Positions 1 to 64,000 of a stretch of DNA of 64,000 nucleotides are shown here, piece by piece (positions within the stretch are counted from its first letter, which is position 1; each line of letters begins with the position of its first letter). The DNA is from Cucumis sativus. Taxonomy: Eukaryota > Streptophyta > Magnoliopsida > Cucurbitales > Cucurbitaceae. The translations under genes and the position numbers were made by a program. The notes under the pieces were generated by a model that saw only the letters and a list, made by a program, of their open reading frames with translations, had not been told where the DNA came from and did not search any database. The stretch covers positions 4,092,001 through 4,156,000 of the forward strand of contig NC_026660.2 of NCBI RefSeq assembly GCF_000004075.3, written 5' to 3'.

Positions 1-755
1 CGTTTCCAAGATCATGTGAGATTGTGACCAGAGTGTTTGGAAAAGGGGGCTATATATTTGTAAGGAACTAAGGAGAGGATTTTCATACATTTTGTATCTT
101 TCAGTGAGCTGGAGAGCTTATTAACCCTCTTGAATAGCGGAGAAGTGTTTGTATTGCCTCAGAGCAATTCTTTCCATCTCATATCAATAGATTGTAAGGG
201 AAATACCTTACACCCTGCTGTTGCATCCAGCTGTAACTGAATGGCGTAGGGAGATATTATTCACCTCTAACAGGCAAAGGGATGCAAGCAAAATAACAGG
301 AGGTATAAACCACCCTGAGCCCATTTTTGCTCATCTCAAGACATCTACAATACTTGAGGAGTTCACAGAAACCCATATAAATTTGGCCGATTGATAAATT
401 AACTGTTATTTTGGGAAACCAAAAGCTCCATATTAACTAAAAGCATTATGTAAATCATTGTTTATGGACCAACATGCTCATAATTATTTATTTTGAATGA
501 AATTTGTGTTTTATAAATCGTGGTTTTCAGAATCAATGAAAATTGGACACAAATTCCAAAATTTCAGGGCAAAGAAAAGCATAGAGTTTGCTTTCCTATA
601 AAATGTGGATATGCTAAACAAAATTGTTAACTGGTATGTAAACAAGAGTTATTGGATTTTGGTTTAACTCAAGTGTTTTTCTTTTTATCAACGATACATA
701 TAACATTACCCAATAAATAATCCCAATAGAAACAGTATTTTTGTGAAGAACTTAC
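1..755. other. Unresolved 3' end region of the pseudouridine synthase gene
   Basis: The last exon I can place for the minus-strand synthase ends at 756 with a good GT donor (phase 1), so a further coding exon is expected here or left of the window. Several AG sites around 188-270 could start one, but none gives a C-terminus I recognise. No other gene was seen. Confidence 0.4.
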
Positions 756-1908
756 GCTCAGTTGGCCTTGACAACAAGGCAACATGGGAATTTTTCTTCT
801 TTAACTTTCTGTTGTCTGAAGAGCTCCCATCTGGAGGGGAGATAGAAGTGGCCACATTAGTATCGAGAATTCATCGAAAAGGAAATACAAATGAGTAATG
901 GGGAAAGATTAAAATTCAAACCATTTGGCAAACAGCTTAGAAGAGCTTCTTTGAATATTGCAGCTTGGAGCTTGTATGTTCGTATTTCATTCGACAAATG
1001 CAACTGAAGTGCTTCTCCAGCATCTAGAAGCAATGCAGGCAGGGAAATCATTTAAATATTGAAGAATAGTATAAAGATAACTGAGGTGAAAAAGACAATA
1101 TACCCGGGATAGGTCACACAAACTATAATCAATTGCCATAAGTACCTGACGAACACCAAAATTTGACACCTTCAAATTCACAAGAATGAAGAACCAGAGA
1201 ATTTTCTGAAGCCATAACATATTGAGGCTTCCTTGGCGTTCTTAATGGATCCAGTAGAATGTCTATAACCTACAAAATTGAACAATTCTCTTCATCTATT
1301 AGATTAAGATGCATCTATACTCCAGTAACATAACAAATTCAGACCATAGGCCAAGTAAAATTGGGAAACCGTAATATAGTGGCTTTCAATGTTGCCATCT
1401 TGAAATCAGTGCAAATTGTGTGATCAATGTATTGCGCAGAAACAATGGCTAGGTAGTTTCCTTGTCAATGGCAGATACATCTTTATAAAATTAAATATGG
1501 CTATCAATTCCAAAAACCACTAGCTCCTAATTAAAATCAAATTTACCATTACTCGTTTATCCTCTATGGCTGTTCCAGATAGATATAATAAACTGAAGTG
1601 AGAGTATTTAGGCCTATGAAGTATAAGATGGCATATTTTCATGAACAAAAGCATGCAGTTTAACATATTAAAAGCAACTTATTTAAGCAAATATAATAAA
1701 GCAAAAAGATGTAAAGACGTATGGCACACACATCAGGATCTTCAAGATCTTGCCCAACCATGAATACAACAGCAACCATGCAGCGAACCTGATGCCAGAG
1801 GAAAGCACTGCCTTCAATGTTGAAAGCCCATAATGGATTGCCTTCCGTCCTGGCAAAGTACCAAAAAGATTCAGTCAACAACAAACAAAAATATTTCACA
1901 GATGTGCA

Positions 1909-1940
<32 letters not shown>

Positions 1941-4900
1941 ATTTTTTTTTTTAAAAGAGGATAAACCGAGTCTAGAAGACATCTTAGTTCGGGACAAGAT
2001 GTTGTAGAATGAAGTTGCAAAAGATACATTTGAAAGAATTCTATCATAAAACACACTCTGTTCTCCTATAAGGGTAGAAAAGTATTTCATATTCTTTTAA
2101 TTTGTCCGGTCATCTCGTACATTTTAGGAAATGTAACACAGCAAATCAATAACTGCAGGATGCTTAACATGATCATCCTTCTAAAGTTTGAAGCATCTTG
2201 CATAATATGAACTCAGTCCACCCCAGCAAATGATACAAACCACAGAGACGGTCCATTTCAACAGTACTATGGACAACTCAAAATGAATATGACCAAAGAA
2301 GCACTACTATTGTAGTCAGTAAACTAGTGTCAGCGTGGCAACACCTAGGAGAGAACATAGCTAGTAGACTTGAGAGACCAAAAATGGGGAGAATAAAGTA
2401 ACATAAGCTTAACAATAGCTAGAGGAAAGCTACTTTGGATGGCCTGAAGCAAATATGCAAAGCAGATTTGCGAATAAAAATATGCAAATGCAAGGCAGGT
2501 ATCAATTAAGCACGGTACAGAAAGTCCAACTGCAAAGAAGATGAGAAGATCTGATACAAACACCAACCTCACATCACAAGGAGAAATGTCAAACGACATG
2601 ATGCGTCGCCTATAATTGTGAACATTTGCTGCATCCATTTTGCAGAAGTTTCTGAAGTCATGTTCTCCTACAAACTTCTTACCAGCCCTCTCCATAGCCT
2701 GGTGAAAATGCAGATCCAAATTATTTCTGAAACAGCATTACAAGCTTAATACAATATAATTTGCATACCGAGATATTCAAATTTGCTCCCCAGAAAAAAT
2801 ATTTATACTTTCTTCTCAAACAACTAAACCTGTGCTGCATATAGAGGCAACAAAAAATCCAGAATAAACATTAACATTGTTCCACATGAGCATAAATGTT
2901 GATTAGATTATCTGTGTGTATCAGGAGCACCATGAAGTACTGATGATTGACTTATCAAGTATAACACTCAAATTTCGGATTAGAACATTCTTGAGTTGTT
3001 TGAGCAAATTTACAGTGTGGCCTTTCCAAAACTAATTTTAAGATAATTATGAAACCATAATCCCCCAATGACTGAGTCCCTTGCAAAAATATTAGTCTTT
3101 AGCAAAAAGGCAATACCTATGTGTAAACTCAAATTTCAGAAAGTAACCAAAACAAGGTTCTTGGTTTCAAAACCAATGCCCCAAAGTAATATAAAATGGC
3201 ATCCGCAGATCATGATGCAATACATTGTCAAAGTTAACCATGTATAAACAACTTGAGCAGCATGTAGCACCGGGTGAATCAAACAAAGAAAAAAAGAACA
3301 CACGAGTAAAGCTGCTTATATGAGGAAGAGGGTGCGAGGAGATACTACTGGTTGCCGCAACTCTAAGAGAGGTGTACCAAAATTTAGATTGTCAAAGCAT
3401 AGCACTCAGCTATGTTTAGAATTTCATGTAGGCACATCAACTCAGCAGTCAAAGCCAGTTAGATTGATTTTTTAATCTCCAGGATGCCGGTTACATAATC
3501 CTAACTTTACATTAAAAAGCTACACATCACATCTCTCACAGAAACAGGCCAAAGGGAAACCACAAGAGCAAGACAAACCTTGCACTGAAGCCAACAGGAA
3601 CAGAACACCAGCCTAAAACCCGAATGTCATTAGGAAGGACTTTATTAATTACTCTCACGTAATCAATTTCTCCATCTGAGAGTAAATAATAAATGAAAAT
3701 GAAATTAGGATAACTAAGATGGAAAAGGGATGCACTTTGTCGCTCCTGTTCAAAAAAAATAAAAGATGTAAAAAGTATGCAACATTCTAATCAAAACTTA
3801 AAAGATCCTACCCCTATAGAATATGAAATTCAGAAAAAGTAGGCACGAGAAATTATAGATGACATCTTTTTAAAAGGTCAAAATTTTCAATTATATTTTT
3901 TTGGAATCACCTATAGGTGCTTATATCATTGAAAATAAATGTTTCTTAACTAAGAAAAATAATGTTTGCAGTTCCATAGATAAAGTTTTACTACCATCTA
4001 CTTTCCCGATGCAGGAAAGACTTCTGTTATATTTGATGTTTCAAACAAGAATGCCATCGTTACCAAAATTATTGTTCTTTAAGAACTCTTCCATTGATAT
4101 TATATTTCTGACAAAAATCAGACAATGAAGTCACCGTCATCTAAAATACTAAGATGCAAACGTGTATAAAACAGAGAACAAAAATGAATTTTGCTCTTAA
4201 TTGCTGCTTGCACATAAACTAATTTGTTACAATAAGATAACTTTAAAAGTTATTCTTGGCGACACAAAGATATATTAGGTGATGTGAACGTTAGCGCTTC
4301 TTAAAAAAGAGACAATAATCAAATGAAGCTAATTAGATAACAATAATTTAAATGACGGTTCTAATTTTTGGAAAAAAAAGGTAAACTAAAACGGTTCTTT
4401 CATTTGCAGTATTAAAGTACTCAAAATACATCAATGTAAACATAAAACAAAAAATCTGGCGCACTCATGTCATCATTCAGCTCAATAGAATAATTCAACA
4501 TTCAAGGTATTGACAACAGAGAACAAATTTGGCAATATCAAGTTAGCTAACCATGCTGCTCTTCCCCATTATGACAACTATTTTCACCATTAGGGGGATC
4601 CTTAAGGTTTGACCGTAAATAGAGAGCAATTACCTGCAGGAATAATAGTGTGAATGCTAAAAATAGAGAAATTAAATAAAATAATGATTGAATTTTGAAA
4701 AGTCAACAAAGTTGCCCAATTAAAATTCTGGTTTTCTGACAACTAGGTGACTAATGACTTAAAGAACCAGAAAAGATTTTGTAATATAAATTTAACTTAA
4801 TTACCAAACTTGGTCACTGAAATTGTACCCATGACAATTATAACATTGGAACCATAGTAGAAAAAACCCAAATAACTAAAAGAATTATGTTATCGATTGT

Positions 4901-7788
4901 CATCTCTTTGGTTGTCATATTGAAAAATATTAACTTTTGAACAAGATTTTCATGTGTCTTTCATAAGTTTGTACAAATGAATGATACATACGTATTATTA
5001 GATTTCAATTTCCAAACCTCAACCAAACCCCCCAAGGACATGTAAGAGGTGGCAAGAAATGTCACTTTAAATAGCTAATGGAAAATCAAATGCGAACTAA
5101 TTCATGATGAGGAAATCAACGTATTCAGAAAATAAGCACATTGTTATCATCATACAATGTTATTCTAGCAGTACAATGTTATTCCCTTCAGATTTGAAAT
5201 ATCTTACTTGCCCAACCGATGACACACCCTTGTCCGTTCTCCCACATCTTGAATAACAAGACTCCTTCCTACCACCAACAAGAAGCCTAGCTTTCTCAAG
5301 AGCTCTGAAAATTTCAGACTGCAGGAAGATGAGATAACCAATTGACAATAATTTTTTTGGATAAACGATTAACAGTTAAATTTTTTCTCACCTAACATTC
5401 CTAACCGCCACCATATCTACCGTTACCCCTCCCTTAAAAAAATTGATGCTAGACGTTAACAGCTACCTAGACCTGGTCTTACGGATGAAGTCATGCTCTT
5501 CTATTTCCTAAGCTTTCAACTTCTTTTTAGTATCCAAATGTTCCAATCAGCTTCGCCAAAAGTCTTTTCTAGTGACGATTCTCCCCCTTTTTAGTTCCCC
5601 TTTGGCTCCATCTATCTCCTACGCCTCTTGTTTTCTTTTGGGATCACAAGAGAATCACAAAAGAGAGGAAAAGGTGAAGAAAGGGTGGGAGTAAGGAGGG
5701 TTTGCAAGGGTGAAGATTGGAGTGGCTAATTACCATTAGTGGTGTGAAACTCAGTTAGGAAAGATCCAAGCCTCTGAAATCTGAGGGGTTTCTGGTAACC
5801 ACATAGTTCATGCTTAGAAGTTCATGAGATTTATGACTCAAACTCATGCTACTAATCAGAAAAACCAGAATCGTTGTTTATTATGTTTTCTAGCATTCTT
5901 TATTAAAATCCAAATCCACAATTAAACACAGCATCAAAATAATCTCAATGTCATTCCTTAACAAGTAGGAATGGAAAAGTATTTGTTGACAAAGAAAACC
6001 TTATATGTACTATTGAGAATTGCAAGACAAGTTCTAACAGATGGTGTGATCAAATATCAATTAGAAAGGATTGAAGGTGAAGAAAAAAAATTGATATCGT
6101 GATCCTTTAAGTGCATTATTAAATTTTATCACAAAAAAAAGTGTATTATTAAATGTTTAGACACTCCCAGTAAACATTGAGAACCAATATTGTGCGTTCT
6201 TGACACTTCCCACCAGTACCACTGTAATTGATATATCATAAATAATTTGTTAAGATGCTCAAGTTGAAATTGTACTTCAACTGTTGGTTCCATTTGTGCC
6301 TCTGAAGCAAAACCATAGAACCTGTTCAGCCGATGTAACCAGAACTTCAGGTACTATTTGATACAAAGTTAAGTTTTTGCAGTGTAACAAAAGCGACCAA
6401 GACAGAATAGTGTTAATGACAACTGATTGATTTTTCTTGCGTTTCTTTTTTTTCCTTTCTTTTTTTCTTACAAAGTTTCTCCTTACTTCAGAAGAAGGTA
6501 GTGGAGGACTGAGATGTACGGAAAATTAGCAGGATAAGGCATTGGCCTTTGTTCCCATTAGAGATTACATACCTCTGCCCGAAGTACATTACTTTTAGAG
6601 CAATATATCTCTTTGAACAGTGATCCAAGATCCTGGTGTTATAACCTTCACCCATAAAATAACTCGATTTGAGAGTAGAAACAAGCAAATCATTCCAGTA
6701 GATAAGCCACGCAAATGAAAGATGGAGTATGGCTCTTGTGATAATAAACAAGGTCGTTAATATGCATGAGAACTACGGTATATTTCATCTAAACTTTATA
6801 AACATTCCAAATGTCTGTTGCTCATAAAATAATTTTGTTAAAAAAATTGCCACTTTTAGACTGAATTGCATCCTATTTCACCATTCACTATGTAGCTGCC
6901 AGTTTTTCATCATTGGATTGAGCAACTCAAATTTATATCCATGGTTATTAGGGGCATGAATATTATTTGGTGAGGCAGCCACTTTGTATCGGTCTCTTTG
7001 AATATTTTGTCCACTGATAATGCATAATTTGACCATAGTTCAAATTCACAGATCATCTTTTCTTAATCTTTAATTTCATAGTAATCTCATTACTGTATAT
7101 ATATAGCTGTTACACATTACAAGATATAAATATGCATCCTCATTTGTTTATACATGTGAGCTATTACTACTCCCTCGTGCTACCATGGATATCCTCTTAC
7201 TTCCAATATATTTCCGCAAATAAGGAGAAATAAAGAAATGGACTCTATTTGTTCATAAAGTAATGACTAGCCTGTTGTTTTTTCTACTGATTTCTTCTTA
7301 GTAGTGCCAGATTCCTTGCTTTTCTCAATCGAACGACTCCTGTCGCCAAAGTTCATCCTCCTCTGCACGAATTCATGTTTAGTTAGCCCTGACGAAAGCT
7401 TACCGTAACGGTGGTTAGCTAGGCTAGCATGAAAACCAAACAGCTCTGATTTCGTTCTAATATAGCAGACAAAACCTCAGAACAACAGCAACTTGCAAGT
7501 CGAGAGGATAGCTTCGAATTTTTCTCCTCCAATTCCTGTACGATTAGTGGATTGAGATCAAACAACTGTCGTGGCTCTCCGGATACTTCGCCACTTTGTC
7601 AATAATCAAATGGAAGTTGAAATGAGGGTAGACGGTCAAACCTTCACTCTGTCTTGGAGAAGACGAAGCTGGGATTGAAGACTGGCAATTTGGTTTCCAT
7701 CGAAGGGTTGAAACTCGTTAGCTTCTACGGTCTTCCTTGTCGCTCCGGTAGTTTCTGTGAGATCAATGAAAAGTTCCGCTCCGTCCAT
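756..7788 (-). CDS. PUS3: tRNA pseudouridine(38/39) synthase, TruA/PUS3 family (3' end incomplete)
   Basis: Converts uridine to pseudouridine in the tRNA anticodon stem-loop. Exons on the minus strand, each keeping frame: 7788-7642, 7535-7476, 7362-7272, 6645-6573, 6321-6276, 5318-5208, 4633-4552, 3675-3579, 2829-2769, 2698-2568, 1849-1732, 1269-1146, 1023-922, 830-756, giving at least 439 residues. The TruA signature SRCGRTDKGVSS lies near residues 162-173, with Asp168 as the expected catalytic residue. Later family blocks are GWCSVPVGFSAR, EHDFRNFCKMD and FLWHQVRCMV. The N-terminus is a short coiled coil (IASLQSQLRLLQDRVK) followed by a basic linker, as in plant homologues. The intron after 7272 needs a GC donor. 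The 91-nt intron 921-831 restores the conserved LLSRPTE block; reading through it stops early. The final exon is not identified. The Arabidopsis counterpart is, from memory, At1g34150. Confidence 0.88.
1910..1937. repeat. (GA)n microsatellite in a pseudouridine synthase intron
   Basis: About 14 GA units between exons 10 and 11 of the synthase gene, next to a T-run. Confidence 0.9.
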
Positions 7789-8126
7789 CAACCTTTACAC
7801 GTAAAGAAACACCTCCAATGTTCAGACGGCCACTACAGAGAAGTAATAAGGCCCAAATTTTCAGACGAAATTCGGAATTCAACACGAATAAAATTAGAAC
7901 CGAAAACAAGAAGAGAAACGATGAGTGTACACAAATGAAAGCTTCTAAGAAGGGAGAAACACGTCGTTACTGCAGTGGGAAAATGTCGAAAATCGTATTC
8001 CACCAGATTAAACTGTGAAAGAAACCTTAGAAACCCTAGCAAAGACGGAGGTTTAGAGGTTGAGGACGAAAGGAAAGAGATGAACTGAAGTTCTTGAAGA
8101 GGAAGCCAAGACAGATGGCGGGAACT

Positions 8127-8134
8127 TATTTATA
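8127..8134 (-). promoter_or_regulatory. TATA box of the pseudouridine synthase gene
   Basis: Read on the minus strand this is TATAAATA, about 340 nt upstream of the ATG at 7788. It would place transcription start near 8100 and leave a leader of about 310 nt. Confidence 0.6.
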
Positions 8135-8139
8135 GAGTA

Positions 8140-9264
8140 TGCACGTACGATCTACGCTATGCGTACCGGACCGTGTTTCGTTTCTGTTGTGGCCTTGTGG
8201 GCCTTTTCAAGACCCACGCTTTGAACCTATCCAGATTGGATTTTGGGCCTGAATATCCACGCCCATTTGGGCTATCTCTTTCTCTCTCCCTTTCTTTTTT
8301 CTAACGACAATCTTTCAAGGTGATTTTAAAATTATCAAAATCAATTTAAATTTTCACTCTATCTTGCTCAATTGAATGGTTTTGACAGGATTCCACTCGT
8401 TTTTGTATGTTTTCACATTTTTAAAATCACTCGAAAACACATTTTTAATCATTTTTTAGATTGTAGTTCCAAATTTACTTACTCTCGTGCAATTTCTTGT
8501 ATTTTATACATTTTTGTGCACTTTTGTCTTTAATCTAGTATATTGTATAGGGTGTGCATGCAACATGCCCCCTCCCCTCACAGTCACCTGCATTTACACA
8601 AAATCTTGATCCCGGTGGAAAAATACCCCAAGTCTAACATGAATTTAAAACTCTCGTACATGTAACTTTTACTCCATCCTCAAATTTCATAACTCCTTTA
8701 CTATTTTACCGGCTAATTAAAACATCAAAATACATTAAGACAATTGAATACCACAAAGTATTCAAATTTTTGTCAAAGTGAGCTTAACTCATTGATAATC
8801 GATATGACCTTACATCATAGTTATGAGAGATTTAAATTCTCCAACTCTAATTGTACCAAAAAATTGATCTCTTTTTTGCAATGTAAGTTATCCATTCTTC
8901 CTAATAAATTTATGAATGACATCACATCAATGCTAGATACTATTATCTGAGTGAGTTTAGACATCAACATATACATTAAAAAGACTATTTATTTATTTAT
9001 TTATCTCAAATCCATTCTATTTTATTTTCGAATGCTTTTTTCATCGTTTCTCATACAAGAAACACCAACTATATCATGTGATAAATAATAAAAGATTAAC
9101 TATAATGGTAGTTTTGGACATTTTGACGTATGACTTGAGAATTACCTTTTATTGTTTAAGTACTTTTTTATAAGGTCTATTACCCGAACAAATCCCCGAG
9201 TAGACGTATCGAACAAATAAAGTTCCCACAACTGACAACCGTACATCAAAACACAGGGCGCGAA
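8140..9264. other. Divergent intergenic region with short foldback repeat
   Basis: Lies between the divergent synthase and the membrane-protein gene at 9265. It is AT-rich with no coding signal. A repeat at about 8316-8460 carries motifs (a 'ggtgattttaaa' start and a 'tcaaaatcactcgaaaa'-like end) that recur near 19618-19700, which suggests a small dispersed foldback element. Confidence 0.4.
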
Positions 9265-12200
9265 ATGGATCAAAGCGAGAGCGAAATTCGAGAAGTTGAA
9301 GAAACAAATTCCAAATCGGAGTTGCAACCTCTTCTTGAGACACACAATCCAAGTTCGAACTCCAAATCTGTGAAGACCAAGGTTCCGGAGATTGAGATCC
9401 ATCTTTTTCGTCAGGGAAAAGGTCCGATCGATGTGTTTAAATCAAGCCTTGGTGGTTGGGATCAAGATCAGCTTGAGGTCCGAGATATTCTGGACAAATA
9501 CGGATTCAAGTCCGTATTCGCCTTCAAACCTGACTCTGGTCGTGGCGTCCCCATTCGATTCAACCCTAGAAATGGCAGGTCTATACTGACTTACAGAGAT
9601 GGAGCCGAAATTTTCATTGACGGAGAGCCTAAGGTAAAGGTTCACAACTCTATTCGGTTCGATTTGAAAATTTCATTTATCTGGGGTTTTGTTAAATGAG
9701 GATGGAAAAAAGTATATACAGAGATATGCGTGTTGCCTTACCGTCCGATTTTTTTATTTTTATTTTTGCTGCTGTCAGCTGTGGGTGTTATTCTGCTGTT
9801 TGTTTAATCATGTGTATTATAAATATACACTTGAATTTTCTTTGATTGGAATTGAGGTTTAGGAATTGAAGGTTTTATGTTTAAGAATCATAAGATACCA
9901 TGTAACATGCTTTTATGAATTTTATAATTGATGGTATGTGGGTGTAAGTTTGGGCGATCGCTCTCTAAGCCTATCCTTCATCTGGCCTTTTACTCAAAGT
10001 TGGCTTGAAATGAACAATAAGAATGGATTGATTATTGGAAATTTATTTCTCAAAAATGGCAAATGAAACAATGCGAGGAGAGTTCCTAGATTCGTGGAGG
10101 TATAGCTTATTGGTTATTGCACAAGGTTGAGTATGGACTTCACTTTAATGTTTGGGATGCTAGTTAGGTTCCTAATAGCATGAACTCCTCGAAAGCTATT
10201 CTCCAATGTTTTTCACTTCAATATTTGGTATCTTCCACTTATTCAATCCTAGTATATTTTACCATTCACCTACTTAGGAGGAGATTTTTCACAATTCACT
10301 TTCTAGAACAGCCTTATTCAATTTGGAGAATCTCGACCTTCCTTGTATTAACTTCCTTGCATTCTCTTTTTCCACTAAGATTTGGTACCTTAATATCGTT
10401 AAGGAGGTGAAATCGTTTTCTTTTCTGGCCCAATTATCCTTGGGGAAGTTCCACACCGTTGATGGCTTTAAGGGGCTGGCCACTTTTGTGCCTGTGTTGT
10501 TGTGGTGCGTTATTTGCAGAAGGCAGTGGAGTATGTGAACTGTATTATTGTCAGGAGTATGTTAAATAGTAGCTCATTTGTGGAGAATTTCTTCCGAACA
10601 CTCCGCTGTGGTGTTCGCTCCCGCGCTCTGTTGGAGTTGTCATGGTATGATGGAGAAAATTGTCTTACATTTGCTGTTTTAGGACAAATATCATCTTCTT
10701 GATTTTTTGCTATTCTCAGGAACATTTGGCTGTTAACCTAGAGGATATTTTAGCGTATCCAAGGACCTTAGAAATCTTTTTATGTTGTAGCTAACTTTTA
10801 ATGATTCGTTGGACCCATGAGTAAGTTTAGAATGACTTTCTATCAGCAGTTTTGAAAAGGAAAATAAATTAGTTGGCTTCTTCTAGTAGTTAAAATAATG
10901 TCTAGAATTTTGGGAGTACTTTTGATCGTGTAGCCAAAACATTACATTCAATTATATATATAATCATTTGTACATTTGACTATGAGTTTTATTTTTAATT
11001 TATAACCGTGGGTGTTTGGGCACCTATGTTTGAAAGTTGATCCCCAATACTTTTCTGATTTCTCTTGCAATCGTCAAATACAAACAGCCTCGAAATGATC
11101 CACAATTCATCAAAATTTTCTTGGAATACCTCTGTGTTCTTGCACACCCAGTATCTCTGCCGGGTTGACCTAGTGGTCCATAAGAACTATATAAATAAAA
11201 AATGGCTTAGAGGAAATAGGTACAAGCTATGGTGGCCACCTACTTGAGATTCAATATCCTACATGTTACCTTGGTTACCACATATAGTGGGATTTGACAA
11301 TTTTCTTGTTAGATTGGTCTAATTGCATGTTAGAAATCCTAACATTCAATAACTATCTCATATTTTTCATGTTAAGCTGACATGACAACTAGTTAGCAGT
11401 GCAACTTTTGGAATTGGTAGAGTACTTCAATTCTGTGTGTATCCTATGTTTTAAGTGTTTAACACATGGCCTCGTGGGCATCCGGCTATTTGTCTTGTGA
11501 CTCTTGCCTCTAGGCTAACCTCGTGATAGCACAAGCTCAGCTTTATTTAATTTATTATGAGAATCTTATTCTTTTCTACATGATAAGACGTGTCTCTTTG
11601 GCAATGATCAAGAAGTCCAATTGCGAGGTTACATGTCAAGATCCCAGTTTTTAATGACTTCAATATTCTTGAATTGCCCCAATATTTTTTTCCATACATG
11701 TCCCCACCCTCAATCTTTTCTTGACTGCTATCTGTATGTATTACATGTCTATATTATTTATCGACAAAAAGATTGTATTTCATGGACGAGATGAAACTAC
11801 AAGAAATAAGAGCACCCTACAACAAGAGTTGGATGAATACTTTCAAAATTAAGTGAGTCAAAGGAGACTCCAACGTATTTTATACTCTCATTTCCTTTTG
11901 CCATCATTTGATTTATTTGGGCAGAATCGAACACGCAGGTTTTTGCTGAAGATACAGTAGTTTTGGGGACATGACTCTGTTCGACTTTTTCCTCTTGGCT
12001 ATATCTTAGTCCTGTTCCATGCTCCTTTGTTAATTATTAATTGACTTTTAACAGCTCAAGGCAACTGCATTAACACGGAGCAAAAATCTAGTTATTTTTG
12101 TTCTTTGCCTTTTGATGGCTCCTCTTCTTCATCAGTTTGCTAATTTCCATTCATTTCAATTCCAATTAACATGGTAAGTTTATTAGCAAACTGATGGAGA

Positions 12201-12504
12201 TATGCACCAATTTTGTTTGAAGCTGTTTATATTCATTCTTTTACATCAGATTCAACTAAATGGCTAACTTCATATGTTCATCTCTTTACTTCAGGATTCC
12301 CTGATCAAACCAGTAACCAGGATCATTTTTGGCGTGGCAATTATAACCATTTTGATAACGTTTCTCTCTCGAGACTCACAAGGGTGGATGAAGAAACTTA
12401 ATATCACTGGGAACTTCCCTCCTTGGATTCTAGCTTGTGTCGTTATCGTTTTTACTCGCTCAAGGAAGAGAACTAAGGACTTACTTAAAAAGTACGGTTG
12501 GTAA
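9265..12504 (+). CDS. Uncharacterised plant membrane protein, two exons, two C-terminal helices
   Basis: Exons 9265-9633 and 12295-12504 join in phase 0 (AAG|GTAAAG donor, TTCAG acceptor) to give 192 residues. The first 123 residues are soluble and charged: an acidic, Ser/Glu-rich start, then a globular-looking block containing VFAFKPDSGRGVPIRFN and a DGAEIFIDGEP end. The second exon supplies hydrophobic stretches at about residues 132-148 and 168-180, separated by a polar loop, and a strongly basic tail ending in KKYGW. This looks like a small protein anchored in a membrane with a basic C-terminus. I do not recognise a named family and propose no function. The 2.66-kb intron holds a LINE remnant and a SINE-like copy. 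The start is the first ATG of the open frame. Confidence 0.72.
10010..10725 (+). mobile_element. Decayed LINE fragment (zinc-binding tail of the reverse transcriptase region)
   Basis: Plus-strand frames hold scraps resembling the zf-RVT end of plant LINEs: a VKSFSFLAQLSLGKFHT-like segment followed by a CVICRR zinc-knuckle half, around 10400-10520. The frame is broken many times and no full domain survives. It lies within the intron of the 9265 gene. Identification is by eye. Confidence 0.35.
11157..11340 (+). repeat. SINE-like repeat, copy A
   Basis: Starts with a tRNA box-A-like motif (GTTGACCTAGTGG) and about 60 nt later has a degenerate box-B-like stretch followed by TGGTGGCCACCTAC. Related copies lie at 15530-15675 (minus) and 19705-19865 (plus). 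Cloverleaf pairing is not evident, so this is a tRNA-derived repeat and not a tRNA gene. Confidence 0.45.
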
Positions 12505-14416
12505 TTGTCTAGTGCTTCATCAACTTTTGTTCCTTCAAAAAAGAAAAGAAAAAAAGTCAATCCTCCAATAGAAAGTGGAAATTGATTCTAGGTTCTCAAT
12601 TTCGAACTTCCAAAAATAGGAGACAGAATACTGTACCGTATTGCTAGCAAAAGCGAACCATTCTCGGTCCATCGGTACCATAAATTCCCCATCTTAATTT
12701 GTTCTCCGATATGTGTAGATAAGCAGCCTCTGTTTGCTGGACTGAAATTTGTTTGAGTTTGAGCCATAGTTTTAACTTTTTAGGTTGGGTGAAAGCTTTC
12801 ATCACTTTGAGTTGCATTCTTCGGATTTGCTCACGAAGTAAATTTAGATTCTGTTTTATGTTTGGTTTATAAATTCACTACTGTGTTGTATTAATTTGAT
12901 CAAAACCCTATCAACATTATGCTCTTGTTTAGATTCTGTTTAAAAAGGCTGCTTAATATTTAATTGTAAATTAAGTGTGAGTTAAGTTTATAATGCCTTT
13001 GGTAATTTGACAGTGTGTGTTTGGTAAAGTTTAGAAGATACCTTATTTAAAATAAACTTAAATATAAAGTGAAGATTAAAAAAAATTTAAGTAATTACAA
13101 AAGATCATGATTTTAAAATTACACAAATGATATAATTTTTAATAAAATTTGTGAACAAGGTTTTTGAATACCATATGAGATGAAAGCTAAAATACATGGA
13201 ACTTGAGAAAATGTTATTGGTATGTTAATATATGTAAAATAAAATAAATATTTGAAACATTTTTAATCACGATCTTGTCAATATTATTGAAAGCTATATG
13301 TTAACAGATCCATATCATTAAAAAAAACCATCAAAACAATTTGCTAAGAATCTAATCCAAATCTCCATTTTATTATTTTTTAAAGAAAAATAACTAAAAT
13401 TTCAACTACTCACGAGGTTTCGAAATTATCTTTGTAAATTGACTGACATAGTAGATACAATCTCTAATATTTACTTCTTTGATATTACTCTCAAATACAA
13501 ATTAAGACTTAGAACTTTGTGATATTCGATATTCATAAAGTTGTAGTTACAAGCCTATTTGAGACTCAATTCTTTAATCTTTCAGAAGATATAATCTCAA
13601 GATTAATAAAAACTTACACGTCTGGAAAGTTTTCAGAAGTTTGAATATTCATTTATTTGGAGCTTCAATTATTTATTCAACAAAATATCTCCAAACCAAA
13701 TGTAAATAACAGAGAATTTCCATGAGCTTTAGGTGGACTTAAACCAATTTGCTTGATGGACTTAGGGTTAGGCTCGTTTGCTTGTTGGATTTGTTTGGGT
13801 TGATTATCTTTTTTGGCTCAATTTTTCATATACATAGTCTCACTTAGGTCGGGTATAATAGAACTTAATTATCCAAACTCAATTAATTTATAATTATCAC
13901 AATGTTTAGTATAAGTACGTGACAGAATTTAATTGGTCGAAATTGCTTGGTCAACATTAGTATTTGTTCTTATTTAGAAAGATGCAACCATGGTAAAAAG
14001 AAAAAAGACAAGTACATGAAGTTAGTTTTTAAAAACCAAAAACGAAAAGGGAAATTATTGTCCAAGAAGGTCTTAACGAGAAAAACGAGATGCAATGTAA
14101 ATTTAATATCACAACTCCAATAAAAATCAAATAACTTGATGAGATGTTAAATAACAGAGCAGCCAAATGCACATGCCCAAACCCAATATAGTTTTGTTTG
14201 TTTGTTTGTTTTTCCCATTAAGGTGCGTAAATCCAAAGAAACGAAAAGGAAAAGCGAGGAACAACCATACCAAGTGGGCATGTCCCTTCTTGTCCCTCCT
14301 CACTTCCATCGTCTTAAATAATCTGTGCTCTTTTTGTCCTTCTACAATTTCCACTCACCACTCACCACTCACCACTCACCACTCACCACTCACCACCCAC
14401 CACTCTCTCAGTATCA
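12505..14416. other. Intergenic AT-rich region and promoter of DUF1475-like copy 1
   Basis: No gene is visible. About 12505-14100 is AT-rich noncoding sequence. From about 14221 onward the sequence resembles the stretch upstream of the second DUF1475-like gene (25353-25500), so the duplicated unit includes part of the promoter and leader. Confidence 0.5.
14351..14405 (+). repeat. 7-nt minisatellite in the leader of DUF1475-like copy 1
   Basis: About seven head-to-tail copies of CCACTCA, ending roughly 12 nt before the ATG at 14417. The matching position in the second gene copy has only one partial unit (fttccactctct-like context near 25493), so the expansion belongs to copy 1. Confidence 0.85.
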
Positions 14417-17400
14417 ATGGCGAGCTCAGCGGTAATTGGATGGAGGATTCTCTTCCTTCTATTGGGCTGCACATTGGTTACAGCTCTAGTTTACACAGTC
14501 GCCACTGATGGCTCTCCTTTCCGCCAACAAATTCTCTCACCGTACTCTGTCTTCTTCACTTTATTTCTTATCATTTCCACCAATAAGATTTTTAGGACTT
14601 ACATGTTTAAACAAATTTGTAGGTTAAGTTTGTGTTAATAGTTAAATAATTTTTTTGGTTGTGACTATTTATTGTTTTGATATGTTTTAAGGAGATATTT
14701 TGATTTAAAAACTTTGTAAGAATTTTTAATTCAGAATCTATTTTTGGTATTTTTAAAATTTTGGGAAGTTTGAGATATTTTTGACACAAAAGACAAGTGT
14801 AGGGGTATTCTATATATAATTTAACATATATACACACATTAATAATAAGTTTGGGTTGGGTTCATCTTTTTTTCGAATCATCGGGTTCTTTGAATGCCAC
14901 TAGATTGGAGTAATATAGTGGTAAAATGTTCAAATTTAGCCTCTCAAAATGGGTAGATTTTATCTAGCACTTTCAATATTTTTTGAACCTATTCTCTTGG
15001 TAAACTTTTGAAAAAACAAGTTCATGTGTATTAGTCTTTCATCTAGAAATTTAAAAATGTGGAAAATGTATTCACATTGTATCTTTTCTTGAATGAAAAT
15101 TATTGTTATTATTGTTTTAGTAGTTTTTATGAAAATTAACTTCATGCTAACTGTCAACAGAAATTATGATTTATGATTTATTCTTCTTTTTTTTTTGTGA
15201 TTTTGCTATCAAAAAATAAAAAATATGTTCTATTCAAATTATGGATATTCTATATTTTCTTAATTAGTATTTCCTTTCCAGTCTCTTTCATTTGTTTGTT
15301 CTGTTGGTGTTTGTTCAATCTGTCATTAAGTTAATTATTCAATATATTCTGATTAATTATTCAACACTAACAATGAGTCAGTTAATATTTTTAGATAGCA
15401 GAAAGCCTGAGAGTACATGGACTAAAATGTCACGATCTTAAAATATAGCAACAGCAATATTTTTAACTTTTTTATCTAAAAAAATCCAATATGTTTTGTG
15501 TTTGGTCATTGAATTTGTGAACAACACAAATTGGGTTTTCATCATGGTACCAACTCGCTCCATCTGACCCTACAACATTTGGGTGTCAAGAAAACATGTA
15601 GAAAATTAATTTCTAGGTATCTCTTAGTTAGTTATTGAGACCATGTCTCCCTTTTTACCACTAGGTCAACCCATGATGGTTGTCGATATGAAATAGTTAA
15701 GTGGTATACATATGTATATACATACACGTTTTTTGACCTGAGATTCAAATTGTCACTTGATCTCTGTTGAGGTTAAGAAAAAGACCAACTTAAAATATTC
15801 AGAAAGTATAAAACTAAAACTGAATAAGTATGTACTAAAGTGAAGATTCTAAGGAGGATCTGATTTACATTGAAACTTAATTTTATTTTTCTTAATAAAT
15901 CTTGCAATAGTAATATGACAAAAGGAAGATCTGATTCATGTAGTTCTCAATTTTCATAAAGAAGATGGAAAATAATTGATTGTTTGTTATGTAATTATTC
16001 TACTTTGCTTTTAGCCTTGTATTACTCAGGATGTTTCTTTGTTTGTTGAAATGTTAAGTTGCGTCCTGGTTGTCTTATTATAATCTGGATAGGATGAAGG
16101 TGTTGAGGGATCATGAACTTAGTTGAGAGGTTCAAGTGCACTTCCTGATCTCTAGGTTTAAGCTATCGTTATTTTACAATAGTAAACCTTGAGCATTAGT
16201 TTCATTTCATTATATTAGTAAAGAGACTCGTTTTCTTTTTGAGAAAAAAATTTATTACTATAAAATTCTTGTGTTCAAATTGTGGAGGACCCGTGTGAGT
16301 AATTATTCACTGGGGAAATTTGTGTTATTTGGTGTACTTTCCTTTAATGTCATTACAATTGTGGTGTGTTGTTGGACTTATTATCCTTATTCTTATTTTT
16401 TTCTTCTTTTATGACTTGTTCATTTAGGTTTGTAATTATATGTTTCAGGTTAATGGTGGTAACCGTAATCGACCTCTATATCAGCATCGTAGCTCTTGCA
16501 GTATGTAAAAGTTTCATTTTCTTATAATAATTTCCATTTAATGAAATTTTGACTTTGCATACATTTAGTTGTATCTCTAGCTTAACCTCTTTATGCTGTG
16601 AATGGAGGCTGTATATTGCTAGACCATTTGGGTACACTTGATTTTATGTGAAGTTTACTGTTAGGAATGCCAACAAAATTCCACCTAGGTTATGGAAAGA
16701 AGTGATATCATGGATATATGAGTGATAAGAATTATTTCCATTGGTACGAGACGTTTTGGATAGTATCAAAAGCAAAGTCATGAGGGTTAGTTCAAAGTGG
16801 ACAATATCATACCATTGTAAAAATTTGTAGAAGTCCATTGTCCTTATCATTTACAAGTTCACGCGCTACATATTGACGATCACTGCTATTTTCATACATT
16901 TATCTTTCATCCTTCCCACAACAATTATGAATCAAAGCTACCCCAACTCCACCATGTTCTTCCATCTCACTTATTGCTTCTCTTTCCACATTTCAGTATG
17001 GAATTGTAATTTGATCGGCCAATTAGATGGGAAACCGATCATACAAGTCTTAATTTGATTTAATCCGAAATATAAATGATTTATGCTTTACAAAGTTTTT
17101 CACTCTGATTTAAGAACATATGCATATTCTAGGCTTTTGCTTATTGTTTAAGATCTTGATGTAAATTTTATAGAAAACTCACGAAGATTGATGCATCTTA
17201 TTGTTGCATGCTAGAAGGATAAGCATCTAGCTATCTACTATAGAATCATCTACATAATAGATGATTTCTTTTATAATTTCTCAGACATGGATTTCCTACA
17301 AGGAAGCAAACTGGATTACTTCAACAATTTGGATTGTTTTTCTTGTGTGTTTCAGCGGGTAATTACTTCTCATCCTTGTCTAGCTCGCCTTCCATTTTAA

Positions 17401-20400
17401 TGTGAATAATTCTAGTGAACTCCTCTGAATTGAATATGATATTTCTTGTTGGGGTTTGGTTGATATATCTCACACTTCCTATTTCGCATATTTATATTTA
17501 ATTTATTGAAATATGTTTACTTATTTGATGTTCATGTTTTGACGATCCCATGTTGAACAGTGAACAGTGGAGAGACCTCACAATTGTTGTAAGATATATA
17601 GAGTACTCATTTCATTGTCAATTGACTTTGAGATGGAACTTTATGTTTGTCAAACATGTTATCATAGTTTATGAACAGTGAATCCAAAGAGACACTATCT
17701 TGAGGGGATTCCATATTGAAAAAGTAGAAAAACTTCACAATATTTATAAGATAAATGAGTTACTCAATTCATTGTCAATTAATTTTAGGATAAAATCTGA
17801 TGTTTATCTATTCCCAGAAATCTATTCCTGCTATAATTTATTTCTTCGTTCATATGCGTGTATCTGTTTTGTTGTGAAAATTGGAAAAATAATACTAAAT
17901 ATATTGGCGATGAATAACTTTGATGAATCTTCAAAGTTTTTGGAGGAATTTTGATTTCCAAACTCCAAGACGAATAAGTAGCGATGTTGCAGGGGTCAAG
18001 TTCCTATGGTTGTTTGTCAAGTTCAGTTTTTGGGTTGTATTTTCCTTTTTCCTTGTTTGTTTTTTTTCTACTGTGACCGTTTACTCATTTCATTAATTCA
18101 ATGAGATATTGAGCATTAGACTTATTTCGTTAATGCAATGAGTAGTCTTGTTTCCGTTTTTTAAAAAATAAGTAGCGATGATTTTTTGACTGGTAGTGAT
18201 TATGGGTTGAATCCTTTGATTTTTACTACTCTTGTTGTTAGATCTAATCAACTTTTCTTCCGGACAGCATTACTACAAGTGCCTACATTCTTTGGCAGTT
18301 GTGGCAACTATCATCTCAGGAATCCTTTGACGATATCATGTACCATGTTCTGATCAGGAATCCAAACAAGTATGTATGCTGTAAAACTAATAAAGTCTGT
18401 ATTGTAAGTCTTAGGTCTCTTAGATAGTTAGTTCCATGAGAAAGTGTAAGAACTTTGTCTTACTGCTGACAACAATTTCACAAGATGACAAACACAAACC
18501 AACCAATGATTTTGAGAGTGCTAGGAACCTTCTCCCCTAAGAACCACCCTTGAATACCAAATACAATGCATGAAAATAAACATATCATACAGCCTACTAA
18601 CATAGTCCCAATTAAGGCACAAGGAATTTGTTATCTAACACTGTATAGACTCTCTAACCATAGTGGCGTCGTTTTGTATTTAAAAAATATTCTCTCTAAT
18701 AAAATTGTTCTCTCTACTCGGTAGCTAACATCCTGTTAGTGACCACATATATGTGTGTCGATTTTCTCTATTCTTTTACGTTTTTGTATTCGTTACTTGA
18801 TTGATTTCGTAACGCGTAAAACAAACTAACCACGACTTAACTCTGGCAGTGCACTGATTACCACTAACGTATTAAAGGAAAACATGATTGAGAATTCAGT
18901 AGAAGGATCGATGTAATTATATTATTTGTCCAATGACTTGTAGTTTTGTGAAACTTCGTTACTCCTTATCACATTCTTAAAAATAATTTGGTTTTTGGCG
19001 TACAGGGTTGGCATGGAGCAGCACAGGAAGCAGTCCAATGTTATGATTGCAAAAATAGTTTTCATTGTTTTGAGTTGTTTGATGGCGGTAAATTTGGTCT
19101 ATTTTTTTAGTGCCGCACCTTTCCGCATCGAGTTTTTTACACCGTAATTTTTCCTTTCTATTCTTTCTTGATTTTATTTCAGTTGTGTGTTGATATCTTC
19201 TCAGAATTCCTTGAGTGAAATGTGAAATACATGTGCCACAAATATTATTAAGCTAACGTAGAACTCACCATGAATATTATTAAGATACTAAGGGCATAAA
19301 TAGAGGAAGTGAAGTGTGAAAGGAGATGAAGGGAAATATATATTTCTCTGATTTCTATCACTATCTTAAAAAATTTCTAGCCTGAACTGTATGGTTAGTT
19401 TTTGGAGTGTTTTCAATTTTCCTTCAGAGTTTTAGTCTTTAATGATAGAATTTTGGTTCTGACCTTGTTTCCTCTTATGTACTTTTGAGCATTAGTTTGT
19501 GCCCTTCTTTTGTACAGGCCTTGTATATCTCGGGGTACTAAGGTACTATAGGTGAAAAACAAATTAAACATTTGAGAATAACTCTTATTCTGTAGTGGCT
19601 TAATCTTAGGTACGATCCAAGGTGATTTTAAATTTTAAATTTTTTTTTATTGTTGTCAAAATCACTCGAAAAAAAGTTTGAGTAATTTTAAATCACTTTT
19701 AACTGTATAGAGTTGGCCTAGTGGTGAAAACAAGTCACACTTTCACTAAATGGCTAAAAAGAGGTCAACCGTACAATCCAAGGTAGCCACCTATCTAGAA
19801 GTTAATTTTTTTGCGTTTTTTTGACACCCAATTGTTTTAGGTTCATACGGGTTTTTGAAATTAAACATTGACTTGATTTAGAGTGATTAAAGGTGCGTTA
19901 GACTCGATGGAGTTGATTTGATAATTGTTGAATAGTTTGTCCTAGCATGAATACCACCACTTCTATAATTGAAAACTAGATTCTTATGGTACAATAACAG
20001 TAATATTTTTTTGCCATGCAATCCCTGCTGATGTTAATTTGGCTTTGCATGAACTATTTACATTTTTTTCTTGTTGATGACAGAATATCATCATTGGCTA
20101 ATATTATGCTTTATTAGAGATTAACGAGTTTAATTATAATCCATTTGCAGTAGTTGGATGGTGACAACACTGATTGATTTCTATATAGATGCCACAGTTT
20201 TGTCAGTAAGTTTTATATTCCTCATCATTTACACTTATAGCTTTTAGATGGTTTATGGTTAAACTGAAATGCCATCTTCTTGTTAGAAGGCACAGACTCA
20301 ATAATGCCTCATTTTGGGACTTCTGAAATTAGGCTTAACCTTCAAAAGACAATTTTACATCTTTACTAAATATTGTCTAATAATATATAATTAAATTTAA

Positions 20401-23390
20401 ATATTTTCTAATAATATATAATTAAATTTACTTTTACTATGTTGTTTTCTATTAAATGAATCTCTATTACATTGATAATTTATTAGAGTACAAATTTATA
20501 TATAACCAAAGAAAAATACAGGTAAGGAAATAATATCATAATAATATCACCTAAAAATAATCTAATTATGTTAATATACTTACTAGCTTAAGTTTTTGGG
20601 TCACCTAGTGATTTAAGATGGTATTGCAACCGGGTGATTCGAGATGTCCTGTGAGTTGTGTTTAAGCCCTTGCCATATTATTTACTCCCTAATTAATATT
20701 CATTTTCCACTTGTTAAATCTTCTTCCTATTTCCATCCAGGAAAGTTTTGAATAATATATAGTTAAATTTACATTTGCCCACTAACTTAAACTTTTGAGT
20801 AAGTGATTTAGGATATAGTTGTTTTGTTTTATGAGTTCATTAGTCATCTGAAAGCTGAACATCTTTATTTGTCTTTTCATATAAAACCAGACCTGGATGT
20901 TCTATAAAGAAGAGTCATGGCTTTCTGCTTTCTTTTGGATAGTTCTATTGCTGAGTTTTGGGAGGTAATCTGTCATTTTTGTTGAAAAAGTCGCATACCT
21001 TTCTTTTGTTTAGAGCTTTTCATTTGCAAGGAAACAATGATGTACTTTTTTTTACTTACTGATTATCAGTTTTTAAGTTCGTTTTCCAGCCTAAGCTTCT
21101 CATAAAGTAAGTTCAAACCAAAAATCTCTTATGTTAGCATATATATATACTTACATTTTCACATAATGAATAGTATAAAATTTTATTGAATCCAATCAAC
21201 TGCTTTATTGAGAAAAGAAATGAAAGAATACAAGGGTGAACATGTAAAAGAAAATCCAAGCCCACAAAACACCCTAGATAAAGGGATTCTAACAAAGTAA
21301 AATATTGTCTAGGGAATATATTTACAAAAAGTCTTCGAAACGGAAGCCTAGAGAAACGTGAAACCTCACGGTGATCAAACCTCACTAGGGTCTCTCTCCA
21401 CTCCACAAAACAAAGATTCCACAATACCGTGCACACCCTCCAAGCCAAAGAAAACAACCTTTCTCTTTGAAAGAGGTGGATGGAGAACAGAGGAGGAACT
21501 CTCCAATCATCAAACGAACATCCCTCTAACGAGCAAACGCAAAATTGAACTTCTAAAAGAAGTCATTCCACAGAAAAATTTAACTGCAAAAGAATTATTT
21601 CTTGTGACTATAACACCACCATAGAAGCTGTAAACTATACACATACCTCCAAAAGAACTCAAAGGGAGAGCTTATCATCCAAGGTTTTCTGATTCCTTTC
21701 CAACTTAGTTCATATGTTTTTCATAGACTGAATTTTGATTTTTTTGGATAAAGATGGCTAGCCAATTATTTCCCTGTTCATATAGACTTTGGAGAAGGTG
21801 TGGTCTTTCATGGAAAAATGAAAAAAGAACAAAAGTGACCCACAGCAAAGAAATGTTTAATCACTCTTAATTTAAAAGATGAATTTTTTTTTGTTGAATT
21901 AGTACTTTAATGTTTAATCACTCTTAATTTTTACCTGCTCTTCTTTTTCTTTTAAATATCATGTAACAGCAAAGAAATGTGATTTTATTGCAGTAATTTA
22001 TGAATTTCTAGCTAGGTCATTTGGTTTCTTGTTTTTGGTTTTTAAAAATTATGTTTCTTTCTTGCAATGATTTTCATCTTTCTAAAAAAAAAAAAGTTGA
22101 AGTCTTAACCAAAATTTTAAAACTAAACAAGGTTTTAAAAACTTAGATTGATGGTTAAAAACATTGATAGAAAATAGATAACAAACAAGAAATTTAGAGG
22201 TGAAAGAGATGTTTGTAGGTTTGATTTTAAAAAACTAAAGCCAATTGGTTACCAAACATGGTCAAAATATAAGATTCTGTTAACTTAAAAGGTGAATATA
22301 TGGGATTTTTATTTGGCAAATTGTAAAAACAACCCATGAAGTACAATGGTTGGTAATGATTGCACCTTTAAGATGTTCGGAGAGTTGATCAGAATTACTA
22401 GAACAGTAGAAAAATAGTTGGATGAAAACTGTCGAAACAGAATGAGAATTATATTACAAACCGCAGCCAAAACACTCGATCCAAACACGAATTTAAATTA
22501 ATTACATGCCACCAAACACCAAATTGTAAAACATTAAGCTCAAACTTTTCAAAGGGTAAATTTTAAACCCTTAAACATTAAAATTAAATCAGTTTAACTC
22601 AATTTCTCCCAGTTCCTCATACGTTGTGAAGTGATTTTTGTAACTGTCCTGCTTTGGAAATATTTGCCTTCCTGCTCGTGGAGTATAACTCTACAAATAT
22701 ATATCTAATACTGCATCATCCTCTCTGATCTATATATGTCAGTATATCTACATGTCCCTTCATTGTTAAGGAACTATTCAAGCTCAAATCCGGAGATCCT
22801 CCACGCCTTATTTTATTGAAACCATCCCACAGGCAAGTCTCTTCTCTTCTTGTTATATGGCATGGCATGAAAAAAATAGATTATAAAAGCTTTTTTATTT
22901 GTAAATTTTGAACCAAATGATAATCTAGCAAAGCTGAGATAACTCTGAGATCACCATCCATCACAAATTGACATCTTGTGTTAAATTCATCACTTTTGGT
23001 GGTGATATAGCTGATACATGTGAGACATATAGCTGATACATGCCTCTTTGATTATAGTAAGTATATTTTGAATATACTTAATTATAGTTAGTATTTTTAA
23101 AAGTATAATTACTATAATTAAAACATTGCTGTGGAAATAAGTGGAAGGTATTATTTTCTTGAAAGCTGCTCTATTCTTTGTTCAAGTTTTAGCTTCTTTT
23201 TTTTTTTAATTATTATTATTACTTATAGCTCTTTCTATTTAATATTATGTCCATGCCTCTTTGCTTGCATTTCAAAGATAGTTAATTAGTTGAATGTACG
23301 TGGTTAGTTCTCTAATTACCCTGCAAGACAGTTTTACATATTGTAATTTATGGCAGGTCAAAAGAAGGCTATGAACAAATTATTCAATGA
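14417..23390 (+). CDS. DUF1475-like six-helix plant membrane protein, tandem copy 1
   Basis: Nine exons: 14417-14541, 16449-16500, 17285-17358, 18268-18369, 19006-19143, 20154-20205, 20891-20964, 22743-22832, 23357-23390, giving 246 residues. Each half of the protein has three hydrophobic helices: a helix before a (D)GSPF-type motif, then a VIDLY/LIDFY helix, then a W-I-S-x-KE-x-NW segment with a third helix. Exons 1-4 and 5-8 repeat this plan with the same intron phases (2,0,2,2). Membrane location is inferred from the helices; function is unknown, and the family name is from memory. The second-half motif reads SAAPF where copy 2 has SDGSPF, one codon shorter. The last intron needs a GC donor (CAG|GCAAGT). 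A GT donor three bases further on gives a shorter alternative tail. Introns contain a LINE tail, a TRIM fossil and SINE-like copies. Confidence 0.8.
15530..15675 (-). repeat. SINE-like repeat, copy B
   Basis: Read on the minus strand from 15675, it begins GGGTTGACCTAGTGGT and continues into a CTAGAAATTAATTTTC stretch and TTGACACCCAAATGTTG, shared with copy C. The box-B-like segment is missing or eroded. It lies in intron 1 of DUF1475-like copy 1, antisense to the gene. Confidence 0.5.
16191..16250 (+). repeat. Dispersed A-tailed repeat end, copy 1
   Basis: GAGCATTAG, then a T-rich stretch, GAGACTCG and a T/A-rich run. The same arrangement recurs at 18111-18170 and 32263-32326, each ending in A-runs, as expected for 5'-truncated non-LTR retroposon tails. 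Confidence 0.35.
18111..18172 (+). repeat. Dispersed A-tailed repeat end, copy 2
   Basis: Same layout as 16191-16250: GAGCATTAG, then AGTAGTCTTGTTTCC and an A-run. It lies between exons 3 and 4 of DUF1475-like copy 1. Confidence 0.35.
19705..19865 (+). repeat. SINE-like repeat, copy C
   Basis: Carries the best box A of the three copies (TTGGCCTAGTGG) and a box-B-like ACCGTACAATCC about 60 nt downstream, followed by the shared GCCACCTA and TTGACACCCAATTGTT segments. It sits in intron 5 of DUF1475-like copy 1. Confidence 0.5.
20368..20430 (+). repeat. Tandem 31-32-nt duplication
   Basis: Two adjacent copies of an AT-rich unit containing TCTAATAATATATAATTAAA. The unit resembles the head of the nearby TRIM-type terminal repeat and may be a duplicated piece of it. 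Confidence 0.6.
20555..20830 (+). mobile_element. TRIM-type LTR fossil 1 (miniature, non-coding)
   Basis: Short terminal-repeat-like ends flank a small non-coding interior with a primer-binding-site-like stretch of initiator-Met tRNA type near 20619 and a purine run before the right repeat. It resembles the copy at 29570-29845. The element is old and eroded, especially at its left end, and encodes nothing. It lies in intron 6 of DUF1475-like copy 1. Confidence 0.5.
21180..21620 (-). mobile_element. 3' end of a LINE (5'-truncated)
   Basis: On the minus strand, scraps resemble the C-terminal tail that plant LINEs carry after the zf-RVT domain (VCTVLWNL, then a VERDPSEV-like stretch in another frame). 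A CCTTGTATTC/TTTCTCAATAAA trailer follows near 21190-21235. The reading frame is shifted in several places. It is inserted antisense in intron 7 of DUF1475-like copy 1. Confidence 0.5.
22010..22262 (+). repeat. Foldback repeat, MITE-like, copy 1
   Basis: The ends are roughly inverted: a TTTGGTTTCTTG start and a GGTTACCAAACATGG end, with A/T-rich arms between. A related copy lies at 33666-33908, within the other DUF1475-like gene but in a different intron. Confidence 0.35.
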
Positions 23391-25523
23391 GGTCACTACA
23401 ATTTGATGGTTTCCTAAAAATCGTCGAAGTGTATATCTAATAATTTGATTGTTTATGAGTACCATATTCTCAAATAATGTCTTCGTCCATATGGGAAGGG
23501 ACAAAGAAGTTTGAGTGTTTTAGTTCGTTTTGGTTCATGTCGTTTTTATCATAAAGAAAACTTTAGCATATATTATGTAATTTTAATGTCTAAAAGAAAC
23601 GTAATATTATTCCGTACATAAAATATGTTAAATTTGGTTTATTTAATTTGTTTACTAATTTGATTAACGATGTGTTTGGATTACATTTTCAAGTGTTAAT
23701 TTATAAAATAAGTTATTTTAAATAAAATTAAAGTGTTTAGAAGTCACTCAAATTAAATTTTTAAGTGTATTTTTAACCATTCGTAGAAAAAATAGTTTAA
23801 ACAAAAATAAGTTTCTTGAAAAATGATCTAAACGGACTCTAAATTTGCTTTTGTTTTAAAATTTCGTATACTTTATCCTCTCGAATCTCATTTCATCTCT
23901 ATCGTTACGTTTTGATACTTCTTTATATATATATATATATTTTGCCTCACTGATATTAAAATGACAATTTTGAAATATACTTATGGTAGTCTATATAAAT
24001 TATTTACTATACTATGCTACTATATTCTTTTTTTGATTTCAACTTCATCGTATTATACAATTAAATTGTTACATTATCAATTCTTCCTACCAATTTCTTA
24101 ATAATAATTAGAGAAAATTTCTCATTTATATATCCTTGACGTCTTAAAATTTTAATAAAAGAAATGTTTTAGTTCAAAAACGTTAAAATACAAATTTAAA
24201 GAAAATTACATAAGATGACAAAAAAAATTAAAAAAACATTTCATAACACTTTTTTGTTGCATATTGCAAATTTGACAAATATAACGGTAATCAGGTAGTA
24301 ATCAGACAGTAATTTTTAAATTTGCTATTTTTATAATTTTAAAAATATAAGTGACATAGACTCTATTATCATATCTTTCTTTTGCTATTTTTGTAAACTC
24401 TCCTAAATTTAATTTGTAATCATTTGATTATAACTAAAATAGTGGCTAAATAAAAAATATATCACATAATAATATTATTAATAATAAAGCAACTTATTCT
24501 ATTTAATTAGTATAACAGTAGTAAATGATTAATTTTACATTCAACTAAATCGATTATTTAGTTTTGTTTGATAACGTGTCACTAATTTTTATTACATCTA
24601 GATGTTTACATTACAAAGTAAAGTGATTAGTTTTATTTGATATTTATAATTAACGTACATAAATGTTGATGGCATCTATGTAATCCAAAAATGTTTTTAA
24701 AGTATTATGACATTTTAATGAATCATATATATATATATAAATGGAATCATGTAAGAGAACTTTTGTCTCGTATCTTTTATATATATACCTTTCCATTTTA
24801 TTCTTCGTAGATAGGTCACAACTCTTAAAAGAGAGGTGTTTGTTGAGTTTAACATGTACAAGATGTGACTTTTCGAAATAGAAATGATTTATAAATGTGT
24901 GTAATGATTACTTATTAAATTATTATATTATTTTACTCGTGACAATACGGTTACGAACTAAATTGATGCATGATTGAAAAATAAAAATATATGAAAGAAA
25001 AAGTAAGATTAAAGGAAATAACAAAATATTAAAACTATTTATAAAATATTACAAACTTTTTTATCTCATTTAATTATTTTTTACTCTATTTTATAAGTTT
25101 TTTTTTATCCATAAAATTGTTACATGGGAGTATTTATTTTTTTATTATGAAACTATTTATAAAATATAATAAAATATTCAAATCATTTTATAAATAATTT
25201 TAATATTATGCTATTTTCGTCGAGTAGTTGAATTATAATTTAAGATAAGAAATAACTTGGCACATTCATTATCTATTTTAATTTGAGTTCATTTAGGCAT
25301 TATTTAAAAGTTCCAATTAAAATAACCCACGTGTTGCTTACGAGTTTTGTTAAAGGTGCATTTATATCCAAAGAAATGAAGAGGAAAAAGAAGGAACAAC
25401 CGAACAAAGACCACGTGGACACGTATCTTCTTCTCGTTTTCACCAACTTCCATCCTCTTCGTCTTCAACCTGCGTTTCTTCTCCTTCTACAATTTCCACT
25501 CTCTCCCTATCACTGCCTTTCCA
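23391..25523. other. Intergenic spacer between the tandem DUF1475-like genes
   Basis: About 2.1 kb of very AT-rich sequence with TA-rich microsatellites near 23925-23940 and 24725-24740. No coding signal was seen. The last 170 nt are homologous to the region upstream of copy 1. Confidence 0.5.
25328..25417 (+). promoter_or_regulatory. Two G-boxes upstream of DUF1475-like copy 2
   Basis: CACGTG occurs at 25328-25333 and again at 25412-25417, about 195 and 110 nt before the ATG. At the matching place copy 1 reads CAAGTG, so the second box is specific to copy 2. G-boxes are bound by plant bZIP and bHLH factors; actual use is inferred. Confidence 0.45.
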
Positions 25524-28500
25524 ATGGCGACCTCAGCCGTGATTGGGTGGAGGATTCTGTTCCTTCTATTGGCCTGCACAATGGTTTCAACTCTAGCTTA
25601 CACACTCGTCACTGATGGCTCTCCTTTCCGCAAAGAACTTCTCTCTCGGTGCTCTCTCTTCTCCACTTAAAAGCTTTTTTCACTTTATTTCTTATCATTC
25701 CCAATCCCTCTTCGTATTTCTGCTTGCCTGTCTCCCCTCCCTCTGTATTCATGCACTATCTAGTTGCTTAAGTTGTTCTGTTCATGTACTAGTGATCAGT
25801 CGTGTATATTTCAGTCTCACATCGAATTGAAGTAATATAATGGTTGAATAAGAAACTATCCCGATTATAAAGTGTGTTAAAGTGCTGTAAATCCATAGAT
25901 CTAATGTTATTGGGAATGTTTGGCAGGTGTCCTGAATTATAAATTGATTAATATCTTTAGACGGCACTAAGCGTTAAAGTTTTCAGAAAGTATAAAACTA
26001 AAATTGATTATGCACTAAAAAGAAGATTTGGGCCTTCCCTCTGTTACTTGTATTGAAGCTTAATTTTATTTTCTGTACTAAATCTTGTAGCAATAGTATG
26101 CTAGAAGGAGGGTCAAATTACTCTCGAAAGATCAAAACCGCAATTGTTCATGGGATAATTATGTTGGAATTCAATCACAGTCGACTACCACTGAGAGAAT
26201 CATTTGCATAAGCAGTATTAGCTGTTACTATAAAGTGCTCATCCGTGCAGTATTTAATTTCCCTTATCAATCACAGTAATCCTGTGTCTTTTTCTGGCTG
26301 AATCATATTTGGGGTGCTGATGATTTACATGAATTATTATACTATTTAGTATTTATGTAGATGGGTTTTTTTTTCTTCTTGTTTTCTCTTATTGGACCAT
26401 ATTATGTGTCTCAGGCTTGTTTCAAATTGCCAAGTTTTGTACTCACAGAATATAAAGTCAAGCTCTGATTTTATAGTTCACATAAAAAAACTATTAAGTG
26501 TTTGTCGTATCACTGGCTAGCTAATTGATACAACATTCTCATGCTCTCTTTGTGGAGCGTATGTAGGCAAGTTAATCACAAGGAAAACTTGTTTAATTTA
26601 GTGTATTTTCCTTGAATGTCGTTACTTGCGACGTTGAGCAATTAACTTTTCTCTAATTAATATTCCTACAAATCTGGACCTTCTCATTCAAGTTTGTACT
26701 TTCATTTTTCAGGTTAATGGTGGCAGTATTAGTTGATTTCTATTTAAATGTCACAGTTATTGCGGTATGGAAATATTTAAACTTTCATTTTGTTTTCTGT
26801 TTTACGAAAAATTGGACTTGCTGAATGCTGTACATCTTATTGTTTCTATAGCTTAACCTCTTAAGTCGTGAGAATGGGCCTGCTAGACCATTTGGATAAG
26901 GGCAAAAGCCCTGTTTATTTCAATTCATTGTATTTTGATGTGAAGTTTCAACTTTTGATAAGAAACCTTCCATAAATTTAAGCCGCAGAACCAATTTAGT
27001 TTCAATCCAAGGGAAGTGATTGAAATGGACACCTTGAGGATCAAAGATCTAAGATAAGAAAAATAGTTCCTTACCTAAAGTAAGATTAAAATACTCCAGA
27101 GTGATGGGTCAAACCAACTTGAATATTGTAAGAATGTAATTTATGGAAACAGAAAGTTGGAGAAAAAAGGGTGTCATTCTCACGGCAGAAGAAAGAAGTT
27201 GTATCCAAATCAAGTCTAATGAATGTACAAAATGAAAAATCCCGACATTCGAAGAACCCGTATGAAACTCTATAAGTGTTAGGCTTTTGGGTGTTAGGCT
27301 TTTGAGCTTATATGTAACTCTTGATGAAACTCTAAGCTAAACACTATGTAAACTAAATATCAAGGACCACATGTTAACCATATAAAAGTTAGAACTCCTT
27401 ATTCTATCATGGCCTAGAGGGGTAGATACAAAGAACTCAACCATTAATAACTTGTTGAGCCAATCTCCATTTTCATGAAAAGAATACAATTATACAACAC
27501 TAGGACTTCCTATGTGATTGCTCAACGTAGTGCTATTTTCACCAAGCATGCCTATGTTCTGGTGGGAACAAGTGCACTCATCCTGGTGAGATCACGCCTA
27601 AAATGATTCTCAGTTTTGTGGTGCATGCAAGACATCATTACATCGCGCATGCTCTTCTTGATCCAATCTTGTTTGGTAAGACGAAATTTGACAAAGTAAA
27701 GAGTGATCGACCGAAACAACGGCCAACAAAGACTGCAATTACATAAATAACAGCTCCTCCTCTTCCCATCTCTTCCTTGAGGCTTTAAGTCAGAACTGTA
27801 TGGCAGATGGAAAGAAAGACAACCTCACCTTATCCTAGATGGTATCAGTGAGAGCCCACTTTAGTATCCCCCGTTGCCTTTCGTTTTTTGATAGGATCTT
27901 CAATGAGTGGGAAAAGGCAACCTTACTAATGCTTGTTCAGGGTGCATGACTCGTATCAAGTTTTCTTGTGGACATATATTGTAATGAACTTGATCTCTGT
28001 TGTTTTTCTTACCGCTCTTCCTTAGTAGCCATTATCTTTCATTTGTCCTTTTTTCTAATCATTCTTCCTGCGTCAATTGGTAACCCTAAGTCCCCTCTTC
28101 CTTTTCTAACCAGTACGCAAACATAACTTAATTCGGCAATAATCTTGATCATCAAGGATGGAAAATGAACATGCAAGTCTTAATTAAAAATAATCTCAGA
28201 GATCAATTCATGATGCTTTATAGAGTTCTTCACTGCAATTTAAGACCCTATTCTAGGTTTTGGCTTACTTTTTTTTTTTTTTTTTTTTTTTAGAATTCGA
28301 TTTAGATTTTGACAGGGAAAACTCAGATGGAATTGTTAGATCAATTATGATTTCTATCCAATCCACTCTGCTTGTCATTATTGCAAGCTCAAAGGATTAG
28401 CATCTAGCCATCTACTTCATAATCATTTACAGACAAAAGAAACATTGTTACAATGTGTTCAAGCATTCGTAGTAACTTCTGTCTCTCAGACTTATTTTTA

Positions 28501-31500
28501 TTTTTTAATTTATCAGGCATGGGTTTGCTACAAGGAATCAAACTGGATTGCTGCAGCGATTTGGATAGTTTTTCTTGTATGTCTTGGCAGGTAATTATTT
28601 TGTATCCTCGTCAAGCTCACATTCCAGTCTAAAGCTTGTTTGATCATCGGGTATAATTGTGTGAATAATATCGATGAGTTCTTTTGAATCAAACTTTCGT
28701 GTTGGAGTTTGGTAGACATATTTTGACGCTTGATAATGCTATTTTTATTATTTTCATTAACGAGTGGGAAAAATCTCCAATGTTTGTTAATCTCATTTTC
28801 TAAAGTAGTTTAATTGGTTGCAATATTTTTATTTATTTGATGTTCTTGCCCTTTTCAACTATACTTTCAGAATCTAATCACATTTTCCTTCAAAGCTGAT
28901 TCTTGAATAACTTTATCCTTAAATGTCGGAACTTTGATTTCCAAACTCTTACATGTTACTAAGATCAAATTTGTTTCATGCATGGGCTACTTTATTTCAA
29001 TTAGAAGTTGCAGTATTTTTTTATTGGTAATACTTGCAGGTTGAATCTTCATTTTATTTTTAGATCTGATTTAACTCTTCTTACCCTATCATTTTCCTCA
29101 GCATCGCTACTTGTGCCTACATCCTTTGGCAGTTGTGGCAACTATCGTCTCAGGAATCCTTTGAAGATATTATGTACAGTGTTCTTATCAGGGATACAAA
29201 CAAGTATGTATGCAGTAACTCTAGTCTAGTATAGTGTGTACTGTGAGTTTTAGGTCTCTTAAATAGTTGATTGATTAATTCCATTAGAGTTTCCGTCATA
29301 CTTTATATTTGGAATTCTTTTCATGTATTTCCTGACTATTCTATTGCACAGTTATAGTCCACTTTTTTTTCTCATAATATTAAGTAATTAAATGGAATAC
29401 TAGAATTTTTATCTATATATTTTTAATTTTAAAATTCTCTCAGTTAATAGATAAATTCAGCATCTCTGATATGTTTTGATGATAGTTTATGTGGGGCTTG
29501 ACTTGCTGCTACTTTCGTAACATGGGAAGGGTTTGCCTTCTTGTAGATCACTTTCCTGTTTTCCTTCTCGTCAGTGATATATAATAAAATTTGCCTTCAA
29601 CCACTAGCTTAAGCTTTTTGGTCAATTGGTGATTTAAGATGGTATTAGAGCCAGTGGTCCAGGGAGTTCCCTATGTTCAAGCCCCTGCAATATTATATTT
29701 CCTCCCCAATTAATATTCATTTCCACTTGTTGAATCTTTCACATATTTCAAGCCCACAAGGGAGGGGGAGTGTTAATGATATATAATTAAATTTACTCTT
29801 TCACCCATCTTAAGCTTTTTGGTCGAATTGGTGATTTAAAACTTTTTATGATTCTCTTAGGTTTGGCTCTGTCTCTCTCATACACACACAGAACAGGTAC
29901 AATATGATTATATCTTAGACTTGAAGCATTACCAATAGTTGTATGCGATGCTATGGTTATTCTTTCTAGTAGATTTTGAGAAACTCCATTATTCTGCATC
30001 TTATTCTTTAGCATGATTTGCTTGTTCGCTTATGTATATAGGAATGGCGTGCAGCAACCCAGGAAGCACTCCAATATTATGATTGCAAGAATAGTTTTTG
30101 GTGCTATGAGTTGTTTGATGGTGGTAACTTTGGCCTATCTTTTCAGCGATGGTTCACCTTTTAACAAGGACCTTTATACACCGTAATTTATGTTTTTATT
30201 TCTTCCTTAATTTGATTGTCCTTTTAAGTGCTAATGCTTTGGAGTTATTATATTCTCATATTAGGGGAGGAGAAAAGAAAAACACAATGGTGTTGGTATC
30301 TTAACCTTGGAAAAGAATGTTTCCAAGGTTTAGATATCAACAGCACTGTGTCTTTTTTACTATTCATTTCCTTGCACAATGATTGCCTAATTGCAAAAGA
30401 AAATAAAAAAAGAAGAAGAAGAAAAGTGTGAAGTGCAATTACCACAAGTTGATTAATCGGAACAAGCTGTATATGCCTTTTCCTTGACATATTAGATGCT
30501 ATGAAGGTTCAGTGGTTTAGTCCAGCATGTGAATCTCTCTGCCAGTTCCTTGTCTTTCACGTTGTCCTTTTACTGGTAACCGTTCCTTTACCACGAAATT
30601 TCCCATCTCATCAGTAGCTATCCAAAGAAATAGCTCTGTAGCCACATTAGCCACTCTTGGGCTGATCTAATGTAAATTGTATGATCAGGCAGTACTTGTC
30701 AAAATATGTGTGAGTCAGCTTGCCTACCTATGATGATAAAAAAAAAGAAATAAATACTCGGAATGAGAGAACAATCCTTGAAATTGTTTTTGAATGAGCA
30801 AACTCATACACAGCCACAGATAATTATCTTGGATAACCTTTTCCTTATTGGAGACTCTGGCCTTTGTTGTTAAAAGCTCAAATTCTTTACTCATATGAAG
30901 GATCTTGGGAGTAGCCAGTGATATCTGTGCCGGTCTTTTGTAGCAATGCTCTTGGTTATGCTTATTCATTTTGAGAGTGACGAGTGAGGTACATGAGGTG
31001 AATCACTAAGATCTTTTGAGATGAGCTTTGTGTATTGTGACGGAATCTAAGATCTTTCAACTTTTTTAGTACTTTTTTAAGAAGTTTAAGGATGGGCTCT
31101 TCTATAATTTGTCTAGCATGAATAGAAACTCCCTGGATTTTCTAAGAGAGAATCTTACGCTCTTTTCATCATCATCATTATTACTATTATTTTAAGAAGC
31201 AGAAAACAAGATTTCATTCTTAGTACTAAACAAAGTTCTTAAATATAAATTTGAATTTTATGTCCATCAAAAGGAATATTTATTGAATCTTACATGCTAA
31301 GATTTCTAAATATTAAAATAAAAGGCTCAAGTTAGTCTTAAATTTTAAATTTCAATTTTGTGTCTATTAGATTCCTTACATATTTATCAACTAAATTTGT
31401 TATTTAACCATATATAGTATTATGCATTAATTATTCATTGTTTATGCGACCTGCTGAATTTTTCTTTGAACAGATTCTGAATAGGTCATTACACTTTTTC

Positions 31501-34419
31501 TTGTTTTGATTGAATATACTTTTTGACCAACATTCTGCCGTATTTATCTTCTTATAGAGTTTAATTAACTGTTGGTACATTTTCAGCTGGTTGGTGGCAA
31601 CGCTGATTGATTTCTATATAAACGGCACAGCTATCTCAGTATGTCTTAAATTCCTCATCATTTACCCTTGTTGCTTCGGTGCACGCACTCAATTAGCCAG
31701 TGAACCTAGATTTTTAATGAGACCATCAAATTAGACATTAACGAAACTTGTACACAAGGGTAAGGGCAATATATATGAATATCAAAATAAGGTACTGTTA
31801 TCCACAAATAAAGCTGAAGACGAAGCTATTGTAGGTAAACCTTTTCTTGAGAGATTTTCTGTCCGAAGAGTTCATTAGTGAATGTAATAGCAAGATTATG
31901 TCTCTAAGGAGTCAAAGGCATAATTTACACCAAGATTAAGAGAATAAAAATACCATTGTCAGGATAGATATCTGTGGCTTTTCTATATCACTGAAGAATC
32001 TATTGTTTCTTTCCAACTAAAAAAAAAAAATCTTGGTTCTAGTGTTACGTTCTGTCCATCTCAAGGCCTTTAGGTTTTCGTCTGCCTCGTTAGTTTAGAG
32101 ATCCATTTTTGGTTGAAATGGTGTCTTTTGTTCTTCGAGTGTTCTTTTTAGTTCGTGATACTAAAGGATTTTTTCCATTTTGTTTCAAGTGTTACTAAAC
32201 TTATTGTAGGTTGTAGAGGTTGTATTTCCTATTTCTTCTGTTTCTCATTTTCATTGTAATTTGAGCATCAGCCACTTTTCATTTTATGAACTTAAAGTCT
32301 CGTTTCCTTTTCCAAAAGAAAAAATCTAATGAATTAAAGTAAAGTTAAACCGTATGAACTTTTCCCTTTCCGAAAGAAGGAAAAGAAACGATGGTTTACT
32401 GTTAGGCTGTTAACAAATCCCCTAGCTTGAACTGTTGAAATTTAAACCTAACATCTAGAAGAAACTTTACTTCTTTGCTCTTTTGTTTATAACTTGTAAG
32501 TGGGTAAATACTTAAAATTAGAGTAGCTTCTTGCTTGTTGTTTTCGTGGCTTCATCTGTCATCCAGAAGCCGAATAACTTTATCTGTTTTTTCCATATGA
32601 AATTAGGTCTGGATGTTCTATAAAGAAGAATCTTGGCTTACTGCTTTCATTTGGATAGTTCTATTCATAATCTTTGGAAGGTAATCTGTCATTTTTGTTG
32701 GATAAGTCATATATCTGTCTGTGTTGCATTTGGAATCAGCCATCGGTGAACAAAATAATGATATATTCTCTCCACTGATAATCATTTTTTAAGATCATTC
32801 ATCAACTTTCTTCTCTTAAAATAAGTTCAAACAAAAATTCTCTAGTTCAAAGTACACCATATATGTACTCCATACGCGCATCCTTGCGTTCTTACGTTCG
32901 TTAAAATTAAGATGCTCAAGAAGACATCTATACTTTGAAGGATGTAAAGAAAACGTGTTTCTAATCCATTGAATTTTGATGAAGGGACAGAGGTTATATA
33001 ATGTTTTAATAGCTGTATTTCTCTGTTCAGGGTTTAGGGTTAAACCTCTATCAATGAATTTTACAAAAATCATTCCAACTAGTAATAACTAGCAAGATAT
33101 TATGTTACGAATAAAGACAATGGGAAAAGAGTGCACCATGAATATCCCAACAATTTATTCTCTCTCAAATGCTATATAAAATAATGTGACGTTCTCAGTA
33201 TGGTGATGCACCATGCGTTCCAAAGCTAAGTTCCATTTTACTTTAGTTGTCATTTCATTTTAGTCCATTTACTTTTAAATGACTATCTAGTCATGTGCTT
33301 TCAGTAGAGTTTAAAATTTGGCCCTATTAGTCAGCTTTTTTGGAAAATATTTATATAAATTTTGGATGTATATGTTCTCTTGCAACACAATCCTCTAGCT
33401 GAAATGATTATTCTAAATCATTTATTTTTATGCGGAGTATGGCTCCGCAAATATCTCCAAGTACTGACAGTGTTATCTTCCTAATATTTCAGCGCCTCTT
33501 CATGTTCTTTCATTGTTAAGGAGCTGTTCAAGCTCAACTCCGACGATCCAGCATACCTTGTTTTATTTAAAAATTCTAACAGGCAAGTTCACTGTCCCCA
33601 ATTCTTAGATAGCAGAAGATGAAAAAACAGAATTGATATAGAATTCAATATACTAATGTCCTGTATGGTAACTATTTGATTTTCTTAAAAATTAAGCTTA
33701 TGAACACTTCTTTCATCCCTAAATTTTTCTTGTTTTGTTATTCACTTCCTACCAATGTTTTCAAAAACCAAACCAAGATTGAAAACTAAAAGTTTTTTAA
33801 AAGCTTGATTTTGTTTTTGGAACTTGACTTCTACGAAAAATGAAAATCATGGTCAGGAAATTGGGGGATAACAAGCATAAAAACAAAAACAAAATTGTTA
33901 TCAAACGGTATGTATCTAAGCTATTGTACTTCGATTTCTCTTGTTTTTGTGATTGCCAATTTGGAAAACTCTCACCTGCACTGACTTGATATTTACTGTT
34001 TATAACATTTTGAACACAAAAGGAAATTTCATTACTTCTTTGTATCGTATTGGGTTGAATTTGAAAGTTTTATTAATTGTTTTTTTGTTATTTAATTCTT
34101 TTGTTTTAAGAAGACATTTTTATTAGTAAACCGTTATGAAAGTTTTGATTACCATTTTACTTAAAAACTATTTATATACAAATATTGACCATTTTGACCC
34201 CGTTTAACAAATGATGATAATGGTTGCCCTACATTAATTGATCGTGTCTCTCTAACTTCATATCAGAGGTAGTTGATGAGTTGGATATTCAACACTATTG
34301 GCTCTCTACATAGCCTTCTGGCTTAATAGAGGTAAAAACTTAATATGGCTTCTTCTTGCATATTGTTATCCATTTATGTTAGGTCAGAAAGAAGGTATGA
34401 AAGAACATCGTCCTCATAA
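25524..34419 (+). CDS. DUF1475-like six-helix plant membrane protein, tandem copy 2
   Basis: Nine exons: 25524-25648, 26713-26764, 28517-28590, 29102-29203, 30042-30182, 31587-31638, 32607-32680, 33493-33582, 34383-34419, giving 248 residues. Exon lengths match copy 1 except exon 5 (141 against 138 nt) and exon 9 (37 against 34 nt), and all intron phases are the same, so the genes are tandem duplicates. The internal two-half plan is clear: VTDGSPFRKELLS in the first half and FSDGSPFNKDLYTP in the second, each followed by an LVDFY or LIDFY helix and a YKES/YKEESW block. Both halves keep the GSPF motif, so this copy is closer to the family form. The last intron again starts with GC after AACAG. 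All exons are open, and function is unknown. Confidence 0.82.
29570..29845 (+). mobile_element. TRIM-type LTR fossil 2 (miniature, non-coding)
   Basis: Two terminal repeats of about 70 nt flank roughly 130 nt of non-coding interior. An initiator-Met tRNA primer-binding-like site follows the left repeat (near 29640), and a purine-rich tract precedes the right repeat (starting near 29771). It looks nearly complete in outline but encodes nothing, and the two repeats have visibly diverged, so the insertion is not recent. It lies in intron 4 of DUF1475-like copy 2. Confidence 0.65.
32263..32326 (+). repeat. Dispersed A-tailed repeat end, copy 3
   Basis: GAGCATCAG, then AAGTCTCGTTTCC and an A-rich end, matching 16191-16250 and 18111-18172. 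The T-rich sequence from about 32040 may be more of the same retroposon. It lies in intron 6 of DUF1475-like copy 2. Confidence 0.3.
33666..33908 (+). repeat. Foldback repeat, MITE-like, copy 2
   Basis: Begins GGTAACTATTTGATTTTC and ends near AAAATTGTTATCAAACGG, so the termini are roughly inverted. It resembles 22010-22262. It sits in the last intron of DUF1475-like copy 2. Confidence 0.35.
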
Positions 34420-36530
34420 GCTGCAAAGGAAGTTAGAGGAATTTACCTTGTTCTGGTATGTATCGAAACGTTACATTGAAAGCCGATTCATTGGGATGTC
34501 ATGTTTTTTATTAATTGAGAATAGTTTAAATCTTGGAGTTTCTTCATGATATTTGCTTGGTGAACTTGTACAAAACTCCATAGCAGAAAGTCTATCAAAA
34601 GATAGATGTAGACACAAAATAACCTTAGAAGCCTTTTGTAATATATCTATGGTTTGTATCTCAAGCAGTGATTGGATTTCCTTATATTTATATATTATTT
34701 TATAATATTTATTGTCTATTAGTTATGTATTTGTTGTTTAGATTTCCAATACCTTTCTTTATCGATGTGTAGTTTTTCTCCTATACAGGAAAACTACCTA
34801 CTTTTTTTTTTTATAGGAGTAAGAAGAAATACGATAATATGATTCTTATTTTCTAAATTTTAAGTCGGTATGGTCACAAAGAGCATACCTATGTGTTAAC
34901 AACTAAAAGTGTCTTTGGTTCCAATTCCCTACTTCTACTGTACCACTTCTACTGTACCCAAATTAATAACAGCAATGATAAGTTGGTACCGAAGTATTAG
35001 TGTTTGAGTCTTACCATACCATTCTCTCTAATTAATATTAATTTTTACTTGTTTGGCATCTTTCAGATTTGTAACTCACAAACAAACAAGGGGACTGCTA
35101 GAATACCGATATCATATTAAGTTTATCTTCATCTATGAACTTAAACTTTTTATTTTATAGAAAAAAAAAGCAAGCAGAAGTTTGTACCTCAAACCTCATG
35201 AATGTTTCACGGCTAGATCCATTGATGAGTGATTGCATTTCTGTTTCTTTGTTAGAATTTTTCCTAGTGTAATTTAGTCTATAAAATTTGTGTAGTGCAA
35301 CTCTGTTCCTAAATTTGATTATGTATTTTTAGTACATAATATTCAAAAATTAAGATACTATTTTTGTTTACCACATTTCCCTTGGTTATTAACCACTTTT
35401 CCGGAGGTTTATCTATTGTGATTTCTGTTTATGAATAATAAATTTAAAATATATATCTATACAAATATTCTCATACCCTTTTGTCAAATTTTGTGTTGAC
35501 AAAAAGTTATGGAAAGAGACATGAATCTAACTAATAGAGAGAGAAAATAAAAGGAGAGACTAACGACCAAACGTGCAACGGTAGCCGATGATATCAAGTA
35601 GAGTGACGATCGATAACAAGTAGATTGCTAGGGGACGAAGGTAGGAAACTAAAGGGGTATTTTAAAAATGTTGGTTTGTTTTTAAAATTAAGCTTAATAA
35701 ATTACCCTTCAATGGTTTTAAGTTACTTAAATATTATGGTGTTTAATTACAACTCCTTTTTGTAATTGGTTTACAACTGAAATAATATATTTTTATTTTA
35801 TTGAAAGTGAGATAATTTTTGGTTTGGATTTGGTTCGATTAACAATCAATATTTATTTAAAGTATTAGAGAATAATAAGATGACAATAACTAGATAACAG
35901 TTGCTATTAAAAGAACAACCAATATCAAATAAGAATAAAACAAACATTAGATAGAAAATAGTATAATATAACAATCAATAACAAATATCAATCTAATAAC
36001 AATAAAACAACAATCACATCCATAAATAATAAAATAATAAAAGATAACAATTTAAAATTAAATTAACGATAATAAAATAGCAATCAGTAATATTAACAAT
36101 TAATATATCACAATCAATTAAAAGTCAATATCAAATAAAAAAAACACATAACAATAAACTTTCGATTGGAAGGTAGTGAATCATAAGTGTACACTTTTTA
36201 GTTTTGCAAAATTTGATATCGTTGGAGTATGGAACTAATATTTTAAAAAGTATTATTGTGACTCGTGTGAAAGTGGAATTTGATTTAAGAGAGAGAAAAG
36301 AATAAAAATGTTTAATTAAAAAAAGAAAAAGAATAAAGAGATTCACCTTTTTATTTGACTTGGCCACAAAAGATATTTAAAAAGTATTATTGAATTAAAT
36401 AAAATGACACGTGCAAACAAAGAATAATAAGAAAACGAAAAGCGCACGACAATTTGATAAAAGATACGGCCTAGGATGCCATGTCATCCGTCCTCGAAAC
36501 GCACCGTTTTGGAATCTCCCCGCTTTTCTC
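34420..36530. other. Intergenic region upstream of the PABP gene
   Basis: AT-rich, with no gene seen. It contains a partial TRIM-type fossil near 34970-35150, a simple AACAATA-rich stretch at about 35870-36120, and a CACGTG motif at 36408-36413. Confidence 0.5.
34970..35150 (+). mobile_element. TRIM-type LTR fossil 3 (partial)
   Basis: Shares the interior (a TAATTAATATTAATTTTTAC stretch) and the right terminal-repeat layout of the other two TRIM copies. The left end is not recognisable. It is old, broken and non-coding, just downstream of DUF1475-like copy 2. Confidence 0.4.
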
Positions 36531-36534
36531 CACA

Positions 36535-36542
36535 TATAAATA
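36535..36542 (+). promoter_or_regulatory. TATA box of the PABP gene
   Basis: TATAAATA lies 286 nt before the ATG at 36821. Transcription would start near 36565-36575, which places the A-rich tract at 36593-36653 inside the leader. Confidence 0.6.
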
Positions 36543-36592
36543 AATCAGTTTCGCTTTCGTTTCGCTTCTCTCTCCCTTCGCTCTTGGAGGAA

Positions 36593-36653
36593 CTGAAGAA
36601 GAAAAGGAAGAAAAGAAGGAAAAAAAACCCAAAAAAAAAAAAGAAGAAGAAAA
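36593..36653 (+). promoter_or_regulatory. A-rich tract in the PABP 5' leader (possible autoregulatory element)
   Basis: About 60 nt made almost wholly of A with scattered G and a few C, including an uninterrupted A run near 36635. Mammalian PABP mRNA is known to carry an A-rich leader element that PABP binds to limit its own translation. A similar role here is inference from position and composition. Confidence 0.45.
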
Positions 36654-36694
36654 ATCCTTCAATTTTCCATTTTTAGACAGTTTAGAAACCCTAG

Positions 36695-39946
<3,252 letters not shown>

Positions 39947-40641
39947 ACAAAGACTGAAAAAGAAAGCACGGGTTCCCTGACATTCAATTTTCCTTACAAC
40001 ATTCTTTATTCTGCATGCTGAACATATTTTTATGGTTGGGTTTTATATTTTTTTCTTTTTCCCTTTTTAATTTCTTTCCTATCTATATTAGGTATTTTTT
40101 AAAAAAAAAATCCGGCGGCATTTTTTTATTTAATTATAGTTTTGGATATTTTAGAATTTTGGTACTGAGGATTTGTTTGGTTTTGTTAGATCTATGATGA
40201 CACATTTGTTATCTAACCTACAGTTTTCTTTGATATTTAACACTGATTTCGTGTTCTTGTTTTTGCTCTTATTTGTAGTTATTTCATATTATTATTGCTC
40301 ATGAGTCATTATTCAAGGTTTTCTTTACATTGTTATTTTTCATGTTTCAAATCTTTGTAGTCTAATACATTGTGAGTTTGAAATGATTTCCAAATGTGTG
40401 CTTTAAACCTCTTATTTTCACTATTAAAAGTTGGTATCATTTAGTGAAGAATGTACCAATTCATTTGTTAATCATTGTCATTTGCAATTATCTACAACAT
40501 TAAAACTTCTTGTTTTATTCTTCCAAACTGACAAATTCTACCAAAACAATAGTTGCTATATGCAGAGTCTTGAATCATGAACAATACCAAACTCAAATTT
40601 TTTTTTTTAATCACAAATGGTATTATTTTGCTTTGTCATTG
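39947..40641. other. Convergent 3' region between PABP and the MRNIP-like gene
   Basis: Holds the 3' untranslated regions of the two convergent genes. It is T-rich with no coding signal and no clear repeat. Confidence 0.5.
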
Positions 40642-41809
40642 TCATTTGAAATCAGGGTGGATATCATCTTCAACAATTTCTTCATTTATCATCATCTTCA
40701 AGACATCCATTCCCTCTTCTCTCGCCATATTTTCTTCGTTTCTGCCTCCACAATTTTCTTCTTCAGTTATGTATTCACTCCACTTTGATGAAGCTCCTCT
40801 TACCTTACCTAATATGCAACTTTTCGTCCTTAAATTTTCATCATCTTTACTCCACTTTGATGCTTCAATTTCTGATGGCAACTCCCAGTTTTGAATCTCA
40901 TCCTCAACTTTATGGCCGTTTTTGCCCATCTTCTTGTCCTGGAAAGGCGCACTCAAGTATTTGGCCGTCGAGAGAGTTTGCTCATCATCGCCTTTACTCA
41001 ATTTTGATGCGTGAATTGCTGACGGCGACTCCCAGTTTCGGATCTCATCTGCAATTTTATTGACGTTTTTTATCTTTTTTTTTTCTTGAAGTGCAAGAAG
41101 TTATATGAACATCAATTTTTACCTTGGGAGCTCAAATTATTGGCTATATGTTTTCTCTTAGAGAAAAGTGGTCTGTAAAGTCCATCGCCTTCTCCTTCTT
41201 CCGACCAGCTTGAACAGCTCCTTGAACCAGATTTCCAGGTTTTAATGTCTGGAAGCTCCGTCACGATCTTTAAATCACTTTCTGATACAGGAGGAAAATC
41301 ATCATCTAACAAAGATTTTTCTTCCAAGTTGATTAAAACTAATTGCAAATATGTGTTTAAAAAATTAGTGACCTAATTCTACTTCGTTTTCTCTTCCACT
41401 ATGGCTCCGATCTTCCACCGGATCGAGATAGTCACTCCAATCGCTACGGCTCTTTCTCCTCCCACTGCAAACAAGCTTATCGTCATCAACAATCCCTCCA
41501 TCAATTAGCTCGTCCACGTTCGCCTGTTCATTCGCATATTTCCGTGACATATTGAAGCTTTGTACGAATTTACGGACGTCTTTAGCCATTGGAGCTCGAG
41601 CAAACACCTTCTGCACCGATTGCTTCTGGTTACACACTGCACAGATCCACTTGTTCCCGCTCTTCCGCTGCTGCTTCACCTAAATCGAAACCATCGCCAT
41701 TACAGAAGGTAGGGAGAGACGTTGAAGAACTAAGAAACAGTGAGAGAGAGTTGGGTACCTGCATGGTGGAACATTGAAAGCACTGGACGGCGATGAAGAT
41801 CGTCGCCAT
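40642..41809 (-). CDS. MRNIP-like zinc-ribbon protein
   Basis: Exons on the minus strand: 41809-41759, 41679-41373, 41281-41123, 41048-40642, giving 307 residues. The N-terminus has paired CxxC motifs (Cys10/13 and Cys30/33, QCFQCSTMQ and WICAVCNQKQS) followed by FVQSFNMSRKYA. This matches the N-terminal domain of MRN-complex-interacting protein, which in animals acts in DNA double-strand break signalling. The same role in plants is only inferred. The rest is acidic and low in complexity, with W-S-x-Y/D motifs (SDWSDYLD, SKWSEYIT). The last exon holds a 49-residue tandem repeat (DEIRNWE at about 173, DEIQNWE at about 222), and part of the first repeat unit runs back into the preceding intron. 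Exon 1-2 boundaries are firm; the boundaries of exons 3 and 4 rest on frame and splice consensus alone. Confidence 0.75.
40841..41080 (-). repeat. 147-nt tandem duplication spanning an intron-exon border
   Basis: Two units offset by exactly 147 nt: for example, the shared CAACTCCCAGTTT-type anchor occurs at about 40881 and about 41028 on the plus strand. The right-hand unit continues past 41048 into intron 3 of the MRNIP-like gene, where its sequence still aligns with coding sequence of the left-hand unit. Confidence 0.7.
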
Positions 41810-42859
41810 TTCCTGCTATGCTTTTGACTCAACTTTTTCTGTATTTGTGTTTCAATTTGGAGCCATCGTTCTCTGTTCCGATCGAAAACCTTGGCGCCAT
41901 TTTTTGGGACTTGGGCCATACGTGTCTCTACCGAAGCCCATTTTGTTACATGGGTTTCTTCGTCTTCGGCCCACATTCATCTATGGTAACCTAACTTCCA
42001 AATTTCAAATCCTCCATAAATTCTTTGACGGTTATGATATTTCTCTCTCTATATAATATAATAATAATAACAAAAATGATAGAAAATATTCACACAATAT
42101 AACAAATTTTTAAAAAATGTTCCGCAATACAAGTTAGAGGTGGAGATTTAAATTTGAAATTTTTTATCTCGAAAAGTTGTACTCAACTCAAAATTAATAG
42201 ACATCTAATTATCGATAAAATGTGAGTTTTTTTTTATTTGTAAATATTATTTTAATATTTTTGTTATTTCTAATAATTTTAACGCACAAATTTAACTTTT
42301 TAGTGAAAGAGTTTAATTTTGTTTTTATAAATTTTTGAAATGATTTCTATCCATGTATTTTTTTAGAAAATTAAATCTTTAATCTCAAGTTTGACCATAC
42401 AAATGTTGTATAATTAAGTTAGATTCATTAAGGATGATATGGTAATTTAAAAAATTCTATTTCTCAACTATTATTTGGTAAAAGAATACATGTTTATAAT
42501 TTTGAATGATGGGTGAAACCATACTCCAAAATAGTTTTTGCCTCTAAAATTTATCATGCAAATAAATCTATCTTTTTTATCTGTTATCAAACAAAATAAA
42601 CTTTGAAGTATAAAAAGTTTGGATAAGTTTTTGCTATAATCATAAATAATTTTAACTTATTTTTGCTATATCTAAAAATATTTACAAATATAATCCAAAA
42701 AATCATAAAGGAAATTATATTTATATAGTTTTTAGGTGTTGTATTTGGAATATGTAAATAGAATTTGGTTGGGTATAAATGTAGAGGGCGGAGTATGGTA
42801 AGAAGAGAGCATATCGAATTCATAGTCATTTGGCCGGTCGTCCCAACCTACCATCGTCC
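41810..42859. other. Divergent intergenic region between MRNIP-like and HGPT genes
   Basis: About 1 kb, AT-rich in the middle. The first 200 nt form the MRNIP-like upstream region and the last 90 nt hold the HGPT TATA box and leader. No gene was seen. Confidence 0.5.
42774..42780 (+). promoter_or_regulatory. TATA box of the HGPT gene
   Basis: TATAAAT lies 86 nt before the ATG at 42860, implying a short leader of about 55 nt. Confidence 0.6.
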
Positions 42860-45021
42860 ATGGCACTTCACTCTCACATTGAGAGAGTGCTCTGGACCCA
42901 TGACCAAATTTCGGCTCGAGTCTCTGACCTTGCCTCCCAAATCTCCATCGCCTTCGACGGAGCCTCTTCCCCCCCAGTCTTTGTCGGCGTCGCCACCGGA
43001 GCCTTCATTTTCCTCGCCGACTTGGTCCGCCGCATCAACATTCCAATCGCTGTTGACTTCGTTCGTGTCGAATCTTACGGTTTCGGTACTCAGTCTAATG
43101 GTGCTCCTACAATCTCATCGGACTTGAAGGTCGATGTTAAGAACAAGCATGTAATTCTGGTATTTCCCTATTACTCGCTCCGTCTATGTTAAAGCCATTG
43201 GATTATTGTGCTTGTGTTTTTTTTTTTTTTTCTTGTTCCTGTACCCTTTTCCGATGAAAAATTTAAAGAATTTTGTTTTTGGCTCTTAACGTGCTGTTCG
43301 GTTTTGTGCCTAATGGCTCCAGTTTACGTCGTCGCCTTGGACTCTCTCTTTTTAGGATTTTCTTTATTTCATGCCTTTATACTGAATCACTGAAGTATGT
43401 CTGTGGTAGAGGTAGATTCTGTTGTAATGTGCGTGTTCTTTTTTGGGAAATTTGGCATGTCAGATCCTTACTTTTAGGGTGGGAACATAAGGAAGAAATA
43501 ATTTAAAGACTGGGGAGAATCAATATCAGATAGTTTATGGAATTGGATTTTGAATTTGTTCAAATTTTGGCATATATTCGAAAAGAGCACTTTCATATCC
43601 AGGAAATAAATCCGACAGTGTTAATCTGACAAAAAATTACGCGAGACTAAGTTCATGGTCCTGATAAATATTTATTTGTTAACAACTATGTGAGGCTGGC
43701 TGACATGCATACCCTTTTCTCTATGATTAGAATATTATTAATGAATTTCAGTTGATAATAGTACTTGTTCCTCATTGTTTTTCCTTCAGTTGAAGATAAC
43801 TTTGGGAGTATTAAAAGATAAACTGTCGTCCTCAACTAAAGATTAATGAGATCAAGATATTTATTTGAAGAAGAGAAACTACGAACTTGTTCCCTGTTTT
43901 CCATTTTTGAGTTCTGAATTTTAGGTTTTTATTTTCTTTTTAATTCTTTTCGATCGGAGATCTATTTGTCTTTTTGTTGACTGTGGGTGTAATTCTAGCC
44001 TACCCTTTTGTTCAACTTTTTAGCTGTTAACATATCCCAAAAAACAAAATAAAAAGTAAGAAGGTAGATTATAGATTCTCTTCGTCCGTGGGAGGATTGA
44101 TCATTTGGAATATTGTGACATTGGTGATGTGATGCATCATCATTCAATCTCTTCATAAATGACTCATTGTATTTTTCTATGTTGTACTTTTTACTATCTG
44201 TCTCTTAAATCTTAATCATGTCAGATCTGTGAAATGTTGGTTGAGTCTATGGATCATAATGTGAAATGGAAATGGCAATGGCATGAGTTAATCTGCATAT
44301 CACTGCTAAGTAAAATCTCCTTGAAGAGCAGTTCTCTGTTCCATGGTTTTGATGGGTTTAGTTTTCTTCTTTTGTCTCGTCATCAGCATTTCATAGATTG
44401 ATTTTCGTTTGTATTTGACATGGGCTCTTAGTGGACATTTCTGCTGTAACTATTGTAAAACATGCTCAGCTTCTACTTAACTTTTATAATAAATCTCCTG
44501 TTAGGTCGAGGATATTGTAGATACTGGGAATACTTTATCATGTCTCATTGCTCACATGGAGGTAAAAGGAGCATCATCTGTATCAGTATGCACTTTTCTT
44601 GATAAACCAACAAGACGACAAGTTAATTTTCCGTTAGTAGGCGAAGGAAAGTTCTACTCCGGATTCCAAGTAAGCTAAAATCGAATCTCCCTCTTAAAAC
44701 AAGAACACAACACACACTGAAATGTCTTAGCCATCTATGGATTATTAAACTAGGAACATTATCTGACATTTCTTTGTATTGAAAAATTTCATAAAGATTT
44801 TCCAAGTAGTAGATAAATGAAGGTACCCCACAATGACCAATCACACATTCCTCTTCGGCTGGCATTAGTTGATTCATAGCTAAAAAGGTGTTTTTGTTTT
44901 CTCTATGATTTGTTTTGAGCAGTGTCCAGATTATTTTGTGGTCGGGTATGGAATGGACTTTGCGGAGCTGTACAGAAATTTACCATATGTTGGCATTTTG
45001 AAACCTGAATGTTACAAGTGA
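42860..45021 (+). CDS. HGPT: Hypoxanthine-guanine phosphoribosyltransferase
   Basis: Purine salvage enzyme that joins hypoxanthine or guanine to PRPP, giving IMP or GMP and pyrophosphate. Exons 42860-43159, 44505-44669 and 44923-45021 join in phase 0 at both introns and give 187 residues, the expected length. The PRPP-binding loop [11 protein letters not shown] starts at residue 101 and supplies the catalytic Asp. An early [15 protein letters not shown] block and a late [12 protein letters not shown] block, which frames the purine pocket and ends before [10 protein letters not shown], match the family. The start is the first ATG ([12 protein letters not shown] context); the frame is open further upstream but lacks another ATG. 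No transit peptide is evident, so a cytosolic location is likely. The first intron is long (1.3 kb). Confidence 0.93.
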
Positions 45022-45091
45022 TTAAATATAGCATCTCAGTACGGGAGGCATTATATTTACTATTTAGGTTTATATTTACTATTTAGGTTTG

Positions 45092-45430
45092 AATACTACT
45101 TCCATCCTCTACTTTTGGTTTGGTCATATACTTTCAAAAGGTTCATTTTGCTCTTATTACTGTTAACTTTGATTCATTTTAGTCCTTGTAGTTTCAAAAA
45201 GTGACCGTTTCAGTCCTTTTATTTTCATTTTTACTTTATTTTTTAGGATCAAAATAGTTTCTTTTTTATAAGTTTAAAGGTCAAAATAAATAGTGGTTGA
45301 AGGTACAAGAACAAAAATGAACTAAAGTTGAAAGAATAAGAATCAAAATGAATATTTTAAAAGTAAGGGACCGAAATGGATCAAACTTGAAACGGATCAA
45401 ACTTAAAGAGTAGAAAACTAAAGTAGTATT
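45092..45430. mobile_element. Foldback element with long inverted arms (MITE-like)
   Basis: The left arm starts AATACTACTT and the right arm ends AAGTAGTATT. Inside, the two arms stay complementary, with differences, over roughly 120-140 nt each (for example TTCATTTTGCTCTTATTAC against the reverse of an ATAAGAATCAAAATGAAT stretch). A short unpaired centre separates them. There is no coding capacity. The family is not assigned. Confidence 0.6.
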
Positions 45431-46217
45431 TAAATCTAGAAATTATTTGCCTATCTTTTTTTGAGTATTGACTATAAACCCTCCACTTATTGCAATGTAA
45501 TGGAAAAGGAAAGGGCATCATGCAATCTTGTGATCTATGGATTTGTGGATTTTGAAAAAAAATTGAACAGGTCACTGGCCTATGGGACACAATTTTGTGG
45601 TTTTCAGCTCAATTTTCACACTTTTGTGTTTTTGTGAAGTAGTAGTGACCGCCAACAAGTTCACACCAAAAATTGTTTTTGGCATGACATCTTTCCCAAT
45701 GCAACCTTCAACCTTTTTTTTCCATCTTTCTTTCCTTCTCTTCTTTTATCTGCAAACCTTCAACCTTTGTTTTTGTTTTGTTTTTTTTCTGTCTATTCTT
45801 CTCTTTTTTCTGGCATGACATTAAACCTCTCGTGAAAAAGCCAACCTATAGGTAGAAGTGAAATTAGTTGGTCGGAGTTGGTTTTTCGACCAAACCGTCA
45901 TTGAACCAATTATGGTCGGTTTAGTAGATGTTCAAATCCATCTTGACCATGAAAGAGCACAAACATACAATAGTTCAGTTGATTAGTCGATTTAAGCCTT
46001 TGAAATATTTTTTAAATGTTGTTAGTTTGGATTTTTTTCTAAACTCTTCATCTATGACCAAATGATTTTAGATCGGTTGACTTTAGTTGAACAACTTAGT
46101 TTTTCAATCTATCTTGCTCACCATTGGGTATTCATTGTTCTTTTTCGTCGATGATGTTCTTGACTTCTTCTCCGATCAACTTCAGTAGAATCGAGGTTGA
46201 TAAAATGGAAGAAAGCT

Positions 46218-46271
46218 GGAGGGAGAGAGAGTGGTAACAAGAGAGGAGGGAGAGAGAGTGGTAACAAGAGA
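46218..46271 (+). repeat. Perfect 27-nt tandem duplication
   Basis: Two identical adjacent units, each containing AGAGAGAGTGGTAACAAGAG, in a GA-rich tract. Open frames here are low-complexity artefacts. Confidence 0.85.
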
Positions 46272-47531
46272 TGTAAAAAGAGCAAGACTAAGATGGATAT
46301 AGAGCGAGTGAGAGGCTGAGCGAGAGAGAGTGCACGACTAAGATGCTTTTTTCGCATGCATATGATCAAGCGAGGATGAGACTTAGGTGCTTTTCTGGAA
46401 TTTCATCATTGTTTAATTAATTTAATAAAAATTAATTGACTAAATTTAAGATTTAATGAGGTACTAATAAGGTTCTCTTTAAAATCTAAGATTTTGGTAC
46501 TATACGAAAGGAAAGTATTTTAAATTCTGTAATGATTTCAAATTATGTTTTTACTTAAAATATTTTCTACCCCATGCTCGGATTTCACAAAATTTAAAAG
46601 TTAATTAATGGCTTCTTCATCATTTCTTAATTTTCAATTAACACATTGTAGATAAATATTTATGTTAATAATAAAAAAATCCCCTTCAATGTAACATTGA
46701 TGGACATCTTTTCATTAATCAAATTTAACATTTTATAAATATATTTTAATATGTTTGGTAAATATTTTGAATCATTCAACTATAGTACGTTAAAACACTT
46801 TGATGGAGCTATTCGTCATAAAAATTATGCAATAAAACAAAACCTTGCTCTAGAGTTGCTCGTCATCTTCAAAATAAAAGAGTAAGAACTGCATCGTAAT
46901 CAAATAGAAAACCAACACTCTAATAGATACTTATATTTTCGATTTTTTGTGATATGAAATGAGAAAGGGTAGTGGAGGATTGGTAACAGTTCAACGGTTA
47001 GTAACACGTTTCAAAATTAATTTTAGCAAAAGTAACAAGTCTATCATTATTTTATTCAACCATGCTACATCTCGCGTGTCCTAGAAATATTGACAAAGAC
47101 ACATTTGTCTATCTTCTCATAGGCAAATTTGCCTACCTTCTCGCCCTCTTTAAAATATGGTATCTCATCACTCAAATATAATATTTAAAAGAGTTTCCGA
47201 ACTCAACTTTAGATAAAATAATTATATTTGTGCTTTAAACAAAATTTTCATCGACTTATTTGATAATGTTTTTAATTTAAAATAATGGGTGGAATTTGTG
47301 TCCTCAGCTCTGTTAATAAAAAAAATGGAAAAACTTGTTTATATTTATAGAAATATTTTGAAATATAGCAAAATAAATTTAAATAATATAAACTAAATCA
47401 AAATTTATTTGAGGTAAAATTTGCTATATTTAATATTAACCTATTTATAATTTGGAAATTTGAAATGAAATGTTACAAATTGAGTTCGACTTGGGGGCAG
47501 GGCTAACTTCCGAACTCCGAACGGCACCGCC

Positions 47532-50500
47532 ATGGGAAGCAGAAGAAAAGCTATTCTCGAGTTCTCTCACTGCGCAAACATCCTTCTATCTCCAACGAAA
47601 CGCTCTATTTTCCCCAACTCCACACTCTCCACAAACGCATTTTTAGCTTCTCAATTTTGTTCTTCTACCTTTTCCAGATCCTCCACCGATGGCACTCCCG
47701 TGGAAAATGAGCAGCCGCGGCAATCGAACAGAGATTCGACGCTTCTTGAAAAGTTCAGGCTCAGAAAACTCAAAGGCTTGTCGAAAATCTCGCAAGATTC
47801 ACCGAGTTCTAACGGAGGTGAGAAGGCGATGACAGGTTTCAGGGACTTAGGGCTTTGCAATGAATTGGGCGAGGCTGTAGAAAAAATGGGAGTTTTGGCT
47901 CCTTCCGAGTTGGATTGTGCAGGGATTCCAGCTGTTTTGGAAGGAAAGAATGTGGTGTTTGGATATCTTGATGAACCCGAAAGGGCTTTGGCTTACTTGC
48001 TGCCTCTCATACAGGTTCTTTTTTTTTGTTCATTTGAATACATTCAATCCTTTGGCACTTTCTTTAGCAGAACCAATGATGGCTTTGAGTTCATAGTATC
48101 AATCAGAAGTGTACTTGGTGTAGATATCCGAATATTTCTGGACTAGAATTACCTTTAAGTTGATTTTTGTAGGAGTTTTGATCGTGACTGTTAAACGGTA
48201 GAAATGAGAACACGTCGAAACCCTAGAACAGGGAGAAAAAAATCAGTTTCTTTTATTATTTTCACACACCATGAAAATTACAAGCCCTAACAAAAGAAAA
48301 AGAAAAAACGAAATAAACTTAAGGTAAAGTAAAATACTAAAATACTCTCGGGACTATGAACTATCAACAAAGTTTTGAAATGATTTGTGGACTTAGGCTC
48401 ATAAGCAAAGAACAATGTTTGTCCCACATTGGAGAATTTTGATGCCAAGAGGGTATAAATACCAAGACATGCTATGTGCGAGATTAAAATCTGTTGGTGG
48501 TGATCGGATAACCTTGTCGATACATGTACCACTCTACTACCAACCACTCTTGCGCGAGAATGAAATAATTTTATTATAACCGATGATTTTCTTCCTCTTT
48601 ATTATCATCTTCTTCATTCTAGATATGGGCATTCAAAACCAGATCTCTCTTTGTTCTATTATGTTATGAGCTTGTTCTTCATCTCAATTCTATTCCTTAT
48701 TCCGAGAGTGCACCTCGGAATAGGGGAGTTGTGTTAACCTTAGCGAGCAACCAACATCTCAATTGGTACCACAGTCATGCTTACTGATGTTGAACAGAAA
48801 TACCAATGTCCTTTCTGATATGTCCAAACTTGAACCACTTGATGGAGCAAACTACCGCCACTAGTCTCAGAAATTGTTGATTTTTTTCGAGCAGCCGGAG
48901 GTTGATTATGTGCTTACCATAGAGTCATCGTCTGATACTGAAAATGCAGCAACTGTTTCTAAACCAGAATCATCTAAGGGACCTCCTACTGCTTTTGATC
49001 AATTGAAGCCGACCCCTACAAATCGATCCTGATAAATATGAGAAGGACAATAGGATAGTTCGCGACCACTTGCTAAATCACATGGCAGATGAGATGTTCG
49101 ATTTGTTTGTGACCCAAAAATCCGCCTAGGTAATCTGGAGTATGTTGGAATCATGGTATAGTGGAGATATGCCAACCGTAAGAAATATTTTGTTGGAAAA
49201 TGGCTTCAATTTCAGATGACAGATGACAAACTTGTGGTGGAACAAATTCATGAGTATGAAAATTTTATGTCAAATGTATTATTCGGAGGAATGACGGTTG
49301 CTAAGTTTTGGATTATCTGATAATATGTGGGGGGAAGCAATGCTTTCTGCATGTTTTATTCTCAACAAGGTATCTCAAAGAAATCTAGATAAAACTTCTT
49401 ATGAACTCTAGAAAGGCTATGCACCTAATCTCACTTACTTGAGGGTTTAGGGATGCTTGGCTAAGGTACCATATCCTGTATTCAAGAAACCTATGGTAGG
49501 ATCTAAAACCTTTGATTTTGTGTTTATTGGCTATGCTCAAAACAGTGCTGTATATAGATTCATGTGCTGGAATGAAATATTCATATATGATCATAGGGAT
49601 GCAGAACTTTCTAAACACATTTTTCCTTTGAAAAGGGAAATTAAATATCTGTCTGTTTCTATTCCTTTTTCGTCTGATAGCATGCATGAAATTGGAAATA
49701 ACATAGCTTGTAGAATTTTTTTTGAAATTGTTAATACTTCTGGTGTAATGCTTGAAATAGAACCTGGAAGGAGTAAAAGACAGAGATTAAGTAGATACAC
49801 ACCTAATAAGGATCACTGGATTGTTCTTCATTGTTTGTTGAGATATCTTAAAGGCACGATAAACTACTGTTTGTACTATAACAAATTTTCCGTTGTATTA
49901 GATGGTTAATGTGATGCAAACTGGGTTACAGATAATGACGAGATCTACTCTACTGGTGGTTGTATGTTTTTACTCGGAGGTGGAGCAATATCATGAAAGT
50001 CTGCAAAACAAACTTGCATAGCTAAATCCACTATAGAACATGAATTTATTGCTCTAGAATTGGTAGGACAAGAGGCTGAGTGGATTAAAAGCCTACTAGA
50101 AGATACATTTGTGGGGGACATCTGTACCGGTCTCTATACACTATGATTCACAGGTTGCCATATGTATTGCCAAGAATAGTGTTTATAATGGCAAAAGAAG
50201 ACATATACGTCTTAGACATGGAGCTGTGAAACAATTGTTAAAGGAAAGAACTATTTCCTTAGAATATGTTAGGTCTAAGAACTTGGCTGATCCTTTAACC
50301 AAAGGACTAACTAGAAAAATAGTTCTAGACTCCTATGTGAACATGGGGCTGAAACCTTACAGCGATTCATAGCACTTGATTTGGGTGGTCTATTGCAATA
50401 GACTTGATGGTCCATAACCCCTTTTCTGATTGGTCTATTGCGATAGACTTAATGGTTCATGGCCCATTGTGTGGGTAGTCCTTAGATGGACTTGATGTAT

Positions 50501-53077
50501 GATAATAAAACCTTTTGAATGTTCCATAATCTTTAATGGATGGTGATGAATTCTTCGTAGCTCATTTTGAGTGGTTTGTTTGAACAAACTTGATGAAGTA
50601 TACAACGTGATAGTGAATGTGTGGTCTTCTTTTATGAAAAAGTTTGAAAATCTCTTTCTAGAGCTTTCACGATGACCCGAGGTTTATGTGCATGGCCATA
50701 ATAGGCACAAATCTATATTGCAAAATCAAGAAAAGACTTAGGATTAAAACGTGTTGTGGGGGTCTCATCCAGTGTTATTGAAAGTGCAAGAGGTAACTCA
50801 CTCTCTCTAACAAGGTTGTTGCCTTGCTTCACTACGCATCAATTCAAATTAGTAGAAATTGTTGCTGATGTCCTATCTTAGCTCATAACATAATTTTCAA
50901 AACTTGTTTTCATCTGTCTATTTGTTATCTTTGCCGTAACAGCCATTTGTGGGGGATTGTTGGAAATGACTTGTGGGCTTGAACAATGTTTTGTCCCGCA
51001 TTGGAGAATTTTGAAATGGCAAGAGGGTATACAATACCAAGGCATGCAAGGTGTGAGACTAAAATGTGTTGGTGGTGATAACACTTTCACCACATGCACA
51101 CCGCTGTCACCCTCCGTCCGGTCGAGTAACCACGCTTGCGCGAAAAGGAAATAATTTGATGGTATACTTTGTAATTATTATTTCTACCCATTGGAAAACC
51201 CTAGTCAGCGGTTTTTCTTTTCTTCCTCTTTATCTATCTTCTTCTTCATTCCAGATTGGCATTCAAAACCAGATCTCTCTTTGTTGGGCTCTAATTAGAC
51301 ACAAAATTTGTAGTTTGAGGACCTTTTACATACTTGTGAAATTTTTTTCTTTTTTAGTACAAATGATTGTGGGGACGAAGGATCAAGTCTTCCACCTCTA
51401 GAATGGAAGCTCAAGTTTAGTACTGCTAAGCTAACCTCACTTTTGAAAGTAGGACTAAAGCTTGTGCAGTTGAATTATGTGTGATTGAACATTAATTTGA
51501 CTAATGAGACTCCATGTATGGAATATTAAAATGAAACATGGTAGAAAATTAGAAATTACATTGGGAAGTTTGAACTTTTTGTTCTTTTAGCCATGGGTGG
51601 GGAATCGTAATTCTTAACTATATAATGCTTTAAGCACTTGACTTATTCTCAGATTGGTAGGAAGTTTGAAGTTAACCTAATGCCGTGTTAAATTTACATT
51701 AAACCCTTTTGCTTTTAGGTTAATAAGCTAGAATAAACATCTTTTAGTATGCTCGTTATTTTCATTCCCTGTTCTTGAATTGTAAAATTTTTATCGTGGC
51801 TTTGCAGTCTCCTCCCACACCTCTTAATTGATCTACTCTTGGAGTAATTTGAATTTTGATTTTCCATCTAAATTTGAAGAATGTACAATACTGAAAGTCT
51901 AAAATGCTGTCTTCTCTGTCAATTTATTTTTTCGCTTTTGTGTGTCTATCAGAATCTAAAAAGGGATGAAAAAAGGTATGGAACAAGGTCCAAGCATCCT
52001 CGAGCGTTTGTTATGTGCCCAACTGCGCAGCTATCTGAAGAGGTATTATCACTTTCTCAGACCTTCATGAATAAGATGTTAAGATCAACTACAATTTAGC
52101 TGACATAGGATACCCTGCAGTTGTTTTGTATGGCCAAATACTTCAGCAATTACAGGCAGCTCAAAACTCCAAGGGATAATGGTTGTGGTGAATTAGAGCT
52201 TCAGAAAAGTGCATCCGATGTCTCAATCGGTTTGTTAATTGGCACCCCTGATGAAATCTCCGAACTCATTGAGGATGGTAGTGTGGTTCTTGACGAAATC
52301 AATTACTTGGTGTGTGGTGAAATATTCATACGGCATCCTCTTTAAATATATTTTTATTTACCTTTTTTCTTTGACGGTAATTGATAATTTGGTGTGATAT
52401 AATACAATTTTTAATTGTTTTTATTATTATTTTTTTAAAAAAATCTGTTCCTTGCTCTGGTCTGGCTGAGATGGAATATCTTTTAGCTTTCCTTCCAATT
52501 ATAGCCTCATCAACTCAAGAACTGTTGGATGGATTGTCCCTTGTTATTTTTAAATCTTTACTATGTTTATAAGACAAGAAATTATTTGTGTATCTGAGTT
52601 CTTAATCTTACGAAACCGTCAATATTGGCATTTTATATAATGTTTTTATAATTTTCCTTGTTAAAACAGGTATTTGATGAGTTGGATTCAATGTTCGATC
52701 TTGGTTTTGGCCCCAACATTAAAAAGATTTTAACTTCAGTAAGGAACTGCAATAAAAAGTGTCAATCCATTGTGGTTACTTCGACATTGATAAAGGTTAT
52801 TTGGTCTACTCTCTCTTATTTGACATAGAACTTTTGTGCGTTTAGGTTCTTAACTTTTTCTTGAGTTAACAAATTGTGTTGTAAATTGTAGATGATGCAT
52901 GAACAACGTTCATCCCTTGTCAAGTCTCTTAGGTGTGGTGATGCGGGAGAGATTGCTGCTATGGTTCTAGAAATTGAGGAAGAAGAGGCATTCCATCTTA
53001 TGGAATCTCCAGATGCTCTGAAATCTAAACTTGCTGATGTGGTCGAGTCACTTCGTCCATCTACACAGGAAACTTAA
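47532..53077 (+). CDS. DEAD-box-derived protein (RH39-like first lobe, motifs degenerate) fused to an MLLE domain
   Basis: Exons 47532-48014, 51953-52042, 52121-52309, 52670-52795 and 52892-53077 join in phase 0 throughout and give 357 residues. Residues 1-70 are Ser/Arg-rich and targeting-like. Residues about 105-296 follow the first RecA-like lobe of plant RH39-type DEAD-box helicases (FRDLGLCNELGEAV, GIPAVLEGKNVVFG, FDELDSMFDLGFGP). The catalytic motifs are altered: the Walker A site reads YLDEPERA (residues 145-152, Lys replaced by Arg151), motif Ia PTAQL (184), Ib TPDE (233), II DELD (257-260) and III TST (291-293). The second helicase lobe is absent. The last exon (297-357) instead encodes an MLLE-type domain (EIAAMVLE 316-323, HLMESPDALKSKLADVVESL), starting at the same point and phase as the PABP last exon. 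ATPase activity is unlikely; a role in binding PAM2 peptides or RNA is inferred. Intron 1 holds a Copia fossil. Confidence 0.82.
48370..51284 (+). mobile_element. Ty1/Copia LTR retrotransposon fossil in intron 1 of the DEAD-MLLE gene
   Basis: The left LTR runs from about 48370 to 48761, followed by an initiator-Met-type primer-binding site. The right LTR starts near 50957 after a purine-rich tract and is recognisable to about 51284. The interior keeps scraps of gag, of the integrase C-terminal part and of the reverse transcriptase/RNase H end, in Copia order. The element is clearly broken, with many breaks and much of pol missing, and the two LTRs have diverged visibly, so the insertion is old. 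It lies in the same orientation as the host gene. Confidence 0.8.
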
Positions 53078-53377
53078 AATTTGATAAATACTTGTTTTGG
53101 ACGATTGCAAATAACTTTTTAACGTCATCATATCTACGTTTACAATCATCAGCCGGTTCTTTCTTAAGATTATGTCAAATGAACAGCTGTTTTCATGGGT
53201 TGGTGATACAATTATCATTTTCATTTCAAGTCTGCATACAATCCAGGGGGTTGAAAGATACAAATCTGCATACAGTGATAAGCTCTTGGAGATGACAGGA
53301 AAACAAATGAAAAAGATAAATTTCAAGCTGCATAACTTATCCTTGGCTTTTTGCCTTGTGATTTTGAATAGATCTCT

Positions 53378-53794
53378 TCACTTCCAGGTTAGTAAAGGAC
53401 GCGGAGTTTTGGCAGGGGTTACAGCATTTCCATTGGGGTCGTATAATATGACTCCTGAGAAGTCCGGTAGCTGGCATTTCCCACCCATGAGAATGTTCTT
53501 GTGCCACATAGAAGCTTGTTGCTCTCTACTGAAGAACATCTCATCATTGCCATTCTCCGGCTCGGTGGTATTCACTCGTTGCGTAGTCACAACTGTTGCT
53601 TCTTGGTTCAACTCTATGACAGGATCCTCAAACTCATATCCATAATCCAAGCAAGCATTCCAACGGCGACGCCATTTTCGGGCATGGGAAGCACACATGA
53701 ACAATGCAAAAGCACAGAGGAGAAGGCTCACACCAGCCATGCCAACCTGGGCTGTGCCTTGTGAAGAATGTATGATTTGCAGTTGCCTTGCCAT
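53378..53794 (-). CDS. Small plant protein with one N-terminal membrane helix, function unknown
   Basis: A single open frame of 138 residues on the minus strand. After a short N-terminus (MARQLQIIHSSQGTAQ), residues about 17-36 form a hydrophobic helix (VGMAGVSLLLCAFALFMC), followed at once by a basic patch (HARKWRRRW). An acidic, Asn/Glu-rich middle follows, then a well-structured-looking block WHKNILMGGKCQLPDFSG and GVILYDPNGNAVTPAKTP near the C-terminus. I do not recognise a named family, but the tail has the look of a conserved plant motif and the frame is long for this AT-rich DNA. The gene converges with the DEAD-MLLE gene; the stop codons are 300 nt apart, so the 3' untranslated regions may overlap. 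Confidence 0.68.
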   Translation of the reverse strand: MARQLQIIHSSQGTAQVGMAGVSLLLCAFALFMCASHARKWRRRWNACLDYGYEFEDPVIELNQEATVVTTQRVNTTEPENGNDEMFFSREQQASMWHKNILMGGKCQLPDFSGVILYDPNGNAVTPAKTPRPLLTWK

Positions 53795-55567
53795 CTTGGG
53801 GTAATTTCTAAGCTTCTTTTTTCTGAAACAATTAGAAAGTTTGTTTTTGTCTGAAGACTTGTTATGAAGGGATCACTAATTTATACAAGTTTTGAAGTGG
53901 AGCTGTTGGTTTTTGAGGTTTTGTTGACCTGATTTGTGGTTTTGGTGATCATTTTCCACTCACAAGATTGTGATTTAAGTTTGCAATCTTTGAGAATGAG
54001 AACTAACTTTGGATTATTTTATAAACTCAACTTTTACAAATTTATTAATAGTTGACTGTTATTAAATATTGTTTTGATTGTATATATATTTGATTTTTAT
54101 CATTGTTTCCATGTGTTCATAAATTTTCTTTTGCAATTTCAGTATCATATTTAAAAAAATTCTAAAGCAATTTTTTACATTATCCATTACAATTTAAATA
54201 TTGGTCGAACCTTTTAGGTATCCAACATAATTTGCTACTATAGTTTGTTGTTTTTTCCTATTTAAAATAATGTTTTAATAATAATTTCAAGATCTTTGGA
54301 AAAAAATATTGTAATCTTAAAAGGATTTGATTTTTTTTAGTCTAATAATTGTTAGAGATCGAGAATTAAACCTTCCACTTCTAGAGTATGGATTAGGTTC
54401 ATTTGATTTGTTTATTGTTATTTTCTTTAGGATAGTTTCCATCTCTATCTAGAAGTACATTTGAATTTATAAACTTAAAACTTTTCCCATCATCGGGTTT
54501 CAAGATCTCTTCTTCTTGTTTAAACACTACTTTTATCTTTATTCAAATCTTCTCTTCATCCATAAAGGCTATGGTTTTTCGTTGAAGACAATCATTGGAG
54601 AGATGCCCAATTTGTCCACATCTAAAACACTTGTTTAAATTGGATCATTGATAGGAATTCTCCACCGGCTTCTTAGAGGTAGTTTATGACTTTTTCTCAT
54701 TTTAATCAAGGCTCTTCTTCTTCTCTTGATCTCTCAAAGATTGAGGATGAGAAGTCTTCTTTGAATTAGCCTCCATCAATTCTGCATAGGTAATGACTTT
54801 CGATAAGGTTAGAAATAATGGTTTGAGTTTGACCTTATCCTTGATGGAAAATCGTAGACCACCAACAAAACGGACAATCAAATGTTATTCATTGTCCACT
54901 AGATTTGTACGAGCTTCCAATTAGTGGAATTCTTCAATATAATTAGTTCTCGGAGAGAAAATGGAGATTGCTTTCGCCTCCTATTCTTGGTTGTCGTCCA
55001 TTTGCTCTATCGGTCCGCGGTTAGTCATTTAGTCCCAAAATCTTTTGGGCACTCCAATACCAATTTATTATATTTAAAATCACCTAAAAGTACTCTTATG
55101 CTCTATTTAAAACCTTACGATTTTGCTAAATTTAAATTCATAACTATTTCAAATGAATTTGGTTGTTTGTTATCTATAAGGGAGAATAATTTTAAAATCT
55201 AAATTGATTTGAGATTCTACTTTTTACTAAATAAAAACTCTTGAAACCAAAATTTTAAATAAAAGTTTATATTAGTAAATTCTTAATGCCTTGTTATATT
55301 TAAATTACCATTAAAATACATCCATTTTAAATTCTTCTTATTCCAAACAAAATGAATAATTTAGAATCATTTTTGGAATTTCAAATAATAAGATTTAAAA
55401 TTACATTTTCAACTAGAATCCAAACCAAACCAAACCAAGGGATGCCATTATGCGTAAATATTTGGCTGTGTTGCGTCTTATTACGTGTAAAACCCCTCAT
55501 AACGCTGAACTGAGGTTTCCTTTCTTCCTTTTCTCACATCTTCATTCTATTTGCTCAATTCCTCAAA
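53795..55567. other. Intergenic region with a Gypsy-type gag relic
   Basis: AT-rich. Apart from the gag relic at 54500-54915 no coding signal was seen. The last 100 nt are the upstream region of the gene at 55568. Confidence 0.5.
54500..54915 (-). mobile_element. Ty3/Gypsy-type gag fossil fragment
   Basis: On the minus strand the fragment encodes a CCHC zinc knuckle (CFRCGQIGHLSNDC) preceded by a gag-like segment. No LTRs or pol remain nearby. It is a broken, isolated relic. Confidence 0.6.
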
Positions 55568-56053
55568 ATGAGCCCTCGTTCACGCCTTCCACTCCACAGA
55601 TTCCTTCTTCGGATATCTCAGCCTTCAATTTCTTCATCTTCCTCTACCTTCCGCCCAATTCTGGACTTCTCTGTGAAGCCATGGCGAGCAGATGATCTCC
55701 ATTTTCCCTACCTAATGAGCTTGAATAGTCGGTTCGTATCGCTTCACTGTTTTCGGAGTTACAGCGGTGCTTCGGGCTCGTCGGAGCCCGATTTCGATCA
55801 GGTTAGAGAGGTGGACAGGATCAATCTCAAGTTCGCCGAAGCTAGAGAAGAAATTGAGTCAGCTATGGAGTCTAAAGAGACTGTATATTTTGATGAAGAG
55901 GCTGAGTGTGCTCGGGATGCTGTCAAAGAAGTTTTAGAACTGTACGAGGGGCTTCTGGCGAAGTTGTCTGACAGCGAAAGGAAGGCGCTGCAGAGGTCAA
56001 TGGGGCTTAAGATTGAGCAGCTAAAGGCTGAGCTTAATCAGCTTGACGAGTAA
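55568..56053 (+). CDS. Small coiled-coil plant protein with a targeting-like N-terminus
   Basis: A single exon of 161 residues. Residues 1-65 are rich in Ser, Arg and Leu with almost no acidic residues (MSPRSRLPLHRFLLRISQ), as in mitochondrial transit peptides. Residues about 75-160 are strongly helical and acidic (DQVREVDRINLKFAEARE, DEEAECARDAVKEVLELYEG, ALQRSMGLKIEQLKAELNQL) and would form a coiled coil. The mature part resembles plant proteins loosely labelled 'embryogenesis-like'; that label is from memory and says nothing firm about function. The start is the first ATG in frame. A second in-frame ATG near residue 38 would remove part of the putative presequence. Confidence 0.78.
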   Translation: MSPRSRLPLHRFLLRISQPSISSSSSTFRPILDFSVKPWRADDLHFPYLMSLNSRFVSLHCFRSYSGASGSSEPDFDQVREVDRINLKFAEAREEIESAMESKETVYFDEEAECARDAVKEVLELYEGLLAKLSDSERKALQRSMGLKIEQLKAELNQLDE

Positions 56054-57387
56054 TTGAGGTTCATGTATTTTATTTTGTTCTTCCTAATTTTCAACATATC
56101 AAATTCCCATTCAGGTTCTTACTTGATTGCTGCTTGTGACTGGGATAGCAAATCTGGCGTTAATAATTCAAGCTCTAGGGTTTGGAACGGCGAGGAGGAA
56201 CTTGTTTAGTTGTTTCTTCTTTGAGAAAAGATGCTACTGCCAGAAATTAAAAAAATATGTACTTCATTTTTTCCAATTTGACATTTGTTCTAAATGGTTC
56301 GGTCATTGGTGATCGGGAATCTCGTTTATCGTATTGTAATTGATAACTGAACTAACCCATGAAAGCATTGTGTCTATATATACATATCAATTCAGTTCGG
56401 CCTTTGGAGTTACATGGAAATGTCCTATCGCAGGTGTCTTCTTTGAAATGACTAGTTTCTTGTTTGAGGTTTAATCGTAGTACGAAATTTCTATAGTGAG
56501 TGGTTCTTCAGGAAGCTAAAGACTATGCTGTGTCATGTATGGAAAGCTGTGTGCTTGTGCGTGGGCAGGTGTGTTGTTGTATGTACGCCCAAGCGCTTGT
56601 GTATGTCCATGTGAATACTTTTGAGTTGTGGACGCGCATGTGTTCATGTGTTATGTGTGTGTGCATATGATGACTTGTGATCTGTTGTAGGAAAACAAGA
56701 AAAAAAAAAAAAAAAAAAAGTGTTTAGGCAGCAAGTTTGTGAAATACTTGGTTCATTTGTTTGAAATCCGTACTTTTGAATTTTATGGAATTTTGTGAGA
56801 TTAGCAATCTAATATTTTGCTTTTGGGGTTAAAGATACATAAGTTTTTAATGCAAAGTGGAGGTTTAGTCATAAATGAAGTAGAAATAATCTGTTTGAAA
56901 CTGATCTGCCTTTGCTGCAATATTTGTAAACAGTGACTAGATTCCTATGCAAACTAAGTCGAGACATATAGATGGGACATTTTTCAACTCTGATGATCCA
57001 AGGGAGGGTAAAGACAGGAATGAGATTCAACTTTCTTTTATCATCTTAATAGCAGCATTGTATTGGTTTTAGAGAGTGATGGTGGATTATTCCTAAGTGC
57101 ATATTTTGCTCTCTCTAAGATTGCTTTAGTTTTGGATTGCCTCTACAAAGAACCAAAACTTTATAGATAACTCAAAGTTGGAGATTGTTCAAGTGCACAA
57201 CATGACAACAACAATACTACAGTTTTTCCTACCAGTTACTTGATAGTACTGGTGTATAGTAGTTTTGGCAACTAACTACGTGCAAGTAGATAACTTGCAA
57301 CAATGATATTGTTGAGCTCGCACTCCAAATGTGAAGTGAAGAGAAATATTTGGATGACTTGGATTAGAAAAATTGACATGCTTTTAG

Positions 57388-57566
57388 TCATGACCTTATT
57401 CTGTAATTAATCTCTAAAAGTTCTAAAAGAACCTGAATTCTAAAATGCATATTTGACTCTTCGTTGTAAGGATTAAGCAAGACCATATTCTCTGAAATAG
57501 CGGTACGCACAAATTTCCCAATCCCTGCTGCCGGATTGTCTGAATCACTTTGCTGCAAGGTGGAAG
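57388..57566 (-). pseudogene. Exon-like fragment of unknown origin
   Basis: On the minus strand a splice-acceptor-like CTTCCACCTTGCAG (to about 57553) is followed by an open frame with protein-like composition (SDSDNPAAGIGKFVRTAI, ENMVLLNPYNEES). No partner exons were found around it. It may be a relic of a duplicated gene. I do not recognise the family. Confidence 0.25.
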
Positions 57567-59491
57567 TCCACCACATGTCAGTCATGGCTTATTTAATTGG
57601 GTTAGACTTTGTTAGGGTACTATACTATCTAACAGGAATTAAGAACTGAAATATATTGAAATATAAAGGATCAAGAACTACTAAAATAACAAAATATAAG
57701 GCATCTTGAACCACTCGTCTTGAGTGTGTTAACCGAAGCCCTAAATCACTCAACAATTGTTTGCCTTCTCTCAATCCTCTCTATTGATAACCAAATACAC
57801 TAACTTTATAGCTAATATCTCGTGTGTCCTTACTAGTACCGTACTAATCCTCTCTAAACCTCTAAGTACCTTATAGACTTCTTTTGAAGACAAGAGACTG
57901 ATAACTTTGCTCTGATTTCTTTCTACAAGACGTTTAAGAATAGTCTTAAAACTCCTTTGAGAATAAAGGTTTGACGATCAATATTTGTTATTCCTGATTG
58001 GCTAATTCAATACCATGTAATTGGATCTTCTGTCCAAGTTGAAGTTCCATCCACCAATGTCATTATCTGTTCAAAGAAATTAAGAGTTTGTAGACCAGTT
58101 CATCTTCTACAACTTTAGGCACAAACTCTGGTTCCCCAATTTTCTAGCAGTTTGGGACAGAATCTCTTTGAAGGACAATATAGAGTGATTGAGTTGAGGC
58201 CCAAGCAAAAGAAAAGTGGTTAAGGACCTACCCTGAGGAATATGCATGAAACTGAGAGAGATCATGGATTCATGTGTATGTAGGAAAGAAAAGTAGGAGA
58301 CATTCATTGAACTTAGAAAGTGAATGTCTTTAGGATGTACCCAAAATTACTTGACAACTTACAATCATAAAATTGTAGCTTACACTGGCTGCTGAATCTC
58401 AGTGAATAATTTTGGAGAGTAGTTAGTTGGAACATATTTAGAAGTTATTACTTTCAACTGCATAATAAAGCTTGATGTATAACTTCTTGATTTTCTGTTA
58501 AGTATTTCTAATTGACGCACCTTTCATAGGTACCTCTGTATACCCAAAATTATATTCTGATTTCATGCCTTTTCAAATATTTTACTAATTTCCTTCTAGG
58601 TCATGTATTTCTTTTACGCTAAAATCTCTTGCATCCACGAGCAGTGTGACCTGTTACCAGGGAAGCCTGACTTGTTTTTATTCCTCTCCTTTGTTTTTTG
58701 TTGTTACTTTTTGAAGCTTAAGTTGTACTCCAGTGATGGTGAAATAAAACTAGTGATACTCGTTTTGGCCTACCAATTGTCCTTTTGATTCATCTTCTAA
58801 CGTCTGGTTAAGATCTGTCATAATGGCACCAACTATTTCTTTTAGAAATCATTACACCAACTTTTGCACAAAATGAACTGTATGTTTTTAATATATATTT
58901 TTTTTTTGTAGACCCTGATTTGATAATTTTATGATTGCTATTGATTTTGGCCTTTTTCTTAGCTTGATGAGTTAGGAACTTGTTTTGGGTGATGGATTTA
59001 GTAATCCCCCAATGGACATGTACTAAAGAAATAGTTTCCCCGAAGTCATAAAGTGGCAATTCATTAGTTAATATAGACTGAGGTGAATGTCATGTATTAT
59101 TCCTTTTAGATTTTAAACTTTATGAAGTTGTTAATCAGGTATGATTGGGAACTTATGTTGTTAGCATTAATTATTCTCTAGTGGCTTTTTTAGTTTTAAG
59201 TTTTGAAATGATTGAGTGAAAAGATCCTCAAAGTTGTACATAGACTTTGCAGCCCAAAGTTCTCTGTTACTTAATCTGATTGATGCAATGGAAATCTCAT
59301 CAACCATTCAAAAAGGGGGAAAGAAAAATACCTTTCCATGGGAGATGCATTTCATGATGACTCTTTTTTCAAGCCATCTGCACATGGTTGGAAAAGGTTG
59401 ATGATGTATCAGTTGTGGTTCCATATGTTGTATAAAACTTTTAGTTGTGCACGTTATTGCTGCTTTAATCGGTAATAGGAATACTAGCTTG

Positions 59492-59575
59492 TTTGGATTG
59501 ACTTTCAAAGTGATTATAAACATTTTTTTCTGGACTTATAAAACACTCGTTAAACACTTAGAAAGTCAATCCAAA
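59492..59575. mobile_element. Short foldback MITE-like repeat
   Basis: Near-perfect 21-nt inverted ends (TTTGGATTGACTTTCAAAGTG, and its complement with one mismatch) flank about 42 nt. There is no coding capacity. Confidence 0.65.
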
Positions 59576-60679
59576 TGCACTCTAATAGATTTTTCTATAT
59601 TTGCGTTTCACATTTTTCAAGCTCCCGACTTTCTTGATACATTTTTCATTGCTTCTAAAGGTCTTGGGATCTTGCATGTTTGATGTTCATTGTTCGAAGT
59701 TTTTACTACGTTTATTATGTCTTTAAGATTTAAAACTTTTACTCATGATCTAAATCAATTTTTGTCATCTAACTATCATCATGTTCTTTGGATCACTAAT
59801 TCTCTGTTTGGTCTCTGCCACATGAATTTTGATAATCAATCCTCTTTTTTCGGCCAAAATATAACTAAAACAAACTCACCACGTCACCACGAAGGGAGGG
59901 AGGAAGCAAATTGGAAAACCATCTTTTCGTAATAGAGAGCAACTTTAGGAGGATGTCAAACCTGCATAGGCATGAGCGACTTTGTTTTTCTCTTGAGGAC
60001 ATAACAACAAAATATTTACAAATACATACAATAATCAATCCTATTAGTTTATATATATATATATATATAGAAAATATCCTTTGAATTACTTAACTAATGT
60101 AATGAATTTAATTTCCCACTAGAAACTATTCTAGGAGAAGTTCAAGTCTATATTGAGCAGATATTGATCGGTTACTAGCTCTTGAACAAGTTAACATCTC
60201 CATTAACTATTTCTTACCCTTCCTTCGAACTTTTATTTTTTTGTGCACAGTTAATAGGTAGCCTTCCCAAAATTAGGTTGCCATGTCTTCAACAGTATGC
60301 TTCTTTCAATATATAAAATGTGTAAGTTGTAATATTATATAAATTAACATAGTTTATTATTTGTGTTATATTCAAGCTTTTGGCAGAGGAACTGAATATA
60401 CAATTCAATGAAAAGATAAAAGGATGAATCTTGAAGGGCTGAAATGGAAAATGAAAGAAGTTGAGGAATCAATCAATAGTTTTTCATGTTTGACCAAAAC
60501 CAACCATGAAAAAGAATATAAATGATAGGGTTTGAAACTTTTTGACCTGTTTTTTTGACTTGGTTGCTGAATATCAGGTTATGGCTTGAGGAGAGGTGAC
60601 AAGATTTGTCTCTTAAGGCATGTGCCCTCCACAGTAAGGGAGAGAGCATGCCCTCCACTAACTGTCTCTTTCTTTTTCT

Positions 60680-60718
60680 TCTTTCTTCTTCTTCTTCTTC
60701 TTCTTCTTCTTCTTCTTC
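60680..60718 (+). repeat. (TTC)n microsatellite
   Basis: About a dozen TTC units in a row. The overlapping Ser/Leu-rich open frames are artefacts of the repeat. Confidence 0.9.
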
Positions 60719-61783
60719 ACTTCATATGTTGGGAAATTTTGAAGAACAATGCCAAGGTGTGCTCCTCACATTCTCACTCTATTTCAAATGTCCATATTCT
60801 TGTTTGATAGTAATAATTTTAAATTAGGGTAACTACTACCACTACCACTTTAGTTAGGGACTTTGGAGTTTACTCTGTTTTAATTAAATCATTAGGTTTT
60901 GATGAATATTTTTTAAAACAAAAAATTCAAAAGAAAGCAAATATAAATTAATAAATAATTCTTTTTATAATTTTTAAATTTATTATTTAGATTTTGTTAT
61001 TTAGTGTGTTTCTCTTAAATATAATGAAATATTGATTTATCCCTTATTCCAATTTTGAATTCGTTGAAACATAGAAATATGGAAGTGAGGTTGGAAATTT
61101 AATATTAAATATTATGCTTGTAAGCAATTGTAGTTTCTTTTAATAAAATCTTAAGTTTGATTTCCAGAGTTAGTTTTGGAATAATTTTTTCAAAAGAAAG
61201 TCTCAGCTTTTTCTCCAAAAAGTAATATGATCATATGTTACCTTTTCTCACCTGGACACTATCCATTGTTATTTTGAATAGTTGAATAATTAACTTCAAA
61301 CTATCATTGTAGAACTCTTTTTGAAAGTACAAATGATAATTAACATGTTAGTCTAAGACGAGTAGAATTTTGACCCAAAAATAATAAAAGACAACTGCAA
61401 ATTAAGAAAATTTGATGGATGCAAAATTAAAAGTTACTTTTCAAAAATAATTTTTAATTTTACTTTTGTGTGTAGAGAGATGGAGAGTTCATAGTCATTG
61501 ATCTAAGGGTTATTTTCAAATTTTGCATTAACCTAAATATTGTTTTCAATGCAATCATTGAAATGTGGCAAGAATTTTGGAAACACCAAAATGTAATTTG
61601 CAAAAATGAATTGATTTTAGCTAACTGAAGTGTAAGGTTCAGAATTATGAAATCTCTTTCATGAAACTAAAACTGTACAAAAATTGGAAAGTTCAATTTG
61701 ATGCTACAACTACAAAGGTCTCCATCTCAATCATTTCCCTTGATTCTTAACCTCAATTTTCTTGTGAAAAAGAAAGAATTATT

Positions 61784-64000
61784 TCAACTTATAGTTGAGG
61801 ACTGCTTTATTAGAGGTTGGGAAGTTTTTCCCCATTCTTCTGGAGGACTCTTCACCTCCATCAATAATGCTACCACTTCCTTCATTGTTGGCCTTTCAGC
61901 TGGAGAAGAGTTCACACAAAACATTGCTATTCCTAGAGTTTGAAGCATTTCTTGCACCATCTGATCTGGTAAACTCTGTAGCTTTGTATCAAGGATCGTT
62001 ATGGCGGGTTCGAAACTCGCCATCTTCTTCTTCACCCACTCAACAATGTGAAGGCCATCTCCAACTTGTGTTTCAATTGCGCTACGCCCACTTAGTATCT
62101 CTAGTAAAACAACTCCATAGCTATACACATCACTCTTCTCGGTTATGTTCATGGTATATCCGTACTCTGCAATTGAGTTTGAGAAATTTTAGAAACAAAT
62201 TTGTAAAAGATGATCAAACTAATCCTATATGAAAATTTGACAGATGCAGTGATGAATCTTTAACTTGTAATGATGTAAAAATATGGTAAAGCCTTGACGA
62301 AAAAAGTCCGCTAGTTGGGGAAAATCCAAGGAAATATCACATTTTGCAGATGATATGAACATAGAGGCTTTTATGGATTTGTGAAATGACAAGTTTGCAA
62401 GGAAATCTACCTGGAGCGATATAACCGTATGAGCCGGCTACTCTTGAAATCGCATGGTGATAATTTGGAGTGTTCATCAACTTTGCCAGGCCAAAATCTG
62501 CTAAATATGCTTCAAACTTTGAGTCTAGAAGTATGTTATTGCACTTGACATCTCTGTGAAGAATTGCAGGCACACAATCATGATGAAGATAAGCTAGACC
62601 CTGAGCCGTCCCGACCGCAATCTTATACCTTGTCTCCCAGTCTAGATTTCTGTTTCCTTGCAAGAGTTGTTGCAGATTACCATTTGAAATGTAGTTGTAG
62701 AGAAGGATCTTGACACTTCTATTGGAACAATAACCTACGAGCTTCACTATGTTACGATGTCGAATATGCCCAAGAATTTGAATCTCTGCAGCACAAGAGT
62801 CAACTGCTTCTTCATCTTGCTTTGTTTTCCAAAGTTTCTTCACAGCAACTAATTCACCATTGGGCATATCTGCTTTATAAACAACCCCGGAGCAACCTTT
62901 TCCAATTATGTTTTCATCTTTCATGGATTCCAAGATGTTATCTATGGTAAAGTTGAGCTTCTGAAACGGGATGAAGGTCCAAGGATAAGAGAAATCCTCG
63001 GCAGCCGATGCAGAGGACAATGTCCCAGAATGTTTCTCTTCCATGTACTTTCGATTTCGTGAAACTAGAATCCACAAAGCAAAAAGTATGACTACAACTG
63101 CAGCAAGAATGATGGAGATTAAAGCAGCAGCTTTTGCAGACTTCAACCCATTTCGATGCATTGAACTCGAGGAGCAAGTATACCCATCTAGTGATTCACA
63201 GAGATTCAGGTTTTGATAATACGAATCTTCTGATAGGGTTCTAAAAAATGGTGTTACAGGCATGGGACCTGAGAAATTGTTGTAGGAGATATTAAGGGAC
63301 GTGAGACTAGTCAAGAGACCCAACACCTTAATATTTCCAGAAAGCATGTTGTGGGAAAGATCAAGCGATTGTAACTGTGTCAAACTGGACATCGTCTCAG
63401 GAATTTCTCCACTTATCCCGTTTGAACTCAAGTCGAGACTGATAGACAAGCTCTTCATATAACCAATTTCCGGTGGTATAGTGCCAGAGAGACTGTTGCA
63501 ACTCAAATCAAGTAGAGTTAGTTTCTCCAGGTTTTTAATAGACTTTGGGATTGATCCTGTCAGTAGGTTATTATTAAGAATAAGTTTATTCAAATAACTG
63601 AAGTTTCCAAAGCTCTGAGGAATTTCACCGGTGAAGCTGTTACGACTGAGATCAAGCTGCTCCAAGTTCACCAATTCTCCAAGCTGGGGAGGAATTTCCC
63701 CAGTTATATAATTATTATGCACATCAAGTAGCTCAAGAACTGTAATGTTAGCAATCTCGGACGGAAGACCACCCGAAAAATGATTCATATACAAGTCAAG
63801 AAAGACAAGATTTTGCAACCGGCCTACCTCCTTTGGAATTTGGCCTGAAAGCTGGTTTTCTCCAAGCCTTAACCTCACCAATGATTGACAATTTGCAACA
63901 CTTCGAGGCAACCCCCCGGTTAAAGAATTACCAAGGAGCAATAGCTTGCTTAACTTCTTCAAGCCAAAAATTTCTTCTGGGATACTCCCAGTGAGCTTGT
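61784..64000 (-). CDS. LRR receptor-like kinase, RGF-receptor type (5' end outside window)
   Basis: Plasma-membrane receptor kinase of subfamily XI. Exons on the minus strand: 64000-62411 (partial) and 62166-61784, joined in phase 1 (ATC GCT CCA G|AG TAC). The visible part starts inside the leucine-rich repeats and contains about nine repeats (for example NLVFLDLYMNHFSGGLPSEI). A Cys pair follows (NLCESLDGYTC), then a transmembrane helix (AALISIILAAVVVILFALWI). The kinase domain has the glycine loop GKGCSGVVYKA, the Lys in VAVKKLW, catalytic HRDVKCNNILL (an RD kinase), ADFGLAK, and APEYGYT at the junction. It should therefore be active. The frame is intact to the stop at 61784. The nearest relative I recall is Arabidopsis At1g34110 (RGI5), a receptor for root meristem growth factor peptides; ligand identity here is inferred. 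Confidence 0.9.

Follow-up and report, generated by a model that had tools for sequence, protein, structure and literature searches.

A putative old chimeric gene in cucumber, joining a degenerate DEAD-box helicase lobe to an MLLE-like tail

How could the first RecA-like lobe of a putatively RH39-type DEAD-box helicase come to be joined to an MLLE domain of the kind found in PABP, and is the resulting gene a functional one or the product of decay? This question is raised by a locus on the + strand of a 64-kb stretch of Cucumis sativus DNA, which was analysed over its whole length and is called here the window. The predicted gene has five exons. Exon 1 (47532..48014) would code for a transit-peptide-like N-terminus and the start of RecA lobe 1, with the Q-motif and motif I regions, both degenerate. 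Intron 1 (48015..51952, 3938 nt) contains a decayed Ty1/copia element. Exon 2 (51953..52042) covers the motif Ia region, exon 3 (52121..52309) the GG and Ib regions and exon 4 (52670..52795) motifs II and III, where lobe 1 ends, while exon 5 (52892..53077) carries a degenerate MLLE domain. All five exons are open, each has a length divisible by 3 and all junctions are in phase 0; the four introns are all GT-AG and the start codon is intact. The gene model proposed in a sequence-only reading of this DNA (five open exons, canonical splice sites, phase 0) therefore holds at the sequence level. The coding sequence (CDS) of 1071 bases gives a product of 357 aa plus the stop; Pfam profiles match both of the domains that this reading had named. 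The 52 residues of the N-terminus include 6 K/R, only 1 D/E and 17 S/T, a composition that looks like that of an organelle transit peptide.

The DEAD profile (PF00270) matches residues 153-296 of the chimera with 67.7 bits (E 1.4e-18), over profile positions 29-162 of 167. The lobe was compared with 84 relatives, of which 82 reach 400 aa, with open frames read directly from their loci. None of the eight conserved positions of motif I (AxTGxGKT, ATP) is retained, motif II is DELD and not DEAD (3/4 retained), and the Q, Ia, GG, Ib and III motifs are all altered: PTAQLSEE, completed by the first residues of exon 3, stands for PTRELxxQ, GC and TPDE are found instead of GG and TPGR, and motif III reads TST. 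By our own sorting of the conserved positions into helicase motifs, 11 of 33 motif positions are kept, versus 21 of 49 other conserved positions. Identity to the five best relatives, all from outside plants, is about 31%, and it is 37% over 199 columns to a sequence taken to be Arabidopsis RH39. A second RecA lobe has no significant match in the 64-kb window. Matches of the 84 relatives (E <=0.01) are confined to the 500-base bins with exons 1, 2, 3 and 4, and the putative RH39 sequence gave just two chance-level matches beyond lobe 1 (E 1.6 and 9.1); both searches bear out the missing second helicase lobe of the earlier reading. With no ATP-binding P-loop, altered RNA-contact motifs and no lobe 2, the predicted lobe 1 is that of a dead helicase. 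RH39 functions in chloroplast 23S rRNA maturation (PMC5442247), and the word RH39 is absent from the main text of DEAD-box family surveys in physic nut and soybean.

Exon 5 alone matches the MLLE profile (PF00658) above background, with 31.2 bits and an E-value of 2.2e-7 (cut-off 27), as the sequence-only reading would lead one to expect; in the whole 357-aa protein the score is 27.0 bits, exactly at the cut-off. Its best match in the PDB is wheat PABP (2dyd, E 7.1e-10), human PABPC1 entries start from 1e-6, and PABP makes up 14 of the 17 sequences among the matches listed at E <=10. By Pfam, the chimera has no RRM, versus four in the neighbouring PABP. The predicted structure of exon 5 (61 aa) has four helices (pLDDT 77.1, pTM 0.52). 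A Foldseek search with this model returned no MLLE structure, only a single match to 6y4r (E 9.3), whereas for a control model of the terminal exon of the window's PABP (74 aa, pLDDT 77.9, pTM 0.60) MLLE structures came up with probability 1.00 and E-values down to 6.4e-3. With the control recognised and the exon 5 model not, an MLLE fold of exon 5 is tentative.

The source of the domain would be explained by a complete PABP gene upstream, not mentioned in the sequence-only reading, at 36821..39946 on the + strand; its 7 exons code for 652 aa that include four RRMs and an intact MLLE. Six introns, as in this gene, are what class I (PAB5-like) plant PABPs are described as having. The last exon of this gene (39722..39946, + strand) starts at the ATG of MLGE in phase 0 and is a homologue of exon 5, which follows 13 kb further along that strand. 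The two match in start codon, phase and acceptor position, and the shared start codon and phase point to exon 5 as a captured PABP last exon. Exon 5 is 43% identical to this PABP exon; in a gap-free comparison 25 of 57 residues agree, their synonymous sites are saturated (pS 0.77; pN 0.33), and differences at codon positions 1, 2 and 3 amount to 24, 15 and 34 of 57. When exon 5 was simulated neutrally at the observed nucleotide divergence (d 0.6), at least 25 identical residues were reached in 1 of 400 replicates and the frame was open in 22 of 400. At the DNA level, the comparison of intron 4, exon 5 and the 3'UTR with the PABP 3' end gave chance-level matches only (best E 0.32), indicating a duplication too old to have left a DNA trace. 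Exon 5 is also about equally near to wheat PABP (23/54) and to the local one (24/54), which, together with the lack of common flanking DNA, makes the case for a local donor circumstantial. Arabidopsis has eight PABP genes. Since MLLE exons are scarce in plant genomes, a PABP last exon on the same strand at 13 kb is unlikely to be there by chance, which is a judgement and not a computed value. A tblastn search of the window with both proteins found no further MLLE or PABP copies besides the PABP gene and exon 5, once PABP RRM-to-RRM matches and chance-level matches (E 0.47 or worse) were set aside, and the PABP MLLE exon as query in viral contigs gave 14 pattern matches and no relatives. We infer that the nearby class I-like PABP gene is the likeliest donor. 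The saturated synonymous divergence speaks for an old split of the PABP exon, and thus other plants should have the chimera.

The Ty1/copia relic in intron 1 (48418..51285, + strand) has LTR copies at ~48418-48655 and ~50990-51285 and internal coding remnants, with an SH3_retrovirus match of E 2.3e-4 (21.5 bits, under the cut-off of 27). Its LTR pair was used as a neutral clock for the chimeric CDS. Over 228 aligned bases the two LTRs have a K2P distance of 0.172, 15% differences and 7 indels, six of them frameshifting. A CDS evolving neutrally since the copia insertion would be expected to hold ~4.2 stops and 14 frameshifts, versus none observed; the joint probability of an intact CDS under neutrality is ~1e-8, or 1.4e-4 when just two LTR frameshifts are trusted, and this result is driven mostly by exons 1-4 (exon 5 has 183 of the 1071 bases). 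The intact frame beside a decayed copia element argues against neutral drift and supports the earlier view that the gene does not look like random decay. In codon statistics, none of 1000 sampled noncoding segments scored as high as exons 1 and 5; the signal was weak for exons 2 and 3 (P 0.058 and 0.042), and exon 4 had no coding signature (P 0.47).

What has become of the PAM2-binding site? The KITGMLLE-type signature reads EIAAMVLE in exon 5, and 5 of the 8 Phe-pocket positions differ from human PABPC1 (G563H, L566R, F567S, K580E and T582A), versus two of these eight in the PABP of the window. In addition L585 is changed to V, and G583 is also replaced. Some contacts are kept (E564, L569, G579, M584, L586, E587, P600, L603, K606 and L614). 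These counts omit Q560, which precedes exon 5 and aligns with K296 of exon 4, and H617, which is outside the 54 aligned columns and is S in exon 5 by extension. In PMC11347130, the F567A/K580A/L585A mutant of human PABPC1 is described as unable to bind PAM2 proteins. F567S, K580E and L585V coincide with these three sites, so that recruitment of PAM2 by exon 5 is unlikely, and a transit-like N-terminus would separate the tail from cytosolic PAM2 partners. In the predicted MLLE-like tail, most residues that would grip the PAM2 Phe are gone, and the tail should not bind PAM2 proteins. We consider it very likely that the ligand sites of both halves, helicase lobe and MLLE tail, are lost.

The scaffold recruiting PAM2-containing factors that the sequence-only reading had suggested thus finds little room here. 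An active scaffold, its MLLE tail bringing PAM2 factors to RNA via the helicase lobe, would fit the significant MLLE match of exon 5 and the contacts kept; however, the changes at the PABPC1 triple-mutant sites, G563H and T582A in the pocket, the altered RNA-contact motifs of the lobe and the transit-like N-terminus make it highly improbable. Two remnants that were never spliced together, i.e., a helicase fragment that runs out in intron 4 and an unrelated PABP exon, are improbable as well, if less so. The 52795/52892 junction is a predicted one, retention of intron 4 leads to a stop 10 residues on (306 aa), and exon 5 begins with its own ATG. However, the acceptor and phase agree with the start of the PABP exon, the frame runs on, and 57 gap-free codons at saturated synonymous divergence are hard to reconcile with an exon never translated, although exon 5 could have passed some of that time as part of a PABP copy.

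Rather unlikely, in our view, is a gene that is dying or died lately, in which a truncated RH39-like paralogue adjoins a fragment of a PABP exon and the frame remains open only because decay set in late. Little is left of the ATP motif, the RNA motifs or the PAM2 pocket, and loss of both ligand sites would also be the outcome of relaxed selection; exon 4 is without a coding signature, the exon 5 model is unrecognised as MLLE and intron 1 carries a decayed copia element. Yet there is not one frameshift or stop in 1071 bases, versus the 7 indels and 15% differences of the LTR pair, start codon and splice sites are intact and the codon statistics of exons 1 and 5 are those of coding sequence, even if death could postdate the copia insertion. 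It is possible that the chimera is a widely conserved and already annotated but unstudied plant gene, for example one of the 'DEAD-box helicase 39-like' database entries, which would be compatible with our preferred explanation. The old split of the PABP exon predicts its presence in other plants; against it, there is no mention among the literature matches listed or the passages covered.

The explanation that we favour, with moderate confidence, is that of an old chimeric plant gene, a predicted pseudo-helicase with a non-canonical MLLE-like tail. A chimera formed by old exon capture is in itself likely. Exons 1-4 of an RH39-like DEAD-box gene would have been joined to a duplicated PABP last exon at a phase-0 intron immediately past motif III. 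The N-terminus would direct import of the pseudo-helicase into plastid or mitochondrion, and the protein may work ATP-free as a protein-interaction module that, for example, pairs with or competes against the parental helicase complex. The helical tail might cover lobe 1 on its exposed side or bind a non-PAM2 partner, as has been proposed for MLLE1 and MLLE2 of Rrm4. This organelle-imported, ATP-free mechanism is a doubtful part of the proposal. We are just as tentative about a conserved plant pseudo-helicase/MLLE family, exon-captured from the neighbouring PABP, in which the MLLE would have switched from PAM2 to another, possibly organellar, partner and would link PABP-derived and plastid-helicase-derived machinery.

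No DEAD-box/MLLE protein was found among the literature matches listed, in line with the earlier statement that no such fusion is known to have been described. In PMC9249222, the MLLE domains described beyond PABPC1 are only those of UBR5 and fungal Rrm4. Exon 5 shares with the plant PABP MLLE (PF00658; wheat 2dyd) the sequence match, the last-exon boundary and the phase, but G563, F567, K580, T582, G583 and L585 are replaced and RRMs are not attached. UBR5 and Rrm4 MLLE2 have four helices, as predicted for exon 5 (PMC9249222). In Rrm4 the MLLE also lies outside PABP and the pocket glycine is replaced; according to the same source, MLLE1 and MLLE2 miss this glycine and bind neither PAM2 nor PAM2L (PMC9249222). 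Rrm4 differs in that it has no helicase lobe and carries RRMs together with three MLLE domains, of which one binds PAM2L. The UBR5/HYD ubiquitin ligases likewise have an MLLE outside PABP and without the first helix, but in a HECT ligase context and with binding of the PAIP PAM2 at 3.4 uM (PMC9249222). With RH39-like DEAD-box helicases the chimera has the lobe 1 PF00270 match in common, but it is without motif I and lobe 2. DEAD-box/Ataxin-2 chimeras reported from termite and wasp (PMC12898128) also join a DEAD-box to a component of the PABP system, on the PAM2 and not the MLLE side. The chimera would be a fourth setting for MLLE, one whose likely donor exon is still present at a distance of 13 kb, and a clear case of intron-phase exon capture that would test the fate of a peptide-binding domain after loss of its ligand site; a conserved family, if true, would be a further MLLE-bearing class after PABP, UBR5 and Rrm4.

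As to the rest of the 64-kb window, Rfam (gathering threshold) and tRNA scans were empty. A predicted phosphoribosyltransferase (HGPRT-like) gene at 42860..45021 on the + strand (PF00156 with E 2.1e-9 and 2.4e-7 on two exons; ends set by eye) sits between the PABP gene and the chimera, and a small gene on the - strand at 53.4-53.8 kb is the neighbour on the other side, so that the chimera lies between these two.

The 357-residue gene described in the sequence-only reading is present in the window as stated: five exons on the forward strand (47532–48014, 51953–52042, 52121–52309, 52670–52795 and a predicted fifth, 52892–53077), each open and a multiple of three in length, with all predicted introns GT-AG. 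The DEAD profile was matched by residues 153–296 (Hmmscan, E 1.4e-18). With the MLLE profile (cut-off 27), the score was 27.0 bits for the complete protein and rose to 31.2 bits (E 2.2e-7) when exon 5 was searched by itself, in agreement with the MLLE domain claimed for this exon. Searched against the PDB, exon 5 found a wheat poly(A)-binding protein (PABP) at 7.1e-10, and of the 17 distinct sequences that this search listed at E up to 10, 14 were PABPs. When 84 DEAD-box relatives were compared with the window (E up to 0.01), their matches fell only in the 500-base bins holding exons 1, 2, 3 and 4; a second helicase lobe, which the sequence-only reading gives as missing, was thus not found. 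No DEAD-box/MLLE protein was described among the matches listed in open-access papers, nor in passages of PMC4574140, PMC12898128 and PMC12787238.

The remaining lobe keeps 32 of the 82 columns that are at least 90% conserved in the alignment with the 84 relatives. By our own sorting into 33 motif and 49 other columns, 11 and 21 were kept, respectively, i.e., the positions kept by active members are no better preserved than the rest. Motif I retains 0 of 8 conserved positions, and the Q motif, Ia, GG, Ib, II (DELD) and III (TST) are altered. The helicase lobe is, on these changes, predicted to be dead. It may be RH39-like, given its 37% identity (E 4e-47) to an RH39 sequence, against about 31% to the five best of the DEAD-box relatives compared.

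Upstream on the same strand lies a complete PABP gene (36821–39946; seven exons, 652 aa) with four RRMs (8.6e-86) and an intact MLLE (5e-29). The chimera starts 7.6 kb past its end, and 13 kb separate the PABP last exon from exon 5. Its six introns equal, by number and not by individual position, those of class I (PAB5-like) plant PABPs, in which two of the eight introns of the progenitor have been lost (PMC4252990). The PABP last exon and exon 5 start at homologous ATG codons, both in phase 0; in the PABP gene this ATG is at 39722 and opens MLGE. The two align gap-free over 57 codons with 25 identical residues; differences by codon position were 24/15/34, with pS saturated (0.77) and pN 0.33, and blastn detected no DNA similarity between exon 5 and the PABP. 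The homologous ATG and phase, the gap-free alignment and the saturated pS identify exon 5, at the level of sequence, as a copy of a PABP last exon that was duplicated long ago. The likeliest donor by location is the PABP of the window, although by sequence exon 5 is no nearer to it (24/54) than to wheat PABP (23/54). The second intron of this PABP (38370–38477) is 108 nt long, a multiple of three without stop codon, so that its retention would insert 36 in-frame residues in the fourth RRM region (exitron-like).

The suggestion that the tail recruits PAM2-containing factors was not supported by comparison with human PABPC1, using site positions drawn from PMC7356810 and PMC2854688. Five of the eight Phe-pocket positions compared are changed in exon 5 (G563H, L566R, F567S, K580E, T582A), against two of eight in the window PABP. 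The second pocket has 2/5 changes in exon 5 (T576G, L597M) and also 2/5 in the PABP, and the Leu/turn site 3/7 (L585V, A610V, V613S) and 0/7, respectively. Human PABPC1 F567A/K580A/L585A is unable to bind PAM2 proteins (PMC11347130), and all three positions are replaced in exon 5, whose PAM2 site thus appears lost. Like exon 5, Rrm4 MLLE1 and MLLE2 lack the pocket glycine, and they do not bind PAM2; MLLE2 has an accessory role and no clear function was found for MLLE1, all three Rrm4 MLLE domains being believed important by the authors (PMC9249222). Exon 5 was modelled as four helices (pLDDT 77.1, pTM 0.52), and Foldseek against the PDB gave no MLLE, the single match being 6y4r (E 9.3). As a control, a model of the PABP last exon was built from the same two rows (pLDDT 77.9, pTM 0.60); this exon is longer by 13 residues, and its model retrieved MLLE structures with a probability of 1.00 and a best E of 6.4e-3. 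The exon 5 result would indicate either departure from the normal MLLE fold or a poor two-row model.

Intron 1 contains a decayed Ty1/copia element (48418–51285), whose left LTR is followed by what we take to be a primer-binding-site-like stretch. Its LTR copies show 35 differences over 228 aligned bases (about 85% identical, K2P 0.172) and seven gaps, six of them frameshifting. By this clock, neutrality predicts about 4.2 stops and 14 frameshifts in the coding sequence since insertion and there are none of either, which upholds the earlier view that this is not random decay. The joint probability of an intact frame is ~1e-8, or 1.4e-4 when only two LTR frameshifts are trusted. This clock has its limits: mutation may be faster in transposon DNA than in genes, long gaps interrupt the LTR alignment, and the 3' end of the left copy is missing from the right one. 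Death of the gene may also be more recent than the insertion. Codon statistics of exons 1 and 5 were matched by none of 1000 sampled, overlapping noncoding window segments; by the same comparison they were weak for exons 2 and 3 (P 0.058 and 0.042) and gave no support for exon 4 (P 0.47). In neutral simulation at the observed divergence, which spans the time since the PABP split and may include time before capture, the exon stayed open in 22 of 400 copies and kept the observed identity in one of 400. The losses seen in the ATP-, RNA- and PAM2-site residues, together with a transit-like N-terminus (6 K/R, 1 D/E and 17 S/T in 52 residues), point to an ATP- and PAM2-independent protein-interaction module as the likeliest working form, probably in an organelle; we infer both this location and an interaction partner.

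HGPT (AT1G71750) is near PAB5 in Arabidopsis, so that the region there may be syntenic with this one. PAB5 itself is AT1G71770 (PMC4252990). Some 300 bases past the chimera is the end of a small minus-strand gene (53378–53872), which encodes 138 aa counted from its ATG, had no Pfam match within E 0.01 and is a useful synteny anchor. In a 152-aa minus-strand open frame (40642–41100) between the PABP and HGPRT-like genes, a stretch of about 25 residues is repeated (DEIRNWESPS.../DEIQNWELPS...). Similar peptides, NWMEDSLPSIGLHIGYSSSLHSRH and DWVEDSVPSIGLHNGFNSSLHTRH, end two open frames that lie 11 kb from each other (14155–14508 and 25256–25615), which may reflect a dispersed repeat or duplication of a gene end. 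Finally, the interval from the HGPRT-like gene to the chimera contains a perfect 27-nt tandem duplication (GGAGGGAGAGAGAGTGGTAACAAGAGA; 46218–46271).
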